From an uncultured Clostridia bacterium (GTDB taxonomy: Bacteria; Bacillota; Clostridia; Oscillospirales; Ruminococcaceae), in NCBI GenBank assembly GCA_947600065.1, contig CANQFZ010000001.1:99375-163374 (forward strand): a DNA stretch of 64,000 nucleotides. Reading direction: 5' to 3'. The position numbers were made by a program, and so were the translations under genes. The notes beneath the pieces were generated by a model. That model saw only the letters and a list, made by a program, of their open reading frames with translations, had not been told where the DNA came from and did not search any database. Positions 1 through 64,000 of the stretch are shown here, one piece after another (positions within the stretch are counted from its first letter, which is position 1; each line of letters begins with the position of its first letter).

Positions 1-424
1 TGTCTATCTCCTCGTCAAGTTTTTTAATCATCGCGTTCTTGCAAGCATTTTTTTTCGCGGATTTAGCAGGCTTTAAAAATGGCTTCGGAGGTTGTCCGTG
101 TTTGCCGTACTCGATAATATTTGCGAGTTTTGCGTTTGCTTCGCCGTCTTTACGAGGCTCGGCAAATCCTATTTTGACGTTGTAGTTACCGTTCTCGTCG
201 TACTTTGCAGGTGACGTTCCGAGAGCGGAAACAAGTTCGCCCGTTGACCGCGAATCAAATTTTGTTCCGCTTCCGATAACGCTCTGCAAATTTGAGTGCA
301 CCTTTTCTTCAATTACTTCCGCTCCCGCAGCCAAAACTTTTGGTATAATTTCGTCCGTTTTTTCTCTGAGTTTTGCAATTTTCATCAGAAAATCTTCGGG
401 CATTTTTACCGTACATTTAGCCAT
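1..424 (-). CDS. HK97 gp10-like phage neck/tail-completion protein (3' part beyond left edge)
   Basis: This reading frame is open to the left edge, so the C-terminus is missing, and it is absent from the ORF track. It starts with ATG at 424, nine bases after an AGGAGGT site; an upstream ATG touching that site is too close to be used. The protein begins MAKCTVKMPEDF and contains KIGFAEPRKDGEANAKLANI and YGKHGQPPKPFLKPA, the pattern of the HK97-gp10 morphogenesis family, which joins head and tail. It follows the connector and head-closure genes in normal HK97 order, interrupted only by the toxin-antitoxin cassette. Family call by recall, not search. Confidence 0.8.
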   Translation of the reverse strand, partial: MAKCTVKMPEDFLMKIAKLREKTDEIIPKVLAAGAEVIEEKVHSNLQSVIGSGTKFDSRSTGELVSALGTSPAKYDENGNYNVKIGFAEPRKDGEANAKLANIIEYGKHGQPPKPFLKPAKSAKKNACKNAMIKKLDEEID

Positions 425-451
425 TGTTTGCATACCTCCTTGTTTTTCCTC

Positions 452-480
452 TTGACATTTTTGCAAATTCGGAGTATAAT
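452..480 (+). promoter_or_regulatory. Consensus promoter of the toxin-antitoxin cassette
   Basis: TTGACA (452-457), a 17-base spacer and TATAAT (475-480) match the vegetative consensus exactly. It fires on the plus strand, against the phage structural genes, and so allows expression of the cassette from a silent prophage. Confidence 0.85.
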
Positions 481-523
481 TAAGTAAGAAAGTATGAAAT
501 TCCGATTGTTGGGGGTGTTTGCT

Positions 524-790
524 ATGTTAGCGGAATTACGTACAAAATCACAAATCACACTGCCGAAAGAAATTGTTAGCTCTCTCGGACTGTCCGAAGG
601 GGATAAACTTGACGTTTGCGAAAAGGACGGCGTTATTTATTTGACGCCTGTTACTGTGTACCCGAAAAAATATGTTGACGAGCTTCAGACTGAGCTTTCC
701 GAACTAAAGAAAAACATTGCTGACGGAAAACAGCCGACTTTTGACAGCATAGACGCGCTTTTAGAACGTTTGGAGAGTGACAATGCTTAA
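524..790 (+). CDS. AbrB/MazE-type (SpoVT-AbrB fold) antitoxin
   Basis: The 88-residue protein starts MLAELRTKSQITLPKEIV, a typical swapped-hairpin AbrB/MazE DNA-binding start, followed by GLSEGDKLDV. The rest, with YVDELQTELSELKKN, looks like a helical toxin-binding tail. I chose ATG 524 over the track start at 494 because GGGGGTG lies six bases before it, and 494 would lie almost on the transcription start. It overlaps the toxin gene by eight bases, so the two are probably translationally coupled. As in other type II systems it would neutralise the toxin and repress its own promoter (inference). Confidence 0.8.
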   Translation: MLAELRTKSQITLPKEIVSSLGLSEGDKLDVCEKDGVIYLTPVTVYPKKYVDELQTELSELKKNIADGKQPTFDSIDALLERLESDNA

Positions 791-1046
791 ACTGACATTT
801 ACAGACAGGTTTCAGAAACATTACAAAACCTTGAATGAAACTGAAAAAAAGCAATTCAAAAACAAGCTTGCTATTTTTACGGAAAATCCCTTGCACCCGT
901 CGCTTCGTGTAAAAAAGATACAAGGTACAGACGGCTTGTTTGAGTTCAGCGTGAATATGGATATCCGTGTTATCTGGTTTTACGAGGGTGAAGCACTGGT
1001 CGCTCTTGTTGACATAGGTCACCACGATATTCTAAAAAACTATTGA
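783..1046 (+). CDS. RelE/YafQ/ParE-superfamily toxin
   Basis: The 87-residue basic protein has the pattern of the RelE/ParE superfamily: an N-terminal helix pair (FTDRFQKHYKTLNETEKKQF), then RVKKIQGTDGLFEFSV and DIRVIWFY strands, and a C-terminal ALVDIGHHDILKNY. The final HH-D resembles the YafQ/RelE group, mRNA interferases acting on the ribosome, but ParE-like action cannot be excluded. Start ATG 783 follows GGAGA; the GTG at 777 in the track is too close to it. It is co-transcribed with the antitoxin and followed by a hairpin terminator. Confidence 0.8.
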   Translation: MLKLTFTDRFQKHYKTLNETEKKQFKNKLAIFTENPLHPSLRVKKIQGTDGLFEFSVNMDIRVIWFYEGEALVALVDIGHHDILKNY

Positions 1047-1049
1047 TTT

Positions 1050-1078
1050 TTGCCGAGGACATATGCCCTCGGTTTTTT
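1050..1078 (+). terminator. Rho-independent terminator after the toxin gene
   Basis: A CCGAGG/CCTCGG stem with an eight-base loop is followed by TTTTTT. It closes the plus-strand cassette just before the end of the converging minus-strand phage gene. Confidence 0.7.
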
Positions 1079-1418
1079 ATCCGCTTGCTGTAATTTCTCT
1101 CGCCAAAACTTCAAGATACATTTTGCGCCCCTTGACATTCTCAGTCGACTTGATTTCAAACGTTCTTTCCTCGCAGATTATCCGCATATCCTTTGTTATC
1201 TCAACGCCCGGAATCACACGGATTTGAAACAGCTCTGTCGCGTCCGAAAACTGCGCCATATTCGCCCATTTCTTACTCCCGTGCCGACCTTCGCGGTATG
1301 CTCTGACTTCGGCAACGGTCGTTTCTTCCATGTGAGAAAATCCCTCATCATCAAGCACTTTTTTCTTGCTTATTATGCGGATTTTCGTGTTCATTTTTCC
1401 GAAGCTCACACCTTCCAC
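1077..1418 (-). CDS. Phage head closure / head-tail joining protein (SPP1 gp16-like)
   Basis: This 113-residue protein has the layout of the phage head-tail joining family: an MNTKIRIISKK start region, a central AEVRAYREGRHGSKKWANMA, then TELFQIRVIPGVEITKDMRII and FEIKSTENVKGRKMYLEVLA strands. Such proteins close the connector and form the tail attachment site. The start overlaps the end of the upstream connector gene by 13 bases, as usual in tightly packed head modules. Family call from gene order and motif pattern. Confidence 0.75.
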   Translation of the reverse strand: MEGVSFGKMNTKIRIISKKKVLDDEGFSHMEETTVAEVRAYREGRHGSKKWANMAQFSDATELFQIRVIPGVEITKDMRIICEERTFEIKSTENVKGRKMYLEVLAREITASG

Positions 1419-1723
1419 TCCCTATCTAACCGCAGTAACAGATTAACCGTGTTCCAGACCTGCTGACCTGCCGACACATTATCCGCGAAAAATCCGCCTG
1501 TCGAACCGTCTCTGCTCTCATATAAATGACTTACAAGCATTATAACCGCCTGCTCGGTAGTCGGCGGCATTGCTTTTTCCGCATAACTGCCTTCGGGGAT
1601 ATGCTGATAACTTTCGGCATAAGAAATCGCGGCGGTTATGTAACTTTTCAGCAAATCATCATCTTCCGAGTGTTCAAGTATTAAATTTTTCTTGACTTTG
1701 ACGAGTAATTCTTCAATTTCCAT
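1406..1723 (-). CDS. Phage head-tail connector (HK97 gp6-like)
   Basis: The 105-residue, mainly helical protein starts MEIEELLVKVKKNL and has DDDLLKSYITAAISYAESY followed by EQAVIMLVSHLYESRDG. This is the four-helix pattern of the gp6-like connector family that docks under the portal. It lies directly before the head-closure gene and after capsid and head-fibre genes, the expected position. Confidence is high for the role, from sequence pattern plus order. Confidence 0.8.
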   Translation of the reverse strand: MEIEELLVKVKKNLILEHSEDDDLLKSYITAAISYAESYQHIPEGSYAEKAMPPTTEQAVIMLVSHLYESRDGSTGGFFADNVSAGQQVWNTVNLLLRLDREWKV

Positions 1724-1742
1724 TCCCGCCGCGCTCCTTTCG

Positions 1743-2093
1743 TCATTCCGTTTCCATAAGTCCTGCCGTTTGCAATGCCGATAAAAGCGTATTAAATGTG
1801 CTTACAAGGTCGGAAACTTCCGACGCTTCACTGTCCGCCTGATACGCGATTTTCGGCGCGGCGGGAACATAAAGTTTCCCGTTTTCATCAACTGCGACTT
1901 CAACTGTTTCTGCGTCTTTTGCCTTAGCCTTTACACCTCCGAGAGTATCAGCCGAAGCAGTAGGCAGGGTATAAGCCGACCCGCCGCCCCCGCTCAAATC
2001 TTCGACTTCAGCCCCTTCTTCGATTATAAGCTTTCCGCCGATATGCGTAACTTCGCCGCCCGGCTCGGTGTAGTTCTTAACGTTGTAACTCAT
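1743..2093 (-). CDS. Phage head fibre-type decoration protein
   Basis: The 116-residue protein starts MSYNVKNYTEPGGEVTHIGG, has a glycine-rich linker SGGGGSAYTLPTASADTLGG, and ends SDLVSTFNTLLSALQTAGLM. I recall this arrangement (NYTE-GGE start, ADTLGGV repeat, helical VSTFNTLLSAL end) in proteins annotated as head fibre proteins behind HK97-type capsid genes in Firmicutes phages. It would decorate the capsid surface. The start overlaps the capsid stop region, so it is translated with the capsid gene. Confidence 0.65.
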   Translation of the reverse strand: MSYNVKNYTEPGGEVTHIGGKLIIEEGAEVEDLSGGGGSAYTLPTASADTLGGVKAKAKDAETVEVAVDENGKLYVPAAPKIAYQADSEASEVSDLVSTFNTLLSALQTAGLMETE

Positions 2094-3295
2094 TATACTC
2101 CGCCTTTCATCTGCAACACCTTAACAGCCTCAGCAAGTACAAGTTTACCGTCAACGCGCTCGCTTGACAGATAGCCAATATGTCCGGTAGTTGCATACAA
2201 CTCATACAAGGGCTTAAACGCTCTGCTCTGACGGTCTGCAATCCAGTAGTAGCTAAAATCGCCGAACGCAATCGTCTTAGCACTCGCCGCCGCAGTAGGC
2301 ATAAAAGCCGAGGTATACACGGGTCTGCCAAGCAGCATATCAGGCGTATTAAGCTGCAGAGAAGGCTGCCAGAGGTACTGTCCCTGTCCGTCTTTGAGTT
2401 TGCGGATAAGCTTAATTGTATTATCGTTAAGCAGCCACACCGCTTTGCGGCGGTAAGGCGATTTGAGGGAGTAGAAAAGGTCCATAATCTCATCGCCCGT
2501 GATTGCTGCTTCTCCCGCAGCTGTCACACCAACGTCCGCGCCGCCTGCATCAGCAAGAATACCCGTAGGCTTATTCGAGCCGTCGCCCTTGATAAATGCC
2601 TCTTCTTCAAGGTTTCCAATGCGTCTTGCAAACTCTTTTGAAATGTACGACTGCATATTAAACGCCGAATCGTTCATCAATTCTTCGGAGATTTTAATTA
2701 TAGCGCCTGCCTTGTAAGCGTCCAAAGAAACTTGATTAAATGAACCTTCGGTTTCAGGATATGTGCCTTCTTCTTCAATCCAACTTGCTGTTCCCGCGGT
2801 TGCTACAACGGGAATTTTGCGAGTTCCGCTTGATGTTCTGATAACTTTCGCAAGTTTTCTCATCACGGTTTCTTCTTCGAGAGCCTCAACAAGCACTTTT
2901 TCAAATTCGTCGGGTACAAGATACCCGCCCTCGCTGTCAGTGCCAACCGTCAAAGCGTTTATAATCTGCGGAGTAGCAACTTTCGAGCGCATCATATCCC
3001 AGAATTTCGCGTTGTACTCGTCAGATGCTCTCCCGCTCTTAAAATCGGGGTTTTTAGCCTGCGGTGCTGTCAGAATAGGCGAGTTCGCAGACTTTTTGAG
3101 TTCAGCTTCAATCTGCTCCTGACGTTCAAGCCTTGCAATTTCTTTGCCGAGGTCAGTTATTTCCTGTTCCATTTGCGTATATTTCGCATCATCTTCAGCG
3201 GAAAGCACGCCGTTTTCTTTCCTGTGCGCGTCCAAAAATGATTTAGCATTATTCCACGCAGCTACGCGCTTTTCGCGCAGTTCAAAAATTGTCAT
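2093..3295 (-). CDS. HK97-family major capsid protein
   Basis: The 400-residue protein has an N-terminal charged, helical scaffold-like delta domain (about residues 1-105, rich in EKR) followed by the HK97-fold capsid body. Recognisable parts include GGYLVPDEFEKVLVEALEEE, the EEGTYPETEGSFNQVSLDAY stretch (typical of the E-loop and spine helix region) and GDGSNKPTGIL. The preceding gene encodes a ClpP-like prohead protease, which would remove the delta domain during maturation; cleavage near residue 105-110 is inferred. Gene order terminase-portal-protease-capsid supports the call. Confidence 0.92.
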   Translation of the reverse strand: MTIFELREKRVAAWNNAKSFLDAHRKENGVLSAEDDAKYTQMEQEITDLGKEIARLERQEQIEAELKKSANSPILTAPQAKNPDFKSGRASDEYNAKFWDMMRSKVATPQIINALTVGTDSEGGYLVPDEFEKVLVEALEEETVMRKLAKVIRTSSGTRKIPVVATAGTASWIEEEGTYPETEGSFNQVSLDAYKAGAIIKISEELMNDSAFNMQSYISKEFARRIGNLEEEAFIKGDGSNKPTGILADAGGADVGVTAAGEAAITGDEIMDLFYSLKSPYRRKAVWLLNDNTIKLIRKLKDGQGQYLWQPSLQLNTPDMLLGRPVYTSAFMPTAAASAKTIAFGDFSYYWIADRQSRAFKPLYELYATTGHIGYLSSERVDGKLVLAEAVKVLQMKGGV

Positions 3296-3306
3296 AATAA
3301 TTCCTC

Positions 3307-4020
3307 CTAAAATTTAAGTAATTCCAGACGCTGTTCGAGTTCTTCTACCGAGCGCCCTGTGTTTTGCTTTTTAATCGCGCATTTTGCCGCGATTTTGTCC
3401 ATAAGCGAGTTAATAACTTGCGTCTTGGAGTAGAGCATAGCCGATATTTCGGGCATTTCTTGTCTCTCGGAGCGCTCTAAAACGCCGTCCGCGAAGCCGA
3501 GTTCAATCGCCTTGTTTGCGTTCATCCACGTTTCAGACTCCATAAGATTTGATATTTTCTCCCGCGTCAGACTTGTTTTGATTTCATAAGCGTTGATTAT
3601 GCTCTCTTTTACTTCGTCGAGCATATCTATTGCTTTTCTCATCTCGTTATGGTCGCCGAAAGCCATTGTTGCAGGATTGTGTATCATCATCATTGATACG
3701 GGCGACATTAAAACCTTGTTTCCCGCCATTGCAATAACACTCGCCGCGCTTGCCGCAATGCCGTCAATCTTTACAGTCACGTTATGCTTATAATCCATAA
3801 GCATTGTGTAAATCTGCGCAGCCGCTACACAATCACCGCCCGGAGAGTTAATCCACACGGTAATATCTCCGTCGCCGTTCATCAGTTCCTCTTTAAACAT
3901 CTGCGGCGTAATATCATCGTCAAACCAGCTTTCCTCAGCTATCGTTCCATTTAAGACCAGTGTCCGTTCTTCTGCCCCTGTTTGGTTCAGTGTCTTGGTC
4001 CAGTTCCAGAACTTCTTCAT
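3307..4020 (-). CDS. ClpP-like prohead maturation protease
   Basis: This is a ClpP-fold serine protease used by HK97-like phages to cut capsid delta domains. Visible motifs are NSPGGD (oxyanion region), the catalytic Ser in GIAASAAS and the catalytic His in MMIHNP; the acidic member should lie near ETWMNANKAIELGFAD. I start it at ATG 4020 (MKKFWNW), nine bases after AAAGGGGG, rather than the track's TTG at 4029, which abuts that site. The first 86 bases overlap the end of the portal gene in another frame. The C-terminal tail beyond the ClpP core is charged. Confidence 0.9.
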   Translation of the reverse strand: MKKFWNWTKTLNQTGAEERTLVLNGTIAEESWFDDDITPQMFKEELMNGDGDITVWINSPGGDCVAAAQIYTMLMDYKHNVTVKIDGIAASAASVIAMAGNKVLMSPVSMMMIHNPATMAFGDHNEMRKAIDMLDEVKESIINAYEIKTSLTREKISNLMESETWMNANKAIELGFADGVLERSERQEMPEISAMLYSKTQVINSLMDKIAAKCAIKKQNTGRSVEELEQRLELLKF

Positions 4021-5281
4021 TTGTTCCAACCCCCTTTCCGCTGTTCATAAATGTACCCGCCTGCGTCAGCGGCAGCATATTTCCGTTTACAAGATACAAG
4101 TCGCCGCCTTGCTCTGCGGGTATGCGGTCAAGGTTTTCAAGCTCGCGTATGTCATTCGCCGACATCCAGCCGTTCTGCCTTGCCGTTGCATATCCTCTCA
4201 TTCTGCCCTCATAATCGCCGCGTAAAAGCCCCTCAACGTTGAATTTAATAAACATTGTCTGCTTCTGCTCGGGGTTTAAAAGCGCCTTTTGCATTGCCTG
4301 TTCCCACCGAACAAGCCACGGTTGCAGAGTGTACCGCACAAATTCAAGCGACTGCTGCTCAATGTTCGAGAAACTCGATTTGTCCAAATCTCCTATCATG
4401 TGCGGAGGAATACGGAAAATCCTTGCAATCTCGTCAATCTGAAATTTTCTGGTTTCCAGAAATTGTGCCTGCTCATTCGGCATTCCGATAGGCGTGTACT
4501 TCATTCCTTCTTCGAGAACGGCGATTTTGTGAGAATTTCTCGGACCGCTGAACATTCTCTGCCAGCTTTCGCGCACTTTGTTTGGGTCTTTTAACGTGCC
4601 GGGGTGTTCCAATATCCCGCTCGGAGTTGCGCCGTTTTCAAAAAACTTCGCGCCGTATTCCTCGCAGGACATTCCCAAGCCGATTGCGTTCTTTGCCATT
4701 GCAATAGGCGAGTAGCCGACAAGCCCGTCAAATCCAAGTCCGGGAATATGCAGGACATCTTCCTTTTGGAGTTTTACAATTGTACCCGTCTGACCTTCTT
4801 TCATCTGTCGTTCATCGGGCGGGATTGCATACTCATAATATATCTGCTTGTTATCATCTCTGCAGACTTCCATTCTGTCAGCCATAAGCGGGTATAACGC
4901 TATAACTTCATTCGCATTGTTGCGTATTATCTGCGCGTAGGCATTGCCCCACAACAGCAAGTGTGTCATAAGCGTTTCTCGGAAATTAAACGACGTCATT
5001 TCCGGGTTCGGCTCGTCATGGAAAATGCGATATAAACCGCTGTCAACCGCTTTTTCTTTTCCGCCGTCAGCCTTGTATCGGTATAAATGCAGCGGCAGAC
5101 TTGCGACAGCTTCCGACAATATCCTTACACAGGAATACACTGCCGTAAGCTGCATTGCCGACCGCTCATTAACGTATTTCCCCGAACTTGACTGACCTAA
5201 AAAGAATGAAAACGCGCTTCCGCTTGTGCTGTTCATAGCAGGCGCGTCCCGCGATTTAAACAGTCTTGCAAAAAAATTCAT
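3935..5281 (-). CDS. HK97-family portal protein
   Basis: The 448-residue protein has the portal hallmarks: YVNERSAMQLTAVYSCVRIL near the N-terminus, then LPLHLYRY, LLLWGNAYAQIIRN, and a C-terminal region with PPHMIGDLDKSSFSNIEQQS and FNVEGLLRGDYEGRM. It forms the dodecameric DNA channel at the capsid vertex. The last 95 bases overlap the protease reading frame. The C-terminal tail ends in a charged, likely disordered stretch. Confidence 0.93.
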   Translation of the reverse strand: MNFFARLFKSRDAPAMNSTSGSAFSFFLGQSSSGKYVNERSAMQLTAVYSCVRILSEAVASLPLHLYRYKADGGKEKAVDSGLYRIFHDEPNPEMTSFNFRETLMTHLLLWGNAYAQIIRNNANEVIALYPLMADRMEVCRDDNKQIYYEYAIPPDERQMKEGQTGTIVKLQKEDVLHIPGLGFDGLVGYSPIAMAKNAIGLGMSCEEYGAKFFENGATPSGILEHPGTLKDPNKVRESWQRMFSGPRNSHKIAVLEEGMKYTPIGMPNEQAQFLETRKFQIDEIARIFRIPPHMIGDLDKSSFSNIEQQSLEFVRYTLQPWLVRWEQAMQKALLNPEQKQTMFIKFNVEGLLRGDYEGRMRGYATARQNGWMSANDIRELENLDRIPAEQGGDLYLVNGNMLPLTQAGTFMNSGKGVGTNEEVLELDQDTEPNRGRRTDTGLKWNDS

Positions 5282-5299
5282 AGGTTACTCCTTTCGCCT

Positions 5300-6919
5300 T
5301 TAAAATACCAAAATCCCTCTGTCATCATATACAGACGTGCTGTTCTGATTTCCGCATCTTATCGCCCTGTCAAGCGCCATTATCGTAGCAACCGCGCCGT
5401 CGATTTTCTCCGTAGACTTCTCTTTGTCTGCCTTGATATTTCCCGCAGGGTCAGTGCGAATAAAAATGTTGTCCATCATCCACCGCAGAACAGGGTGTCC
5501 GCCGTGAGCGATTTTTTCTTCAAGCACAAGCTTCATCAGTTCCTTAGTAGGCGGTGACATATCCTTAAAGCCTTGCCCGAACGGCACAACGGTAAAGCCC
5601 ATATTCTCGAGATTTTGTACCATTTGCACCGCACCCCAACGGTCAAACGCAATTTCCCGAATGTTAAACCGCTCTCCGAGCCGCTCAATAAACTGCTCGA
5701 TATAGCCGTAGTGTACAACATTTCCCTCGGTCGTCATCAAAAAGCCTTGTTGCTCCCAAATATCATACGGCACATGGTCACGCCTTACTCTCAGTCCGAC
5801 ATTTTCTTCGGGTATCCAGAAATACGGCAGAACCATATATTCCCCGTCCTCGTCAATCGGCGGGAATACAAGTACAAATGCCGTTATATCCGTTGTTGAC
5901 GACAAGTCAAGACCACCGTAGCACACGCGCCCTTCAAGTTTGTCCTCATTCACCGCAAACGCGCATTTGTCCCACTTGTCCATAGGCATCCAGCGCACTG
6001 ACTGTTTTACCCACTGGTTTAGCCTTAACTGCCTGAATGAGTTTTCCTCTCCGGGGTTTTGTTTCGCGCTGTTGCACGCCGCCTGCACTTTCTCAATGTC
6101 AACCGTTATTCCGAGCGACGGGTTAGCCTTCGCCCAGACCTTTGGGTCAGTCCAGTCGTCGTTCTGGTCCGCACCGAAAATCACGGAATAAAACGTCGGG
6201 TCAATCTTCCTGCCCGCTTCAATGTCAAGCGCCTTTTGATGTATCTCATAGCAGATAGAGTTTACGTCATTTCCCGCAGTCGTGATAAGGAAAAACAGCG
6301 GCTGCGCCCTCGCGTCGCCAGAACCTTGCGTCATTACGTCATAAAGTTTTCTGTTCGGCTGTGTATGCAACTCGTCAAAAATAACTCCCGAAGTGTTGAA
6401 ACCGTGCTTGTTTGCAACGTCCGCCGAAAGTACTTGATAAACGCTGTTTGTCGGAAGATAGATAAGCCGCTTTTGTGATTCGAGGATTTTCACACGCTTC
6501 ATAAGAGCAGGGCAGAGCCTTACCATGTCCGTTGCGACATCAAAAACGATCTTCGCTTGATTTCTGTCCGCCGCACAGCTGTAAATTTCGGCGCGTTCTT
6601 CGCCGTCGCCGCATAACAACAGCAGCGCGACCGCCGCCGCAAGTTCAGACTTGCCTTGCTTTTTCGGAATTTCAATAAAAGCCGTGTTAAATTGCCTATA
6701 GCCGTTCGGCTTGATTACTCCGAAAATATCTCTGATGATCCTTTCCTGCCAGTCGATAAGGTCAAACCGCTTTCCTGCCCAAATGCCTTTGGTGTGCGAC
6801 AGGCTCTGTATAAAATTTACCGCAAAATCCGCTTTTTGTTTGTCGTAATGGGACGATTTCGCCATAAATTTTGTCGGTTTATAGCCTTTCAGCTTTCGCA
6901 TTTTCGCTGTTTGCGCCAT
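5300..6919 (-). CDS. terL: Terminase large subunit
   Basis: This is the 539-residue packaging motor. Walker A is in EIPKKQGKSELAA and Walker B plus catalytic acid in GVIFDELHTQ. The nuclease half shows GGLDLSSTTDITAFVLVF and an acidic FDRWGA segment. I begin it at ATG 6919 (MAQTAKMRK), which follows GGTGGGGGA, instead of the track start 6967, whose extra 16 codons cross a palindrome. It lies downstream of the small subunit with a 148-base gap. Confidence 0.92.
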   Translation of the reverse strand: MAQTAKMRKLKGYKPTKFMAKSSHYDKQKADFAVNFIQSLSHTKGIWAGKRFDLIDWQERIIRDIFGVIKPNGYRQFNTAFIEIPKKQGKSELAAAVALLLLCGDGEERAEIYSCAADRNQAKIVFDVATDMVRLCPALMKRVKILESQKRLIYLPTNSVYQVLSADVANKHGFNTSGVIFDELHTQPNRKLYDVMTQGSGDARAQPLFFLITTAGNDVNSICYEIHQKALDIEAGRKIDPTFYSVIFGADQNDDWTDPKVWAKANPSLGITVDIEKVQAACNSAKQNPGEENSFRQLRLNQWVKQSVRWMPMDKWDKCAFAVNEDKLEGRVCYGGLDLSSTTDITAFVLVFPPIDEDGEYMVLPYFWIPEENVGLRVRRDHVPYDIWEQQGFLMTTEGNVVHYGYIEQFIERLGERFNIREIAFDRWGAVQMVQNLENMGFTVVPFGQGFKDMSPPTKELMKLVLEEKIAHGGHPVLRWMMDNIFIRTDPAGNIKADKEKSTEKIDGAVATIMALDRAIRCGNQNSTSVYDDRGILVF

Positions 6920-6936
6920 TCCCCCACCTGCTTTTA

Positions 6937-6955
6937 TTTGCAATTGATTGCAAAA
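6937..6955. repeat. TTTGCAATTGATTGCAAAA palindrome, copy 1
   Basis: This 19-base near-perfect palindrome lies just upstream of the terL start. An identical copy is at 20539-20557, between the HIRAN and NYN genes. A shared regulator site is possible; so is coincidence. Confidence 0.5.
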
Positions 6956-6973
6956 TTCTTTTATCAAGCAAAT

Positions 6974-7009
6974 AAAAAATCGGCAATCGTTTCAGACCAC
7001 CGATTTTTT
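6974..7009. terminator. Possible bidirectional hairpin between terS and terL
   Basis: AAAAAATCGG and CCGATTTTTT form a 10-bp stem around a 16-base loop, with T-runs on either strand. Its position inside an otherwise continuous late operon is odd; it may be a processing or partial termination site. Confidence 0.4.
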
Positions 7010-7067
7010 ATATTTTCTATCATATCTCAAATTGAACAAACGGCGACACCTTTATTGGCGTACACTG

Positions 7068-7634
7068 TCAACTGCCAACAGCGCCCTGTGACCTCAGCAA
7101 TTGTTCCATTGCGTCCTCAGCCGTTCCGACGTCGCTGTTCTCCTTGACAATCTGGAATATCTGATACCATAAATTGTTTATCTGTTTCATGTAATTTTGC
7201 GACATTGCGACAAACGGCGAAGCAATTTCCTGACCGGTAGTCGGGTGTTTCGACAAAAATCCATTTTTGGAAATAATATGCTCACATTGCACCCATCTTG
7301 CCACGCTCATTGCATAATTCCTGATGAGCTGAACACTCACAGCCTTTTCACAGCCTCTCGCTTTGAGCCATTGCCACGTTTCCTCGAAAACTTGAGCCGC
7401 AACAATTTCCTCTTTGCACTTTTGCTTCTCCGTCATATAGTCCTTGACTTCCGGGCTTTGCGCATTATCGGCATTTCCCGTCAGTTTAATAATTCCCGAA
7501 GGTTTCTTACCACTCGATTTTCTGCGCTCCGTCAAGCCCTTAGCACTAACGTCCGCGCCCTTATCGGCAACAGCCTTCGGTTTACGTCCGCTGCCTGCTC
7601 TTGCGCCGCCTCGCATAGTACCGTCTTTCGCCAT
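7068..7634 (-). CDS. terS: Terminase small subunit (P27-like)
   Basis: The 188-residue protein starts MAKDGTMRGGARAGSGRKPK, a basic GGARAGSGRKPK leader typical of P27-family small terminases. It continues with helices including ARGCEKAVSVQLIRNYAMSVARW and ends with a coiled region and EDAMEQLLRS. It would recognise phage DNA and load it on TerL, whose gene is next. Gene order HNH-TerS-TerL-portal is classical for HK97-like phages of Firmicutes. Confidence 0.85.
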   Translation of the reverse strand: MAKDGTMRGGARAGSGRKPKAVADKGADVSAKGLTERRKSSGKKPSGIIKLTGNADNAQSPEVKDYMTEKQKCKEEIVAAQVFEETWQWLKARGCEKAVSVQLIRNYAMSVARWVQCEHIISKNGFLSKHPTTGQEIASPFVAMSQNYMKQINNLWYQIFQIVKENSDVGTAEDAMEQLLRSQGAVGS

Positions 7635-7746
7635 TTTCTCACCCCCAAAATCCCTAACCGTTAATACCCCGTTTGATTTTGCCTTTTTCGCACGCGATAC
7701 TCCGCGCCGTTGTCCGTTTCCTTTGCTTATAGAGATTTAAACTCCC

Positions 7747-8097
7747 CTACCGGTCGCAAATCTCGTTTAAATGTATCTTGGTGTGACACGACTGGCACAA
7801 GCTCATTAAGTTTTCAAAGTCATTCGTGCCGCCCTGAGAAACAGGCTTCTTGTGGTGTACTTCTTCAACAGGCGTCAGCCGTCCTTCTTTCAGACACATT
7901 TCGCACAGCGGGTGCAGCGCGACATATCTCGCCCGAATAATTCTCCATTCACGACCATAGCGCTTATTGACATCAGGACTGCGTTCGAGCCGATTGTAAT
8001 TATCGCGTGCAATTTTCGTATGTGCATTGCAATATTCTCCGCACGTAAGGTTCGGACACCCCGGAAACTTGCACGCTCTTTTCGGTTTCCTCGGCAC
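7747..8097 (-). CDS. Phage HNH endonuclease
   Basis: The 116-residue protein has two cysteine pairs near the N-terminus (CKFPGCPN, GEYCNAH), then PLCEMC, the HNH signature VEEVHHKKPVSQGGTNDFEN and a final CQSCHTKIH. This is the common free-standing HNH enzyme encoded just before the small terminase, needed with the terminase for cos cleavage in several HK97-type phages. It is followed by a gap of about 110 bases. Confidence 0.9.
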   Translation of the reverse strand: MPRKPKRACKFPGCPNLTCGEYCNAHTKIARDNYNRLERSPDVNKRYGREWRIIRARYVALHPLCEMCLKEGRLTPVEEVHHKKPVSQGGTNDFENLMSLCQSCHTKIHLNEICDR

Positions 8098-8139
8098 AAT
8101 AACCGCTCCTTTTTAAATCATTTTTCATTTTATAGGATA

Positions 8140-8583
8140 TCATATAGGCGTGTAGGATTGCAATAAGGTTTTGTAGGTTCTTTGAAAATCCTGCAGCGCA
8201 TAGCCGTGAAGTTCTCTTGTGTACTGATATGTATAATTCAGTTCAACGGAGATCGTTTCAAGGGATTTAAATTCTACATATCGTCGAAATAGAATTTCAA
8301 CATATCGGGTATCTTTCAAGCCTTGTATTTCATTTATGATTTTATGCTTTTCTTCAACGTACTTGTTAATTTCAGTGTTAATCTGCTGTTCGACTTCGAT
8401 TATTTTATGAATGGTTTTAACAAACGGAGCTTCTTCAACAACGCTTGTTTTAATGTGTTCTTTTGAATAATCAATTCCTGTTGAACTTGAAGCTTTCAAA
8501 CGCAAATCGGAAAGTTCCTGTATTTTCTGATTTATTATCGTATCTAAATGTTTTAAATGCTTCAGATAGTCTTTCGCTTTCAT
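8140..8583 (-). CDS. ArpU/DUF1492-type late gene transcription regulator
   Basis: The 147-residue protein has a coiled N-terminal half (KHLDTIINQKIQELSDLRLKA) and a C-terminal sigma-like HTH: LFRRYVEFKSLETISVELNY followed by YTRELHGYALQDFQ. This is the layout of DUF1492/ArpU-type proteins that activate phage late genes from a position just upstream of HNH and terminase genes. Its position here, last gene of the early region, fits that role. Target promoter not identified. Confidence 0.7.
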   Translation of the reverse strand: MKAKDYLKHLKHLDTIINQKIQELSDLRLKASSSTGIDYSKEHIKTSVVEEAPFVKTIHKIIEVEQQINTEINKYVEEKHKIINEIQGLKDTRYVEILFRRYVEFKSLETISVELNYTYQYTRELHGYALQDFQRTYKTLLQSYTPI

Positions 8584-8656
8584 AGGTATAATTTCCTTTC
8601 ATTTTGAACCGCTCTAAAGTCAGATATTCCAAAGGGTTGCAAAGAGTAATACCTGT

Positions 8657-8872
8657 TCATTGTTTCACCTCCTCTGTACAATCCTCTAAGCTCGCTATAA
8701 CTACACAGCCCGACTTTTTGCCGATAAGTTCGAGCGAGTATGTCCAGCCTTTTTCCTTTGTGTACCTTGTAATAACTCCCGAAAGAGTATACACGGCGCT
8801 TAAACCCATATGCGTATGCACAACGGGCGTGCCGTCAACAATAGCCTTGTTTACCTGTTCCAAAGTCATCAT
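8657..8872 (-). CDS. Small phage protein of unknown function
   Basis: The 71-residue protein begins MMTLEQVNKAIVDGTPVVHT and has a beta-rich middle (SGVITRYTKEKGWTYSLELI). I do not recognise a named family. It overlaps the stop of the resolvase gene by four bases and so belongs to the early operon. Small proteins of this kind are common between rusA-like genes and the late regulator. Confidence 0.55.
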   Translation of the reverse strand: MMTLEQVNKAIVDGTPVVHTHMGLSAVYTLSGVITRYTKEKGWTYSLELIGKKSGCVVIASLEDCTEEVKQ

Positions 8873-9270
8873 AATTCATCGATCCTTTCTATCCTCACAT
8901 AAATTCCCGTTTGTTTTGCGTAAAATTTCTCGACAATCTCGCTTGCAACAACCGCGTCGTCTTTCCAAAACCCCGCTTTTGTCATGCAGTCCTTAAGCAG
9001 TTTCTGAAGATTATCGGTGTCGGGTCTGGTTGACTTATATTCACCGTCAGCGTGCCTTTTCCCGCTCGGAAACAGCCACTTTACAGTAAGCCTTACCGAC
9101 TTGTCAAACGGCGTTTTAGGCTTATTCTGCGCAAGATACGCGGTAAGTTTTTGCCGAGCGTTTTTCAGTTCGGGCGTGTCATAGAAAACGGGCTTTCCGT
9201 TTCTGACGGTCACTTTGTGTTCTTGCGCGGTAACTGTCGGCGGTATCATGGGCATAAAAAATTCTACCAT
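8869..9270 (-). CDS. rusA: RusA-family Holliday junction resolvase
   Basis: The 133-residue protein has the RusA pattern: PMIPPTVTAQEHK at the start, a basic SGKRHADGEYKSTRPDTDNLQK with the catalytic aspartates, then LKDCMTKAGFWKDDAVVASE and a final beta strand. The track's 233-residue version is too long; ATG 9270 follows AAAGGAC, and the extra 100 residues are the translation of the repeat-rich intergenic region. It resolves recombination or replication junctions before packaging. Confidence 0.88.
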   Translation of the reverse strand: MVEFFMPMIPPTVTAQEHKVTVRNGKPVFYDTPELKNARQKLTAYLAQNKPKTPFDKSVRLTVKWLFPSGKRHADGEYKSTRPDTDNLQKLLKDCMTKAGFWKDDAVVASEIVEKFYAKQTGIYVRIERIDEL

Positions 9271-9289
9271 AGATGTCCTTTCTGCAGTG

Positions 9290-9508
9290 CTTGAAAAAAA
9301 TCTGCAAGTTACCGTTAAGCGTGTAGGGGTCACCGCCGCATTTAAGCGGTGACCTACCGTACACGCGTAACGGTAGTGAGTGACACGAACTATATATAAG
9401 GGGTGACAACAATTTGTCACCACGTTTTTTAACGTGGTGTCCGAACTTTGACACGACGTATTTTTAACGTGGTGTCCAAGTTGTGACATTTTGACATTTT
9501 GACAAATG
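9290..9508. repeat. Palindrome-rich intergenic region, candidate phage origin or control site
   Basis: A 64-bp nested cruciform spans 9311-9374: outer ACCGTTAAGCGTGTA pairs with TACACGCGTAACGGT with one mismatch, and inner GGTCACCGC pairs with GCGGTGACC. It is followed by GGTGACAA/TTGTCACC (9402-9421), two direct copies of TTTTTAACGTGGTGTCC (near 9426 and 9461) and TGACATTT-type repeats up to 9508. The site sits directly after the replicative primase-helicase gene. Many GTGAC/GTCAC half-sites suggest binding of a dimeric protein. Origin function is inference. Confidence 0.6.
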
Positions 9509-11695
9509 TCACGTTGTGTCACTGTCCTTTTTCCTGATAAGTTTTGTTCGGCTGTCGAGTTCATAATCAAATTTGTCCAACCATCTTCTGACTGTCCTCT
9601 CGCCTACATCAAGATACTCTGCTACTTCTTTTACCGTTGCAGGTTCTCCGCAGTTGACGTTTAAAAGGGCTTGTTCGAGCTTTTCCTTGTTGCCGTCATT
9701 CTGCTTTTTGGCTTGCTTTCTGCGCTTTTCATTCATCACCTGCCAAGAGGTAAGGTCGCCCTCGGCATTGAGGTCTTTAAGCGCTCCCGCTTCGTCAACT
9801 CGGTGTATCGGATAATCAAACCACAAATTAAGCGCAGGAAACTTCGGAAACTCGCGCAAAGTGCCGTCTATTCGCCAAGCCGAGCGCATTGTGATTTTCC
9901 TCTCGGCTTCGGAGATTTTTGCGGTAAGCTCGGCAAATTCCGTTTCGGAAAGCGCCTTTTTCGCGTGCGACATCATTTTCTGAGAAGTAACCGTATCGTC
10001 CTGCGAATAGTCGCTGTACCCGATTTTATCAAGCGCAGACAAGCACAACTTGCATACCGCCTTGTTCTTCTCCTCTTTTATCAGGCTTTCGGAAACGTCG
10101 AGTTCAATAAGGTCGAGCAGAGCGTCGGGGTCTCTTGCGAATACGCCCGAACCGCTCGCTCTGTCCATACTGCGCTTTGCACCTTGTGCGCCTTTTGAGT
10201 GGTGATGACAGTAAATGACCGCGCAGGAAAGTTCTGTACATACCTTGTCAAACTGATTGCAGAAATTCGACATATCGCTCGCGCTGTTCTCATCACCCGT
10301 TATGACCTTGTAAATAGGGTCGATAATGACGGCGATATACTCTTTTTTTGCCGCTCTGCAGATAAGTTTCGGCGCAAGTTTGTCCATAGGCACAGACTTT
10401 CCGCGCAGGTTCCAGATGTCGATATTCCTTATGTTCTCGGTTTTAAATCCGAGAGCGGAGTAGACATCTTTAAATCTGTGCAGACAGCTTGCGCGGTCAA
10501 GTTCAAGGTTTACATACAAGACCTTGCCCTTTGTACACTTAAATCCTAACCACTTTTCGCCCTCGGCAATTGCCGCGCACAATTCTATCAGCGCATAACT
10601 CTTTCCCGCCTTTGACGGTCCTGCGACAAGCATTTTGTGTCCCTGCCTTAAAACTCCCTCAATAAGCGGTTCGGCAAGTTCGGGGAGATTATCCCAGACC
10701 GTTTCCATATTCTCTACTTCCGGCAGGTCGTCGTTTATTCCCTCTACCCAGTCGCTCCACTCCGAAAAACTCTTTTTGCCGATATTAGTTGCAATAAGGC
10801 ACTGTTTGCTGTCCTTGCGTATAACTCCCGGCATTCTCGACAGCCGCGAGGGATTTTTGTTCTGCGTGTCTATTTTCAGTCCGTGTTTCTGACAAACGCT
10901 GTACAAAAACTCAACGCGCTTTCTGTATTCGTCATAGCTGTCAGCGCCGATATTGACGATAGCGTGAAGCGACTTGTTGCCGCTGTAAACCAACGCTCGG
11001 GCGGGCAGTTCAAGCTTTCTTATTATCGCGTACTGCTCCTTTACATCAAGACAGTCACTTTCGACAAGCGCATATCGGAAATCGGTAACATTTTCGTTCT
11101 TAACGCCTTTTCCGTCAAGAGGATTGAACCGTATCCACGCGCCCGCTTTGGGGTTGTAGTCGCCTAAAACTCTGCCTATATCGCCGCCGCATTTAGACAA
11201 GCGGTCAATAAGCTGACCTGCCGTTCTGTCGCAGTTTCCCTTGTTCGCGGGGATAAACTTTCCGTCTTTCTCGACGCTTGCTACTACATATCCGACATTT
11301 TCGTCGGGACTGAAAAGCGCCCTCAGATATTCAATAAGCTGTTCGTGAGGCTCGCGTTCGGGGAAGTCGTTGCCGCCTGCCTCATAGGATATTTCATCTT
11401 CCCAGTCAAGAGCCTTGCTTTCGCCGTTAAAAAAGGTCATGCCGTTATCTTTTGCAAGTTTTATAATTGTAGCGCCCGTAACGGGATTTTCTCTGTCTGT
11501 AAAGCTGTCCCACTTCTTTTCGCATTCTCCCGCATGATAACGACCGCTGTCGCTTTTGCTCCATTCGTCCCACACGTCATAGGAATATCCCTCGTGCTTT
11601 AACGCCATACCGACATAAAGCCAAGTCTGATAGTCAAGATTTGCGGGGTCTATGTATTTTAGCGCCTCGTTTAGTTGTCCGTTATTAAAACTCAT
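9509..11695 (-). CDS. Phage primase-helicase (PriCT-2, prim-pol-like and RepA/DnaB-type ATPase)
   Basis: The 728-residue protein combines three parts. The N-terminus (LNEALKYIDPANLDYQTWLYVGMAL) is a primase C-terminal-2 type domain. The middle has prim-pol-like marks (VESDCLDV, GNKSLHAIVNIG, NPSRLSRMPG). The C-terminal part is a RecA-like ATPase with Walker A GPSKAGKS, Walker B AVIIDPIY and an HHHSKG sensor, ending in an HTH (VAEYLDVGERTVRRWL). It probably primes and unwinds prophage DNA. It follows the recombination genes and precedes the palindrome-rich region. Confidence 0.85.
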   Translation of the reverse strand: MSFNNGQLNEALKYIDPANLDYQTWLYVGMALKHEGYSYDVWDEWSKSDSGRYHAGECEKKWDSFTDRENPVTGATIIKLAKDNGMTFFNGESKALDWEDEISYEAGGNDFPEREPHEQLIEYLRALFSPDENVGYVVASVEKDGKFIPANKGNCDRTAGQLIDRLSKCGGDIGRVLGDYNPKAGAWIRFNPLDGKGVKNENVTDFRYALVESDCLDVKEQYAIIRKLELPARALVYSGNKSLHAIVNIGADSYDEYRKRVEFLYSVCQKHGLKIDTQNKNPSRLSRMPGVIRKDSKQCLIATNIGKKSFSEWSDWVEGINDDLPEVENMETVWDNLPELAEPLIEGVLRQGHKMLVAGPSKAGKSYALIELCAAIAEGEKWLGFKCTKGKVLYVNLELDRASCLHRFKDVYSALGFKTENIRNIDIWNLRGKSVPMDKLAPKLICRAAKKEYIAVIIDPIYKVITGDENSASDMSNFCNQFDKVCTELSCAVIYCHHHSKGAQGAKRSMDRASGSGVFARDPDALLDLIELDVSESLIKEEKNKAVCKLCLSALDKIGYSDYSQDDTVTSQKMMSHAKKALSETEFAELTAKISEAERKITMRSAWRIDGTLREFPKFPALNLWFDYPIHRVDEAGALKDLNAEGDLTSWQVMNEKRRKQAKKQNDGNKEKLEQALLNVNCGEPATVKEVAEYLDVGERTVRRWLDKFDYELDSRTKLIRKKDSDTT

Positions 11696-11707
11696 TATTC
11701 ACTCTCC

Positions 11708-12931
11708 TTAAAATTTTCCTGCTGTCCAAGCTCGCGGCTCAATTACAGTCCCGTCCTCGATAATTACACTGCACTCTTCGCCCGTGCTGACTCTTGTCGC
11801 GATAGCCTGCAAGCCCTCGGCTTCGAGCCAGCTTCCGAACTCTTTAAGCGTAATATTGTCCATTTGTTCGAGCTTGTCAAGCAGTACAAATCCGCATTCG
11901 GGATTTAGTTTTCTTACGATAGCCGTCGCTATCTTAAGCTGTTCCGAACCGCTCATACAGTCCCATTTGCTGCCGTTGTAGATAAGTTCTCCGCTTTCTA
12001 CCGACAAACCCTCTAACGGCATTTTCGCACCGTTTAAAAGAGCCTTGCGGGCGTTTCTTGTTGCGTTCAGTTTTTCCGTAAGCTCGTTGTACTGTTCGCG
12101 TATCTCCGCCGCCTCTGCCGCCGCTTTTTCGCGTTCGATATTTGCGCGAACTTTGTTGTTGTTCTCCTCGATTGCCGCAATGCTCTGTTCTATTTCTGCG
12201 GTGCTTTCGTCTATGAGGTCTTCGGCTGATCTCCTTGCGGTCTCAAGGTCTTTTTCAAGCCGTTTTACAAGCTCGACAGCGGAGTTGTATTCCTGCTCTA
12301 TCTTAGCCAAATTCTCACGTTTGCGCTGATTTTCGCCGTTTTTGGCAAGTATGTCCTGCTGTATTTTCACAAGCTCTGACACCGACATTATTTTTTCGGG
12401 AGCATTTGCAAAGCTCGGCATTTCGAGCGCATATTTTTCCTTCCTGTCCGCAATTCTTCCGACTTCAAGGCGCTGATTATAAAGCCGCTGTTCCTCGGTT
12501 TCAAGTTTAAGCAGCTCGTCTTTAACGCCTATTATCTTCAGCAGTATATCTGCTTTTTCCGAGGACTTTGCCGACATAAATTTCGGCAGGTCGAGCGCAA
12601 GCGTTTCTATAAATTCGTTCAGCAACTGCTGACCGCCCTTTTTACCGCTTTTGTCCGTTACTTTAAGTTTTGAGCTGTCGCCATACCGCTCGACTATAAT
12701 GCCGTTTGAAAGCTCGACTTTCAGGTGCGGGGGAATAGCCGAGCCGTCTCTTTCGGGCTTTGAGGGCTTGTATCTGTCCCCGCCCAGCGCCCACGCTATC
12801 GCGTCCAGAACGGAGGTCTTACCCTGTCCGTTCCGTCCGCCTATAACCGTTAAGCCGTTCTCCGTCGGCACAAGCACAACGGCTTTTATGCGCTTTACAT
12901 TTTCAAGTTCAAGTTGATTTATTTTTACCAT
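11708..12931 (-). CDS. SMC/RecF-like AAA ATPase
   Basis: The 407-residue protein has Walker A in GGRNGQGKTSVLD near residue 32, a long coiled-coil middle (about 130-300), a signature-like MSGSEQLKIA and a degenerate Walker B, FVLLDKLEQMD. This is the compact SMC/RecF-like ATPase often found in phage recombination modules with a Sak4-like annealing protein, its neighbour here. A partner nuclease was not found nearby. It may act in end processing or annealing (inference). Confidence 0.75.
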   Translation of the reverse strand: MVKINQLELENVKRIKAVVLVPTENGLTVIGGRNGQGKTSVLDAIAWALGGDRYKPSKPERDGSAIPPHLKVELSNGIIVERYGDSSKLKVTDKSGKKGGQQLLNEFIETLALDLPKFMSAKSSEKADILLKIIGVKDELLKLETEEQRLYNQRLEVGRIADRKEKYALEMPSFANAPEKIMSVSELVKIQQDILAKNGENQRKRENLAKIEQEYNSAVELVKRLEKDLETARRSAEDLIDESTAEIEQSIAAIEENNNKVRANIEREKAAAEAAEIREQYNELTEKLNATRNARKALLNGAKMPLEGLSVESGELIYNGSKWDCMSGSEQLKIATAIVRKLNPECGFVLLDKLEQMDNITLKEFGSWLEAEGLQAIATRVSTGEECSVIIEDGTVIEPRAWTAGKF

Positions 12932-12962
12932 TTTTATACTCCTTTCAGTTTAATTAGTTTAA

Positions 12963-13985
12963 TTAAAACGGATAATCCCGCATAGCCTTTACGCAGTCAA
13001 AAACCTGCTCCCAAGCGCCTATAAGCACTCCGTTTACAAATTCTTCGGGATAGTCATTTATCGGCATATCCGCGGGGAAATAGCCTTTTTGAGATACTAC
13101 GTTTCTTATCTCCGCTTCGTCAACGCCGTTTTCTGTCATAAGGTCGCTTAAAGCCCTCGGAAGAGAACCGCTAAGCTCGTTATTTTCCTGCTCTGCGGGC
13201 GTTTCGACAACTTCTTCTGTTTTCGCCGTTTCAGCGATATCTGAGGTCGGCTCTGCTGTTTCCTGTTCAAATATATGCCGTATCTGTCCGTATTCCATAG
13301 GTATCTCTTCGGGAAGGCCATAGCGGTTTTTCGCGTCCCAGCAGGGGTGATGTGAGGTGAACATAACGCGCCTGCCGCCCTGAGCCTTGTGCTTTTTTCC
13401 GTCTTTGTCGGCGGCTACCGAGAGCGTTTTATAGTTCGCAAACAGCACCATATCCGCCCATTCCTTTACAAGAGGGGAAATTGCACTGCCCGTTTTCTGA
13501 CCAAGTTTCATTTCATAGCGGTCATAACTGCCGAGTTCGTCGGGCTGTTCAAACTTTCTTATGCAGGCGTGAGCAGTCAGGACAACATTTATCCCCGCGC
13601 TTATTACGTCAGTCAGTTTGTTCAAAAACTTTCCGAAGTCCTCTTTTTCATAAACATAGCCTTTGCCGTATCCGAAATCTTCAATGCCCTTTTTGCCGTT
13701 GCGTTCGCACAAGTCCTTGATACAAAGCGTTTCAGCCCAGTCAACGGTATCTATGACAAGCGTCTTGCAGGGTTTGTTCTTTATAACAAAGTCTATCTGC
13801 TCGTTAAGGAACGCCCACGAGGACGGCTTGTCCATTCTTGCCACGTCAAGCTCCTTTGTACTGCCCTCGGTGTCGATAAAAAGAGGTTCGGGGAACTGCG
13901 CGGCGAGCGTCGATTTTCCTATGCCCTCGGGACCGTAGATAACTACCTTTTTCGCTGATACGATTTTACCTTTTGTTATGTTCAT
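12963..13985 (-). CDS. Sak4-like RecA-fold recombination ATPase (AAA_24)
   Basis: The 340-residue protein begins KGKIVSAKKVVIYGPEGIGKSTLAAQFP, with Walker A GPEGIGKST, a LVIDTVDWAE Walker B and the typical GGRRVMFTSHHPCWDAKNRY near residue 215. This is the phage nucleotide-binding protein group related to Sak4, a single-strand annealing and RecA-core protein. Beyond about 250 there is an acidic linker rich in E/T and a helical tail. It belongs with the adjacent SMC-like ATPase, helicase and DUF669 protein. Confidence 0.8.
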   Translation of the reverse strand: MNITKGKIVSAKKVVIYGPEGIGKSTLAAQFPEPLFIDTEGSTKELDVARMDKPSSWAFLNEQIDFVIKNKPCKTLVIDTVDWAETLCIKDLCERNGKKGIEDFGYGKGYVYEKEDFGKFLNKLTDVISAGINVVLTAHACIRKFEQPDELGSYDRYEMKLGQKTGSAISPLVKEWADMVLFANYKTLSVAADKDGKKHKAQGGRRVMFTSHHPCWDAKNRYGLPEEIPMEYGQIRHIFEQETAEPTSDIAETAKTEEVVETPAEQENNELSGSLPRALSDLMTENGVDEAEIRNVVSQKGYFPADMPINDYPEEFVNGVLIGAWEQVFDCVKAMRDYPF

Positions 13986-14001
13986 TTTTCATGCTCCTTT
14001 A

Positions 14002-15585
14002 TTATGTTGTAGGTTTATATTCGGCAGGGTTAATTGAGTACGGCACCCGCCAGCCGTTCGCGGCAATTCTCGTGATAAGATTTGACGCCGCTTCAAACGA
14101 CCATTCTCCCACACGCTTAAAGCCTTTGTTTTCGAGCAGTCTTATCTGTTTCGGCGTTGAAAGTCCCTCTTGACGGCGCTTATACAGCCTGTTGAGCAAG
14201 AGCGCGGCTTTTCCCGCATTTTCAAGCTCGTCCGTAAATATCCCGCATTTTTCGAGAGCCTCGCGCTGTTTATCGGTAGGCGGCATCATCTCCCAGCCGA
14301 ACGACGGAACATACCCCGAAAGGTCTGCCGCGCCTATCGACATTTCAAACTGAAGCGGATCTACGAGAGCGCGTTTTCTCTTGCGCATTTGCATAAGCTC
14401 ATTTGCAAGCGCCCTCTCGCGCTGTTGTACAACGTCCTCGGCGGCTTGTTTTTCGGCTGTTTCTATGTCGATAGCCGCTCCTGCCTTTTCGAGGTTCTCC
14501 GTCATTTTTTCGGCAACTTCCGCGCTTTCGCAGATAAGGTGTGCAGGTCTGCAAAGTTCGTGCCGCTGAGTATGCCACAAGAAATCCAGCAACAGGAGAT
14601 ACTCCTTGTTCGGAGCGAGCCTTGTTCCGCGTCCTACCATTTGACAATAAAGCGAGCGGACTTTTGTCGGTCTGAGTACTACTACACAGTCAACGCTCGG
14701 ACAGTCCCAACCCTCTGTAAGGAGCATTGAATTACACAATACATTATATTTTCCGCTTTCAAAATCCGAAAGTATCTCGGCTCTGTCCTCGGAATTGCCG
14801 TTTATCTCGGCAGGTCTGAAACCGCGCTCCGCAAGAATGTCCCTGAACTTTTGCGAGGTTTTTATAAGCGGCAGGAAAACTACGGTCTTGCGGTCTAAGC
14901 ATACGTTCTTCATCTCGTCGGCAATTCTGTAAAGATACGGGCCAAGAGCCGTGTCAATGTCGCTTGCTTTATAATCTCCCGCCTGCGTCGAAACGCCCGT
15001 CATATCAAGTTTAAGCGGTATTGTGAGCGCTTTTATCGGCGACAGATACCCCTCGCGTATAGCCGCAGGGAGAGAGTATTCATATGCAAGCGAATTGAAA
15101 ACCGAGCCTAAGTTTTTCATATCTCCTCTGTCAGGAGTAGCCGTAACGCCTAAAATCTTTGCTTTGCTGAAATGCCGCAGTATTTTCTGATAGCTTTCGC
15201 TTATTGCATGGTGAGCCTCGTCAATAATTATCGTCCCGAAATAGTCGGCAGGGAAACGGTTCAAACGGCTGTCGCGCATAAGCGTCTGAACACTGCCTAC
15301 AACAATTCTTTCCCACGAGTTAAGGCAGGTCTCGTCAGCCTTTTCTACCGCGCAGGAAAGCCCGCAGGACGACAGTATCTTTGCTGCAGCTTGCTGTAAA
15401 AGCTCGCCCCTGTGCGCAAGGATAAGCACTCTCTCGCCTTTTCTTACACATTCTTCCGAGACCTTAGCGAATACTATCGTCTTTCCTGTCCCCGTGGGCA
15501 GCACGAGCAAGGTGCTTTTGTTGCCTTGCTCCCACTGCTCAAAAACAGCTTGTTTTGCTTTAAGCTGATAAGGTCTGAGTTCCAT
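14002..15585 (-). CDS. Phage superfamily 2 DEAH helicase
   Basis: The 527-residue helicase shows motif Q/I LRPYQLKAKQAV and LPTGTGKT, motif II IIIDEAHH, motif III GVTATPDR and motif VI QMVGRGTRL. The region after about 350 (LLDFLWHTQRHELC onwards) is a phage-type C-terminal extension. It resembles the UvsW-like or DEAD helicases encoded in phage replication-recombination operons. It starts 12 bases after the DUF669 gene, so it is in the same operon. Confidence 0.88.
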   Translation of the reverse strand: MELRPYQLKAKQAVFEQWEQGNKSTLLVLPTGTGKTIVFAKVSEECVRKGERVLILAHRGELLQQAAAKILSSCGLSCAVEKADETCLNSWERIVVGSVQTLMRDSRLNRFPADYFGTIIIDEAHHAISESYQKILRHFSKAKILGVTATPDRGDMKNLGSVFNSLAYEYSLPAAIREGYLSPIKALTIPLKLDMTGVSTQAGDYKASDIDTALGPYLYRIADEMKNVCLDRKTVVFLPLIKTSQKFRDILAERGFRPAEINGNSEDRAEILSDFESGKYNVLCNSMLLTEGWDCPSVDCVVVLRPTKVRSLYCQMVGRGTRLAPNKEYLLLLDFLWHTQRHELCRPAHLICESAEVAEKMTENLEKAGAAIDIETAEKQAAEDVVQQRERALANELMQMRKRKRALVDPLQFEMSIGAADLSGYVPSFGWEMMPPTDKQREALEKCGIFTDELENAGKAALLLNRLYKRRQEGLSTPKQIRLLENKGFKRVGEWSFEAASNLITRIAANGWRVPYSINPAEYKPTT

Positions 15586-15596
15586 AGTTCCTCCCC

Positions 15597-16076
15597 TTAA
15601 AACTTACCGGGAGTGAAAACCCCGCCGAAGTTTCCCGAACTCGTCTGTTGTGCTGAATTATTCGGCTCGTAGAACTTCTTCACTTCGTTCGACTGCATTT
15701 TCTCACCCGCATTGTTTGTCCATTCGCGGATACCTATTTTACATCTGCCCGTTGCTCCGATAACTTTGCTCCAGTTCATTCGCAGAGGCTCGCCGTGTTT
15801 TTTCTGACCTATGCCGATAAAGAACGCTGAGATAAGTCCCTCGCATTTGGTGTGCAAAAAGAGGTTGTGCTTTATGTAAGCCTTACCGCTCGTGCTGTTT
15901 ATCTCAAGCGTTATGATCGCCTTGTTGCAGGGAGGGAGCTTTGCGCTTCCCTCGTGACGGGCGCGTTCAAATCCCGTTACCTTAAAATTGTAGTCGCCTT
16001 CGGGAAGAAGGATAAAATCACTTTCGTGAGATATCTCGTCGTCCCAATCCAATTCTTTTTCAATAAATTCTGCCAT
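15597..16076 (-). CDS. DUF669 phage protein (possible ssDNA-binding)
   Basis: The 159-residue protein has DEISHESDFILLPEGDYNFKVTGFE, a KAIITLEI strand and HNLFLHTKCEGLISAFF, followed by GATGRCKIGIREW and a disordered Gln/Ser/Gly tail ending FTPGKF. This is the DUF669 family found between Sak4-like and helicase genes in phages; an OB-fold single-strand binding role has been suggested for such neighbours. The acidic first residues are usual. No enzymatic motif is visible. Confidence 0.75.
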   Translation of the reverse strand: MAEFIEKELDWDDEISHESDFILLPEGDYNFKVTGFERARHEGSAKLPPCNKAIITLEINSTSGKAYIKHNLFLHTKCEGLISAFFIGIGQKKHGEPLRMNWSKVIGATGRCKIGIREWTNNAGEKMQSNEVKKFYEPNNSAQQTSSGNFGGVFTPGKF

Positions 16077-16157
16077 TGTAAAATCCTCCTAAAATATTAT
16101 TTTTTTGTTATATTTGTCCGACCGAAAAAGCCGGTACATGTTTTGTTAAATATTGCC

Positions 16158-16436
16158 TTACGCGTTTTCCTGCCGAATGTTTTTGTTCAGAACATCGGCT
16201 AAATAGTCGGGGTAGTCAAGCATTGCGCCGTAATCAAGCGTTGACGATCCGCTGTAAATCGGCTTCGGAATGCCCAGCTTTTTCCGCTCGTTAAGTGATA
16301 TGCACTCCTTTGGCGCAATCTTTCTTTTAAGCCGTTTTTCGTACTGCTTTGCAACATATTTGCCGTATGACAAGCCCTCTGCCGTTGCCTTTCTGACAAT
16401 GATGTTGATGTACATGTTTTTGTTTGTTATTTTCAT
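16158..16436 (-). CDS. Small phage protein of unknown function
   Basis: The 92-residue basic protein starts MKITNKNMYINIIVRKATAEGLSYGKYVAKQYEKR. The SYGKYVA segment occurs in small early proteins of Firmicutes phages as I recall, without known role. It has no cysteines or transmembrane segments. It is read in the early operon between the PAPS-reductase-like gene and DUF669. Confidence 0.55.
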   Translation of the reverse strand: MKITNKNMYINIIVRKATAEGLSYGKYVAKQYEKRLKRKIAPKECISLNERKKLGIPKPIYSGSSTLDYGAMLDYPDYLADVLNKNIRQENA

Positions 16437-16447
16437 TTAATTTTCAC

Positions 16448-17557
16448 CTACTCCAAATGTAATTGTAAATCCGACATTTCCCGCTCTTCGGCTTTCCTGC
16501 GCTCTTTGTATTCAACATATTTCTGCCGATACTCGTAAGACTTGCCGAAGATATTCCATGCCGCTCGAACCACGTTAGGCTCATAAGGGCGAATTTTCTC
16601 CAAATCTGAAATAGCCTTGTAAGATATAGGACACCCGCAGCACCCTGTCCGTTTTAACCCGTAAACCTCGTAAGCGTCGCTGTATCTTATCCTGTAATGA
16701 TCCTTATACCATGCCTTGTCCTTATCAGTTATATAAAAAAGCGGGCGAAAACGGAACTTATCACCTTGCGTATAGAAACACATTGTGTTGCCGTCATTTT
16801 CAAAGTCGACTCCGCGCGGAACGGAACGCATACCGCCTTCAGCTCGCCGCTCGCCTGTTATAATCAAATCATAATCTTTTTGAACTTGATGTGCCAACTG
16901 CTTTTTACAGTAATCACAACACTTAGCACTGATTTGAAAATCAGGCGGATACTCGGCTATAAAATCCCGCATATATTTCGACGAGTTAATAACAAGCTGA
17001 ATATTCGGTCGCGGTTCTCCTGCCGAATTACAACAGCACAAGAAATTTATAATAGCCTCGCAGCCGGGATAACGAGCTTTAAGTTCTGCACGTTTAGCGC
17101 GTTTGTCCTCGGCGCTTTCATATTCTTCGGCAATTGACAACGGAATATTTTTGCTCTGCCAACCGGATAAGCCCTCGGACATAATCTTAGATACAAAAGG
17201 TATGCCGTATTTGCGAGTAGCTTCAACAATATTAACTTTTGGGCGAGCCTCCTCGATTTCAACACCGTATTTCCGAGCGGTTTCTTTAACGTGGTCTCTG
17301 GTAGCTTTCATCTCCAAGCCCGTATTGAAAAATATGTATCTGACGGGCGGCACCGAAGGAAACCATTTGCGCGTCCGCTCAATTAAGTCGATAAGTATAT
17401 CGCTGTCCGAACCGCCCGAATAGGAGCAAATAGCGTTAGGGTGCTGCTTTAGACGAGTTGCGATAATGCCTATAATTGCTTGGAACTTGTCAGGTGCATC
17501 TAAGTCGGCATAAGAAGGGCGTTCAGTGTACACGCGGCTTTTATATTCGTCCTTCAT
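16448..17557 (-). CDS. Phage PAPS reductase/PP-loop ATP pyrophosphatase family protein
   Basis: The 369-residue protein has the PP-loop motif SYSGGSDSDILIDLI near residue 45 and a conserved FFNTGLEMKATRDHV. It also carries two cysteine clusters: CCDYCKKQ in the middle and KRTGCCGCPI further on, which could hold an Fe-S cluster or zinc. It belongs to the phosphoadenosine-phosphosulfate reductase-like group common in phages. True sulfonucleotide reduction is unproven; related enzymes thiolate RNA or DNA. It lies in the early operon and overlaps the next upstream gene by one base. Confidence 0.85.
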   Translation of the reverse strand: MKDEYKSRVYTERPSYADLDAPDKFQAIIGIIATRLKQHPNAICSYSGGSDSDILIDLIERTRKWFPSVPPVRYIFFNTGLEMKATRDHVKETARKYGVEIEEARPKVNIVEATRKYGIPFVSKIMSEGLSGWQSKNIPLSIAEEYESAEDKRAKRAELKARYPGCEAIINFLCCCNSAGEPRPNIQLVINSSKYMRDFIAEYPPDFQISAKCCDYCKKQLAHQVQKDYDLIITGERRAEGGMRSVPRGVDFENDGNTMCFYTQGDKFRFRPLFYITDKDKAWYKDHYRIRYSDAYEVYGLKRTGCCGCPISYKAISDLEKIRPYEPNVVRAAWNIFGKSYEYRQKYVEYKERRKAEEREMSDLQLHLE

Positions 17558-17745
17558 TAGTTTCTCCTCTCCGCTACAGCCTGCACCGCAACTCCCGCTC
17601 CTACCATCACTAAGCCTACCGCGATATGTACAAAATCCGCTGACGTAAGATAGCCGTAGTAGTCGCCGTTGCCGATAGAGCCGATAACAAGCAACAGCCC
17701 GACCGTAATAAGTACAGCGACGACCGCTATGCGAAGTTTCTCCAT
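17557..17745 (-). CDS. Small two-helix membrane protein
   Basis: The 62-residue protein starts MEKLRIAVVAVLITVGLLLVIGS and has a second hydrophobic helix, FVHIAVGLVMVGAGVAVQAV. I start it at ATG 17745 after GGAGGTGG; the track's 77-residue version has no such site. No family recognised. It overlaps the PAPS-reductase-like gene by one base, so both are probably translated together. Confidence 0.6.
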   Translation of the reverse strand: MEKLRIAVVAVLITVGLLLVIGSIGNGDYYGYLTSADFVHIAVGLVMVGAGVAVQAVAERRN

Positions 17746-17790
17746 AATTCCACCTCCGAGATTTTCTTTGTTGTTTATCTTTTTAGGCAC

Positions 17791-18045
17791 TTACTCCATT
17801 TCTCCACTATGATCTGTAAATAACCATTGTGGGCTGCATTTTAGTGCAATTGACAACATAACAAGTTGTTCGAGAGTCCAGACGCGCGGATTGTTCCTGC
17901 GGTCGGCATACGTTGACTTTGGAATATTAAGCTTGGCGGAAATTTCCTTGTCTGTTTTAAGACCGAAGTAAGCGCAGCGGGATTCAATGTTCCGCTGTAC
18001 TATTTGCATCATCTTTGCAGTTTCAGATTGCTTTACTTTTGACAT
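17791..18045 (-). CDS. Phage helix-turn-helix regulator
   Basis: The 84-residue protein has an XRE-like HTH: FGLKTDKEISAKLNIPKSTYADRRNNPR followed by WTLEQLVMLSIALKCSPQWLF. It is shorter than the lysogeny repressor at 19.2 kb. It follows the antirepressor gene in the early operon and may be an accessory regulator. DNA target unknown. Confidence 0.75.
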   Translation of the reverse strand: MSKVKQSETAKMMQIVQRNIESRCAYFGLKTDKEISAKLNIPKSTYADRRNNPRVWTLEQLVMLSIALKCSPQWLFTDHSGEME

Positions 18046-18050
18046 TTAAA

Positions 18051-18812
18051 TCACCTCTTTAATAGATTTGCAGACAGAAATTTATTTATAAAATACTCCT
18101 GCCCCTTGCCTGTAACTTTTGTTGTTCTGTTAATTCTGATCGAACCGTCAGGATTGTTTATAGTCGTTTCTTTTACCTCGAAAAGTCCCATATCCATAGC
18201 ACGTTGTGTGGGCATGTTATGTGAACTGCCGCCTTTCATCAGATAGCCTTCTTGCCTTAACTGCTCAAACAGACGTTTCTGACCTGTGTCAACTCCGTTC
18301 TGTTTGAGCAACTTAGCAAGGTCGCCTATTAGAATTGAGGTTTTTGCCGCCTCCACAGCGTTTGCGAAAACAATCTTAGGTTTGTCCTGCTCGGCTTGAT
18401 TTTCAAGAGCAATACGCTTTTCGCGTTCCTCTTTGAGAGCCTTAAACGCCGCTATTGCAAGGTCGGGATTTTGCAATAACTCTTCTGCCGCATATGCTTT
18501 GTGTTTGCGGATTGACGGAAGAACTTCAGAAGTTACCCAATGCTTAAACTTTTTGGCATTCGGCAGCTTGCTTGAAAGAATTAGGCTGTAAAGTCCGCTC
18601 TCGTTGATAATCGTTAATTCCTGCGTTCCTCCAAGGGTGTCGTGTTTTGCGACCCCCTTATCTTCGCTGTCAACGTGTCTTGCTATAGCATCTCGTACGT
18701 TGCTGTAGCCGAGTTTCTCCGCCACATCTTTGCCCACGAACCACGGTTCTCCGTCAATTGACGTTCCCCGTATCGAGCCGAAATCCGAGTTGTTAAATGT
18801 TGTAAGTTCCAT
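18051..18812 (-). CDS. BRO-N/KilAC phage antirepressor
   Basis: The 253-residue protein starts with a BRO-N domain (EPWFVGKDVAEKLGYSNVRDAIARHV, ESGLYSLILSSKLPNAKKFKHWV). After a coiled linker (about 115-145) it has a C-terminal KilAC/ANT domain (LIGDLAKLLKQNGVDTGQKRLFEQLRQEGYL). Antirepressors of this kind bind the CI-like repressor or DNA and promote induction. It is the second gene after the Cro-like regulator on the lytic side of the switch. Confidence 0.9.
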   Translation of the reverse strand: MELTTFNNSDFGSIRGTSIDGEPWFVGKDVAEKLGYSNVRDAIARHVDSEDKGVAKHDTLGGTQELTIINESGLYSLILSSKLPNAKKFKHWVTSEVLPSIRKHKAYAAEELLQNPDLAIAAFKALKEEREKRIALENQAEQDKPKIVFANAVEAAKTSILIGDLAKLLKQNGVDTGQKRLFEQLRQEGYLMKGGSSHNMPTQRAMDMGLFEVKETTINNPDGSIRINRTTKVTGKGQEYFINKFLSANLLKR

Positions 18813-18827
18813 TTTTAGCCTCCTAAA

Positions 18828-19049
18828 TTATTTTGATACCACAAGCGTATCAAAAAGTTCATCAAGCGGCACATCTACGCCGAGAATAGCTTTAATTTTT
18901 CGCGCTTCAGCAAGTGAGATTTTGCGCTTGCCCGTGAGCTTAAGCGACATACACGACGCACTTAAATTCATAAGCTCGGCAAGTTTTTCAAGCGTCATTT
19001 GCCTGCGCGCTAATTCGGCGCTTAAATTCGGATATACAATTTTTGTCAT
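18828..19049 (-). CDS. Cro-like XRE regulator
   Basis: The 73-residue protein contains an HTH, RRQMTLEKLAELMNLSASCMSLKLTGKRKISLAEARKI. It is the first gene of the leftward lytic operon, divergent from the repressor gene, which is the Cro position. It would bind the ACTCAATTGAGT-type operators in the intergenic region (inference). Confidence 0.8.
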   Translation of the reverse strand: MTKIVYPNLSAELARRQMTLEKLAELMNLSASCMSLKLTGKRKISLAEARKIKAILGVDVPLDELFDTLVVSK

Positions 19050-19070
19050 AATATTTTCACTCCTTTCTAT

Positions 19071-19195
19071 AAACTCAATTGAGTTTATATAACGGTATTA
19101 TACATTCAGTTGAGTAAATTGTCAAGTACTTTTTGAAAAAAATATTTTCAATTGAGTAAATTCAACTTGACACATTGTAAATTTTGTTGTATAAT
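19071..19195. promoter_or_regulatory. Genetic switch: divergent promoters with three dyad operators
   Basis: The rightward repressor promoter is TTGACA (19167-19172), 17 bases, TATAAT (19190-19195). The leftward lytic promoter on the minus strand is TTGACA (19125-19120), 17 bases, TATAAT (19102-19097). Dyads follow the pattern ACTCAATTGAGT: a perfect 16-bp AAACTCAATTGAGTTT at 19071-19086, TTCAGTTGAGTAAA at 19104-19117 inside the leftward spacer, and TCAATTGAGT at 19148-19157. This is a compact lambda-like switch. Confidence 0.85.
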
Positions 19196-19218
19196 ACTTT
19201 ATAGAGAGGTGATAAAAA

Positions 19219-19584
19219 ATGACAGTTGAGGAACAGTTAAAAGAACTGATTTTAAGCAGATTTAAAAGCGTTCGTGCATTTGCAATTGCAATAGACGTCC
19301 CGCCGTCCACTATCAACAACATTTTCACGCGCGGTATAGGCGGCGTTAGACTTGGGACAGCTATTCCGATGTGTATAGCATTAAACATTGATATTGCTTA
19401 TCTGGTAAGCGGGGAAATCCGCTCGAAAGACATTGCCCTGCAACTCGAGCCTGACGAAGAAAAACTCTTGAATGCTTACCGGAGCTTTAATGCCGAAGGG
19501 CAGGAAAGGCTGCTGCAATATGCTGTTGATATGACGCAACTTGACCGATACAAAAAAGTATGTGGTAAATCTGATCTGGCTTAG
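19219..19584 (+). CDS. CI-like XRE lysogeny repressor
   Basis: The 121-residue protein has an N-terminal HTH (VRAFAIAIDVPPSTINNIFTRG) and a linker with LVSGEIRSKD, followed by a short helical C-terminal domain ending NAEGQERLLQYAVDMTQL. It lacks a LexA/CI-type protease domain, so induction must work by other means, for example the antirepressor at 18.1-18.8 kb. It is the first gene of the plus-strand lysogeny module and has its own consensus promoter. Confidence 0.85.
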   Translation: MTVEEQLKELILSRFKSVRAFAIAIDVPPSTINNIFTRGIGGVRLGTAIPMCIALNIDIAYLVSGEIRSKDIALQLEPDEEKLLNAYRSFNAEGQERLLQYAVDMTQLDRYKKVCGKSDLA

Positions 19585-19595
19585 AAAATGCAAAT

Positions 19596-19617
19596 AAGCC
19601 GCTCTACTGAGCGGCTT
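19596..19617. terminator. Hairpin after the repressor gene
   Basis: AAGCCGCTC and GAGCGGCTT form a perfect 9-bp stem with a TACT loop. There is no T-run behind it, so it may stabilise the repressor mRNA or partly terminate. Confidence 0.4.
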
Positions 19618-19642
19618 AAACTAAACAAAGGAGAAATATAAA

Positions 19643-20536
19643 ATGAAATCTAAGACTACTGCGTTGATTTTATGCATATTCTTAGGCTATTTGGGTATAC
19701 ACCGTTTTTATGCAGGCAAAATAAAATCTGGTATTCTTTATCTTTTTACATTCGGACTGTTCGGGATAGGTTGGATTGTTGATGTAGTCTTGATTTGCAA
19801 AGACAATTTTCTTCCCAATCAAGCAATGGCTTCGGTCAGAACAACTTCGCAGCCTGCTCAAAAAAACACTTCTACACCAACTTCTGTTTCCGTATCTGCG
19901 CCACGTCAGTATGTTCCAATGCCGTCATTTCCAAATTTTACAGACGGATACGGGTTACAATATGAGTATGAAAATGAATTGTACTTGATAAACACGACAG
20001 CCGCTGAACTTAACGTAAAACTTGGTGGGGAAATAACTTTCAAGCAAGAACCGGAAAACGAGCACGACAATCAAGCTGTCGCCGTTTTTCAAGACAACCG
20101 CAGGCTCGGTTATATATACAGAGGTCAGACGCAGGAAATGGCGAACCGTTGGTTAAAAAATGGGACTTCGCTTTTGGGATATATAAGCTCCGTCGATATT
20201 TCGCATAATAAAATCAAGTATAAAATCGGATTTTATAAGCCGCTCGCTGAAATGCAGAAAGAAACCTTTAAACTTACAGGACTGCGACAGAAGGACAGCA
20301 TAGGAGAGCTGAGAGAGGACAACATCAGGATTTTCTCTGTGGGTGATAGTGTTACTGCAGAATATGATGTGGCAGAAGAAAAATATATCGTATGGTGCGG
20401 CGGCTGCGAAATCGGCACGTTGCCGAAAAATGCTGAAGAATTTGCAGAAGATAAAAAGAAAATCATTGGAGTTTTGACAAAAATAGATTTTGATGATGAA
20501 GATAAATGCTCAGCAGAGGTTGAACTTTATAAGTAA
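19643..20536 (+). CDS. TM2-domain and HIRAN-domain membrane protein
   Basis: The 297-residue protein has an N-terminal TM2 domain: a first helix with ALILCIFLGYLGIHRFYAGK, then FGLFGIGWIVDVVLICKDN. A Ser/Thr/Pro linker follows (about 70-95), and then a HIRAN-like domain with LGGEITFKQEPENEHDNQAVAVF and LGYIYRGQTQEMANRWL. HIRAN domains bind DNA ends or damaged DNA. Its place in the lysogeny module suggests a host-benefit or exclusion gene rather than a structural gene (inference). Confidence 0.8.
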   Translation: MKSKTTALILCIFLGYLGIHRFYAGKIKSGILYLFTFGLFGIGWIVDVVLICKDNFLPNQAMASVRTTSQPAQKNTSTPTSVSVSAPRQYVPMPSFPNFTDGYGLQYEYENELYLINTTAAELNVKLGGEITFKQEPENEHDNQAVAVFQDNRRLGYIYRGQTQEMANRWLKNGTSLLGYISSVDISHNKIKYKIGFYKPLAEMQKETFKLTGLRQKDSIGELREDNIRIFSVGDSVTAEYDVAEEKYIVWCGGCEIGTLPKNAEEFAEDKKKIIGVLTKIDFDDEDKCSAEVELYK

Positions 20537-20538
20537 TT

Positions 20539-20557
20539 TTTGCAATTGATTGCAAAA
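20539..20557. repeat. TTTGCAATTGATTGCAAAA palindrome, copy 2
   Basis: Identical to the copy upstream of terL at 6937-6955. Here it follows the HIRAN gene stop and may also act as a transcript end hairpin. Confidence 0.5.
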
Positions 20558-20683
20558 ACGGATTTTAAGAGGGTGAGAAAATGGCATCAGAAAAAAGTTC
20601 CTGTGTTGTATGAATATTTGTTCGAAATTCTATAAAATTTGGTCGATTTTTTGTAACATATCCACAAATTGATTGTTTTTTTA

Positions 20684-20712
20684 TTGACAATTACAGCTAT
20701 TGGGAGTATAAT
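20684..20712 (+). promoter_or_regulatory. Consensus promoter of the NYN gene leader
   Basis: TTGACA (20684-20689), 17 bases, TATAAT (20707-20712). It gives a leader of about 100 bases before the NYN gene. Confidence 0.8.
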
Positions 20713-20730
20713 ATAAATGTAGTTAAGACT

Positions 20731-20812
20731 ACACTATATCAGACAGTGTATTCCCGATAGTAGTTCCCCCACCATAAGGGGTGTTACGAGGTCGGGAGTA
20801 TTTTTATTTTTG
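20731..20812 (+). ncRNA. Structured leader RNA upstream of the NYN gene
   Basis: The transcript would fold into a small ACACT/AGTGT hairpin (20731-20749), then a larger nested structure. TTCCCGA (20751-20757) pairs with TCGGGAG (20792-20798), enclosing CCCC/GGGG around an ACCATA loop, followed by ATTTTTATTTTT. The stem plus U-rich tail looks like an attenuator or a small RNA ending just before the NYN ribosome site. Function not known. Confidence 0.6.
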
Positions 20813-20820
20813 GAGGTTTT

Positions 20821-21561
20821 ATGAATAGCACTGATTTGGTAAGTATTAAGCGCACAGTCACAACAGCTATACTCGTTGACGGTGGTTTTTACAGGCGGCG
20901 AGCTGTATTTTATCAAGGCTATATTTCACCCGAAGAACGGGTTGAGGAACTTATTTCCCATTGTCGTTCATTACTTAATGCGGACAAATTTGAACAGCGA
21001 AATCTTTATCGCATATTTTATTATGATTGCCCACCTATTGATAAAAATGTATATCATCCGCTTCTTAACAAAAGCATAAATCTCGGTAATTCAAATGATT
21101 ACAAATGGCAAAAAAAGTTTTTAGAAACGCTTAAAAGCAAAAGGAAAGTAGCCTTGCGTCTTGGCAGACTTAGCGAAAATGACAGTACATATTTGTTAAA
21201 GCCCGATGTTCAGAAAAAACTGATAAGAGGAGCAATAAGCATAAACGATTTGACAGAACGGGATTTTGCTTTAAATATAACACAAAAAGGCGTAGACATG
21301 AAGATAGGCGTTGACATTACAACTTTATCAGTAAAAAAGCAGGTTGACCAGATAATTCTTATTTCAGGCGACAGTGATTTCGTTCCTGCCGCAAAACAAG
21401 CAAGGCGAGAGGGCATAGATTTTCTTTTAAATCCGTTGGGGGCGTCTATCAAAAAAGATTTATATGAGCATATCGACGGCTTAATAAATTATATTCCGCA
21501 AAAATACACCAATAAATCAGAGCATACAGATGAAACTGATGAACAGAAACTCACTACATAG
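20821..21561 (+). CDS. NYN/LabA-like PIN-fold ribonuclease-type protein
   Basis: The 246-residue protein has the NYN pattern: TAILVDGGFYRRRA at the start with the first catalytic Asp, then GVDMKIGVDITTLSVKKQVDQIILISGDSDFVPAAKQAR carrying the other acidic residues, and GIDFLLNPLGASIKKDLYEHID. These are metal-dependent PIN-like nucleases, usually acting on RNA. It lies between the lysogeny genes and the integrase with its own promoter and a structured leader. It may be a defence or exclusion gene carried by the prophage (inference). Confidence 0.88.
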   Translation: MNSTDLVSIKRTVTTAILVDGGFYRRRAVFYQGYISPEERVEELISHCRSLLNADKFEQRNLYRIFYYDCPPIDKNVYHPLLNKSINLGNSNDYKWQKKFLETLKSKRKVALRLGRLSENDSTYLLKPDVQKKLIRGAISINDLTERDFALNITQKGVDMKIGVDITTLSVKKQVDQIILISGDSDFVPAAKQARREGIDFLLNPLGASIKKDLYEHIDGLINYIPQKYTNKSEHTDETDEQKLTT

Positions 21562-21580
21562 AATTAGGAGTTGAAAAACA

Positions 21581-22633
21581 ATGGCTTCTGCAAAGAAATT
21601 GCCGTCTGGGAAATGGCGTGTGCTGCTGTACACGGGAGCTGATGAGCAAGGCAAAAGAAAGTATAAATCATTTACGGCTGACAGTAAAAAAGAAGCAGAG
21701 TTTCTCGCGGCGCAATATAACCAACTGCACATAGAAGTTAACCGCTCAGAAATGACGCTCCGAGCGGCAACAGAGCGGTATATAAAATCAAAAGAAAATA
21801 TCCTCTCTCCGTCCACCGTCCGCGGCTATTATGTGATTTTGAAAAATTACCTGCCGCGTCTGTTTGCGGTAAAAATCAAGGATATAAATCAAGAAATTAT
21901 CCAGATTGCTTTTAATGATTTCGCAAAGAGCTACAGCGCGAAAACTTGCCGTAACGCTCACGGCTTAATAGCAGATGTCCTCAAATCGGAGCGCCCCGAC
22001 TTGCATTTGAAAACAACATTGCCGCAAAAATCAAAATCCGACATTTATGTCCCCGACGCGCAGGAAATCGAGCAAATTTATCCGCTGACCGAGGGTACAA
22101 ATATTGAAATACCTTTTATCCTTGCAACGCAGTGCGGGCTTCGTGCGTCCGAAATAAGCGGGCTTGATGTATCCTGCGTCTATCCCGACCATATCGAGAT
22201 TAAGCAGGCGCGAGTAGACGGGCTTGACGGCGCAGTACTCAAAAAACCGAAATCATATTCGGGCTTTAGAAGTATTCCGATAAGCGCAGAAATACACGAC
22301 ATTCTGATAAGCAAGGCAGACGGGAGCAGAATTTGCTCAATGACTTCTACTTCTATTTCTTCGGCTTGGGGAAAATTTCGAGCAAAACACAAAATAGACG
22401 CTCATTGCAATTTCCATGCGCTCCGCCACCATTTCGCGAGCCGGTGCTTGCTTTTGGGAATACCGCAAAAGTACATTGCTGAGCTTATGGGGCATAACTC
22501 ACTCAATATGATTGAGAAAGTATATCAGCACGTTTTTCCTTCGGCAATGGCAGAGTTCGCGGAAATGTTGCGGGAGCAGGACAAAAAATTTATGCAACAC
22601 AAAATGCAACACAAAAATAAAAAACTCGCATAA
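21581..22633 (+). CDS. int: Tyrosine-type prophage integrase
   Basis: The 350-residue recombinase has an AP2-like arm-binding start (KLPSGKWRVLLYTGADEQGKRKYKSF), a SAM-like core-binding region and a catalytic domain. Visible active-site residues are Arg in ATQCGLRASEISGL, His-x-x-Arg in HALRHHFASR, His in MGHNS and the nucleophile Tyr in EKVYQHVF. It ends 25 bases before a tRNA/tmRNA-like 3' end, the attachment site. The last residues contain a duplicated MQHK. Confidence 0.93.
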   Translation: MASAKKLPSGKWRVLLYTGADEQGKRKYKSFTADSKKEAEFLAAQYNQLHIEVNRSEMTLRAATERYIKSKENILSPSTVRGYYVILKNYLPRLFAVKIKDINQEIIQIAFNDFAKSYSAKTCRNAHGLIADVLKSERPDLHLKTTLPQKSKSDIYVPDAQEIEQIYPLTEGTNIEIPFILATQCGLRASEISGLDVSCVYPDHIEIKQARVDGLDGAVLKKPKSYSGFRSIPISAEIHDILISKADGSRICSMTSTSISSAWGKFRAKHKIDAHCNFHALRHHFASRCLLLGIPQKYIAELMGHNSLNMIEKVYQHVFPSAMAEFAEMLREQDKKFMQHKMQHKNKKLA

Positions 22634-22657
22634 TAAAGCCGTTTTTAACATATTTCC

Positions 22658-22686
22658 AACGGGTTCAATTCCCCTCGGCTCCACCA
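22658..22686 (+). other. Prophage att site: 3' end of a tRNA or tmRNA
   Basis: The sequence reads as a T-arm (ACGGG-TTCAATT-CCCCT), a seven-base acceptor strand CGGCTCC, A and CCA. No 5' part is present because the integrase gene precedes it, so this is the duplicated 3' end on the integrase side. The complete gene is expected beyond the left edge. CGGCTCCACCA most resembles tmRNA (ssrA) ends, but a tRNA is possible. Confidence 0.75.
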
Positions 22687-22849
22687 CGCATTGAAGCCCA
22701 CCGTAAAGGTGGGCTTCAACGCTGCACATTTTTACTTTGAAATTCCCTAATGGAATTTCAATTTTGCTTCGCAAAACCGTAAAAATGTGCTACTACCCGA
22801 AAAGTGGTTTTAAATTCCAACTTACAAAAAATCTTTTTTGTAAAGGTTA
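22684..22849 (+). repeat. Structured intergenic repeat, copy A
   Basis: It begins with a terminator hairpin (TTGAAGCCCACC/GGTGGGCTTCAA). Next is a cruciform: GCACATTTTTAC pairs with GTAAAAATGTGC and encloses GAAATTCC/GGAATTTC and TTTTGC/GCAAAA hairpins. It ends with CCCGAAAAGTGGTTTTAA and ATCTTTTTTGTAAAGGTTA. An inverted copy lies at 61012-61179, also next to a tRNA-type 3' end. Confidence 0.8.
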
Positions 22850-22854
22850 GACAA

Positions 22855-22960
22855 CTAGAGGCTAGAAGTTAGAGGTAAGAGGTAAGAATTTGTACCGAAC
22901 GGTTGTTCGCCGAGTTCTTACCTCTTACTTCTTATTTCTTACTTCTAAAAGCTCAAAACC
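22855..22960. repeat. TAAGAGGTAAGAG-type imperfect palindrome
   Basis: AGAAGTTAGAGGTAAGAGGTAAGAA is followed after about 30 bases by TTCTTACCTCTTACTTCTTATTTC, an imperfect inverted repeat. Related pieces occur near 39.4, 41.35, 43.4 and 59.3 kb, always between genes. Confidence 0.65.
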
Positions 22961-23199
22961 GTAAAATCTGTACCACGCCGCCAAACAGCTTAGCAGTGCG
23001 GATTTTCTCTGTTCCAATAATCCGAAAATTCAATCACCGGCTCGGAAATACATTCAATGAAAACAGGTTTAAAACCATCATACAACACGAAATACAACAC
23101 GAAAACCGCTTTGTAAGGATTAGACATGTTTAAATTTTTTACTTTGAATTTCCCTAATTTGAAATATTATTTTATTTCAAAATTTTTTTTATTTTCCTA
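22961..23199. other. Intergenic region without convincing gene
   Basis: No supported gene. It contains TACAACACGAAATACAACACGAAAA (about 23080-23104), resembling the duplicated QHK codons at the integrase end, and a degenerate piece of the structured repeat (TTTTTACTTTGAATTTCCCTAAT, about 23139-23161). Both may be remnants of an older att or integrase end. Confidence 0.4.
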
Positions 23200-23228
23200 T
23201 TGACAAACATAAATAATGGTGTTATAAT
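23200..23228 (+). promoter_or_regulatory. Consensus promoter of the FtsX-type ABC operon
   Basis: TTGACA (23200-23205), 17 bases, TATAAT (23223-23228). The palindrome GTACATGTAC (23229-23238) directly behind the -10 box, with a further TAGTAC at about 23268, could be an operator. Confidence 0.8.
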
Positions 23229-23373
23229 GTACATGTACTAATAAGAATAATACATATAACACTTTTAGTACAAGCTGTCGGGTATATTTTATTGAGCTGT
23301 TTGAGGGGGAATGTAAAATTCAAATGATCACAAAACAAATTCTTAAAAACAAGCGGCATGAAAGGATAAGACT

Positions 23374-23856
23374 ATGAGAGAGAAAAGAATCAGCAGGCTA
23401 CAGATAATATTGGTGTTCATCTTACTGTGCGGCTTAGGTTGTTACTTTATAGTTTTCATTATCCCGAATTTCATTAAGAACGAAGATGGTTTAAATGCCG
23501 AATTATCATCAAGCGGAGAATTTTATTCAAGTAATGTTTCAGCATTTGAAAAATCCCTTATGGGAGAATGTAATCTCCTTGTAAAATTCAAGGGAGCCGA
23601 AACGGAATATTTCCCTCACGGTGACACTTACAGCATAAATACAAGGCAGATAAACATGATAACGTCAAGCGACAAAGGATATCAATTCGATCGCTTTATT
23701 GAAAACGAAAAATTAAAAGTCAAAGGAAATTATTACGGAAAGCTGTATTCCGTTTTAATTGATTATAAGATCTCGGCCTTTACCGGAAAGGGCTATCCCA
23801 GAGAACCATACGAAGAAGAATGTCTCGGAAATTTTTATTTAAATGTTCATTCATAA
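23374..23856 (+). CDS. Membrane-anchored protein of unknown function, first gene of ABC operon
   Basis: The 160-residue protein has one N-terminal transmembrane segment (LQIILVFILLCGLGCYFIVFII) and an external domain with SSSGEFYSSNVSAFEKSLMGE. No family is recognised. It is followed after 12 bases by the first permease gene and lies behind a consensus promoter, so it is probably an accessory part of the exporter, for example a substrate or sensor protein. Confidence 0.65.
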   Translation: MREKRISRLQIILVFILLCGLGCYFIVFIIPNFIKNEDGLNAELSSSGEFYSSNVSAFEKSLMGECNLLVKFKGAETEYFPHGDTYSINTRQINMITSSDKGYQFDRFIENEKLKVKGNYYGKLYSVLIDYKISAFTGKGYPREPYEEECLGNFYLNVHS

Positions 23857-23868
23857 GGGGCGAGATAT

Positions 23869-25032
23869 ATGTTTTTAAAGTACATATCTAATAATTTTAA
23901 AAAGCACAAATTGAAGTATATTGTAATGGCACTGTGTGAGATAGTGTTGTTGCTTATTTCTCTTTTTGCAAGCTGTACGGTAATGAATTATGTTATCGAA
24001 AAGAACTATGCCGTGGAAAATGCAAAGGGATTTACTTTTTCATTTCCCGATGCCGAAGGTTTAAGCCCCAACGACCCTAAATACGCCGAAAAAATTGACA
24101 AATGTCCCGATGCGGAAAGTCTAAGAGAAAGGATATATGAATTTTGCAGACGCTCGCCTGTTGAATTGTCGTATGTGTCTATAAGACTTGCCGACAATAA
24201 ATATAATTATACCGTTACTGATTATTACTTTGTCACATACGACGACCTTGTGGATTTCTATGAGAAATCAATGTCAATGTCCGCAGGTACATATCCTACC
24301 GAAGAACAGTATTTAAATCATGAAAAGGTCGTTGTTCTCGGAATGCTCCCGACATGGCTGGGACGAGATCCGTTTGCCTATTCCGATGAAAGTCATGTAC
24401 TTTTCGGAAAAAATGACGACGAATATCTTGTTGTCGGGAATAATCCCATAAACGATTGTTTCAGCATTTTATGGGGAAGCGAGCCGGATAATTCAAAGGT
24501 TTGCTCTGTCGCTCTTATCTCAAAGGACTTAGTGACAGATGAACAGAAAAAAGAAACAGAAGCCCTGTTTAAAGAAATAGTCGCTCCCGATATAAATATT
24601 GCAAACACCTGGCTCCCAAGCAACGACGGCTTGCTTGAGATACGCAAAAGCGTTTCTATCATTATAATGACGTTGGCTCTGCTCGTAATATCCGCATTTA
24701 TTATCCTTGCGATCTTTAAGTATATGACAGACGAGCACAGAAACGAATATGCCGTTTTAAGGCTTTGCGGCTACGGGAAATTTAAGGCATTGGCTTTTCC
24801 GTTTGTTGAGATAATTTCCATTTCGGCGGTCTGCTCGGTTTTGTCGTGCGTTATTTTCTCGCTTTTCATTCCGCTTTTAAAGAAGAATTTCCCTGCGGTT
24901 GCGGTGTTGTTTGACTTCGGTTTTTTTGCGATCTTTACTGTAGGATTTATAGCAATAACGGCTATTATGTTTGCTGTTTATATTGCCCCGTCGTTAAACA
25001 GATCGGTGAGCGATGAACTTCGGGAAATGTGA
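23869..25032 (+). CDS. FtsX-like ABC permease, type A, copy 1
   Basis: The 387-residue protein has one N-terminal membrane segment (IVMALCEIVLLLISLFASC), a large extracellular domain (about 45-265) and three C-terminal segments with RNEYAVLRLCGYGKFKALAF between them, the FtsX/MacB permease layout. It is paralogous to the gene at 26185: both end in NxSVSDELREM and share GKNDDEYL. Its stop overlaps the following type B gene region closely, so the two were probably duplicated as a pair. Confidence 0.8.
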   Translation: MFLKYISNNFKKHKLKYIVMALCEIVLLLISLFASCTVMNYVIEKNYAVENAKGFTFSFPDAEGLSPNDPKYAEKIDKCPDAESLRERIYEFCRRSPVELSYVSIRLADNKYNYTVTDYYFVTYDDLVDFYEKSMSMSAGTYPTEEQYLNHEKVVVLGMLPTWLGRDPFAYSDESHVLFGKNDDEYLVVGNNPINDCFSILWGSEPDNSKVCSVALISKDLVTDEQKKETEALFKEIVAPDINIANTWLPSNDGLLEIRKSVSIIIMTLALLVISAFIILAIFKYMTDEHRNEYAVLRLCGYGKFKALAFPFVEIISISAVCSVLSCVIFSLFIPLLKKNFPAVAVLFDFGFFAIFTVGFIAITAIMFAVYIAPSLNRSVSDELREM

Positions 25033-25042
25033 GGTGAAACAA

Positions 25043-26185
25043 ATGGGATATTTAAAATTATCTTTTTCATCTTTCAGTAAAAACAAGCTCACTTTTGTTT
25101 TTATGGTTATTGTTATTGCCGTACTTTTTCTGACGGTAAATTTTATGATATCCACGCTCGCTGACAGGCAGATGCTCACAAAGGGATATGAAAAGGTTTT
25201 AAGCGATAATACGGCTGTTGTGTGCGATATAAATTACACGGTAAAAAGGGCGCAGGGTCTTGTCGGCAGTTATAAAGAATCGCGCGAACAGATATTGTCC
25301 GACATAACCGACGAATATGAATTATACTTTTCCGCAAAAGAATACGGAAAGCGCTCGGACGGAGAAGAAGTCGTTGTTATAGCGGTTTCGGACGAAATTT
25401 ATAATAATCTTGCTCTGCCGCTTGTTTCGGGGGATTATTCCGAAGCGGTAGCGTGCTTCGGTCTTCCCGACGAGAGCGTTACGGTAAATAAAAACGGCTG
25501 TATAAGTGAAATAAAGATATCGGGCAATCTTACTAAAGACACTTATCTTCCTATCTCAAATTCATTCAGCACATCTAACGATTTTACTGCGAGCGACCTG
25601 TATTCCGATCCTGGAGAAAATAACAGTTTTATCATTGCAAGAACAAGCAGCTTTAATACAGATATGGACTTTTCTTGCGATATGTGCTTTCTCGTTCACT
25701 TCCCCGAAAACTTTGATGAAAACATAGCAAAGCTCAGAGAAAAAGCAGGCGTTCAAGAGGGCAAAGCGATCCTCAATAACTCGCAGAAGGCTTTGTGGGA
25801 GGACTTGGCGGATTTCATTCCCGTTGTGGTCTGCATTTTGCTGGTGGTAATAATCGGCACAATGAGCATTTCCATAATCCTGAACAAATACAACGAAAAG
25901 CGCGGAGGCGTGCTCTGGATATGCGGCTTTAGCAGAAAACAAATATTGTTCGCGCACTTTGTGAATATGCTGATTATTTTTGTTGTCGCGGCGATTTTAA
26001 GCGTCGGAGCATTTTTCATAATGTCGCTTTTGCAAATTGAACTTGTCGTTTCGGCAAATCTTTCGGCTGCAAACATAATCGCAACTGTAGCTCTATCATT
26101 GATCTTGATTTTAGCGTCAATGATGATCCCTGCAATAAAGAGCAAGAAAACTACACCTATTGAATATTTAAGGAGGGCGAAATAA
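25043..26185 (+). CDS. FtsX-like ABC permease, type B, copy 1
   Basis: The 380-residue protein starts MGYLKLSFSSFSKNKLTF at ATG 25043 after GAGGTG; the track start at 25013 lies inside the previous gene. It has an N-terminal membrane segment, a large external domain with ADRQMLTKGYEKVLSDN, and three C-terminal segments with KYNEKRGGVLWICGFSRKQ. It is the partner of type A copy 1 and paralogous to the gene at 27388. The next gene starts at its stop codon. Confidence 0.8.
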   Translation: MGYLKLSFSSFSKNKLTFVFMVIVIAVLFLTVNFMISTLADRQMLTKGYEKVLSDNTAVVCDINYTVKRAQGLVGSYKESREQILSDITDEYELYFSAKEYGKRSDGEEVVVIAVSDEIYNNLALPLVSGDYSEAVACFGLPDESVTVNKNGCISEIKISGNLTKDTYLPISNSFSTSNDFTASDLYSDPGENNSFIIARTSSFNTDMDFSCDMCFLVHFPENFDENIAKLREKAGVQEGKAILNNSQKALWEDLADFIPVVVCILLVVIIGTMSISIILNKYNEKRGGVLWICGFSRKQILFAHFVNMLIIFVVAAILSVGAFFIMSLLQIELVVSANLSAANIIATVALSLILILASMMIPAIKSKKTTPIEYLRRAK

Positions 26186-27378
26186 TGTTTTTAAGGTACA
26201 TCTTAAACTCAATTAAGAAATACCCCGTGAAATATGCCGTTATTGCGATTTGCGAGGTTTTGATTTTAGTGATTTCGCTTTTTGCTTCTTGCGTGCTGAT
26301 GAATTATTCATCTGAAGATGAAAAGAAAAGGGCAATGTCATTTTTCTTTTCATTTTCAAAATTAGACACTGTGCATATAACTACGAACAATCTCTCCGAA
26401 GAAGATGAAGCATTTATTGCCGAGGATTTTGCAAATCTTCCGTACACAACGGATATGCGCGAAAGGATATATAAATTCTGCGAACAATCACCTATTAAAA
26501 TAAATAACGTGGAAATAATGTTAAAAGGGTGGGAAAAGAATAGTTACATGATAAACGTGCATTATTTTCCTGCTTATGAGGATCTGATATATTATTTTAC
26601 CGAAAGCGGCAAGCCCGATTGGTCATACCCTCAAAATATACTTCCGGCAGAACAGCAATATCTTGATAAAGAAAAGGTCATTATTTTAGGTATGGGTTCA
26701 ATGCACAGCCAAAACGGAGAATATGTTTATTCGGACAAAGATCATCTGATGGTTGGAAAAAATGACGATGAATATTTGATTTTAGGAACAACCGAATATA
26801 ATGATGCTGAAATATTATTTGGTACTGAACCCGATTATTTGAAACTTGCCGCTGTTGATTTTGAATTCACGGAAATTCCTATGCAAAATCAGGTCAATGA
26901 ATTTAACGCTTTGTTTAAAGAAACAGTCTCGCCCGATATTGAAATTACAATAGACGATCCCCCGCATATAAAAGATTTGCTTGAAAAACGGAAAGAGATA
27001 TCAAACATTGTTGTTATGTCTGCGCTTATACTTATTTCTTCATTTAATATTCTCGCGATTTTTAAGATCATGGCAGATGAACGAAAATCCGAATACGCCG
27101 TGTTCAGACTTTGCGGTTACGGAAAATTCAAGGCAATGTTGTTCCCGTTTGCCGAAATCATTTCTCTTTCGGCAATATGCGCAGTTTTATCTTGCGTGAT
27201 ATTCGCCGCTTTAACTCCGCTGATAAAGCAAAGCTATTCGGTAGTTACGGTGATGTTCGACTTTGGTTTTTACGCAGTTTTTGTGCTTGGATTTGTTGCG
27301 GTAACTTCCGTACTGTTCGCCGTTTACATATTGCCGTCGCTGAACAAATCGGTGAGCGATGAATTGAGGGAAATGTGA
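26185..27378 (+). CDS. FtsX-like ABC permease, type A, copy 2
   Basis: The 397-residue paralog of the 23869 gene has the same four-segment layout, KYAVIAICEVLILVISLFASC at the start, an external domain with VIILGMG and GKNDDEYLIL, and RLCGYGKFKAMLFPFAEI between the last segments. The start codon follows AGGAGGGCG and is coupled to the stop of type B copy 1. Divergence lies mostly in the external domain, which suggests that the two pairs recognise different partners. Confidence 0.8.
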   Translation: MFLRYILNSIKKYPVKYAVIAICEVLILVISLFASCVLMNYSSEDEKKRAMSFFFSFSKLDTVHITTNNLSEEDEAFIAEDFANLPYTTDMRERIYKFCEQSPIKINNVEIMLKGWEKNSYMINVHYFPAYEDLIYYFTESGKPDWSYPQNILPAEQQYLDKEKVIILGMGSMHSQNGEYVYSDKDHLMVGKNDDEYLILGTTEYNDAEILFGTEPDYLKLAAVDFEFTEIPMQNQVNEFNALFKETVSPDIEITIDDPPHIKDLLEKRKEISNIVVMSALILISSFNILAIFKIMADERKSEYAVFRLCGYGKFKAMLFPFAEIISLSAICAVLSCVIFAALTPLIKQSYSVVTVMFDFGFYAVFVLGFVAVTSVLFAVYILPSLNKSVSDELREM

Positions 27379-27387
27379 GGTGAAATC

Positions 27388-28551
27388 ATGAGTTATTTAA
27401 AATTATCATTTTCTTCTTTCGGCAAAAACAAACTGACTTTTTTGCTTATCATTATTGAAATTGCCGCACTTTTCCTTACGACAAATTTCCTCGTTTCAAC
27501 GCTGGCTGACCGACAGATGCTTACAACGGGATACGAAAAAATACTAAACGACAATTCGGCAGTCGTGTGGGACAGTAAATGGATCGAAAACAAAGCCGCC
27601 GGACTTGCGCAAAATATCGGACAATCCCGTGAATTATTGCTTAAGGACATTACAGATGATTACGAAATTTACGATACGGTTATGTTGACTGACGTTGAAA
27701 CAGGCACTGTTATAGCAGGCGTTTCAGACGAGATATATGACAATCTTGCTTTGCCGCTTATGTCGGGGGATTTTTCGGAAGCTGTTGCAAGTTTCGGTTT
27801 TACCGGCAGCGAATTTAATTTCACCCGCCGTATCGGCGAAAATGAATACCGCGATTTCAGCATAAAAATTTCGGGAATGCTTACGTCTGATACATATGTT
27901 CCTATGATGAATTATTTCAGCACGGGAATTGATTTTACAATCAATGACCTATACGTAAGCTCGGACGAATATCGTGATTACAATGGTTTTATAATCGTAA
28001 GAAAAAGCGTTTTTGACGAAATAGATTTATCGACAGCATGCACGCCCGTATTTATAATTCACTTCTCCCAAAACTATGATGAAAACATATCCAAACTCAG
28101 ACAGGAAGCGGGAGGAGTGCATGAGGGGAAAGCTGTTCTCGAAAATTCGCAAAACGCTTTATGGAGGGACTTTGCAGACTTCATTCCTGTTGTGGTCTGC
28201 GTTTTGCTTGTAGTAATAATCGGCACGGTCAACATTTCCATGATCCTCAATAAATACAACGAAAAGCGCGGCGGGGTGCTTTGGATATGCGGGTACAGCA
28301 GACGGCAGATATTATTCGCGCATTTTATAAGCATGCTGATAATTTTTGTTGTCGCGGCAATATTGAGTGTCGGAGTTTATTTCATAATGTCGTTTTTGCA
28401 GGTGGAACTTGTCGTTTCGGCAAATCTTTCAGCCGCAAACGTTATCGTAACAGTCATACTGTCGCTGATTTTGATCTTAGCGTCAATGATTATCCCCGCC
28501 ATAAAGAGCAGGAATACTTCGCCTATTGAATATCTGAGGAGGGCTAAATAA
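27388..28551 (+). CDS. FtsX-like ABC permease, type B, copy 2
   Basis: The 387-residue paralog of the 25043 gene shares the start YLKLSFSSFGKNKLTF, ADRQMLTTGYEKIL, KYNEKRGGVLWICGYSRRQ and a terminal SPIEYLRRAK. The membrane regions are nearly identical, whereas the external domain differs more. It is followed immediately by the ATPase gene, with overlapping stop and start, completing a five-gene transporter operon behind the small membrane protein. Confidence 0.8.
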   Translation: MSYLKLSFSSFGKNKLTFLLIIIEIAALFLTTNFLVSTLADRQMLTTGYEKILNDNSAVVWDSKWIENKAAGLAQNIGQSRELLLKDITDDYEIYDTVMLTDVETGTVIAGVSDEIYDNLALPLMSGDFSEAVASFGFTGSEFNFTRRIGENEYRDFSIKISGMLTSDTYVPMMNYFSTGIDFTINDLYVSSDEYRDYNGFIIVRKSVFDEIDLSTACTPVFIIHFSQNYDENISKLRQEAGGVHEGKAVLENSQNALWRDFADFIPVVVCVLLVVIIGTVNISMILNKYNEKRGGVLWICGYSRRQILFAHFISMLIIFVVAAILSVGVYFIMSFLQVELVVSANLSAANVIVTVILSLILILASMIIPAIKSRNTSPIEYLRRAK

Positions 28552-29213
28552 TGATTGATTTAAGGAATATAACAAAGGTCTACAATCCTAAAAAGCACAA
28601 CGAATTTACGGCTCTTAATGACGTAACGCTGAAAATTGAGGACGGGGAATTTTGCGCGGTCATAGGAAAATCCGGTTCGGGCAAGTCAACCCTTTTGCAC
28701 ATAATAGCCCTACTCGATAAATTTACATTTGGGGATTATATTCTGAACCAAAAAAATATTGCAAAAACTCCCGAAAATACCGCAGCAAAATACCGCGCTA
28801 AAAATATAGGCTTTGTAAAACAGGATTTCGCGCTTATTGAAGATTACACAGCGCTTGACAACGTAATGCTCCCGCTTTATCCGATAAAAGCAAAGGATAA
28901 AAAGAAAATGGCACTTGCTGCGCTAAAGAAAATGGGTATTGAAAGGCTTTCTGAAAAGGAAACAAGAACACTTTCCGGCGGTGAAAAACAGCGTGTTGCC
29001 ATTGCAAGAGCTATCGTAAACGAGCCTAGCATTATCCTCGCGGACGAGCCTACGGGTTCACTTGACAGTAAGACCGCCGCCGAGATCATGAACGTTTTCA
29101 AGCAACTCAACGATGAGGGAAAAACCGTTGTTATAGTAACGCATGACAAAGGTATCGCAGAGCAGTGCAACAGGATAATTGAGATCTCGGACGGGAAAAT
29201 AATTTCTGGTTGA
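28551..29213 (+). CDS. MacB/LolD-type ABC transporter ATPase
   Basis: The 220-residue protein has Walker A GKSGSGKST, Q-loop VKQDFALIEDYTALDN, signature LSGGEKQR, Walker B IILADEPTGSLD and switch His VTHDKG. Length and sequence fit the MacB/LolD/BceA-type exporters, which work with FtsX-like permeases. It is the only ATPase for four permease genes, so it may serve two permease pairs. No BceRS-type two-component system is present in the window. Confidence 0.92.
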   Translation: MIDLRNITKVYNPKKHNEFTALNDVTLKIEDGEFCAVIGKSGSGKSTLLHIIALLDKFTFGDYILNQKNIAKTPENTAAKYRAKNIGFVKQDFALIEDYTALDNVMLPLYPIKAKDKKKMALAALKKMGIERLSEKETRTLSGGEKQRVAIARAIVNEPSIILADEPTGSLDSKTAAEIMNVFKQLNDEGKTVVIVTHDKGIAEQCNRIIEISDGKIISG

Positions 29214-29300
29214 AGGTATGCGAACAGGTCATTCTCGCGGAAATCGGTAAACGTATTATCTCTTCTGCAATGCTTATAAATTCAACAAATATAGCTAATA

Positions 29301-29334
29301 AAAAACCCCGCTTCTCCTAAACGGAAAAGCGGGG
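29301..29334 (-). terminator. Terminator of the minus-strand mobile-element operon
   Basis: On the minus strand a CCCCGCTT/AAGCGGGG hairpin is followed by TTTTTTATT. It lies just after the stop of the TOPRIM-like gene. On the plus strand it has no T-run, but it may still protect the end of the ABC operon. Confidence 0.75.
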
Positions 29335-29340
29335 TCGTTA

Positions 29341-30210
29341 TCAGCAAGCAGTGACTTCATCAAGCGGCATTTCGGTTGCCTCCGAATGTCTGGCGGAGAA
29401 CTTTTTATCATCTTCTTTGTCTTCGAGGCAAAGAACTATGTCAAGTTTTCTCGCATTGAGGCTTTCCAAAACGCCGTCTACAAGCCCGTCCATTGCGACC
29501 AGAGTGCAGTCCTCAAGGTCTCTGTTTGCATCCAGAAAGCGCATTAGGTCTATGACGTTCTTAAATACGAACGCGGTTTTGGGAGCCTTTGACAGGGGGT
29601 ATTCGAAATAGCCGTCAAGGGTATTGCTAACGCGGACGGTGTATTTTACGCCCTTTATCGTTCCTCGGATATCGCCGCCGATATCCTTGCCCTTGCGCTT
29701 TATAACAAAGACGGCGTTGCCTTTATCGTCCTGATAAAGGTAGTCCTCTTTTATCAGCCTTCTGACTGTCCGTGCGGATATTCCACAGTCTTTGATAAGA
29801 TAGGCGTAAACGCGCTTTGTGTTTTCTCCGTGAGGCGGCATGCTCCCATTGTTTTCAATAGCTCTGTCGAGCTTCCAGGCACCAATGGATAAATCGGGCG
29901 TATAAGGCTCTTTTGATTCGGGCGCTTCGCCGTTTAAGAGCTCAAACATGGCTTCCTCATAGCTTATTCCCAGCGCATGCACAAGGCAGCTCACCGAGCC
30001 CGAACCGCCTGTTTTGAGCTTGCGAAAACAGAACAATGGTTTATTCGCTTTATTTGTGTTTATAGAGAGCGAATTAAGCTTTGGGAACTTATATTCCATC
30101 TTCTCTTTATTGCCGTCAAAGACGCAGTCATAGCCTTTCTTGATGAGATAATTAACAACATCGGCAGCATTAGCCTTTAAAAACTGATTAAAAGAATAAT
30201 ATTTTTCCAT
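29341..30210 (-). CDS. TOPRIM/DUF3991-type protein of a mobile element
   Basis: The 289-residue protein starts MEKYYSFNQFLKANAADVVNYLIKKGYD and has SGSVSCLVHALGISYEEAMFELL, which resembles primase-type zinc-finger regions without the cysteines. It continues with GGDIRGTIKGVKYTVRVSNTLDGYFEYPL and a TOPRIM-like KTAFVFKNVIDLMRFLD and ALVAMDG. Such DUF3991-TOPRIM proteins are common on conjugative and mobilisable elements of Clostridia. It is the last gene of a minus-strand set with the coupling protein and ClpP-like gene. Confidence 0.65.
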   Translation of the reverse strand: MEKYYSFNQFLKANAADVVNYLIKKGYDCVFDGNKEKMEYKFPKLNSLSINTNKANKPLFCFRKLKTGGSGSVSCLVHALGISYEEAMFELLNGEAPESKEPYTPDLSIGAWKLDRAIENNGSMPPHGENTKRVYAYLIKDCGISARTVRRLIKEDYLYQDDKGNAVFVIKRKGKDIGGDIRGTIKGVKYTVRVSNTLDGYFEYPLSKAPKTAFVFKNVIDLMRFLDANRDLEDCTLVAMDGLVDGVLESLNARKLDIVLCLEDKEDDKKFSARHSEATEMPLDEVTAC

Positions 30211-30243
30211 ATAGGTATTTCCCTTTCTATTGAATTTTTATTT

Positions 30244-30286
30244 TGGGGCATATATGCCCCCTTTTTGCCCGCCTTTCGACGGGCAA
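30244..30286. other. Paired hairpins between coupling-protein and TOPRIM genes
   Basis: GGGGCATATATGCCCC followed by CTTTTT, then GCCCGCCTTTCGACGGGC. On the plus strand the first would terminate; on the minus strand both are structured spacers of the operon. Confidence 0.45.
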
Positions 30287-30307
30287 TGGTAGTTTTATTA
30301 TTTCTTA

Positions 30308-31636
30308 TCATACCTCGGTCTGAGCCTCATTTGTGCCCTGTCTGCGCGAGGATCTTTTGGGCAGAATTGAGTAGGGTGGAAGCTTATCGACTTTCTTTGC
30401 ATAAGTCATGCCTCTTTGAATGAAGAACGCCTTGTCAAGCCCGAGACCCATAACCTCTATGGGCGAGATATTAGCTCTCTGAGCAATGAAGTGAATGGTA
30501 TCATAGTCCATTCCACCGAGATATAGAACGTTGTCGCAGTTGTTTACTATGGTCTTTCTATTAGCTTCACCATAGCCTGCATCGAGCTGAGAAATCGACT
30601 GAAGTATGATGCTTGTCGATATATCGCGGCTTCTAATAACGCTTATAATCTTGTCGAAATCCTCGATTTTACAGTTGGTAGCAAAGTCATCGAGGACAAT
30701 TCTAACGGGTATTTTAAGCCGAGAATTAGGCTGCTTATCGGCGGTTTTGAGAAGCGTTTGGAAGGCTTGGGTATAGAAGACGTTTATAAGTCTGTCGAGC
30801 GAACGGTCGGAATCGGATACGTTTAGGAACACTGCAGTTTTCTCAAAGCCCATGTTTTCAAATCTAAAGGTAGAGGGCTTTGTGACCATTTCTCTCGCCG
30901 CGTCAAACTCAAACACCGAAAGCGGAGTTTCGACGAACATAATAACCGACGACCAGGTTTTGTCTGCGCTAAAGGAGCCCTTTATCATAGCATAGCGGCG
31001 CGCAGCGAGCGACTCGGGCTTGTTTACGCAAAGCTCTTCTAAGAACGGAATCTTACGCTCTGAGATTAAATTGGCAGTCGAGTAATTGAAGACGTCTAAG
31101 ACGGTAGCAAGGTTCTTGTCTTCTTCGTCGAAGCATTCAAGAACATAGCTTATGAGGCAGGACGTAAACTGGCGCGCCTGCTCCGACCAGAACGGATCTT
31201 TCGCGTCCAACTGAGGTATCAGGGTGTTGGTAATTGAGAGGATTTCTTTGTCGTTGTACACCTCAACGCCGTTCCTTTTTATCTTTCCTATAAAGCGGAG
31301 CGGGTCGTAGCCTTCGCCGTTCGCAGGATTTATCAGGTCGATGTTGTAGACCTTGTAGCCGCGGCGTTCGAGGTCGTCCTTGCACATGCTATAGAGGTTT
31401 GATTTAGTGTCAGCGACAATGAAGCTTTCATCGCTGTTCATGATGTAAGGGATAACATAAGATCCCGTTTTTCCACCGCCCGAAACGCCTACAACCAGGT
31501 CGTTGTTGTTGAGGTGGGTCAGGCGGGAATTGCTTCCCACCTTGATACCCGCTCCAAAGCATCTAACGGTTTTGTTTTGATAATTCATATCGGTCTGTCC
31601 TTCTTTCTTAAGATTTTGATAATTAGTTTTAATCAT
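30308..31636 (-). CDS. VirD4/TraG-type conjugation coupling protein (soluble form)
   Basis: The 442-residue ATPase has Walker A in VGVSGGGKTGSYVIP, then ESFIVADTKSNLY, and Walker B RIVLDDFATNC, followed by SIILQSISQLDAGYGEA. These are features of type IV coupling proteins that bring the relaxase-DNA complex to the conjugation channel. It lacks the N-terminal membrane helices of full VirD4 proteins. Start ATG 31636 overlaps the stop of the ClpP-like gene by one base and has AAAGGAG eight bases upstream. An internal ATG 31588 is the alternative. Confidence 0.82.
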   Translation of the reverse strand: MIKTNYQNLKKEGQTDMNYQNKTVRCFGAGIKVGSNSRLTHLNNNDLVVGVSGGGKTGSYVIPYIMNSDESFIVADTKSNLYSMCKDDLERRGYKVYNIDLINPANGEGYDPLRFIGKIKRNGVEVYNDKEILSITNTLIPQLDAKDPFWSEQARQFTSCLISYVLECFDEEDKNLATVLDVFNYSTANLISERKIPFLEELCVNKPESLAARRYAMIKGSFSADKTWSSVIMFVETPLSVFEFDAAREMVTKPSTFRFENMGFEKTAVFLNVSDSDRSLDRLINVFYTQAFQTLLKTADKQPNSRLKIPVRIVLDDFATNCKIEDFDKIISVIRSRDISTSIILQSISQLDAGYGEANRKTIVNNCDNVLYLGGMDYDTIHFIAQRANISPIEVMGLGLDKAFFIQRGMTYAKKVDKLPPYSILPKRSSRRQGTNEAQTEV

Positions 31637-32247
31637 TATGCGTTCTCCTTTGTGTTTGTATCGGGAAGCTTAAAGACCCCGATTTTAGTAGCAGCGCCGA
31701 ACTCAAGAGCCTCTTTGGCGGTCATATAGCAATCGTTCTTTGTCTTTTCAAGAACGGCTTCTATAGACTGACCTGTGCGCTCGGATATAAGCTCGGCAAG
31801 TTCTTGTCTGACTGCCATAAGGTTTTCGAAATCTTCTTGCAGGGTCAGCGGCTTTCTACCCGCCAGATCTCCGCCGCCATAGCTGGGGTCGTGGATCATA
31901 AAGCGCGAATGCGGAAGCATTGTTCGCTGCGCTCCCTGAAGGAAGATGACTGCTCCCATGCTCGCTGTCAAGCCCATACAAACGGTGTTTACAGGCGAGC
32001 TCAGTCCGCGTATTGTATCGCAGATAGCCAGCCCCGAGTCGACACAGCCGCCGCAGCTGTTTATGCATAGCGTGATAGGCTCGCCGGGAGCGTCTGCTTC
32101 GAGCGTCAGAAGCTGTGTAATAAGCTCGACAGCAGAGTCGGGATTAACTTCGCCGTTGAAAAAGACGACGCGTTTCTTGAACATTTCATCGTTCAAGTCG
32201 AGAGCTTGGAAACCCTGATAGGTTTCCTTTAAAATACGTGTAATCAT
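31636..32247 (-). CDS. ClpP-like serine protease of a mobile element
   Basis: The 203-residue protein shows NSCGGCVDSGLAICDTI, the catalytic Ser in MGLTASMGAV, the catalytic His in RFMIHDPSYGG and a likely Asp in KTKNDCYMTA, the ClpP order. I start it at ATG 32247 after AAAGGAG; the track start at 32322 adds a stretch made from the leader hairpin. Its overlap with the coupling-protein gene implies that the two are made together. It differs from the prophage protease and is not in a clpP-clpX context. Confidence 0.85.
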   Translation of the reverse strand: MITRILKETYQGFQALDLNDEMFKKRVVFFNGEVNPDSAVELITQLLTLEADAPGEPITLCINSCGGCVDSGLAICDTIRGLSSPVNTVCMGLTASMGAVIFLQGAQRTMLPHSRFMIHDPSYGGGDLAGRKPLTLQEDFENLMAVRQELAELISERTGQSIEAVLEKTKNDCYMTAKEALEFGAATKIGVFKLPDTNTKENA

Positions 32248-32288
32248 ATGTTTTATCTCCTTTAAAGATAATGTGGGTCGGCCTTTGG

Positions 32289-32320
32289 GAATCGAAGAAC
32301 GACCCGTTATTCTTCGATTC
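32289..32320. other. Hairpin in the leader of the ClpP-coupling protein operon
   Basis: GAATCGAAGAA and TTCTTCGATTC form an 11-bp perfect stem upstream of the clpP-like start. There is no T-run. It may be an operator or mRNA-stabilising hairpin. Confidence 0.45.
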
Positions 32321-32321
32321 A

Positions 32322-32640
32322 CTTCTTACTTTGACTTTCTCCGCGCGAATTTATGGCAGAAAACGCGCGGATAAAGTCACATACGGAGGTATAAACATCA
32401 ACAGCTTTAGTGATATGACATCGTGATAATTTTAATATAACGATTGTCAGGACTTGAATGTGGATATCGACTTTATACTTTGATATGAACTTATTTGTAT
32501 CGGTATTAGATCTGAGTATCAATATCACATCACTTTGGCTATCGACGTCTTTTCAAAAGAAAAACAGCAATTATTTGAGAAAATAATTGCCATCTCCGGC
32601 GTATCGCTAGAGCATCTCTTTCTATCATAAAAAACTCTTG
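32322..32640. other. Non-coding region upstream of the mobile-element operon
   Basis: About 320 bases without a supported gene. It carries CGCGCG/CGCGCG-flanked ATTTATGGCAGAAAA at about 32341-32370 and AT-rich sequence with several ATCGAC/GATATC-type short repeats. It may hold the operon promoter or transfer origin, which I cannot pinpoint. Confidence 0.35.
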
Positions 32641-33095
32641 CGTGTCAAAGGTTTTTGACGCGCAAACTCAGTTAATTAGAATTAAATAGAGGTAATTAGT
32701 ATCAAATAGGTATAGTTAATTAGTTTTAAATAGAGTTAATTATGTTTAAGTAGTTTTGCTCTCATAGCGATACCTGCCGTAGGCGTGGGTCGCTGTCCCT
32801 GCGATCCTCAAAAGAAATGCACGCGTGGCAAAGGCTTTTGCCGCGCCGCACCCGGCAGCAACATCTTATTTAAAGTTAATTAGTTTTAAATAGAGATAAT
32901 TAGTTCTAAATAGAGATAATTAAGTTTAAGTAGAGTTAATTAGTTTTAAATAGTCGTTGTATCAAGGTGTTGCTACATATAAACGTGGGTCGCTGTCCCT
33001 GCGATCCTCAAAAGAAATGCACGCGTGGCAAAGGCTTTTGCCGCGCCGCACCCGGTAGCAACATCTTATTTAAAGTTAATTAGTTTTAAATACGA
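32640..33095. repeat. Left repeat array: hairpin units with AT-rich iterons
   Basis: A unit of 109 bases at 32784-32892 recurs at 32984-33092, exactly 200 bases later, with one difference seen. Each holds GGGTCGCTGTCCCTGCGATCC, a GGCAAAGGCTTTTGCC-type hairpin and a start of AGTTAATTAGTTTTAAATAG iterons. A third, shorter hairpin lies at 32641-32663. Iterons related to TTAATTAGTTTTAAATAGAG fill the spaces. Inverted relatives lie to the right of the RecQ-like gene. Confidence 0.85.
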
Positions 33096-33109
33096 TATCT
33101 GTAAGCTGT

Positions 33110-33185
33110 AACGCGAAGCGTTTTTTGATAGCGCGAAGCGCACGCGAAGCGTTTTTTGCCTAAGCGAAGCACGCGAAGCGTTTAA
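33110..33185. repeat. CGCGAAGCGTTTTTT repeats left of the RecQ-like gene
   Basis: CGCGAAGCG occurs four to five times within 75 bases, twice followed by TTTTTTG. The complementary form AAAAAACGCTTCGCG is at about 36894-36908 on the right side of the gene, giving an inverted arrangement. Confidence 0.75.
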
Positions 33186-33360
33186 ACTGATTTCACAAAA
33201 CCCTAGTGCGGCGTTTTTTTGTTAGTTTATAGTACAAACTAATAGACGATTTTTGCGGTCTTATCGGGCAAAACAAACGGCTTTGTTATGCGAAATTTTC
33301 ACTCGAAAGCGACCTCATGCCGCATATAAAGCGGTCTTTTACAAAACCTCAAATGCCGCC

Positions 33361-33389
33361 TTGCTTTTTGGGGGAAAATATGCTATAAT
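33361..33389 (+). promoter_or_regulatory. Promoter of the RecQ-like gene
   Basis: TTGCTT (33361-33366), 17 bases, TATAAT (33384-33389). It is followed by AAAGGGGAG in front of the ATG. Confidence 0.65.
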
Positions 33390-33410
33390 AACCTAAAGGG
33401 GAGTGCAAAG

Positions 33411-36400
33411 ATGAATTACAAAGAATTGTTGGAGCTTGATTCGAAAGAATTAAAAAGATTAAAAGAAGCCGGCGAACTCGAATGGGACGCCAAAGGGGAC
33501 ATCGCATGGGGCATTCTCAATGCGATATATTCAATTGATCCGGATTATGTAACAGAGGACGTTATAAAAGAAATCTTCTGCAAGGTCATGGGCTATAAAG
33601 ACTATAAAAGTTCTGCCCAATGTTATGCAATAGAAAATGTTATTAACATTTATGACGGTATCGCTATAATGCCGACAGGCAGCGGAAAATCCGCGTGCTT
33701 CGAATTTCCTGCGGCAGTAAGAAAAGGAACGGTTATTGTAGTAAGCCCGCTTATCTCCCTGCTTAGAGATCAGGAGAGAAACGCTAAAGTGCCTGCTCTT
33801 TATGTGTCGTCTTGGAACATCAACAAGCTGTCAAAAAAGTATGCTGAATGTCGGTTGATTTTGGTGTCGCCCGAAACGCTTCAAATGCCGAAGTTCGTGC
33901 GGTTTGCGAGAGATGTTTTGTCTAAAATACAGATGGTCGTTATTGATGAGGCGCATTGTATTGCGCTTTGGGGCAATTCGTTCAGACGGGATTATCAGAA
34001 CATAGGACGTTTTTTTGACAGAATAGGAAAACAACCGCAGGTTGTTGCGCTTTCTGCAACGCTTACGCCGTCAATGATCAATACCGTAAAAAGCGTTCTG
34101 CGAATGAGAGATGAAAAATTATTTATAACCTACAGCGATCTCAGCGAAAAGGACAAGAAATCGCTTTTTATGCGCGACAATATAGAGCTTTCTAAAATTA
34201 AAATAGAAGCAAGTCCTAAAACAAATGACGAATCGCTGCCGATTGAAACAAGAATAAAAGACAAATATAACCAACTTATAAAAGACCTGAATATTCTGCC
34301 CAAAAGCAATGCGAAAACAAAAGACTTAAAAGCAAAAGATTTAAAAGCAGATACAAAGTCAACTATCGTTTTCTGCTCGTTTGTCGATACGGTAAATGCT
34401 CTGTATTGTAAGCTGAAGGAAGAGCTCGAAAACGATAGTCGCTATGAGATACTCAGATATCACGGAGCTATGGAAAGTGAAGACAGAATGAAAAACCAAA
34501 ACGCATTCTGCGAAGACGATTACGACCCAAAGAAAAAGTCGAAAAAAACCGAGCAAAAATCCGCCAAACCCGAGCATAAAATTATGATTGCGACAAACGC
34601 TTTCGGAATGGGCATTGACAAGGGAGATATCTCGCAGATAATCTTTTTTGAGATACCGCATGATATTGAAAATTATGCGCAGGAATTTGGTCGCGCAGGC
34701 AGAGACGGCAGACAGGCAAAGGCTGTGCTTTATATCTACGAGCCCGACGCAGAGCGTATCAGGGCAATGCTCGAGCGCGAAGAGGACGAGCTTGAAAAAA
34801 ACCTTTCAAAGCAAAGGTTTAACGCGTTTATGAAAATTATCTCGAGCGTTAAAGATAACAGCAAAATAAAAGAGCTTGTCGCGGATTATTTTGTAAATGA
34901 AAATAAATACATTGATTTCAGCAATTTGCAAAATAAAATCGACGCAAGAAACAAAGCGCACGGAAAGCCTTTCCGTTTTCCCGACGAGCTTTTTATAAAC
35001 GTCTGCCCGCCCGCTTATAATATAGAACGCGGAGAATATGCCGTCGGCGAGCCTATAATAAACACCGCCTATGAGGACGCTTATGACGAAATCACTCTCA
35101 GCTCAAAAGTAGACCATTTGGACTTGATGATAGCAAACGCGGTTTACACCTACGGCTTTAACGGTATGAAGACCATAACCGCCGAGGACGTTTGTCATTT
35201 ACTTTTGGGAAATGAAAAGTCGCTTTGCAATAAAAGAGAAATTGCCGAGATACATGCGCGCATAAAAAGGCTTTGCGAAACCGAGATCACTATAAAGCGC
35301 AAGAAAGGGTCTTTTGTTGACATAGAAGGAAACGTCTCTCAGGAAATAAACGGGCATTTTCTTGAGCTCGAAATTGACAATAAGAACAAATTTGTCTACA
35401 GCTCCACTCCGCCGCTCTATAAGTATGCGGAAATATGCAACGGAGAATTTTTCGCTATAGATACATCATGGCTCAGAATAAAGAGCAAGAAGCTGAAGCC
35501 GCTCGAAAATAATCTAGAAAATATAAAGCTTTCGACGTTTATTGCTTGGCGTGTTCACCTTTTGCCGCAATATCGCTCGGGTCGGCTGAAAGCCCTTCGC
35601 GAATATCGCAAGGACGGAACAGAAAGTACAAATGAAACGAACAAAAAGCAGTTTGACGTCATTCGCTTTGAAAACCGCGACAAGCGCCGCAAGGCAATGT
35701 ATGACATTCTGGAATATGAAAATCGCGATGAAGAACAAAAGAAGGCAACCGCAGAAAAGGTTATGCGTATTCTGGAATATTATAAAAAGCGGGAATATAT
35801 TCCCGACTATAGAGAAATTGAAGAACGAGGGCGTATTGTCGGGGTTGAGTTAGGAGAGACAGAAAAGCCCATAAAAGACCTGCCGAAAGAATTTTACTTC
35901 TGCGAAAGCGCGGCGGCGAAAAAGATTTTAATGCATGACTATGAATTTGACGAGCCGAACGAATGCTTTACGTTCAAAAGCGAGAGCAAGATAAAGCTCG
36001 ACTATTTAGACCTTATGATAGCAGGTGCATTTTATACGCTTGAAAAATACAAGAAATATAATCAGGATATAGAGGAAAAGCTTGTTTGGGCGTTGCTTTC
36101 GGGAGACGGTGAAAAAGCTCCGTCTAAAAATATCCCGGAGACTATAAAAGAAAGGATTAACACGCTGGGATATCCGAGAGCAATGATAGAGTTTAATAAC
36201 AAGGAGCAGAAAACAAATGCCGACTCCTTTCTTGGTACCCGTCTGGAATATCAAAGAATAAACGGCGAACAAAAGCGCGTTTTTATTCCCGAGTCAGCGC
36301 TTTATGACAATGCCGACAAGGACAAAGACCTGGTAAAGATGAAATCGCGCCTTATGAACATAAAGTCCGAAAAGCTGGGCGAAAAGGTCATTCCCAATAC

Positions 36401-36761
36401 GCTTGAAAATCTGATGATAAATCACTTTGTCTTATGGCAAATAATGTCCGCTAAAAAGGCAAAGCGAAAGAGCGTTGTTCTAAGGCTTTCCGAAGACGAA
36501 GACGGCACTTGTCTTTCTGCGGCAATGGAGGACGGATTTGAGCCGAGCGTTTTTGTTGAATGTAAAAAAAGCGAAGTGCATAAAAGGGTTCTCATTCCGA
36601 TTTTAAGTCACTATTATCGGCGCGAAAAGCTGATTGGCAAATACACCGTAAACGGCGACGAATACACTGTGCAAATTGATAAAAAGCCCTCGCCAAAGCC
36701 CAAGGCAAAAACAGCCGTAAATCCCGCAAAAGTGAGGAAAAAGCCTACGCGAAATTATTGA
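33411..36761 (+). CDS. RecQ-like helicase with long duplicated C-terminal region
   Basis: The 1116-residue protein has a RecQ core: Walker A MPTGSGKS (about 88-94), motif II VIDEAHCIALWGNSFRRDY, motif III ALSATLT, and motif VI QEFGRAGRDGR. A lysine-rich insertion (about 290-320 and again before NAFGMGID) is unusual. From about 560 on, two copies of one domain follow. Copy one is DHLDLMIANAVYTY to KPLENNLENIKLSTFIAW; copy two is DYLDLMIAGAFYTL to EKVIPNTLENLMINHFVLW. I do not recognise this domain; a winged helix is possible. No RQC zinc cysteines are seen. Confidence 0.85.
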   Translation: MNYKELLELDSKELKRLKEAGELEWDAKGDIAWGILNAIYSIDPDYVTEDVIKEIFCKVMGYKDYKSSAQCYAIENVINIYDGIAIMPTGSGKSACFEFPAAVRKGTVIVVSPLISLLRDQERNAKVPALYVSSWNINKLSKKYAECRLILVSPETLQMPKFVRFARDVLSKIQMVVIDEAHCIALWGNSFRRDYQNIGRFFDRIGKQPQVVALSATLTPSMINTVKSVLRMRDEKLFITYSDLSEKDKKSLFMRDNIELSKIKIEASPKTNDESLPIETRIKDKYNQLIKDLNILPKSNAKTKDLKAKDLKADTKSTIVFCSFVDTVNALYCKLKEELENDSRYEILRYHGAMESEDRMKNQNAFCEDDYDPKKKSKKTEQKSAKPEHKIMIATNAFGMGIDKGDISQIIFFEIPHDIENYAQEFGRAGRDGRQAKAVLYIYEPDAERIRAMLEREEDELEKNLSKQRFNAFMKIISSVKDNSKIKELVADYFVNENKYIDFSNLQNKIDARNKAHGKPFRFPDELFINVCPPAYNIERGEYAVGEPIINTAYEDAYDEITLSSKVDHLDLMIANAVYTYGFNGMKTITAEDVCHLLLGNEKSLCNKREIAEIHARIKRLCETEITIKRKKGSFVDIEGNVSQEINGHFLELEIDNKNKFVYSSTPPLYKYAEICNGEFFAIDTSWLRIKSKKLKPLENNLENIKLSTFIAWRVHLLPQYRSGRLKALREYRKDGTESTNETNKKQFDVIRFENRDKRRKAMYDILEYENRDEEQKKATAEKVMRILEYYKKREYIPDYREIEERGRIVGVELGETEKPIKDLPKEFYFCESAAAKKILMHDYEFDEPNECFTFKSESKIKLDYLDLMIAGAFYTLEKYKKYNQDIEEKLVWALLSGDGEKAPSKNIPETIKERINTLGYPRAMIEFNNKEQKTNADSFLGTRLEYQRINGEQKRVFIPESALYDNADKDKDLVKMKSRLMNIKSEKLGEKVIPNTLENLMINHFVLWQIMSAKKAKRKSVVLRLSEDEDGTCLSAAMEDGFEPSVFVECKKSEVHKRVLIPILSHYYRREKLIGKYTVNGDEYTVQIDKKPSPKPKAKTAVNPAKVRKKPTRNY

Positions 36762-36859
36762 AGCATAAAGGCATAAACGCCTTTATAAAGCTATATTACG
36801 GGTTGTTTAATTTTCACTACAAACTAATAAAAGCCCGTGCCCTAAGGTTATGTAAATCA

Positions 36860-37075
36860 GTTAGAAATTTACAATGTGCTTCGCACAAATCAAAAAAACG
36901 CTTCGCGTCTTGCTGCACAAGTTAAGCAAGCACATTGCCCGTTGGGTGTTTTATTTAAGACTAATTAACTTTATTAAATCTAATTATTTATATTTAAATC
37001 TAATTACCTTTATTTAAAATAATTAACTGAATTATGCGCGGCAAAAGCCTTTGCCGCGCATATTTTTCTTTTGAG
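36860..37075. repeat. Right repeat array (inverted relative of left array)
   Basis: AAAAAACGCTTCGCG (about 36894), AT-rich iterons of the complementary type (CTAATTAACTTTATTAAAT, ATTTAAATCTAATTACC), then GCGCGGCAAAAGCCTTTGCCGCGC with TTCTTTTGAGGATTG. The reverse complement gives CAATCCTCAAAAGAA, hairpin, AT iterons, the order of the left units. Confidence 0.8.
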
Positions 37076-37139
37076 GATTGTGGGTTTGTTGTTTCCGCAA
37101 TTCTCACGATAACCACCTCTCTTTCATATCTAAAGAAGG

Positions 37140-37300
37140 CATATAAAGGAGTGATGTGCCTTCGATGATTTGGCGCGCTATATTCGCGCAATTGTGGTAC
37201 TCGGGTGCTTGTGCATATACATTCTATTCTACTCTAAACACTTTGTATCTGAAATCTCAGCTCTCCACAAGCGAACTCTGAGTACCACGAACCTCTTTTT
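37140..37300. ncRNA. Possible structured RNA or origin stem between repeats
   Basis: GTGGTACTC (37194-37202) pairs perfectly with GAGTACCAC (37280-37288), and inside it GCTTGTG (37207-37213) pairs with CACAAGC (37266-37272). The interior is about 50 bases. A small hairpin GCGCGCTATATTCGCGC precedes it. No reading frame. It could be a transfer origin, replication site or RNA. Confidence 0.45.
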
Positions 37301-37319
37301 TATTAATCTGTTATGTATT

Positions 37320-37410
37320 AAGATTATTTAATCTAATTAACTATATTTAAAATAATTAACTGAATTATGCGCGGCAAAATCCTTTGCCACGCAATTTTTT
37401 TCTTTTGAAG
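37320..37410. repeat. Second right-hand hairpin/AT repeat unit
   Basis: ATTTAATCTAATTAACTATATTTAAAATAATTAACTGAATTATGCG-type iterons followed by GCGGCAAAATCCTTTGCCACGC and TTCTTTTGAAGG, a weaker copy of the unit at 36960-37075. AATAATTAACTGAATTATGCGCGGCAAAA is shared by both. Confidence 0.75.
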
Positions 37411-37670
37411 GTCATAGGCCTTCTGTTTTGCTCAATTTTTTACCTTCCTCTCGGTTTGATGATGAAGGTTGGCAGCGCATAAGTACATAAGTGTATATTG
37501 TCAGCCTTCATCAGCTTACCTTCACGCTTACGGCTGTGAAAAAAAATTAACTCTAAAACGCTTTAGAAAGGTGTGATACAAAAGCTTTAACAACGCTCCG
37601 ACAGCTTCGCAGCGGCTTTCGAGAGTGAGTATACGACTGCTGAAAATTTAATGTAAAAGAGGTTTATATC
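37411..37670. other. Non-coding region before the duplicated unknown gene pairs
   Basis: No supported gene. It contains GAAGG/CCTTC-type inverted pieces (ACCTTCCTCTCGG ... GAAGGTTGGC; CAGCCTTCATCAGC) that could form a leader structure, and AAAGAGG before ATG 37671. No clear -35/-10 pair could be fixed. Confidence 0.35.
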
Positions 37671-38036
37671 ATGAATTTAAACGATTTTAAAGCCGACTAC
37701 ACAAACGGCGCCCGAGCAATTACTGACAAGGATACAATAAGAAATGTCGTAAATCTGATGGCTCGCCTTCCTACCGAGGAAATGTATTCCCCATATATTT
37801 CCGTGACCCCACATGGCTCAGACCAAAAGATTCCTCTGCGCGAAAGGGCACTGGGGTATTATAGGGATTTTCTGGGAGAAGAACATTTGCCCGAGACTTT
37901 TTCAGAGCTTCTTTTCAGATTTAGCAATTATTATGCGAACTATGATTATTGTAATAAGCCGATTTTCTATTACGACTACCTGTCGCGGCTATCACTCGGG
38001 TTTTTAGTAACGCCCGATAATAAGAAAAATAATTAA
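37671..38036 (+). CDS. Unknown protein, family A copy 1
   Basis: The 121-residue protein starts MNLNDFKADYTNGARAITDKDTIRNVVNLMARLPTEEMYS and ends with a helical YYDYLSRLSLGFL. It is weakly paralogous to the protein at 38486: TIRNVVNLMARLPTEEMYS aligns with TISNAMRILSSAPLEFLFS, and both have a LPETFSELL/LPDNLGELI stretch. No known family recognised. It is the first of four genes arranged A-B-A-B. Confidence 0.65.
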   Translation: MNLNDFKADYTNGARAITDKDTIRNVVNLMARLPTEEMYSPYISVTPHGSDQKIPLRERALGYYRDFLGEEHLPETFSELLFRFSNYYANYDYCNKPIFYYDYLSRLSLGFLVTPDNKKNN

Positions 38037-38049
38037 GGAGATTTATAGT

Positions 38050-38505
38050 ATGAAAATTGATAAAAACAAATTACTTGACCACCAAAATGCTCAGATAACC
38101 CAGTCGCTGTTTATGAGCATTCGCCTTAGCGATTATTATGAAGCTTTAGCCGATATGCTCGGAGATAATACCTACAGAGGGCTTATGAGCCGCTTTAGGG
38201 AATACTTAAGGATTGACCCCGAGACGCATTATTATAACGGTTTCTCCAGCGCTGTTGATAAATCCTTAGAGCCCAATATGAACATAACAGTCGGCGAGAT
38301 GATTTATAATGCTCATAAAATTTTACACACTATGGACGATGCACTTACATCTAAACTAAACCAAAACGCCGTCAAAGCTGCGATGAATATCCTCGACCTG
38401 ACGCTGATTAAGCCGATGACAGCGATTTGGGAAAGAAACGCTCTTATGAAAAATAATGAATTTGAAGAAAGGAATGACAGCTATAATGAATTTGGAAATG
38501 CTTAA
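38050..38505 (+). CDS. Unknown protein, family B copy 1
   Basis: The 151-residue, mainly helical protein contains LFMSIRLSDYYEALADMLGD, YLRIDPETHYYNGF and NMNITVGEMIYNAHKIL. These parts align with VFMGTKLKDYLKVAAQLCG, FTKLDPQQRIYMKYF and NPDVTIGEMLHAAQAL of the protein at 38808. Family not recognised. A GGAG site precedes the ATG and only 13 bases separate it from gene A1. Confidence 0.65.
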   Translation: MKIDKNKLLDHQNAQITQSLFMSIRLSDYYEALADMLGDNTYRGLMSRFREYLRIDPETHYYNGFSSAVDKSLEPNMNITVGEMIYNAHKILHTMDDALTSKLNQNAVKAAMNILDLTLIKPMTAIWERNALMKNNEFEERNDSYNEFGNA

Positions 38506-38821
38506 ACAGCGCACATCCTCCGCGACAAGCGACCACGAGACAATATCAAACGCTATGAGGATACTTTCAAGCGCGCCGCTTGAATTTTTGTTCAGCGACA
38601 AGAACTCCTTTCAGGCAAACTTTGAGGAGTTCATTGACTATATGGAGAAGACCTTGACCTGTGAAAACGACAGGCTCCCCGATAATCTTGGGGAACTTAT
38701 CGCGAATATTGAAAACAATGATTACAGCTTATATATCCTTCGCAGGCTTTGGGGCTGTCTTGCGGCGCTGCACGAAGGGTATATGATAGATTCGTTCGGG
38801 GGTGTAAATGATGAACAATAA
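38486..38821 (+). CDS. Unknown protein, family A copy 2
   Basis: The 111-residue protein starts MNLEMLKQRTSSATSDHETISNAMRIL at ATG 38486, behind GAAAGGA; the track start at 38456 lies deeper inside gene B1. It has NFEEFIDYMEKTL and a C-terminal YILRRLWGCLAALHEGYMI helix that matches the YYDYLSRLSLGFL end of A1. It overlaps both neighbours by about 14-20 bases, so the four genes are translated together. Confidence 0.62.
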   Translation: MNLEMLKQRTSSATSDHETISNAMRILSSAPLEFLFSDKNSFQANFEEFIDYMEKTLTCENDRLPDNLGELIANIENNDYSLYILRRLWGCLAALHEGYMIDSFGGVNDEQ

Positions 38822-39251
38822 AATCAGCATTAAAAACATCAACTATATGCTTAGAGCAAAGTCTGCACTTTCGGTCTTTATGGGAACAAAACTAAAGGAT
38901 TACCTGAAGGTTGCCGCGCAGCTTTGCGGGCGCAAGGACTTTGACAATTTTGACGAGCTCTATGAGTTCACAAAGCTTGACCCGCAGCAAAGGATATATA
39001 TGAAGTATTTTTATCCCGACTGCGAAACGCCCGATGAGCCTAATCCCGACGTTACTATCGGCGAAATGCTGCACGCCGCTCAGGCACTTTTCCGCCACGA
39101 AGCAAGCCTTTTAAATCCCGAGGACTATGATGACGTAGAAGACCTCGAAAGCCTTTATGCTGAAATGGAAGACAGCGCAATATTCATAATAAGGTCGATA
39201 TTTGCTCCGCTTGCGGCTCTTGCAAAGAAAGAAGATGAAAATAAAACTTAA
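38808..39251 (+). CDS. Unknown protein, family B copy 2
   Basis: The 147-residue acidic protein has KLKDYLKVAAQLCGRKDFDNFDELYEF, a DPQQRIYMKYFYPDCETPDEPNPDVTIGEML core and an acidic DYDDVEDLESLYAEMED region. It is paralogous to B1. No catalytic motif is seen. A strong terminator follows it and ends the four-gene operon. Confidence 0.65.
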   Translation: MMNNKISIKNINYMLRAKSALSVFMGTKLKDYLKVAAQLCGRKDFDNFDELYEFTKLDPQQRIYMKYFYPDCETPDEPNPDVTIGEMLHAAQALFRHEASLLNPEDYDDVEDLESLYAEMEDSAIFIIRSIFAPLAALAKKEDENKT

Positions 39252-39270
39252 AAATAATATTCAACCTTAC

Positions 39271-39332
39271 GGCTGTTATACATGCATAAGACCATTCGGT
39301 CATAATGCGTATATAACAGCCTTTATTTTTTT
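39271..39332 (+). terminator. Strong terminator of the A-B-A-B operon
   Basis: GGCTGTTATA (39271-39280) pairs with TATAACAGCC (39312-39321), with an inner GACC/GGTC hairpin, followed by TTTATTTTTTT. Confidence 0.85.
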
Positions 39333-39463
39333 AAGCTCTTATCTCTTACTTCTATGTTGACAAAATACATTAAGATGTGCTATAATAAAAAAAGTTGATA
39401 AAAGCTTTAACAAAGATGGTTAGAAGGTTAGAGGGTTGGAGGGTTGGAGAGTTGGGAACAATA

Positions 39464-40471
39464 ATGAACTTTTATGATCTGACTGTTGACAAATTAAAAA
39501 AATTTCTCGCCGAAAACGACGAAAATCCCTCAAAGGCGCTTTTGCTCTTTGACGGGATATACCGCAAGGGCTATAAGGATTTTGGGCAGTTTGGATTCAG
39601 CGAGCGCGTTGTAAAGAAATTGTCGGCGTTTAAGCTTGAAGTGCCCGAGGTAGTACGAAAATTAGACGGTGGGGACGCCGCAAAGCTTTTGCTAAAACTT
39701 TCTGACGGCAATTTCTGCGAAACAGTACTTATGCGCCGGAGATTTGGAAATTGCGTTTGCGTTTCAACTCAGGTAGGCTGCAATATGGGCTGTAAGTTCT
39801 GTAGGAGCGGTATGCTCAAAAAACAAAGAAACCTTTCTGCAGGCGAGATCGTCGGACAGCTTATTGCTATCTCAAGAGAGTTTTCATGCAGGATAGACGG
39901 CGTTTCCGTTATGGGCATTGGCGAGCCGTTCGACAATTTTTCCGCTGTCGCTGATTTTTGCAGCATAATAACCGAGGACAAGGGGCTTGCTGTTTCAAGA
40001 AGAAAGGTCACGGTTTCGACCTGCGGCATTGTTCCGAAGATACGAGCGTTTGCGGATATTAAAGCGCCCGTCAGCCTTGCAATAAGCCTGCATGCGCCGA
40101 ATGATAAGCTGAGATCAATGCTTATGCCGGTAAACAAGATTTATCCCATAAAAGATGTTCTTGACGCGGCGGAATATTATTCAAAAAAGACAAACAAGCG
40201 TGTTACTCTTGAATATATCCTTTTGGCAGGGATAAACGACAGTGAGACCCACGCCAAAGAGCTTTCCGAGCTTATTCGCGGCAGAGATTTCTACGTAAAC
40301 CTTATCCCTTACAATGACACCGACACCGAGTTTAAAAAGCCTTCGGCGGAAGTTTTGGACAACTTTTGCCGAGTTCTGAAGGAAAACGGCGTTGTCGCAA
40401 CAAAGCGAAAGGAGTTTGGAGCTGAGCTTAAAGCTGCCTGCGGACAGCTTGCTTCTGTTTACGAGGAATAA
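39464..40471 (+). CDS. RlmN/Cfr-family radical SAM RNA methyltransferase
   Basis: The 335-residue enzyme has the radical SAM motif CNMGCKFC in VSTQVGCNMGCKFCRSG, then SVMGIGEPFDNF, TVSTCGIVPKI, SLAISLHAPNDKLRSMLMPVN and a C-terminal ELKAACGQLASVYEE with the second methyl-carrying Cys. RlmN methylates A2503 of 23S rRNA; Cfr methylates the same base at C8 and gives multidrug resistance. This copy is divergent (RSG instead of ATG after the cluster) and lies outside a housekeeping context. I start it at ATG 39464; the track start at 39395 lies in a low-complexity GGTTGGAGG stretch. Confidence 0.85.
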   Translation: MNFYDLTVDKLKKFLAENDENPSKALLLFDGIYRKGYKDFGQFGFSERVVKKLSAFKLEVPEVVRKLDGGDAAKLLLKLSDGNFCETVLMRRRFGNCVCVSTQVGCNMGCKFCRSGMLKKQRNLSAGEIVGQLIAISREFSCRIDGVSVMGIGEPFDNFSAVADFCSIITEDKGLAVSRRKVTVSTCGIVPKIRAFADIKAPVSLAISLHAPNDKLRSMLMPVNKIYPIKDVLDAAEYYSKKTNKRVTLEYILLAGINDSETHAKELSELIRGRDFYVNLIPYNDTDTEFKKPSAEVLDNFCRVLKENGVVATKRKEFGAELKAACGQLASVYEE

Positions 40472-40487
40472 GAACTATATAAGCGAA

Positions 40488-40513
40488 AAAGGGGGAAAAC
40501 TAGTTTTCCCCCT
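40488..40513. terminator. Palindromic terminator-like hairpin
   Basis: AAGGGGGAAAACTAGTTTTCCCCCTT is a perfect palindrome after the RlmN/Cfr-type gene. The T-run is weak (AACTTATTTT). Confidence 0.6.
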
Positions 40514-40624
40514 TAACTTATTTTAAAAAAGCGGAAAAAACATTATTCAAAGTGCGCTGGTTCTTTAATAATCAAACATCGAAAAAACACAATGTGAAAG
40601 TTAAATGAAAATTTGCAAATGATA

Positions 40625-40674
40625 TTGACACTGTGTCAGGATAGTGTTATACTATCAATAGTGACATAATGTCA
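40625..40674 (+). promoter_or_regulatory. TetR promoter with two autoregulatory dyads
   Basis: TTGACA (40625-40630), 17 bases, TATACT (40648-40653). Two dyads of one type flank it: TGACACTGTGTCA (40626-40638) on the -35 box and TGACATAATGTCA (40662-40674) over the start region, 36 bases apart. They are likely operators of the next gene's product. Confidence 0.8.
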
Positions 40675-40692
40675 GAACAAGGAGGTCGGAAA

Positions 40693-41325
40693 ATGCCTAA
40701 AGGTTCACCCGAACTTACAAACGCACGCAAAGAAGAAATAATCAATGCCTGCGAAAAGCTGTATAAAACACATAGTTTCAAGGAGATAACGCTTAAAGAT
40801 ATAAGCGAAAAAACGAGCTTTACGCGCACATCTATCTACAATTATTTTCAGACGAAAGAGGAAATTTTCTTAGCGCTTTTACAGCGTGAATACGAACTCT
40901 GGAACGCCGAATTAAATAAAATTATGCGTAAATTTCCCGCGCTTACAAAAGACGAGTTTGCGGATAAACTCGCAAAATCCCTTGCAAACCGCGCGCAATT
41001 GCTTAAAATTATGTCCATGAACCATTATGACATGGAGAGTAACAGCCGTCCCGAAAGGCTTGCGGAATTTAAAGTCGCATACGGAAGCTCACTGAGAGCG
41101 GTGATGAACTGTCTCGAGCAGTATTTTCCCGAAATGCCCGTCGAGGACAAACAGGGATTTTTGTATACGTTTTTCCCGTTTATGTTCGGCATTTATCCGT
41201 ACACTTTCGTTACAGAAAAACAGCGGACGGCAATGGAAAAAGCGGGCGTAAATTATGCATTTATGACAATTTACGAGATAACTTTTAACTGCGTGAAAAA
41301 GCTGTTAGGGGAATATAACGTATAA
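40693..41325 (+). CDS. TetR-family repressor
   Basis: The 210-residue protein has an N-terminal HTH (ACEKLYKTHSFKEITLKDISEKTSFTRTSIYNYFQTKEEIF) and a helical ligand domain. I start it at ATG 40693, which follows AAGGAGG; the track start at 40669 overlaps the operator. It lies in front of the AhpD-cupin and alcohol dehydrogenase genes and probably controls them along with itself through the TGACA-type dyads. Inducer unknown. Confidence 0.88.
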   Translation: MPKGSPELTNARKEEIINACEKLYKTHSFKEITLKDISEKTSFTRTSIYNYFQTKEEIFLALLQREYELWNAELNKIMRKFPALTKDEFADKLAKSLANRAQLLKIMSMNHYDMESNSRPERLAEFKVAYGSSLRAVMNCLEQYFPEMPVEDKQGFLYTFFPFMFGIYPYTFVTEKQRTAMEKAGVNYAFMTIYEITFNCVKKLLGEYNV

Positions 41326-41332
41326 AAGGAAT

Positions 41333-41392
41333 AAGAGGTCATGGTTTAAAATTCTTACCTCTTACCTCTAATTTCTTACATCTAAAAGGAGG
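41333..41392. repeat. TAAGAGGTAAGAG-type repeat fragment
   Basis: AAGAGGTCATGG, then TTCTTACCTCTTACCTCTAATTTCTTAC. A half-palindrome of the dispersed family, directly before AGGAGG of the AhpD-cupin gene. Confidence 0.55.
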
Positions 41393-41399
41393 AGTTTTT

Positions 41400-42149
41400 A
41401 TGGAAAAAATAACACAAACAGCAGGCAGAGATCAACTTGGCGGTTTCGCTCCCGACTTTGCACATTTTAATGATGATGTGCTTTTCGGAGAAAACTGGAA
41501 CAACACGGACATTGACTTGAAAACGCGCTGTATAATTACTGTCGTTGCGCTGATGAGCTCGGGTATTACGGACAGTTCTCTCGTATATCATCTCGAAAAT
41601 GCAAAGGCGCACGGCGTATCGCGCGCGGAAATTGCTGCAATAATAACGCATGTTGCGTTTTACGCAGGCTGGCCGAAAGCTTGGGCAGTGTTCCGCATGG
41701 CAAAGGACGTCTGGAAAGACGAGGAGCTTTCGGATAAAGACAAGTATCAGAACACTATACTGTTCCCGATCGGCGCGCCGAATGACGGCTTTGCGCAGTA
41801 TTTTACAGGGCAGAGCTATCTCGCTCCGATTTCAAAAGAGCAGGTCGGTATCTTTAATGTCACGTTTGAGCCGAAATGCCGCAACAACTGGCACGTTCAC
41901 AATGCCGACAAGGGCGGCGGGCAGATACTTATCTGCATAGGCGGACGCGGGTATTATCAGGAGTGGGGAAAGCCCGCAATTGAAATGAAACCGGGCGACT
42001 GCATAAATATTCCCGTCGGCGTAAAGCACTGGCACGGCGCTGCTCCCGACAGTTGGTTTTCGCATTTAGCGATTGAAGTTCCGGGAGAGAATGGCTCAAA
42101 CGAGTGGCTGGAGCCTGTTGACGACGAGCAATACGGGAGTTTGAATTGA
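41400..42149 (+). CDS. Carboxymuconolactone decarboxylase (AhpD-like)-cupin fusion protein
   Basis: The 249-residue protein joins an AhpD/CMD-like helical domain (about 15-105: LKTRCIITVVALMSSGITDSSLVYH and REIAAIITHVAFYAGWPKAW-like motif) to a C-terminal cupin (about 130-230). The cupin shows metal-binding NWHVHNADKGGGQILICIGGRG and NIPVGVKHWHGA. The CMD part lacks the CxxC of peroxidase-type AhpD. Such fusions sit with oxidoreductases and are often annotated as carboxymuconolactone decarboxylases; the true substrate is unknown. It is followed by the alcohol dehydrogenase remnant. Confidence 0.85.
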   Translation: MEKITQTAGRDQLGGFAPDFAHFNDDVLFGENWNNTDIDLKTRCIITVVALMSSGITDSSLVYHLENAKAHGVSRAEIAAIITHVAFYAGWPKAWAVFRMAKDVWKDEELSDKDKYQNTILFPIGAPNDGFAQYFTGQSYLAPISKEQVGIFNVTFEPKCRNNWHVHNADKGGGQILICIGGRGYYQEWGKPAIEMKPGDCINIPVGVKHWHGAAPDSWFSHLAIEVPGENGSNEWLEPVDDEQYGSLN

Positions 42150-42175
42150 GTAAATAATTTCAGGAGGACATTATT

Positions 42176-43351
42176 ATGATGAATTTTGTGTTCAACAATC
42201 CTACAAAACTGCTTTTCGGAGTTGGAAAACTCGGAGAACTGCACAACGAAAAACTGCCGGGAAAAAAGGCTCTGCTGTTGTTGTCGAAAGGACAATCCGT
42301 CCACAAAAACGGCTCTTATGACAAGACAGTTGAAGAACTTAAAAAAGCGGACGTTGATTATGCGGAGTTTGCGAAAATTATGGAAAATCCGCTTGTTGAA
42401 GTGGTGGAAGAAGCCGCAGAATTTGCAAAGCAAAACGGCTGTGATTTCATAGTCGCGCTCGGCGGGGGAGCGGTTCTGGACTCGTCAGTTGCAGTTGCTA
42501 CAATGGCTACAAATCCCGGTCATTTGTGGGATTATGTCGTTGGCGGCACGGGAAAAGCACTGCCGCTTGTAAATCAGCCCTTGCCGGTTGTGACGATTGC
42601 AACATCTTCGGGAACAGGTTCTGAAATGAACGAATGGGGCGTTATCTGCAAGGAAGATACTCATGAAAAAATCGGTTTCGGCATACCGGGTGTCGGCAAG
42701 CCTTATCTTGCGGTTGTTGACCCGACGTAAATGACGACAGTTCCGCCGAAATACACGGCTTATCAAGGCTTTGATGCGCTGTTTCACAACACCGAGGTTA
42801 TGATGTCGACTTCACTTAATATTATGTCGGAAGCTATTGCATTGTCCGCAATTGAGAATATTGCAAAATATCTGCCGCGTGCCGTCAAAAACGGAAATGA
42901 CCTCGAGGCGCGTGAACACGTTGCTTACGGCAGTACAATGGCGGGTATCACTATGCAGCTCACTTCCACAACTGCCCAGCATTCCATGGAACACGCAATG
43001 AGCGCATATCACCGTAATCTTCAGCATGGCGCGGGACTTATTATGATATCAAAAGAGTTTGCTCAGTTTTTTGTTGACAAACACGCCTGCGACGATAGGT
43101 TCATTAAAATGGCAAAGGCTATGGGCGTTGAAAATCCGACCTCTCCGCAGGATTTTATTGACGCACTGGTTCAGCTTCAAAAAGACTGCGGCGTTGACGA
43201 TCTTAAAATGAGCGACTATGGATTTACAAAAGAAGAATGTATGACGCTCGCCAAAAATGCAAGAGAAACCATGGGCGGTCTGTACGCGGCAAATCCCTGC
43301 GAAATGACGGACGAAGACGTTGCGGGAATTTTTGAGAGATCGTTCAGATGA
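42176..43351 (+). pseudogene. Iron-containing alcohol dehydrogenase interrupted by one TAA stop
   Basis: Two track ORFs (42176-42730 and 42731-43351) are one gene in the same frame, split by TAA at 42728-42730. Together they give about 391 residues, the usual length of BdhA/YqhD-like iron alcohol dehydrogenases. The first half has the cofactor motif VALGGGAVLDSSVAVA, and the second the iron-binding region GFDALFHNTEVM and HSMEHAMSAYHRNLQHGAG. The ATG after the stop has no ribosome site. It is a recent nonsense mutation or a sequencing error, since everything else is intact. Confidence 0.85.
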
Positions 43352-43380
43352 TCAAGCAGAAAACAAACGGCGTACCTTTC

Positions 43381-43466
43381 TAGAGGTTAGAAGTAAGAGG
43401 TAAGAGTTCAAGCTCTTACCTCTTATCTCTTGTCTCTAAAAGGGTTTGAACTCTAGCTTCTAGATG
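43381..43466. repeat. TAAGAGGTAAGAG-type imperfect palindrome
   Basis: CTAGAGGTTAGAAGTAAGAGGTAAGAG is followed by CTCTTACCTCTTATCTCTTGTCTCTA and by TTGAACTCTAGCTTCTAG. It separates two convergent genes and may act as a terminator hairpin. Confidence 0.65.
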
Positions 43467-43467
43467 C

Positions 43468-44127
43468 CTACAGGCTATATAAAATCGTACTTAGTAAGTT
43501 CGCCAGAAAATGCGCTAGAAAGCAACACCATGCGTTGTCGGTCTTTTTGAATATAATCCCGTAAATAATTGCGTCTATAAAGACAAAAAGCAGGTCAAAA
43601 AAAACAATTATCGGCTCTCCGAAATTGAAATGTCCGAGAGAGAATAAAAATGACGCGAGAATAAGCGACGGTATAAACGGCATTACTTTTGAAGTCTGTT
43701 TCTGGAAAAACGCTCGCCAGGCTATTTCCTCTCCGAGCGCAAAAACAATGAGTTCCAAGAGCATTATCGGCAGATTTGCCAAATCCAAAAAATCACCCGT
43801 TCTCCCCAGCACATGCTCAATATAATCAGGTATCCATAATTTTGCCACAACATAGCATATCACGTTCATCAAAAGCGTCAGCAGTATAAGCAGAATGACC
43901 GTTTTGCTTTTCAGCGAACCGATAAACGTTTTGATGTTAAATCCTTCGTTTTTGTTTTCGTTTGTTTTACGGGTGGTAAAATAGGCTATTACTCCCACGA
44001 TAACGGATATTCCCGCAAGCTTCAGCGGCTCGCCGTTTATCTGCAAATTGAGCAGGTTTGTAAATGATAAAACTATCATCACAATGACGAGGACAATCAC
44101 TGCGGAATGTAATTTTGTTTTATTCAT
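43468..44127 (-). CDS. CPBP-family intramembrane metalloprotease
   Basis: The 219-residue protein has about six hydrophobic segments and the CPBP (Abi) motifs: FALGEEIAWRAFFQKQ with the catalytic glutamates, ASFLFSLGHFNFG with a His, and a final CFLAHFLANLLSTI. Members process prenylated peptides or give bacteriocin self-immunity. The start overlaps the stop of the TetR gene by four bases, so both form a small operon. Confidence 0.88.
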   Translation of the reverse strand: MNKTKLHSAVIVLVIVMIVLSFTNLLNLQINGEPLKLAGISVIVGVIAYFTTRKTNENKNEGFNIKTFIGSLKSKTVILLILLTLLMNVICYVVAKLWIPDYIEHVLGRTGDFLDLANLPIMLLELIVFALGEEIAWRAFFQKQTSKVMPFIPSLILASFLFSLGHFNFGEPIIVFFDLLFVFIDAIIYGIIFKKTDNAWCCFLAHFLANLLSTILYSL

Positions 44128-44696
44128 TTTTCGTCCTCCTGTATAGCTAGAATTGCACCTTTAAATACCTGCTTTAGATGTGTCGCCGCAAGTTCTTCAT
44201 CAAATTCAAAAGAATTGTTGGCAATAAGGCTCGCATATCCGTGTACGAACATTGCAAGCGTAATAAAAACATTTTTCGTCTGCTCTGCGTTTAGTTTCAT
44301 AGCTCCCTGCATAACCGAAAGAATGGGCGTAAGCTCATGTGAATTTATCACTTCAAGTATACTGTTTTCTTTGGCAAAACCCGACTGAAACAGAAAGCGG
44401 AATAAATGAGGTTCTTCTACAGCAAACAGTATATAGTTAAGCCCTATTCCGAGCATAACGTTATTTTGATTTTGCTGATTATTAAGCAGATACTCCGTGT
44501 GATATTCACCTGTTTTTTCATAGGCGGCTTTTTTTAATTCTTCGATAGTAGCAAAATGGTACATAACAGGCTGTGTGGAACAATTCAGCTTTTTTGAGAC
44601 CGAGCGGGCGTTTATGTTTTCCGCGCCCTCGGTTCGGGCAATCTCAAAAGCTGCCTCTATAATCATCTCTTTTGTTATTTTAGTTTTCGGCGGCAT
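44124..44696 (-). CDS. TetR-family regulator of the CPBP protease unit
   Basis: The 190-residue protein starts MPPKTKITKEMIIEAAFEIARTEGAENINARSVSKKLNCSTQPVMYHFATIEELKK, a typical TetR HTH. I start it at ATG 44696 after GGAGGGGAG, not at 44735. A consensus promoter with an overlapping dyad lies upstream, so autoregulation is likely. It may sense a membrane-active compound, given its CPBP partner (inference). Confidence 0.86.
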   Translation of the reverse strand: MPPKTKITKEMIIEAAFEIARTEGAENINARSVSKKLNCSTQPVMYHFATIEELKKAAYEKTGEYHTEYLLNNQQNQNNVMLGIGLNYILFAVEEPHLFRFLFQSGFAKENSILEVINSHELTPILSVMQGAMKLNAEQTKNVFITLAMFVHGYASLIANNSFEFDEELAATHLKQVFKGAILAIQEDEK

Positions 44697-44872
44697 AATG
44701 CTCCCCTCCGGATACAGGATAGATGATATAAGCAATAAACAACTTTCAAATTCTGACGTAGTCGATTACGACCGCAGTATACAGTGTACAGTTTAAAGTA
44801 TGCAGTAATGGTATCCGCTTCGCGGATAAAATTAAGATCACTATCGGACTGAATGGTTTTGAAAAGAATTTA

Positions 44873-44917
44873 TTGTTGTATAACATATATTATATAACAA
44901 GAATTATATTTTGTCAA
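44873..44917 (-). promoter_or_regulatory. Promoter and dyad operator of the minus-strand TetR gene
   Basis: On the minus strand TTGACA (44917-44912), 17 bases, TATAAT (44894-44889). TTGTTGTATAAC and ATTATATAACAA (44873-44900) form an imperfect dyad over the -10 box. Confidence 0.75.
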
Positions 44918-45026
44918 TAGCTTTTTTATTAAATAATTTTCCATTTTCAAAATAACATAAAAAAATAAGCGGCTGTAGGCAGTTGACAGTGTACAGAGTA
45001 CAATATTCAGTAAATTGTGAAAAGAG

Positions 45027-45064
45027 GAAAGAGCGTAAACCTATCGCAGGCTTACGCTCTTTTA
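45027..45064. terminator. Terminator-like hairpin
   Basis: AAGAGCGTAA and TTACGCTCTT form a 10-bp stem followed by TTAATTAT on the plus strand and by TTTCCTCTTTTC on the minus strand. On the minus strand it lies about 100 bases after the surface-protein gene and may end that operon. Confidence 0.55.
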
Positions 45065-45152
45065 ATTATAGAACGATCTAAATATTATCCTTCGAAGGCA
45101 GATTCCATTACTGCATACTTTAAACTGTACACTGTCAACTGCCTACAGGCGC

Positions 45153-46853
45153 TTAGCAGCAGCCGTTGTCATCGCCGCCGTGACCTGATTTTTTCTTATT
45201 TACTGCAATGAATATCACAACGCCTACGACAATAACTACGCCTACAATTGCAACTATTATCTTCGGCAGGAGATTATCATCCTGAGTTTCGGTCTCGGTC
45301 TGCGCGTTGCTGTCGGAAGAACTGTCCGCTGAAGAAGCTGTGCTGTCGGAATTTGTGCTGTCAGTTACGGTTTCATTCGGAGCAGCGCCCGATGTTTTAT
45401 AGCTGTTTATAACGCTTTCGGTTGCCGTTGTATAATCCTCGTGATTTTTGTCGCTTCCTATGTAATCTTCGCTTGTTTCATCAAGCACATACATTTTCTC
45501 GACATATCCGAGAATGGGAGCGTCATGCCCGTTTTCGTCAACGACGTCTTTGTTGTATGCGAAGAAATACGGAACTTGAAGTTTGTTTGCTATGACCTTT
45601 GTATTTTCATCGGCGGGGTCGGAAAGATAGTAAATATAGTTTCCGCTTTCGATCGTGTATTCGGTTTCAATATTGCCAAGATACTCGTTTACAAGGTCAA
45701 CGTACAAATTTGCGAATACATTTTCGCTGTCACGGATATGAATATCTCCCTCATAACCCCAGAATTTCTTTGCGTACCCGCCGTCAAACTTGGTATCAAA
45801 ATTATAGATGGTCACATTGTTTTCGACAGCGTAATCATTGATAAGGTCAATGACCGCCTGCGTATTTCCGCACCACGAACCGCCGAACAAGATGAGATAA
45901 TCCCCGCTTTGATTTAACAGCCATTGAAGCTGTTTATAAGTAAGCGTCTGAATGTTTATTTTATCGTCTTTTTCAAAAAGCGTCCTGCCCGATTTTTCAT
46001 TGTAAGCTAGACGGATATAATCTGCGTCCGTAAACGAGGACAGCTGAACCTTGTCGCTCCCTGTTCCGATGTGGCTGAAGATCGCATTGTTAAGCTGTTC
46101 TTCATAATCGGTCACACGAGTTGTGTCGTCCTGAGTTTTGCTGTTTGTAAACAGATCCTTGCCGCCGTTTGCGTCACGGTACAGCATTTTTTCAAAGCCG
46201 TATACTATCGGATATTTTTCGCCTTCTACACTTTCACCCGCGTTATTGACGGTGTTGTCCTTGTTATAGAGGAAAAGGAACGGCACCTGGACTTTCGGAA
46301 CAGTAACGTCCTTGCCCTCGGAATTTGTATAGGTAAGCGCGCTTTCGCTGTCAGCCTTATACTCTACCCAGTCGTTTAAATTCGTAAGATAGCGCGTTAC
46401 TAATTCGCCGTAAAGGTAATTGTAAGCCGCGCCGCTTTTGTCCGAACCGTTTGTTTCGCGGATATGCGTGTCGCTGTTCGTGCCGTCAAGACGGAAATCA
46501 AGATTGTAAACAGTATCAACGCCCGCCGCTTTTGCCGCGTCGTTTATGTAATCAATTACCGCCGTTGTGTTGGGGCACCACGAGCCGCCGAACAGTATAA
46601 GATAGTTGCCCTCCTGTTGGAAAAGGTAAACAGCCTCTTCCCATGTAATGCTCTGGAAAACCGAATTTTCATCTCCGAGATTAGCATAATCGGCGTTGTA
46701 ATAGGCTTTTCCCGCATCGTAATCTGAACTTGACGACCCGTCAGCCGCCGCAGAAACGAGCGGGAACGCAGCGGCAAGCACCAGCGCCGCTATTGCCCAA
46801 AACAGTATCGCAAGCCGTGATGCGGACTGCTTTTGTGATCTTATTTTTGACAT
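45153..46853 (-). CDS. Surface protein with two thioredoxin-like repeats (single-Cys WCxNT sites)
   Basis: The 566-residue protein has a signal-type start (MSKIRSQKQ, then AILFWAIAALVLAAAFPLVSAAAD) and two related thioredoxin-like domains. Each has TWEEAVYLFQQEGNYLILFGGSWCPNT / TYKQLQWLLNQSGDYLILFGGSWCGNT-type cores and a later QVPFLFLYNKD / QVPYFFAYNKD. A Ser/Thr linker, a C-terminal membrane helix (IIVAIVGVVIVVGVVIFIAV) and a tail HGGDDNGCC follow. The second redox Cys of thioredoxin is replaced by Thr. Start ATG 46853 follows TTGGAGG. It is in the unit with the symporter under the shared LysR-type box. Confidence 0.75.
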   Translation of the reverse strand: MSKIRSQKQSASRLAILFWAIAALVLAAAFPLVSAAADGSSSSDYDAGKAYYNADYANLGDENSVFQSITWEEAVYLFQQEGNYLILFGGSWCPNTTAVIDYINDAAKAAGVDTVYNLDFRLDGTNSDTHIRETNGSDKSGAAYNYLYGELVTRYLTNLNDWVEYKADSESALTYTNSEGKDVTVPKVQVPFLFLYNKDNTVNNAGESVEGEKYPIVYGFEKMLYRDANGGKDLFTNSKTQDDTTRVTDYEEQLNNAIFSHIGTGSDKVQLSSFTDADYIRLAYNEKSGRTLFEKDDKINIQTLTYKQLQWLLNQSGDYLILFGGSWCGNTQAVIDLINDYAVENNVTIYNFDTKFDGGYAKKFWGYEGDIHIRDSENVFANLYVDLVNEYLGNIETEYTIESGNYIYYLSDPADENTKVIANKLQVPYFFAYNKDVVDENGHDAPILGYVEKMYVLDETSEDYIGSDKNHEDYTTATESVINSYKTSGAAPNETVTDSTNSDSTASSADSSSDSNAQTETETQDDNLLPKIIVAIVGVVIVVGVVIFIAVNKKKSGHGGDDNGCC

Positions 46854-46882
46854 TATAATTCCTCCAAAATAATTTTTATCTG

Positions 46883-47401
46883 TCAGCAAAGCTCTATTTC
46901 TTCTGCGGGTTCGGGACTGCCTGTATTCTGCGAAGCGTTCGCGCCGCCGTTTGTATATTTACTTTCAAGAGCCGTCAGATCATCGTAATTGCTGACATTT
47001 TTACATTCGCCCGTAGAGCAGTATTCGTCAAAGCTTTTGCGGGCAAGCTCGATATATTCTTTTATCGTTGCCTCGTCCTCGCCGTTTTTATCGGCAAGAT
47101 ACGCGGCTTTTATCGCAAGCCGAACGTACTCGAATTTTGCTTCGGATAATTCATCGGCGTTTGTGACCTTGCTTTGCAGGGAAAGATTAGGGTCAAGCTC
47201 CCCGTAATATTTCAGCGCAAGGTCTATCTTTCCCTTGCTGTCGTCGGAAAATTCAACCGTGCCTATCGTGTCGATAGCATTTACCGTTCTGCTCACCGAA
47301 AGGTTTACGGAAACAATGCTCAGCACTAAAAATAAAGCTGCCGGAATTACCAATACTATCGTGAATTTTACTGCCGTACTTGTTTTGGTTTTGCCTGCCA
47401 T
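46883..47401 (-). CDS. Membrane-anchored protein of unknown function
   Basis: The 172-residue protein has one N-terminal membrane helix (FTIVLVIPAALFLVLSIVSVNLSV) and an external helical domain with two cysteines in EYCSTGECKN. It ends IELC. It lies between the symporter and the thioredoxin-like surface protein and overlaps the symporter end by 34 bases, so it should work with them. Family not recognised. Confidence 0.6.
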   Translation of the reverse strand: MAGKTKTSTAVKFTIVLVIPAALFLVLSIVSVNLSVSRTVNAIDTIGTVEFSDDSKGKIDLALKYYGELDPNLSLQSKVTNADELSEAKFEYVRLAIKAAYLADKNGEDEATIKEYIELARKSFDEYCSTGECKNVSNYDDLTALESKYTNGGANASQNTGSPEPAEEIELC

Positions 47402-48836
47402 GTCTTATTCTCCTCCTCTTTATCAAAAACACTGTCGTCAAGCTGCCCCTCTTTGCGGGCAACAATAGCCGCCGATACTGCCGCGCAGGTCGCATTGTTA
47501 AGTGTTCTCGCCATATCCGATATAGTGTTTATCGGTATAAGCAGGACCACAGCTGCAATAGGCAGATCCAGCGCGCTGAACACAGCTACGGATGAAACGA
47601 TAGCAATTCCGGGAACCCCCGCGCTTCCGAGCGACAGCACAAGCGTTACTACGAGAGGACGCGCCCGAACCAAAAAAGGACGAGCCCCGCGCTTCCGAGC
47701 GACAGCACAAGCGTTACTACGGCGAGCAAAATGTAATTGCTTATTCCCCAGTCAAGCCCCGTTGCGTTTACAAAGAACATCACGAGCAGAACGGGCCATA
47801 CGCAGGTGCAGCCGGGCATTCCTATCGTAGTGCCGAGCGGGGCAGTGAAGTTTGCTACTTCCTCGCTTACGCCGACTTTGTTTTCCAGCGCGTCAATTGT
47901 CACGGGAAGCGTTCCTATACTGCTCTGAGTTGTAAACGCCGTCGCCTGTGCGCTGAAAATTTTCTTGAAGAATTTAACGGGATTTAGCTTTGCTGCAAAT
48001 TTAATAAGCACGCCGTTAAATATATACGCGTGGAAAAACGCTACTGCATAGATTATACCGACTAAGAGCAGCAATTGCAGAATAGTGTCTATGTCCGAGA
48101 ATATTGCGGCGGCGCTTGACGCTATCAGGCAGAGAACCGCATAAGGCGTAAGGTCGATAACAAACCTAAGTATTTTGAAAATGATCTTCTTTGTTGCTTC
48201 TACAAGATTTTTGAACGAAACGACCTTTTCTTCTCCCTCGCTTGAAGACACCCCGATATAAGCCAAAGCAATTGCCGCGGCGATTATGATTATCGCGACG
48301 ATATTGTTGTTTGCTATATCGCTTATGATGTTCGACGGGAACAAACCAAGCAAGGTTTGGTCAAACGATTGCTTTAAGCCGCCGTATGCCTCGACTGTAG
48401 AATCGCTTACAGTTGCTATGCCGTCAAACACCGTCGATTTATCCCAAAGTCCGAAGACCGAGCCTGCCGCAAGGCTCAGAACAATTGCTCCCGCCGCCGA
48501 TGCTAACAGCCAGAACACGGAGCGAACTCCTATTGATCTCACGGCTTGTTTGCTTTTGAGCGACACAAAGCTCGAAATTATAGAAACTATGATGATCGGC
48601 GCGGCAAGCGCGGTTATCACGTTTACATAAATATCGCCTATAAGCCCCACCCATACAAGATATGAATTGTTTTCGGACGCGAAAACTATCCCGACTATCG
48701 CGCCGAACACAAGAGCAATAAGCGTTACGATCGTGCGGTTTGTTTTCTTTGAAAGAAAATGCAGCAGCACAAATAACAGACCTACTATTGAAAGCGCAAA
48801 CAGCGCTATCCGGTTAATGCTTAATAAAAAATCCAT
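47368..48836 (-). pseudogene. Sodium:dicarboxylate/cystine-type symporter broken by a direct repeat
   Basis: The N-terminal 390 codons (MDFLLSINRIALFAL onward) give a complete DAACS/TcyP-like core with SAQATAFTTQSSIGTLPV, the substrate-binding hairpin region. The frame is lost at TLVLSLGSAG, and the next ORF resumes with the same VVTLVLSLGSAG followed by VPGIAIVSSVAVF and NTISDMARTLNNATCAA, the normal end. A 37-bp sequence is present twice (47617-47653 and 47685-47721), 68 bases apart, which shifts the frame. The sulfur context favours cystine as substrate. GTG 48851 is an alternative start. Confidence 0.8.
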
Positions 48837-49000
48837 TTTTGAAAAATGCACTCCCTCTCTTTATCGACAGTCTGTAATTTTGATTTTTAAACATATCAAA
48901 TATTTAATTCAACATCGCCCAAATCTGAAATTAGATCTTATGAGCATTTCAAAGTAATTTCTTAATTTCAATATTTGTCATCTTCCTTTCCTGCAAAATT

Positions 49001-49060
49001 ATTATACCGCACTTTGTATTTTTTGTCTAATACAAAACTTATATATTGAGTTATAGATTT
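49001..49060 (-). promoter_or_regulatory. Symporter-unit promoter with shared LysR-type box
   Basis: On the minus strand TAGACA (49029-49024), 17 bases, TATAAT (49006-49001). A 39-bp box (49022-49060) covers the -35 region and upstream. It shares TTGTCTAATACA-AA and GAG-TATAGATTT with the box at 58174-58212 at identical spacing. The leader of about 150 bases contains a 10-codon ORF with a GGAAAGGA site. Confidence 0.78.
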
Positions 49061-49071
49061 CTTGTATAAAT

Positions 49072-49105
49072 AAAAGCGGCATTGCTTGTGCAATACCGCC
49101 GTTTT
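49072..49105. terminator. Bidirectional terminator ending the encapsulin operon
   Basis: GCGGCATTGC and GCAATACCGC form the stem, with TTTTATTT on the minus strand and CGTTTTT on the plus strand. It separates the twelve-gene operon from the symporter promoter. Confidence 0.75.
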
Positions 49106-49114
49106 TAAATCCCG

Positions 49115-50017
49115 CTATGAATTTTCTTTCAGATATTCCGCCGCTGACATTGCGGCATTTGCTCCGTCCGACGCCGCCGTTATTACTTGCCTCAGCTTTT
49201 TTGTCCTGATATCACCCGCGCAAAACAATCCTGCCGCTTTTGTTATTCCCGTTTCATCTGCTTTGATATATCCGTTTTCGTCCAGATCGACGATATTCCG
49301 CACTAGATCGGACGCGGGAGACATACCTATCGCTATAAAAACTCCGTCGAGAAAAAGCCTGCGCCCGCTGTCGAGCAATATTGAGCTTACGCGGTTTTCG
49401 CCCGTAATTTCGGTCACATTCGCGGGGGTTATTATCTCAATGTTTTCGCGCGATCTTATTTTAAGAACGCTTTTCTTTGAACCTCTGAATTCGTTTCTTC
49501 TATGAATTAGATACACCTTTTTTGCAATGTCGGATAAATACAGCGCGTCGTCAAGAGCCGTGTCGCCGCCGCCGATAACGGCTAGCGTCCTGCCGCGATA
49601 CAAAGCGCCGTCGCATATGGCGCAATATGAAACGCCCTTACCGACAAACTTTTCTTCTCCGCTTACATTCAGCCTTTTATGAGTCGCCCCCGCGGCATAG
49701 ATAACGGCTTTTGTTTCTATGACATCTCCGCTTTGGAGCGTGGTTATCCAAACGCCGTTTTTCTGTTCAAGGCTGACAGCCTCGCCCTCGAAAAACTCCG
49801 TACCGAAATTTTCCGCGTGTTCTCTGAATTTCTCGCCGAGGTCAAATCCGCTTATACCGCAAAGTCCTAAGTAATTATCCACCTGTGCGCTTTCGGCGAT
49901 CTGCCCCGTACCGAGATATTCCTTCTCTATAACGATAACGTCGAGATTTGCTCTTTTAGCGTACAAAGCCGCAGACAGCCCCGCAGGTCCGCTGCCTATT
50001 ATCGCAAGATCTTTCAT
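49115..50017 (-). CDS. trxB: Thioredoxin reductase
   Basis: The 300-residue flavoprotein has an FAD motif IIGSGPAGLSAALYA, the redox-active CAICDGALYRGR (CxxC), an NADPH motif AVIGGGDTALDDALYL and a C-terminal GLFCAGDIRTKKLRQVITAASDGANAA. This is the normal low-molecular-weight TrxB length. It is the last gene of the sulfur operon and overlaps the JAMM gene by four bases. With the thioredoxin encoded four genes upstream it would reduce persulfides or release stored sulfur as sulfide (inference). Confidence 0.9.
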   Translation of the reverse strand: MKDLAIIGSGPAGLSAALYAKRANLDVIVIEKEYLGTGQIAESAQVDNYLGLCGISGFDLGEKFREHAENFGTEFFEGEAVSLEQKNGVWITTLQSGDVIETKAVIYAAGATHKRLNVSGEEKFVGKGVSYCAICDGALYRGRTLAVIGGGDTALDDALYLSDIAKKVYLIHRRNEFRGSKKSVLKIRSRENIEIITPANVTEITGENRVSSILLDSGRRLFLDGVFIAIGMSPASDLVRNIVDLDENGYIKADETGITKAAGLFCAGDIRTKKLRQVITAASDGANAAMSAAEYLKENS

Positions 50018-50436
50018 GGCTCTCTTTCCTCTATAACTAATTCCTCACGCTGTGTTTCAGTGCCGTCAATGTGAAAAGAATTGAGCACGGGATTTTCCTT
50101 GTCCATAAGCGACAATATAAGATAACTCGCCGTTTTGTCATAGGCTAGGCGCTTGTCCTCTTCGGACGGTCTTGACGGGGAAGAGGGGTGAGAATGCCAG
50201 TTTCCGAGCGGCAAAAGCCCGCGCTCGCGCATATCACGAACGGCGGCTAATTGCTCCTTTGGGTCGAGCGAAAAATGCTCGTTCGACTTGTCAATATTGT
50301 TTAGCAAGTACACCTTTTCGATAATTTTGTCATTTCCCTCTGTTCTGCCTGCAATAAGCCCACAAGCCTCGTTCGGAAGTTCGGACAGAGCGCGGTCTAC
50401 TATTTTATAAAAATCGTCCTTTGATATTATTATCAT
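50014..50436 (-). CDS. JAMM/MPN+ metalloprotease, HcyD/Mec-like
   Basis: The 140-residue protein has the JAMM zinc site: Glu in PNEACGLIAG (about 23) and WHSHPSSPSRPSEED (His 81, His 83, Asp 94). Bacterial relatives remove residues after the Gly-Gly of sulfur-carrier proteins (HcyD for HcyS) or cut carrier-cysteine adducts (Mec for CysO). It lies directly after the E1-like gene, and the ThiS-like carrier two genes upstream has a five-residue extension after GGG, a plausible substrate. Confidence 0.88.
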   Translation of the reverse strand: MIIISKDDFYKIVDRALSELPNEACGLIAGRTEGNDKIIEKVYLLNNIDKSNEHFSLDPKEQLAAVRDMRERGLLPLGNWHSHPSSPSRPSEEDKRLAYDKTASYLILSLMDKENPVLNSFHIDGTETQREELVIEEREP

Positions 50437-50445
50437 AAGTTTTCC

Positions 50446-51252
50446 TCACACGCCGTTACATTCTGCCTGCTCGTAATCCACAAGTTCGGTTATCGTGGGA
50501 TTGTCGCCGCACACCGCGCATTTTCCGTTCGGCTTGGGGAGTTTAATTTTACGGAACTCCGGTTTTAGCGCGTTAAACGTCAGCAAATATCCCGTAAGCA
50601 ATTCGCCCGTACCCGTTATGTACTTTATTGCTTCCATTGCCTGAAGACTGCCGATAATGCCGCCCATAGCGCCGATAACTCCCGCCTGCTTGCAGGTAGG
50701 CACAGCGTCCTTTGGCGGAGGCTCTTTAAACACGCATCTATAGCAGGGACCTTGTCCTGGAACGTAGGTCATAAGCTGACCTTGAAAGCGGATTATTCCT
50801 GCATGGCAAAACGGTTTCTTTGCCATAACGCACGCGTCGTTTATTAAAAATTTCGCGGGGAAATTATCCGTGCCGTCTATAATGAAATCATAGTCGCGGA
50901 TTATTTCCATTATGTTTTCCGAGGACACAAACTCGTGGTAGGTATTGACCGTGACATCGGGGTTCATTTTGTTTATAGTTTCCTTTGCGGACTGCACTTT
51001 GGGCTTTCCGACGTCCTCTGTCGCGTGAATGATCTGCCGCTGTAAATTCGACAGATCTACCTCGTCCGCGTCTGCAATTCCTATAGTTCCTACGCCTGCG
51101 GCGGCGAGATACATAGCGCAGGGCGCGCCCAGACCGCCCGCCCCGATTATCAGCACTTTTGCGTTAAGGAGCTTTTTCTGTCCTTTAACGCCTACTTCCT
51201 TTAAGATGATTTGCCGCGAATATCTTTCCAACTGTTCGTTAGAGAATGCCAT
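50446..51252 (-). CDS. E1-like ThiF/MoeB/HcyF adenylyltransferase
   Basis: The 268-residue protein has the ATP-binding KVLIIGAGGLGAPCAMYLAA, the DADEVDLSNLQRQIIH loop, FIIDGTDNFPAKFLINDAC and two zinc CxxC pairs (CYRC, CAVC). It activates the C-terminal glycine of a ubiquitin-like sulfur carrier. ATG 51252 lies inside the end of the carrier gene, and its ribosome site GGGAGGAGG is formed by the carrier's Gly codons; the track start at 51345 is not used. No rhodanese domain is attached, unlike the second E1 in this operon. Confidence 0.9.
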   Translation of the reverse strand: MAFSNEQLERYSRQIILKEVGVKGQKKLLNAKVLIIGAGGLGAPCAMYLAAAGVGTIGIADADEVDLSNLQRQIIHATEDVGKPKVQSAKETINKMNPDVTVNTYHEFVSSENIMEIIRDYDFIIDGTDNFPAKFLINDACVMAKKPFCHAGIIRFQGQLMTYVPGQGPCYRCVFKEPPPKDAVPTCKQAGVIGAMGGIIGSLQAMEAIKYITGTGELLTGYLLTFNALKPEFRKIKLPKPNGKCAVCGDNPTITELVDYEQAECNGV

Positions 51253-51457
51253 AGCTTCCTCCTCCCATAAAATACAAAAATTCCACGACATCTCCGTCGT
51301 GTAATTCAATTGATGAAAAGTTTTCGTTATCTGCAAACTCGTCATTTACCGATACCGTGATATAATCGGGATTTTCGATGTTTTCCTGTTTGATGAGCTC
51401 GGCTATAGTCAAGCCTTCGTTAAATTCCTTTGTTTCGCCCGCAACTATTATTTTCAT
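51239..51457 (-). CDS. ThiS/HcyS-like ubiquitin-fold sulfur carrier
   Basis: The 72-residue protein starts MKIIVAGETKEFNEGLTIAELI at ATG 51457 behind GGAGGT; the track start at 51616 lies in the thioredoxin gene. It has the beta-grasp pattern with DYITVSVNDEF and HDGDVVEFLYFMGGG. The protein does not end in Gly-Gly: five more residues, SYGIL, follow. These must be removed before adenylation if it works like HcyS, and a JAMM protease gene is two genes downstream. Its last 14 bases overlap the E1 gene. Confidence 0.88.
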   Translation of the reverse strand: MKIIVAGETKEFNEGLTIAELIKQENIENPDYITVSVNDEFADNENFSSIELHDGDVVEFLYFMGGGSYGIL

Positions 51458-51467
51458 CTCATACCTC

Positions 51468-51785
51468 CTATTTGTTTTCGTCAATAAGGCGTTTAAGTTC
51501 TTCCTTTTTTTGCGCGCCAATAAACCGTCCGACCTCACCGCCGTTTTTAAACAGCAAAAACGTCGGCGTAGCGGCAATGTCGTATTTCTCGCAAAGGTCG
51601 GGTTCATACGCCGCATTTACTTTCGCAATGAAAACTTCGTCGGAGTATTGCTCGCTGAGTTCAGACAGTATCGGCGACATTCGCTTGCAGGGAACGCAGG
51701 TATCCGTGTAAAATTCCACAACGGAAAGCCCCGAAAACTTTAAGACCTTTTCGGCAAAATCGTCGTTTCCTATTCTTTGAGCCAA
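51468..51785 (-). CDS. trxA: Thioredoxin with CVPC active site
   Basis: The 105-residue protein has the thioredoxin fold pattern with VVEFYTDTCVPCKRMSPILSEL, the cis-Pro region YDIAATPTFLLFKNGGEVGRFIGA and a short C-terminal helix. The active site is CVPC rather than CGPC. It lies between TusA-like and ThiS-like genes, and thioredoxin reductase is encoded in the same operon, so it probably handles protein persulfides or thiocarboxylates (inference). Confidence 0.9.
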   Translation of the reverse strand: MAQRIGNDDFAEKVLKFSGLSVVEFYTDTCVPCKRMSPILSELSEQYSDEVFIAKVNAAYEPDLCEKYDIAATPTFLLFKNGGEVGRFIGAQKKEELKRLIDENK

Positions 51786-51786
51786 G

Positions 51787-52032
51787 TTAATCGCCTACCT
51801 TTCTGACTAAAAGATCATATGTCCCGTCTTCGTTTTGGGTAAACTCCAGGATCTCGTGACATTCCTCTTTAAGACTTCTCGGCACGTTTTGCGCGGGCTC
51901 GCCGCTGTTCATGTGGACTTTAAGAATATCCCCCTCGTCCAGCTCGTCAAGAGCTACCTTTGTCTTTACAAACGTGACGGGGCAGTTTACATCGGTTATG
52001 TTTATCGTGTCGGTTATATTGTATTCGGACAT
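51787..52032 (-). CDS. tusA: TusA/SirA-like sulfur relay protein
   Basis: The 81-residue protein has the TusA pattern: TINITDVNCPVTFVKTKVALDELDEGDILKVHMNSGEP, with the active-site Cys in NCPVT (usual form CPxP) and a C-terminal EDGTYDLLVRKV strand. It accepts persulfide sulfur from a cysteine desulfurase. I start it at ATG 52032, nine bases after GAAAGGA; the track start 52041 touches that site. It overlaps or abuts the MetY gene end. Confidence 0.85.
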   Translation of the reverse strand: MSEYNITDTINITDVNCPVTFVKTKVALDELDEGDILKVHMNSGEPAQNVPRSLKEECHEILEFTQNEDGTYDLLVRKVGD

Positions 52033-52037
52033 TTTTA

Positions 52038-53276
52038 TCATTCCTTTCTATTTACGCTCTCTATCGCTTGTGTAAAATCCTCTATAAGGTCGCGGGCGTC
52101 CTCAATTCCCACGCTTATGCGGATAGTATCGTCATACACGCCCGCGTTTATTTTCTGCTCTTCGGTGCTGTTCAGATATATGGTTGACGCGGGGTGAATG
52201 ACGAGAGTTTTTGTGTCTCCGATATTTGTTGCATTCATCGCATATTTCAGGGCGTTCATAAGCGCATAGGCTTTCTTCTTTGAACCCGCTCTTAGTGTCA
52301 CTATCCCGCCGCCCTTACCGCCGAATTGCTTTTGGACTAATGGATAATACGGGTTGTTTGGGAGAGCAGGGTAGTTTACCTTTACGCCGATTATTTTCTC
52401 CAGCTCCTTTGCGAGCGTCAGAGCGTTTTCACAGATGCGTTCCACTCTTAGTGCAAGCGTTTCAACACCTAATAAATTCAGATATGCATTCATCGGAGAA
52501 AGACAGCCGCCGATGTTTCGCCATGTGTCGTTTTTAAGTCGCGCGGTAAACGCAAGTCTACCGTATTTTTTATAAGGCGCAAGTACGGGATATTTATCAA
52601 GATCCCACTTAAAATTCCCGCTGTCTACGATTATTCCGCTTATTGAGTTTCCACAGCCGTTTATGTATTTTGAAGATGAATGAATAACAATGTCCGCGCC
52701 GTATTCAATTGAGCGGATAAGATACGGCGTGGCGGTAGTAGCGTCTACTAAAAGCGGAATATTATTTTCGTGAGCAAGCTCCGATACGCTGCGAATATCC
52801 ATAACGTCAAGACAAGGATTTCCGATTATCTCGCCGAAGATCACCTTTGTTTTGTCGGTGATGTGCTTTTTTATCTCGTCAATAGTCATATGCGTTACAA
52901 ACTTAGTTGTAATGCCGTATTCTTTAAGGTCGCGGAACAAATCTACCGTTCCGCCGAACAGCCCTGCGCCTGCAATTATCTCATCGCCCGTGCTTAAGAT
53001 ATTCAAAAGTGCCGATGATATAGCCGCCATTCCCGATGAACAGGCGGTCGCGGCGCGTCCACCCTCAAGCTCGCAAATGCGCTTTTCAAAAGCGTCAACC
53101 GTAGGATTTGAGATTCTTGTGTAGGCAAAGCCCGCCGCTTTACCCGCGAACACCTTTTCGAGTTCTTCCGCGCTTTCATATGAGAACGCGCATACCTGGC
53201 TTATCGGCGGGAGAGTTGCGCCGTTTTGAGATCTCCCTGCCGATTTGCCGTGCAATAATTTTGTACAAAATTCCAT
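52038..53276 (-). CDS. metY: O-acetylhomoserine sulfhydrylase-type PLP enzyme (MetY-like)
   Basis: The 412-residue enzyme belongs to the Cys/Met-metabolism PLP family: AYTRISNPTVDAFEKRICELEGG, FGGTVDLF, LLVDATTATPYL and the PLP lysine in VIHSSSKYINGCGNSISG (about K203). MetY makes homocysteine from O-acetylhomoserine and sulfide or a protein thiocarboxylate. Next to a carrier, E1 and JAMM set it matches the HcyS/HcyF/HcyD/MetY methionine pathway known from Wolinella. Cystathionine-type activity cannot be excluded. Confidence 0.88.
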   Translation of the reverse strand: MEFCTKLLHGKSAGRSQNGATLPPISQVCAFSYESAEELEKVFAGKAAGFAYTRISNPTVDAFEKRICELEGGRAATACSSGMAAISSALLNILSTGDEIIAGAGLFGGTVDLFRDLKEYGITTKFVTHMTIDEIKKHITDKTKVIFGEIIGNPCLDVMDIRSVSELAHENNIPLLVDATTATPYLIRSIEYGADIVIHSSSKYINGCGNSISGIIVDSGNFKWDLDKYPVLAPYKKYGRLAFTARLKNDTWRNIGGCLSPMNAYLNLLGVETLALRVERICENALTLAKELEKIIGVKVNYPALPNNPYYPLVQKQFGGKGGGIVTLRAGSKKKAYALMNALKYAMNATNIGDTKTLVIHPASTIYLNSTEEQKINAGVYDDTIRISVGIEDARDLIEDFTQAIESVNRKE

Positions 53277-53290
53277 ATCAAGTACCGTCT

Positions 53291-55030
53291 TTATATTGAT
53301 CTTAACACTCTTGCCAAAGTATCAATGTCTTCAAAAGTGTTATACAGTGCCAAAGTAGGGCGCACAACGCCCTCAAGCCCGTAGTGCCGAAGAATAGGCT
53401 GTGCGCAGTGATGACCCACGCGCACGGCGATCCCGTTTTGATCGAGAATTTGCCCTACGGTATCATTTGACACGCCGTCTATTACGAAAGAAAGCGCGCT
53501 TGATTTAGAAGGAGCAGTTCCGACAAGATGAAGTCTGTTTATCTTTGCTAATTCTTTCATTCCGTAACTTACAAGTTCGTGTTCATATGCGCTGACGGCG
53601 GGCATACCGATCGAGCTAAGATATTCGAGCGCCGCACCTAAACCCACCGCGTCGCCGATACTGCCTGTTCCCGCCTCAAATTTATTCGGCGCGGGATTGT
53701 ATATCGTTCTTTCAAACGTAACGTCCTTTATCATATTGCCGCCGCCGTGATAGGGCTTTGCGGCTTCGAGAACGTCCTTTTTGCCATAGAGCGCGCCTAT
53801 TCCCGTGGGAGCGTATATTTTATGTCCCGAGAATACGAAAAAGTCAGCGTCAAGCGCGGAAACGTTCACGGGGATATGTGCCACAGACTGCGCCCCGTCT
53901 ATCATTATCCGAACTCCGTGCCTGTGCGCAATTGCAATAAGCTCGGCTACGGGCGTTATCGTGCCTAATACGTTTGAAACGTGCGTTACGGACACAAACT
54001 TTGTGCGTTTGGTAAACAGCTTTTCGTATTCGGAAAGTTTAAGCTGCCCCGAATCGTCAACGGGAATTACCTTTATTACCGCGCCAGTTTCCTGTGCAAT
54101 GAGCTGCCACGGAACGATATTCGCGTGATGCTCCAAAAGCGAAACAATTATCTCATCGCCCGGCTCTAAAAGCGGCTTTACATAAGCCTGCGCCACGAGA
54201 TTTATACCCTCGGTCGTGCCTCTTACAAATATGATGTTATCCTTTGACGGCGCACCGATAAAGTCCGCGACGGTCTGACGAGCCTTTTCATATGCGTCCG
54301 TAGAACGTGCCGCCAACGTATGCGCTCCTCTGTGGACGTTTGAGTTTTCATGCTCGTAATAATAACTCAGCCTGTCTATAACGGCTTTCGGGCGCTGAGT
54401 AGTAGCGCCGTTGTCGAGCCATATAAGCGGATTTCCGTTTACCTTTTCGCGAAGAATAGGGAAGTCCTCGCGGATCTGTTCAAGCGTTTTCGTTCCGACA
54501 ACTATCCTCGTGTTGTTTTTCTGACCGCCCACGGTTTCAAAATTCACGCCTTTGTTATCCTTTTGCGGGATTACGTTGTTGTCATTCGCTGTTGTGCGGA
54601 CGTTTATGCTGTTGTTATCATCAGCCTGCGCCTGCGATACTACCTTTGGAGAAAACCCCGCGTTATCCGCGTCCTTGCTCGTATAATCTGTGGTCACATT
54701 TTCAAGCTCGCGAAAAGCTCCGCCTATGTCGGTGAAAGCGGGAAACTCGCTGCTTACACCCGAAAGGCTGTCGAAATTCAGCTCTTTTCCGAGCTGTCCG
54801 AGAATGTTCTCATAATCGCTTGTTCCAAGCAAGGAAACGGCTTTGTTCGCGGCGGTATTGATGATCCCCGCGTCGCCCGTTGTCACGAGTTTTTGAATGC
54901 CGTCGGCGCACACATCGGGTTCAAAAATGCTCCCGCCCAGATCGCCAAATAGGTCGTTAGCAAGCGTTTGGAGTTCGTGTTCCGAAGGCAAGCCCGAATA
55001 ATCGAAAACATCAAAATTATTCGTAGTCAT
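53291..55030 (-). CDS. SufS-type cysteine desulfurase with encapsulin cargo extension
   Basis: The 579-residue protein has a catalytic domain from about 185: NPLIWLDNGATTQRPKAVIDR, SLLEHHANIVPW, the PLP lysine in FVFSGHKIYAPTG (about K404) and the persulfide Cys in RVGHHCAQPIL (about C542). The first ~180 residues are an Asn/Asp/Ser-rich extension with the motif LQTLANDLFGDL (20-31). This resembles the LARLANEFF motif I recall from encapsulated desulfurases. ATG 55030 lies inside the shell gene after GAGGTGGG, so shell and cargo are translated together. It would convert cysteine to alanine and sulfane sulfur inside the shell. Confidence 0.92.
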   Translation of the reverse strand: MTTNNFDVFDYSGLPSEHELQTLANDLFGDLGGSIFEPDVCADGIQKLVTTGDAGIINTAANKAVSLLGTSDYENILGQLGKELNFDSLSGVSSEFPAFTDIGGAFRELENVTTDYTSKDADNAGFSPKVVSQAQADDNNSINVRTTANDNNVIPQKDNKGVNFETVGGQKNNTRIVVGTKTLEQIREDFPILREKVNGNPLIWLDNGATTQRPKAVIDRLSYYYEHENSNVHRGAHTLAARSTDAYEKARQTVADFIGAPSKDNIIFVRGTTEGINLVAQAYVKPLLEPGDEIIVSLLEHHANIVPWQLIAQETGAVIKVIPVDDSGQLKLSEYEKLFTKRTKFVSVTHVSNVLGTITPVAELIAIAHRHGVRIMIDGAQSVAHIPVNVSALDADFFVFSGHKIYAPTGIGALYGKKDVLEAAKPYHGGGNMIKDVTFERTIYNPAPNKFEAGTGSIGDAVGLGAALEYLSSIGMPAVSAYEHELVSYGMKELAKINRLHLVGTAPSKSSALSFVIDGVSNDTVGQILDQNGIAVRVGHHCAQPILRHYGLEGVVRPTLALYNTFEDIDTLARVLRSI

Positions 55031-55970
55031 GATACTCGCCCACCTCAACATCTTCCAATACCGCAATGGCGTCGTCCGCTAAGATCGCCGCAGAGCAGTA
55101 AAGGCTCAGCAGATAGGACGCCACGCCTTTGTCGTCAATGCCCCTAAAGCGCACCGACAGACCTCTCGACTGTTCGTTTTTCATACCCGCCTGATAAAGT
55201 CCGATAACGCCGCGCTTAGCCTCTCCCGTGCGCAGCAGAAGAATGTTGGTCTTTCCGCTTTGGCTCTTGGGATTTTTCAGCCCGTCTACAAGCAGCTTAT
55301 CGGTAGGGATTATCGGTATTCCTCTCCATACTACGAAAGTGCCGCCCGCGATGTTTGTTGTTACGGGCGGAACTCCGCGTTTCGTGCATTCTCTTTCAAA
55401 CGCCGCTATAGCACGCGGGTGAGCGAGGAAGAATGACGGTTCTTTCCATACCTTTGTGATAAGCTCGTCAAGGTCGTCGGGAGTGGGCGCGCCGTTGCTT
55501 TGAACGGGCTGTATCCTCTGCGAATTTGCAACATTTTTGAGCAAGCCGTAATCATCGTTATTGATAAGCTGGCTTTCCTGACGTTCGCGCAGGCTCTCAA
55601 TGCCGAGCGCAAGCTGTTCTTTTACTTGATCGTAGGGCGCGCTGTAAACGTCCTCTATGGCGGTATTAACGTTAATGATCGTTGAAATGGAATTTAAACG
55701 GTATTCGCGCGGTTCTTCCTCGTATTGTATGTAACCGTCGGGGATAATGTCGGACTTCTTTGTCTGACTGCACAAAACGTCAAGCGGAGTATCTCCCTCA
55801 ACGACCTTGTTAACGCGGTAAATTCCCGTCGGCAAGCCCTTAAATTCCAGTAGCTTTGTCAGCCATTTCGGGGTAATTGCGCCGTACTGTGGCTTTGTTT
55901 TGTTTACGTCCGCCAGATTATAGGCGGCGCGTGCGCCTAATGCCTTGATTGCTTGTTCTTCATTTGCCAT
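55017..55970 (-). CDS. Family 2A encapsulin shell protein (SrpI-like)
   Basis: The 317-residue protein aligns by eye along its whole length with the cyanobacterial SrpI group: KPQYGAITPKWLTKLL, GLPTGIYRVNKVV, EEEPREYRLNSISTI, ERQESQLINNDDYGLL, GAPTPDDLDELITKVWKEPS, FFLAHPRAIAAFERECTKRG, WRGIPIIPTDKL, GLSVRFRGID and DDAIAVLEDVEV. These proteins have the HK97 capsid fold and form hollow compartments for a cysteine desulfurase. The cargo gene is next and overlaps by 14 bases. It is not a phage capsid: no phage genes adjoin it and its closest features are to SrpI. Confidence 0.93.
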   Translation of the reverse strand: MANEEQAIKALGARAAYNLADVNKTKPQYGAITPKWLTKLLEFKGLPTGIYRVNKVVEGDTPLDVLCSQTKKSDIIPDGYIQYEEEPREYRLNSISTIINVNTAIEDVYSAPYDQVKEQLALGIESLRERQESQLINNDDYGLLKNVANSQRIQPVQSNGAPTPDDLDELITKVWKEPSFFLAHPRAIAAFERECTKRGVPPVTTNIAGGTFVVWRGIPIIPTDKLLVDGLKNPKSQSGKTNILLLRTGEAKRGVIGLYQAGMKNEQSRGLSVRFRGIDDKGVASYLLSLYCSAAILADDAIAVLEDVEVGEYHDYE

Positions 55971-56006
55971 TGTTTTATTCTCCTTAAATAATTTTTTATT
56001 TGAAAG

Positions 56007-57452
56007 CTATGCTTTCTCATTTGCAAAAAATAGTTCCTTTGCCGCATTCACACCGCCGCTCAGACTTAACATTCGCCCCTCATATCCCGCGTCTTTCAGC
56101 GTATTTATCGCCAGGATACTGCGCTTTCCCTCCGTGCAGATAAAAACGGTGTCTATATCGGGGTTTAGTTCCTTTTGCCGTCTTGCAAGCTGTCCTATCG
56201 GAATAACAACGGCATTCGGGAAACGGCGAATTGCTCTCTCGTGCGGTTCTCTGATGTCAATTATAGTAAGCGGCTCGCCGCTGTCCATTCTCGCCTTTAG
56301 TTCCGCGGGCTCGATAGTTTCAACGGAATTTTCTTCCTCGCACGGTTTCAGTCCGCAGAAATCTTCGTAGTCAAATTCGGTTATTTCTGTGATAGACGGC
56401 GATTTCCCGCAGACAGGGCAATTTTCGTCCTTGCATATATTCAAGACCGACGTGCGAAAATTCCAAGTGTCCATGACAAACAGCTTTCCCGCTAAAGTTT
56501 CACCGCCGCCTATAAGCAGTTTTAAGACCTCGTTTGCCTGTATACTGCCGATAATTCCCGAAAGGGGGCTTATCGTCCCGCCTGCCGAGCAAGTAGGAAC
56601 TAATCCCGCGGGCGGCGGGGCAGGGAACTGACACCGAAAACACGGACTTCCGTTTTGCACGTCGAAAACGCTTACCTGTCCCTCAAATTGATAAATCGCC
56701 CCGAACACAAGCGGCTTTTTGCAAAGTACGCACGCGTCGTTAATAAGATAGCGCGACTGATAATTGTCCGTACAGTCGACTATTACATCATATCCGTCTA
56801 TTATCCCCGCTATGTTGTCGGCGGTTATGCGCTCGTTTATTGTTTCTATCTTGACATTAGGATTTATGGCTTTTATCTTATCCCTTGCGGACGCGGTTTT
56901 TGGTCGGTTCACGTCTTTCGTCGTGTGTATGACCTGACTTTGCAGATTTCCAAGCGAAACCTCGTCAAAGTCGGCTATACCGAGCGTTCCCACTCCCGCC
57001 GCAGCCAGATACTGCACGACGGGAGTGCCGAGCGCCCCCAATCCTATAATGAGAACTTTCGCTGCTTTAATGCGCTTTTGCCCTTTTACTCCGATATCCC
57101 GCAGCATAAGGTGTTTGTTATAGCGTTCAATTTCCTTGTCGTCAAGCGTCACCGCTTTGCGCCGTTCGTCGGAGATAACGCTCACTGCGGGCGCGCCTCC
57201 CGCGATCACAGGCAGCAGCAAAATGCGGTCGCCGTCTTTTAAATCCGCATCGTTATGTACTCGCGTATCATTTACAAAAACGCTGACAAACGGCTTAATA
57301 TTGCCGTTATCCTCAAAAATTTTCTCACATTCGGGATATTTTTCGCGCAAGTCGCAAAGCGCCTCGCGGACAGTATTTCCCTCGACCTCGACTTCGGCTT
57401 TATGCTCTGCGAATATGCGCAGAGTCGCCGAAATATACAACGTGTTCTTCAT
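56007..57452 (-). CDS. Ubl-E1-rhodanese triple fusion (MoaD/CysO + MoeB + rhodanese)
   Basis: Three parts are visible in 481 residues. Residues 1-90 are a beta-grasp carrier (SATLRIFAEHKAEVEVEG to LLLPVIAGGAPAV), with the Gly-Gly at 85-86 continuing into the next domain. Residues about 105-345 are an E1-like domain (VLIIGLGALGTPVVQYLAAAG, VDCTDNYQSRYLINDAC, CFRC and CPVC zinc pairs). Residues about 375-481 are a rhodanese with IIDIREPHERA and active Cys in VFICTEGKRS. The internal Gly-Gly implies cleavage, and a JAMM gene overlaps its start by 53 bases. Confidence 0.92.
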   Translation of the reverse strand: MKNTLYISATLRIFAEHKAEVEVEGNTVREALCDLREKYPECEKIFEDNGNIKPFVSVFVNDTRVHNDADLKDGDRILLLPVIAGGAPAVSVISDERRKAVTLDDKEIERYNKHLMLRDIGVKGQKRIKAAKVLIIGLGALGTPVVQYLAAAGVGTLGIADFDEVSLGNLQSQVIHTTKDVNRPKTASARDKIKAINPNVKIETINERITADNIAGIIDGYDVIVDCTDNYQSRYLINDACVLCKKPLVFGAIYQFEGQVSVFDVQNGSPCFRCQFPAPPPAGLVPTCSAGGTISPLSGIIGSIQANEVLKLLIGGGETLAGKLFVMDTWNFRTSVLNICKDENCPVCGKSPSITEITEFDYEDFCGLKPCEEENSVETIEPAELKARMDSGEPLTIIDIREPHERAIRRFPNAVVIPIGQLARRQKELNPDIDTVFICTEGKRSILAINTLKDAGYEGRMLSLSGGVNAAKELFFANEKA

Positions 57453-57891
57453 GCTGTTTCCTGCTTTCTGTTAAGAGTTGTTCTTCCTTACAGATATTTG
57501 TACCGATAATTTTTTCAAAGCTCGCTATCTTAAAATATAGCCCGTCTGCACCCTCGTTTGCCGAAACAATGGGATATGAATGATCGTAAAGCATATACCG
57601 CTCGTCAGTTTTTGAGAGGACTGCGGCGCAGTCCGGATGCGAATGATAAAAACCTACTATCATAAGGTCATGAGTAAAAGCAAAAAGTTCTATCTTATGG
57701 ATAACAAGCGGATCTAAAGCAAAATACGCCGACTTATCTCTTGCGCTTTTATTTTCCAAACGCAGTGCTTGTTCTGCAAAGCGCTTATTGCTTATTTGCT
57801 TTCCGAGCAAAACGCCGCAGCATTCGTTCGGGTATTCACACTCCGCATGAGAAAGAAGCGCCCTTGTAACGTCATCATTAAGTACGAGCAT
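57400..57891 (-). CDS. Second JAMM/MPN+ metalloprotease, paired with the fusion protein
   Basis: The 163-residue protein has a JAMM site: Glu in PNECCGVLLG (about 23) and GFYHSHPDCAAVLSKTDER (His 83, His 85, Asp 96). It differs from the first JAMM gene mainly by a longer C-terminus. The end of the gene overlaps the fusion gene, so the pair should be made together; cutting after the internal Gly-Gly of the fusion is the natural hypothesis. Release of carrier-bound cysteine (Mec-like) is the alternative. Confidence 0.88.
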   Translation of the reverse strand: MLVLNDDVTRALLSHAECEYPNECCGVLLGKQISNKRFAEQALRLENKSARDKSAYFALDPLVIHKIELFAFTHDLMIVGFYHSHPDCAAVLSKTDERYMLYDHSYPIVSANEGADGLYFKIASFEKIIGTNICKEEQLLTESRKQHEEHVVYFGDSAHIRRA

Positions 57892-57905
57892 AAAAATTAC
57901 CTGTA

Positions 57906-57960
57906 AAAATAAAAAAGCCCGAGTTTTCTACAGAACACGTTCTGTAAAAACCTCCGGTTT
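57906..57960 (-). terminator. Long hairpin with T-run between yezD-like and JAMM genes
   Basis: On the minus strand GAGGTTTTTACAGAACG pairs with CGTGTTCTGTAGAAAACTC-like sequence (imperfect palindrome of about 34 bases), followed by GGGCTTTTTTATTTTT. It would end many transcripts after yezD and lower expression of the rest, as an attenuator or processing site. Confidence 0.65.
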
Positions 57961-57965
57961 TCCGG

Positions 57966-58115
57966 TCAGTTTAATCTGATTTTATCTGTTTTTTCTACTT
58001 GAATTACTCTTCCGTCTTGAATTATAGCCGTCACGGTACCGTATTTCGTTTCCCGTATCAGCCTGTCTATAATTTCAAGATAGTTATCTTTTTTCACATC
58101 ATCATTTTTTGACAC
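57966..58115 (-). CDS. yezD: YezD-like small protein (DUF2292)
   Basis: This 49-residue protein is too short for the ORF track. It starts at GTG 58115 about ten bases after GGGGGGG and contains YLEIIDRLIRETKYGTVTAV and IQDGRVIQVEKTDKIRLN, the pattern of the YezD/DUF2292 family, which often precedes sulfur assimilation genes in Firmicutes (recall). Its function is not known. It is the first gene after the LysR-type box and is followed by a hairpin. Confidence 0.8.
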   Translation of the reverse strand: MSKNDDVKKDNYLEIIDRLIRETKYGTVTAIIQDGRVIQVEKTDKIRLN

Positions 58116-58152
58116 AATATCTGCACCCCCCCTCGGCTTTTGTTATGATTAT

Positions 58153-58212
58153 AGTATAACATAGTCAGGAGTGATTGTCTAATACATAATAGGTATGCCG
58201 AGCTATAGATTT
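58153..58212 (-). promoter_or_regulatory. Encapsulin-operon promoter with LysR-type box
   Basis: On the minus strand TAGACA (58181-58176), 17 bases, TATACT (58158-58153). The 39-bp box (58174-58212) reads on the plus strand ATTGTCTAATACATAATAGG then TATGCCGAGCTATAGATTT. It contains an ATAG-N10-CTAT dyad typical of LysR sites and matches the symporter promoter box in sequence and spacing. Confidence 0.8.
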
Positions 58213-58235
58213 AATTTATAACTCCGGGCGTGTTT

Positions 58236-59174
58236 TTAAACCTTGTCGATAGCCTTATACTTTTCAAGATAACCCCGTATTTCCTCAATATAAAGCTTCC
58301 CCATTGCGCTTATAGGCATATTTTTCCTTGTGATATAGCCTATGACCATTTTGTCGGCGTCGTCGGGCGTTTCGTATTCAAACGGAACTGCGACAAAATC
58401 CGTGCCGTTTAATTCCTCGCAGATTATCCCCGAACACAGCGTATAGCCGTTCAGTCCTATCATGAGATTTAACATTGTGGCTCGGTCGTTGGCTTTTATC
58501 GTCCTTGCATAATCCTTTGTGCCTAAGATCTCCTCCGCAAAATAGAACGACCCGTTGTCGCCCTGTTCAAATGACAGGCAAGGATATTCGTTAAGTTCCT
58601 CAAATCGTATTGAACTGCGCTTTGCGAGCGGGTGTTCCCGCCATAGATATACATACGCGTCGCATACGGCAAGCTCGTGAAAATCAAGATCCTTTGTATG
58701 CAGAAGCTTCATTATGACCGCGCGGTTGAAGTCGCTGAGATAAATTATCCCGATCTCGCTTTTACCTGTATTAACGTCGTCTATTACCTCTTTGGTCTTG
58801 GTTTCTCTGATTGCAAAATCGTATTCAGCGGTGTTGAATTTCTTTGCTATCTCTACAAAGCTTTTTACGGCAAACGAATAATGCTGAGTTGAAATGCCGA
58901 ATTTCTTCTTGAGATTTCCAAGCTTTCCGTACTTCTGGAGGATCTCTTCATACTGCTGATACAACTGTCTTGCGTACAGCAAAAACTCTGTACCCTCGTT
59001 TGTAGGTGTAACGCCTCTGCCGCTGCGGTAAAAGATCGTTATCCCAAGCTCCTTTTCAAGCTCCTTTACAGAGCTTGTAAGCGACGGCTGCGACACATAC
59101 AGAATTTCCGATGCTTTATTGAGAGACCCCGTTTCGGAGATCGTAATAATATAGTGCAGTTGTTGTAAAGTCAT
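58236..59174 (-). CDS. LysR-family regulator of the sulfur island
   Basis: The 312-residue protein starts MTLQQLHYIITISETGSLNKASEILYVSQPSLTSSVKELEKELGITIFYR, a LysR HTH, followed by the usual substrate domain. ATG 59174 follows AAAGGAGGG. It lies directly upstream of the yezD-encapsulin operon in the same direction, and its own promoter (TTGCCA 59236-59231, TATAAT 59213-59208) carries TACCTATTATG, which occurs inverted in the operon box. A CysB/CysR-like role sensing a sulfur metabolite is inferred. Confidence 0.88.
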   Translation of the reverse strand: MTLQQLHYIITISETGSLNKASEILYVSQPSLTSSVKELEKELGITIFYRSGRGVTPTNEGTEFLLYARQLYQQYEEILQKYGKLGNLKKKFGISTQHYSFAVKSFVEIAKKFNTAEYDFAIRETKTKEVIDDVNTGKSEIGIIYLSDFNRAVIMKLLHTKDLDFHELAVCDAYVYLWREHPLAKRSSIRFEELNEYPCLSFEQGDNGSFYFAEEILGTKDYARTIKANDRATMLNLMIGLNGYTLCSGIICEELNGTDFVAVPFEYETPDDADKMVIGYITRKNMPISAMGKLYIEEIRGYLEKYKAIDKV

Positions 59175-59244
59175 AACATCCCTCCTTTTCAAAACGGCTA
59201 TAAATTATTATAATACTATTTACCTATTATGGCAATATGAATAA

Positions 59245-59515
59245 TGAAATAATTTAAAATTATTTAGCTTTTGAGGTAATTGAGGCGAGAAGTAGATGGT
59301 AAAAAATAAGAGGTAAAAAGTTTAGCCCCTTGTCTCTTTTTTCTTTAATAAGGCAAACAACCTTTTGTCTAAAACTCTAACCTCTAGAAGGGGAAAAGTG
59401 CGGTTCGCTAATTCGGCGTTTTATGCTCCATATACGGCAACTTGCGCAAATTCGCTTGAACTTCTCCAAAAAATCTGCTGCAATAAACTTAGTTTCCAAT
59501 ATATCCTCTGGGCGG
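59245..59515. repeat. Intergenic region with TAAGAGGTAAAAAG-type repeat
   Basis: GAAGTAGATGGTAAAAAATAAGAGGTAAAAAG and CTTGTCTCTTTTTTCTTTAATAAGG, then CTAAAACTCTAACCTCTAGAAGG, form loose inverted repeats of the dispersed family. The remaining bases to 59515 (GCGGTTCGCTAATTCGGCG...) hold no supported gene. Confidence 0.5.
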
Positions 59516-59525
59516 AGGTGCTGAT

Positions 59526-59966
59526 TTGAAGATCGAAATAAATATTGACGAAAAAGCAGAGGAACTTACGGTGTGCGTGCTGTGCCCGCAGCTTACGCCC
59601 GAAGTCGAAAAAATTATCGAAACGCTTAGAACGCTTAACAATCAATTAAGCGTAAAAAAGGACGGCGAGATTTTTCTTTTGGACGCCGCCGAGACTCTTT
59701 ACATAGAAAGCGTAGACCGAAAATGCTTTGTCTACACGTCGGGCGAAGTCTATGAAACGGATATGCGGCTTTACGAGCTGGAAAGGGATTTGGGACATTG
59801 CGGTTTTTTTCGGGTAAGCAGATCCTGTCTTGTAAATCTGCGGACGGTGCGTTCTTTAAAGGCAGATATTGACAGGAGAATACGCATAACGATGTTAAAC
59901 GGCGAGCAAATAATCGCGTCGCGGCAGTACGCCGACGGGCTTAAAGAAAGGCTTGGTGTGAAATAA
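59526..59966 (+). CDS. LytTR-domain transcription regulator
   Basis: The 146-residue protein starts at TTG 59526 behind GGAGGTG. It has a short N-terminal part and a LytTR DNA-binding domain: IFLLDAAETLYIESVDRKCFVYT, YELERDLGHCGFFRVSRSCLVNLRTV and INGEQIIASRQYADGLKERL-type end. LytTR regulators of this stand-alone kind precede DUF3021 and ABC-2 genes. Here the operon continues with DUF3021 and a damaged ABC gene. Confidence 0.87.
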   Translation: MKIEINIDEKAEELTVCVLCPQLTPEVEKIIETLRTLNNQLSVKKDGEIFLLDAAETLYIESVDRKCFVYTSGEVYETDMRLYELERDLGHCGFFRVSRSCLVNLRTVRSLKADIDRRIRITMLNGEQIIASRQYADGLKERLGVK

Positions 59967-60436
59967 TGAAAAGGAAAACTGTTTTTGATTATCTATCCCT
60001 TGTAATGATGCATTTCGGAATTTCAATGCTTGTGATGAATATTTTCTGCGTATTATTCGGAGACAATGCAAAGGAATTTTCAACATTGTTTGAACTTGGC
60101 GGGGCGGGGCTTTCGGTAAAAACCGCACTGGAATTTTTCGCGCTGAATATGCTGATTATCGCCGCGAGATTTGTGTTTTTTACGGATCTGATATTCAAGA
60201 AATTTCCGCTTGTGTGGCGCACGGTATGCTTGGTGACATCTGTAATCGCTCTTGTGGGCGTGTTTATCGCGGTTTTTGGTTGGTTTCCGATCAATTCGCC
60301 GATAGCTTGGGCAATGTTTTTTGTGTGCTTTGTCATATCGTTTCTGGCGAGTTGGTTTGTTACATCTTTAAAGGAAAAAGCCGAAAACAAAAAATTGGCG
60401 GAGGCACTGGAAAGACTAAAGGAGAAAAACAGATGA
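59966..60436 (+). CDS. DUF3021 membrane protein
   Basis: The 156-residue protein has four predicted membrane segments (FGISMLVMNIFCVLF, FFALNMLIIAARFVFF, VCLVTSVIALVGVFIAVFG, AMFFVCFVISFLASWFV) and a charged C-terminal coil, the DUF3021 layout. Such proteins pair with LytTR regulators, probably as membrane inhibitors. Start and stop are coupled to the neighbours (ATG overlaps the previous stop, next ATG overlaps its stop). Confidence 0.85.
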   Translation: MKRKTVFDYLSLVMMHFGISMLVMNIFCVLFGDNAKEFSTLFELGGAGLSVKTALEFFALNMLIIAARFVFFTDLIFKKFPLVWRTVCLVTSVIALVGVFIAVFGWFPINSPIAWAMFFVCFVISFLASWFVTSLKEKAENKKLAEALERLKEKNR

Positions 60437-60963
60437 GAGCGATCTTTGCGGATAATTTACAAAAAAAGTTCGGAGAGAAAACGATGCTTGACGGCGTTTC
60501 GCTCGATATATCCGAAGGCGAAATTTTCGGGCTTTTGGGACCGTCGGGCGCGGGCAAAACAACGCTTATCAATATCATTACCGGACAGCTTTCGCAGACC
60601 GGCGGATATGCCGAAATTCTTGGAACGGACACTCGGAAAGCAGGTGACGAGGTGCGTAGGAAAATCGGTGTTATGACAGATATCATAGGCTGGGCAATAG
60701 GACTTTTAAGTCCTTCCCGGACCGCCGCACATTCTGTTTCAATACCGCTGATGTTGGTGCCGCTGCTGCCGCTGCTTTCGGCATTCAATAATACGATAGC
60801 TAGAGCGTCTAAAGTGCTGTTTTCGGAACAGATACGGAAATGCTTTGCCGAGGGCAAAACGGTCGGGATGAATACGACGGCGGTTATTGTCTCATCGGCG
60901 AATTTGGTTGTAGCCTTGGCAGTATTTGTTTGGGCGTATCGGAGGAGCAGGAGGAGAACATAA
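60433..60963 (+). pseudogene. ABC ATPase-permease chimera created by deletion
   Basis: The reading frame starts at ATG 60433 with an ABC ATPase (ADNLQKKFGEKTMLDGVSLDISEGE, Walker A GPSGAGKTT) that stops at about residue 80 (RRKIGVMTD), before signature and Walker B. It then continues in frame as the C-terminal end of an ABC-2 permease (GWAIGLLSPSRTAAHSVSIPLMLVPLLPLLSAFN and a final helix). A deletion of about two half genes explains this. The product cannot hydrolyse ATP. The track version from 60214 includes part of DUF3021 in another frame. Confidence 0.82.
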
Positions 60964-61011
60964 AAAATCAGGCTTTTTATACAAGCTGTGACAAGGACTT
61001 CGTTCTTGTGT

Positions 61012-61179
61012 GTAACCTTTACAAAAAAGATTTTGGCAAACTATAAGTTAAAACCACTTTTCGGGAAGTGCGCATTTTTACGGTTTTGCTTTAGCAAAAT
61101 TGAATTGCCGGAAGGGCAATTCAAAGTAAAAATGTGCAGTGTTGAACCCCACCGTGAAACGGTGGGGTTCAATGCGTGG
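61012..61179 (-). repeat. Structured intergenic repeat, copy B (inverted)
   Basis: It is the reverse complement relative of 22684-22849. Read on the minus strand: terminator hairpin TTGAACCCCACC/GGTGGGGTTCAA, then the cruciform GCACATTTTTAC ... GTAAAAATGCGC enclosing GAATTGCC/GGCAATTC and TTTTGC/GCAAAA hairpins, then CCCGAAAAGTGGTTTTAA. The inner hairpin differs from copy A on both arms, so pairing is kept. Confidence 0.8.
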
Positions 61180-61216
61180 AGCTGGTGAACGGACTCGAAC
61201 CCCGACCATGTGTTGT
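61177..61216 (-). tRNA. 3' fragment of a tRNA-Thr-like gene
   Basis: On the minus strand TCGGGGTTCGAGTCCGTTCACCAGCTCCA reads as T-arm (imperfect stem), acceptor strand CACCAGC, discriminator T and CCA, matching clostridial tRNA-Thr ends. The anticodon arm is missing. It probably marks the end of an island that extends to the right, or a decayed tRNA. Not functional. Confidence 0.6.
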
Positions 61217-61252
61217 TGGTAAAGAGATAAAATTCAATTTTTGATGTTCGCT

Positions 61253-62869
61253 TTATGGTGCGTTCAGTTTTCCGATAAACCTGTAAAATATCTCAATTTG
61301 CTGATATGTTCTGCCGTCATCGGATTTTTCCTTGTGGTGAACCACAATTTTGTCAATCAGCTCGTTGAGGATTGCTGCGTCAAGCTTTTCAACGTTTGTA
61401 TACTTGCGTATCACATTGATGAATTTAACCGCATTGTCGGAATTGCTTTTCAGCTTATCAAGCCGCACTGAAAGTTCCGTGAGCGACTGCCTGATTTCTG
61501 CCTGTTCGGTTTCGTATTCGCTAGCCATACGCTCATAACGGCTGTCGGGTATTTTGCCAAGCGCGTTGTCCTCATACAGCTTACAGAGTATCTTGTCAAG
61601 CTCCGTACAGCGCGCGAGTTTGTGTTCATATTCTCCGTTAAGCTGTTTAAGAGTTTTGTCGGTCATTGACTGATATTTTCCGCCGAGAAACGCGCTGAAC
61701 TTCTTGCTGTCTGCGCGGTATCTGAACAGATTTTTGCGAATATCTTCAAGCACTATATTGTAGACAGTATCGAATGTAATATAGTGCGACGCGCAGTATT
61801 CCTTTCCGTGAGTCTTGTACATCCGGCATGAATACGAGCCGTGATATGTCCCGTCCCTGCGCTGTTTTTGAGAGTACGTCAGACAATGTCCGCAATCCGC
61901 GCAGTAGAGCAGTCCCGCAAACATCTGTATTTCGCCTGTTTTTGCGGGGCGGTGTTTCGCGCTTAATATCCTGTGAACCGTGTCCCAAAGCTCCTTTGTG
62001 ATGATAGGCTCGTGGCAGTTTTCGGCGACTATCCATTCCTCGCGCGGGTTCTTTACCTTTTCCTTGCTCTTTATGGATTTGTTGCGGCGTTTGCCGTATA
62101 CAAGCTGTCCGAGATAGACCTCGTTGTCCAGAATTGCGCGTATTGAGGTAACGTGCCAGTCGAATTCCTTACGCCAGTAATCGCTTTTGAAGTAGTCGGG
62201 ATTGTTTTTGTTGAAGTAGGCGATAGGCGTGAGTACCTTTTCCTCGCGGAACATTTTAGCCATTTTGTTGTAGCCGATGCCCTCGGCAGCAAGCCTGAAT
62301 ATCCGCTTTACAACCTGCGCGGCAGGCTCGTCAACTATCAGATGATGACGGTCGGCAGGATCGATTTTATAACCGAACGGTGCTTTTGAGCCGATGAATT
62401 GTCCGTCGCGGGCTTTGGCTTTTTTCGCCGCTTTCGTTTTCTTGGAAACATCACGGGCGTACATTTCATTCACGACATTCTTTATAGGGAAGAGCAGATC
62501 GTCGCCGTTTACCAGCGAATCATAATTGTCGTCTGCCGCGATAAACCGAATGTTGTTGTCTGTAAACTCCCGCACATACATTCCCGTTTCAACATAGTTT
62601 CTTCCGAACCGCGAGAGGTCTTTGACGACTACAAGGTCGATTTTCCCGTTTTGAATATCTTTGTACATTTGCCTGAAAGCGTCTCTGTCGAAGTTAGTGC
62701 CGCTGCATCCGTCGTCGCAGTAGAATGTGTAGTCCGTTATCGAATGATCCTTGCAGTATTGCTCCAGCAGAACTTTTTGCGTTTCGATACTCACGCTTCC
62801 GCCAAAGTTGCCGTCGTCCACTGAAAGCCTGCAATATAATGCTGCCTTGTAATTCTGTTTTCTTGTCAT
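61253..62869 (-). CDS. TnpX-like large serine recombinase
   Basis: The 538-residue protein has an N-terminal resolvase domain (KAALYCRLSVDDG with the catalytic Ser, then VVVKDLSRFGRN and GMYVREF), a recombinase domain (KKAKARDGQFIGSKAPFGYKID, HVTSIRAILDNEVYLGQLVYG) and a zinc ribbon (FAGLLYCADCGHCLTYSQ ... CRMYKTHGKEYC). Then come a coiled coil (about 415-480) and a DUF4368-like end. ATG 62869 follows AAAGGAG. It moves Tn4451-type elements via a circular form. Confidence 0.92.
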   Translation of the reverse strand: MTRKQNYKAALYCRLSVDDGNFGGSVSIETQKVLLEQYCKDHSITDYTFYCDDGCSGTNFDRDAFRQMYKDIQNGKIDLVVVKDLSRFGRNYVETGMYVREFTDNNIRFIAADDNYDSLVNGDDLLFPIKNVVNEMYARDVSKKTKAAKKAKARDGQFIGSKAPFGYKIDPADRHHLIVDEPAAQVVKRIFRLAAEGIGYNKMAKMFREEKVLTPIAYFNKNNPDYFKSDYWRKEFDWHVTSIRAILDNEVYLGQLVYGKRRNKSIKSKEKVKNPREEWIVAENCHEPIITKELWDTVHRILSAKHRPAKTGEIQMFAGLLYCADCGHCLTYSQKQRRDGTYHGSYSCRMYKTHGKEYCASHYITFDTVYNIVLEDIRKNLFRYRADSKKFSAFLGGKYQSMTDKTLKQLNGEYEHKLARCTELDKILCKLYEDNALGKIPDSRYERMASEYETEQAEIRQSLTELSVRLDKLKSNSDNAVKFINVIRKYTNVEKLDAAILNELIDKIVVHHKEKSDDGRTYQQIEIFYRFIGKLNAP

Positions 62870-63004
62870 ATAACTCCTTTCCCGGCAGCGGATCGCTTGG
62901 TCTTGCAACGGACAGTATACCACAACCGTCCGCACAAGTCCAGCGTTTTTTTCTCTGCCGTCAAGATTTTTTCGCGGAAATCACATCTTAAGGGTAGGGG
63001 ACTC

Positions 63005-63241
63005 CTATTCTTCCTGATCTGATTGCTCCTCGCTCTCCTCGCTTTCGAGCCTGTTTAGCATAAGATTTTCAAGGCTGTCGGCAGCATTTACCTCGTCCTT
63101 AAACGCTGACCACACCCGATATGTCACACCGCCGATCTCGCGGTCGGTGAACTTAATTTTCTTTATCTTGGGCATATTCTCGCACATCGGTCTGTTAAGA
63201 CCATTTACTTTTTTAATTTTATAACCGATAATTTTTCTCAT
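63005..63241 (-). CDS. TnpW-like small transposon protein
   Basis: The 78-residue protein has KIKFTDREIGGVTYRVWSAFKDEVNAADSLENLMLNRLESEE, the pattern of small TnpW-type proteins encoded beside tnpX (beta strands GGVTYRV, then a helix with LENLMLNRL) and an acidic Glu/Ser end. It lies 136 bases upstream of the recombinase on the same strand. Family assignment by memory, moderately sure. Confidence 0.6.
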   Translation of the reverse strand: MRKIIGYKIKKVNGLNRPMCENMPKIKKIKFTDREIGGVTYRVWSAFKDEVNAADSLENLMLNRLESEESEEQSDQEE

Positions 63242-63251
63242 AAATACCTCC

Positions 63252-63580
63252 TTGAAGTATCATTCTGTTTACCGTAGCAACCCCTATGAATTCGGCATGG
63301 CTGCCGCGCCTATTTTTCTTACAACCCCTGATTTGCGGAATTATTCATTTTACAACCCCTCTTTTCTTTTTCAATATTTGGCTCTGCGGCGGGCTTTGCC
63401 CGTCCGCTGTATTCGGGACGACCCCGTCCCTTTAACTTGCATCATTTTCATAATCCGAACTGCTCTCACACCGCTTGCAAAGCCGTTTTCCAAACTCGCG
63501 CAGAAACGGCTCAAATTTCGCTCTTATCACGCATGGCGAGTTGTTACCCTACTCTGCGGTCAAAACTTGCTCAAATCGCC
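63252..63580. other. Non-coding region with repeated CAACCCCT motifs
   Basis: No supported gene on either strand; the track ORFs here are shadows. TTACAACCCCT occurs at about 63319 and 63351 and GCAACCCCT at about 63277. A GGCGGGC/GCCCG-type hairpin lies around 63392. It may contain the promoter region or binding sites of the element. Confidence 0.4.
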
Positions 63581-64000
63581 TCACGTTTCGGAATTAAACG
63601 CCGGAATGTTTATCCCTTGCTTGGCAAGACTTCTTCTCATCATTTCCGCCGCCATAGTTATGAGCGCGTCACCCTGCGATTGCTCAACAGGGACAGCAGG
63701 GACGGCATTTCCTTCGCACGGTAAATCCGCATCCTCAATCTCAATCAAGCTATAATCAGCATTTGCGACATTTTCAGGGTCGGCAGGGACAGCATTTTCC
63801 GAATACAAAATTTTACCGCCACTGCTGTCCTTTTCGGGATTATAACGGATAAAAATATTGCGGATACCATTACTTTTTGTTTTCCCGTAATCAATTCCGA
63901 ACGAACGTATCTCATCATCATGTTGAAGTAAATCACGGTAGAGCCAGTTGCAATTAAAATCCTGTCCGGGATATTTTTCTTTAAGCAATGAACAAATTTC
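63581..64000 (-). CDS. Partial protein of unknown function, 5' end beyond right edge
   Basis: The frame is open to the right edge (EICSLLKEKYPGQDFNCNWLYRDLLQHDDEIRSFG...), so the track start at 63988 (TTG) is not the true one. The visible 139 residues end QGDALITMAAEMMRRSLAKQGINIPAFNSET. An acidic, proline-containing linker precedes this end. No family is recognised; it is probably a replication or mobilisation protein of the serine-recombinase element, judging only by position. Confidence 0.5.
   Translation of the reverse strand, partial: EICSLLKEKYPGQDFNCNWLYRDLLQHDDEIRSFGIDYGKTKSNGIRNIFIRYNPEKDSSGGKILYSENAVPADPENVANADYSLIEIEDADLPCEGNAVPAVPVEQSQGDALITMAAEMMRRSLAKQGINIPAFNSET

Follow-up and report, generated by a model that had tools for sequence, protein, structure and literature searches.

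Genes and features at the locus

The window, a stretch of 64,000 nucleotides from an uncultured Clostridia bacterium, holds the right-hand end of a prophage that looks intact, is 32.6 kb long and is flanked by 26-bp att repeats. Here, a repressor-like gene, a TM2-HIRAN gene, a promoter, a nested hairpin, an NYN ribonuclease (RNase) gene and an integrase gene follow one another from left to right (Table 1). A sequence-only reading of this DNA had described the TM2-HIRAN and NYN genes as lysogenic cargo and had given the nuclease a perfect promoter of its own. Both open reading frames were confirmed in position, the promoter is perfect, and the RNA-NYN module does lie between repressor and integrase within the prophage. 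Three further perfect TTGACA-17-TATAAT promoters were seen: a divergent pair between repressor genes (19097-19125, minus strand; 19167-19195, plus strand) and one outside the prophage (23200-23228, plus strand).

Table 1. Coordinates of the features in the window
Feature	Position	Strand	Evidence
HTH repressor-like protein (context)	19219..19584	+	weak HTH_3/HTH_26 matches
TM2-HIRAN protein, neighbouring prophage cargo	19643..20536	+	Pfam TM2 1.6e-20, HIRAN 1.5e-9
Sigma-70 promoter of the RNA/NYN unit, TTGACA-17-TATAAT	20684..20712	+	12/12 match
Small 5' hairpin GUAGUUAAGACUAC, predicted transcript start	20719..20732	+	fold prediction
Conserved structured RNA (model R1), Rfam TEG147-like, with U-run	20741..20808	+	R1 67 bits, E 7e-15
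Internal loop AGUA (20759-20762) opposite GAG (20788-20790), putative sarcin-ricin/bulged-G type motif	20759..20790	+	sequence consensus AGUA/GAA
NYN-domain (PIN-like) ribonuclease, 246 aa, proposed toxin/effector	20821..21561	+	Pfam NYN 1.7e-11
Prophage integrase (context)	21581..22633	+	Pfam Phage_integrase 2.7e-15
Att repeat of prophage, 26 bp, tRNA 3' end-like	22661..22686	+	direct repeat, other copy 32.5 kb upstream on the same contig

The same reading had envisioned the TM2-HIRAN and NYN proteins as a two-gene defence pair. The two genes are indeed adjacent and co-directional in the window, but NYN has a separate promoter and its own RNA, and no HIRAN homologue was found among about 160 related NYN loci, where a single TM2-type match occurred (L152). 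A HIRAN-NYN pairing is hardly tenable on these counts, and we rejected it. Thus, the TM2-HIRAN gene is outside the conserved RNA-NYN unit, and the hairpin RNA, rather than the gene pair, is the real finding at this locus. In the TM2-HIRAN protein itself, a TM2 membrane anchor is fused to HIRAN; this fusion looks rare, since phage matches (Aeromonas and Roseburia phages) are limited to the TM2 parts.

A structured RNA and an NYN nuclease

The segment 20745-20805 folds into a nested hairpin of -25 kcal/mol (z -4.8), and none of 200 shuffled sequences folded as well. Its outer stem pairs 20748-20758 with 20791-20801 and its inner hairpin pairs 20766-20769 with 20778-20781. The sole terminator before the NYN gene is this conserved RNA. 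Of the structured leader proposed earlier, the nested, U-tailed hairpin stands, but the element is not merely a leader; it appears to be a stand-alone RNA ending in its own terminator. Inverted repeats near the transcript start, present in 83 of 108 relatives and in 41% of shuffles, lend weak support to the small 5' hairpin. No tandem RNA repeat was found at 20560-20830.

Rfam TEG147 (RF03535) matches the window RNA over its full length with 41.3 bits (E 4.6e-7), below the gathering cut-off of 56.1. Judged by this match, the RNA is a TEG147 relative that the curated Rfam model appears too narrow to take in. A riboswitch or another Rfam family was also considered for the hairpin and set aside, TEG147 being the one Rfam match.

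The NYN domain (PF01936) scores 45.2 bits, above its gathering threshold of 24.2. Across 90 NYN sequences, D20, D159, D165, D184 and D186 are invariant, as are R113, K156, H217 and D219; the invariant acids are the kind of set expected of a PIN-like RNase and are putatively catalytic. The AlphaFold model of the protein has a pLDDT of 92, and its best named matches in a viral structure library are LabA/NYN proteins. Sequence and fold searches of the PDB gave nothing close among solved structures. The best PHROG is phrog_5783, whose function class is not annotated. The NYN domain is shared with the bacterial NYN/LabA/DUF88 proteins (PADLOC 'NYN', HEC-09; TIGR00288), to which the matches are partial and weak.

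The RNA is conserved before NYN genes

NYN relatives were gathered solely on the basis of protein similarity (nine phage records, 80 of at least 556 genome loci and 80 of 187 viral contigs), and the 200 bases before each NYN gene were examined. A long-stem, U-tailed hairpin was found before 149 of 171 by a strict rule, which in a few chose a different stem, and before the rest by eye. The sequence-only reading had suggested looking for conservation of the hairpin before NYN genes; it is conserved and it covaries. An alignment of 68 RNAs contains three helices with compensatory changes in all 14 pairs. In this alignment 93.2% of cells are paired against 72.2% after shuffling, double-change cells number 234 against 62, and the covariation score is 0.706 against 0.29. 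The sole extra covariation that might indicate a pseudoknot or further helices is weak (columns 28-50 and 10-67).

In 161 of 170 loci the covariance model R1 (E<=1e-3) places the RNA immediately ahead of NYN; these include 93 of the 102 loci left out of model building. The remaining nine of the 170 have weaker R1 matches or hairpins recognised by eye. R1 also matches distant plasmid members from Salinivibrio and Xanthomonas, and gives a weak match in Thermus. Ahead of the NYNs that have diverged furthest (E. coli, Proteus, Thermus, Campylobacter), hairpins of similar size are present with a weak R1 match or none, and four weak NYN relatives carry no R1 RNA above 24 bits. By the model, the RNA occurs in Bacillota, Actinomycetota, Spirochaetota, Fibrobacterota and Pseudomonadota; Campylobacterota and Deinococcota are represented just by weak or by-eye cases. 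Distances between RNAs correlate with those between the proteins (Mantel r 0.36; 0 of 2000 permutations). Genomic evidence strongly favours the idea of an RNA-regulated nuclease, since every family member examined has a conserved, covarying RNA upstream.

The layout of the unit is also shared. A sigma-70 promoter of at least 10/12 matches lies within 110 nt before the RNA in 64% of NYN-linked relatives against 6% after shuffling; its -10 box precedes the RNA stem by about 35 nt. The median distance from the end of the RNA stem to the start of the NYN domain is 27 nt, and there is therefore hardly any space for a second promoter. Since the gap is this short and the promoter precedes the RNA, transcription of NYN would depend almost wholly on read-through of the RNA, a layout that would keep the RNA above the NYN mRNA. 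A phage integrase usually adjoins the RNA-NYN module in relatives; in about 60 of 125, an integrase or serine recombinase gene comes next.

Some NYN genes are diverged or decayed. In E. coli EDL933 (L270, 2001-2502), a decayed prophage keeps the hairpin region but only the first part of NYN; about 200 genomes of E. coli share this state, and O157:H7 predominates among those listed. In 73 genomes the region is largely or fully present. A diverged NYN relative occurs in 136 plasmid records of Campylobacter pTet-type plasmids, and in the two examined (L253, L257) it adjoins a large SNF2-type protein and has a different-looking upstream hairpin. In Lactococcus phage Bacchus (L003, 3001-3672), NYN is frameshifted near its start and the upstream hairpin is kept.

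The RNA also occurs without NYN

Among 391 Clostridia genomes, NYN was present in 10, and the RNA preceded it in all 10; R1 detected nine of these RNAs, and the tenth (L269) is a divergent hairpin that was read by eye and then folded. The same survey found 17 genomes with the RNA, of which eight have no NYN next to it, or seven of 16 if the L227 RNA (40 bits, no U-run), a possible false solo, is left out. Among 399 Bacillota genomes, each of the five full NYN relatives had the RNA, and two or more RNA genomes had no NYN. These genome samples are modest and some solo assignments may be wrong; orphan RNAs in genomes below about 40 bits (e.g., L211, L184-L199) were taken as chance terminators and were not counted.

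Solo RNAs are found in viral contigs too, and they often have promoters. In 21 solo-locus RNAs, one of which does precede an NYN gene (L242:6439-6505), the fold is retained and covaries just as strongly: 94.9% of cells are paired, 13 of 14 pairs show double changes, and the score is 0.726 against 0.299 when shuffled. This alignment was fitted to R1 and so leans towards structure, but slid and shuffled controls fail to account for the signal. Integrases, lysis genes, terminase, toxin-antitoxin genes and defence-type genes are the neighbours of these RNAs.

Four loci show other arrangements. On L179, an R1 RNA (1501-1567, minus strand) and a ribosome-binding site stand directly before a Schlafen/AlbA_2 gene (675-1487, minus strand) that starts 13 nt after the RNA, replaces NYN and adjoins a LexA-type repressor; it is a possible alternative effector. 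Viral contig L238 has two solo RNAs about 2.3 kb apart (6214-6281 and 3843-3911, minus strand) beside an Abi_2 (AbiF-type) gene. On L217, the gene of a PBECR3 nuclease (phage Barnase/EndoU/ColicinE5-like) follows a solo RNA (1501-1568) at a distance of 59 nt. On L156, a second high-scoring RNA copy (4945-5012, the same as L242 7451-7518) is directly before the integrase, and the NYN gene immediately upstream has a separate, weaker one.

Because solo RNAs keep a covarying fold, and often a promoter, without an NYN gene, the RNA would act in trans. Furthermore, NYN was never found without the RNA and the RNA was often found without NYN, as would be anticipated for a toxin-antitoxin pair. Such an asymmetry is consistent with an RNA antitoxin that acts in trans on an RNase toxin, the two being arranged in a type III-like manner. 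As a counterpoint, the solo RNAs might serve a target in the host that has nothing to do with NYN. The missing ToxIN-like tandem repeats and the weak or absent R1 match at the most divergent NYNs also count against an RNA antitoxin.

The solo copies bear on two other explanations. The RNA might be a cis-acting leader or attenuator that merely controls transcription into NYN, through NYN autoregulation or in response to a ligand or host factor. Rfam does type TEG147 as Cis-reg, the RNA is a terminator about 27 nt before NYN, and NYN could bind its own leader. A pure cis-leader would be expected to decay once its gene is lost, whereas the solo RNAs retain fold and often promoter, and about half of the sampled RNA genomes in the class are solo. 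We therefore judge it unlikely. Alternatively, NYN might require the RNA as a cofactor or scaffold in an RNP nuclease, with solo phage RNAs serving as decoys. Linkage, fold conservation and solo copies in trans also fit such an RNA-activated effector, but the RNA has no apparent variable guide segment, and loci with the RNA alone are more readily expected of an inhibitor than of a cofactor; we consider it about as unlikely as the cis-acting leader.

The internal loop resembles a sarcin-ricin motif

Among the unpaired bases of the RNA, conservation peaks in the internal loop, at G-U-A of its 5' strand and G-A of its 3' strand. Over 68 RNAs, the U-A combination is present in 64, the A opposite G in 53, and the GUA/GA core in 51. 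AGUA opposite GAA is the sequence of the sarcin-ricin (bulged-G) motif. That motif combines a bulged G with two characteristic pairs, trans U-A and sheared A-G (pair types in PMC8450098). The internal loop of the RNA may form the same three-dimensional motif. The likeness is suggestive because VapC20, a PIN-domain toxin, cleaves the sarcin-ricin loop, as given in the title of a paper (Winther 2013) cited in PMC7891357. VapC toxins belong to the same PIN-like RNase class as NYN; unlike the NYN module, they have a protein antitoxin, VapB, and no RNA partner.

In a wider reading, the RNA could be a shared, mobile inhibitor: a mimic of the sarcin-ricin loop that would neutralise nucleases acting on ribosomes or RNA. 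These would always include NYN and might include other RNases encoded beside solo copies, such as the Schlafen/AlbA_2 protein of L179, Abi_2 of L238 and PBECR3 of L217. The solo copies in phages would then be RNA anti-defence elements. We regard this as possible but rather unlikely. Solitary CRISPR repeats act as RNA anti-CRISPRs, and the solo phage RNAs can be likened to them.

Comparison with known systems

The closest proven analogue appears to be AbiF/RCd22 of a C. difficile prophage, where inhibition by RNA has been shown experimentally and the RNA both affects expression in cis and binds the toxin in trans (PMC12373285). Both systems are prophage-borne, and in both a promoter (SigA in AbiF), a structured noncoding RNA and a Rho-independent terminator precede the protein gene (Rfam abiF, RF03085). 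The toxin there is Abi_2/AbiF and here NYN; its RNA consists of two abiF motifs and a separate terminator, whereas here one nested hairpin is both motif and terminator.

In type III toxin-antitoxin systems (ToxIN, AbiQ, TenpIN, CptIN), an RNA gene, a terminator and a toxin gene stand under one promoter, the toxin is an RNase, and the RNA is in excess. The RNA-NYN unit likewise has a structured RNA directly upstream of the proposed toxin gene under one promoter, and a predicted Rho-independent terminator (outer stem and U-run) between them. In contrast to type III systems, it has a single, non-repeated RNA and an NYN domain in place of the ToxN/AbiQ fold. The module would operate much as type III systems do, but since tandem RNA repeats and the ToxN fold are both missing, we do not file it as classical type III.

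The sole named relative of the RNA is Teg147 of S. aureus (Rfam RF03535), with which the window RNA has fold and loops in common. The L136 RNA is identical to the Rfam TEG147 consensus at 44 of 49 positions (by eye), and an NYN gene follows it. A blastn search of phages and plasmids with the Teg147 consensus gave no match, and a degenerate Teg147 pattern occurred in one viral contig, that of L136. Teg147 is an expressed sRNA from a genomic island, with no partner assigned (PMC3053349, PMC5826253). Its expression and listing as a bona fide sRNA (PMC5826253), and the many solo copies of the RNA, would suit an independent phage sRNA with, for example, host mRNA targets, for which NYN is the processing or turnover nuclease. 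But the RNA has almost no unpaired variable seed, its conservation being in the internal and apical loops, and NYN always has it in cis, which simple processing does not need. Such an sRNA is thus very improbable. In the open-access literature searched, we found no description of an NYN-RNA pair or of an NYN with an RNA antitoxin.

Proposed mechanism

We favour, as moderately probable, a two-part module in which the RNA inhibits the NYN RNase, which is freed when the RNA supply falls. A single promoter would give an RNA of about 90 nt, with the conserved part 20741-20808, that ends at its own terminator, and occasional read-through would yield the NYN mRNA, so that the RNA is always in excess. 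The RNA would bind and silence the NYN RNase, with the apical loop ACNAUAA and the internal loop AGUA/GAA (sarcin-ricin-like) as its probable contact sites. Should transcription or the RNA supply fail, as on phage takeover or prophage loss, free NYN would cut cellular or phage RNA, leading to abortive infection and/or prophage addiction. Solo copies in other phages may protect their carriers from RNA-NYN modules. We infer this binding, inhibition and toxicity, as well as the target and trigger, from a near-obligate linkage of RNA and NYN, a conserved fold between promoter and terminator, catalytic-type residues, phage context and solo RNAs. Together they suggest a hitherto unrecognised candidate toxin-antitoxin or phage-defence module.

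If this reading is right, the module would be a widespread RNA-antitoxin/RNase system with a toxin fold not known from type III systems. The RNA family of Teg147, an sRNA with no assigned role in the searched literature, would gain a partner and a function open to testing, and solo phage RNAs would be predicted to be anti-toxins. Furthermore, RNA-inhibited nucleases would extend to at least five phyla, to phages and to conjugative plasmids.
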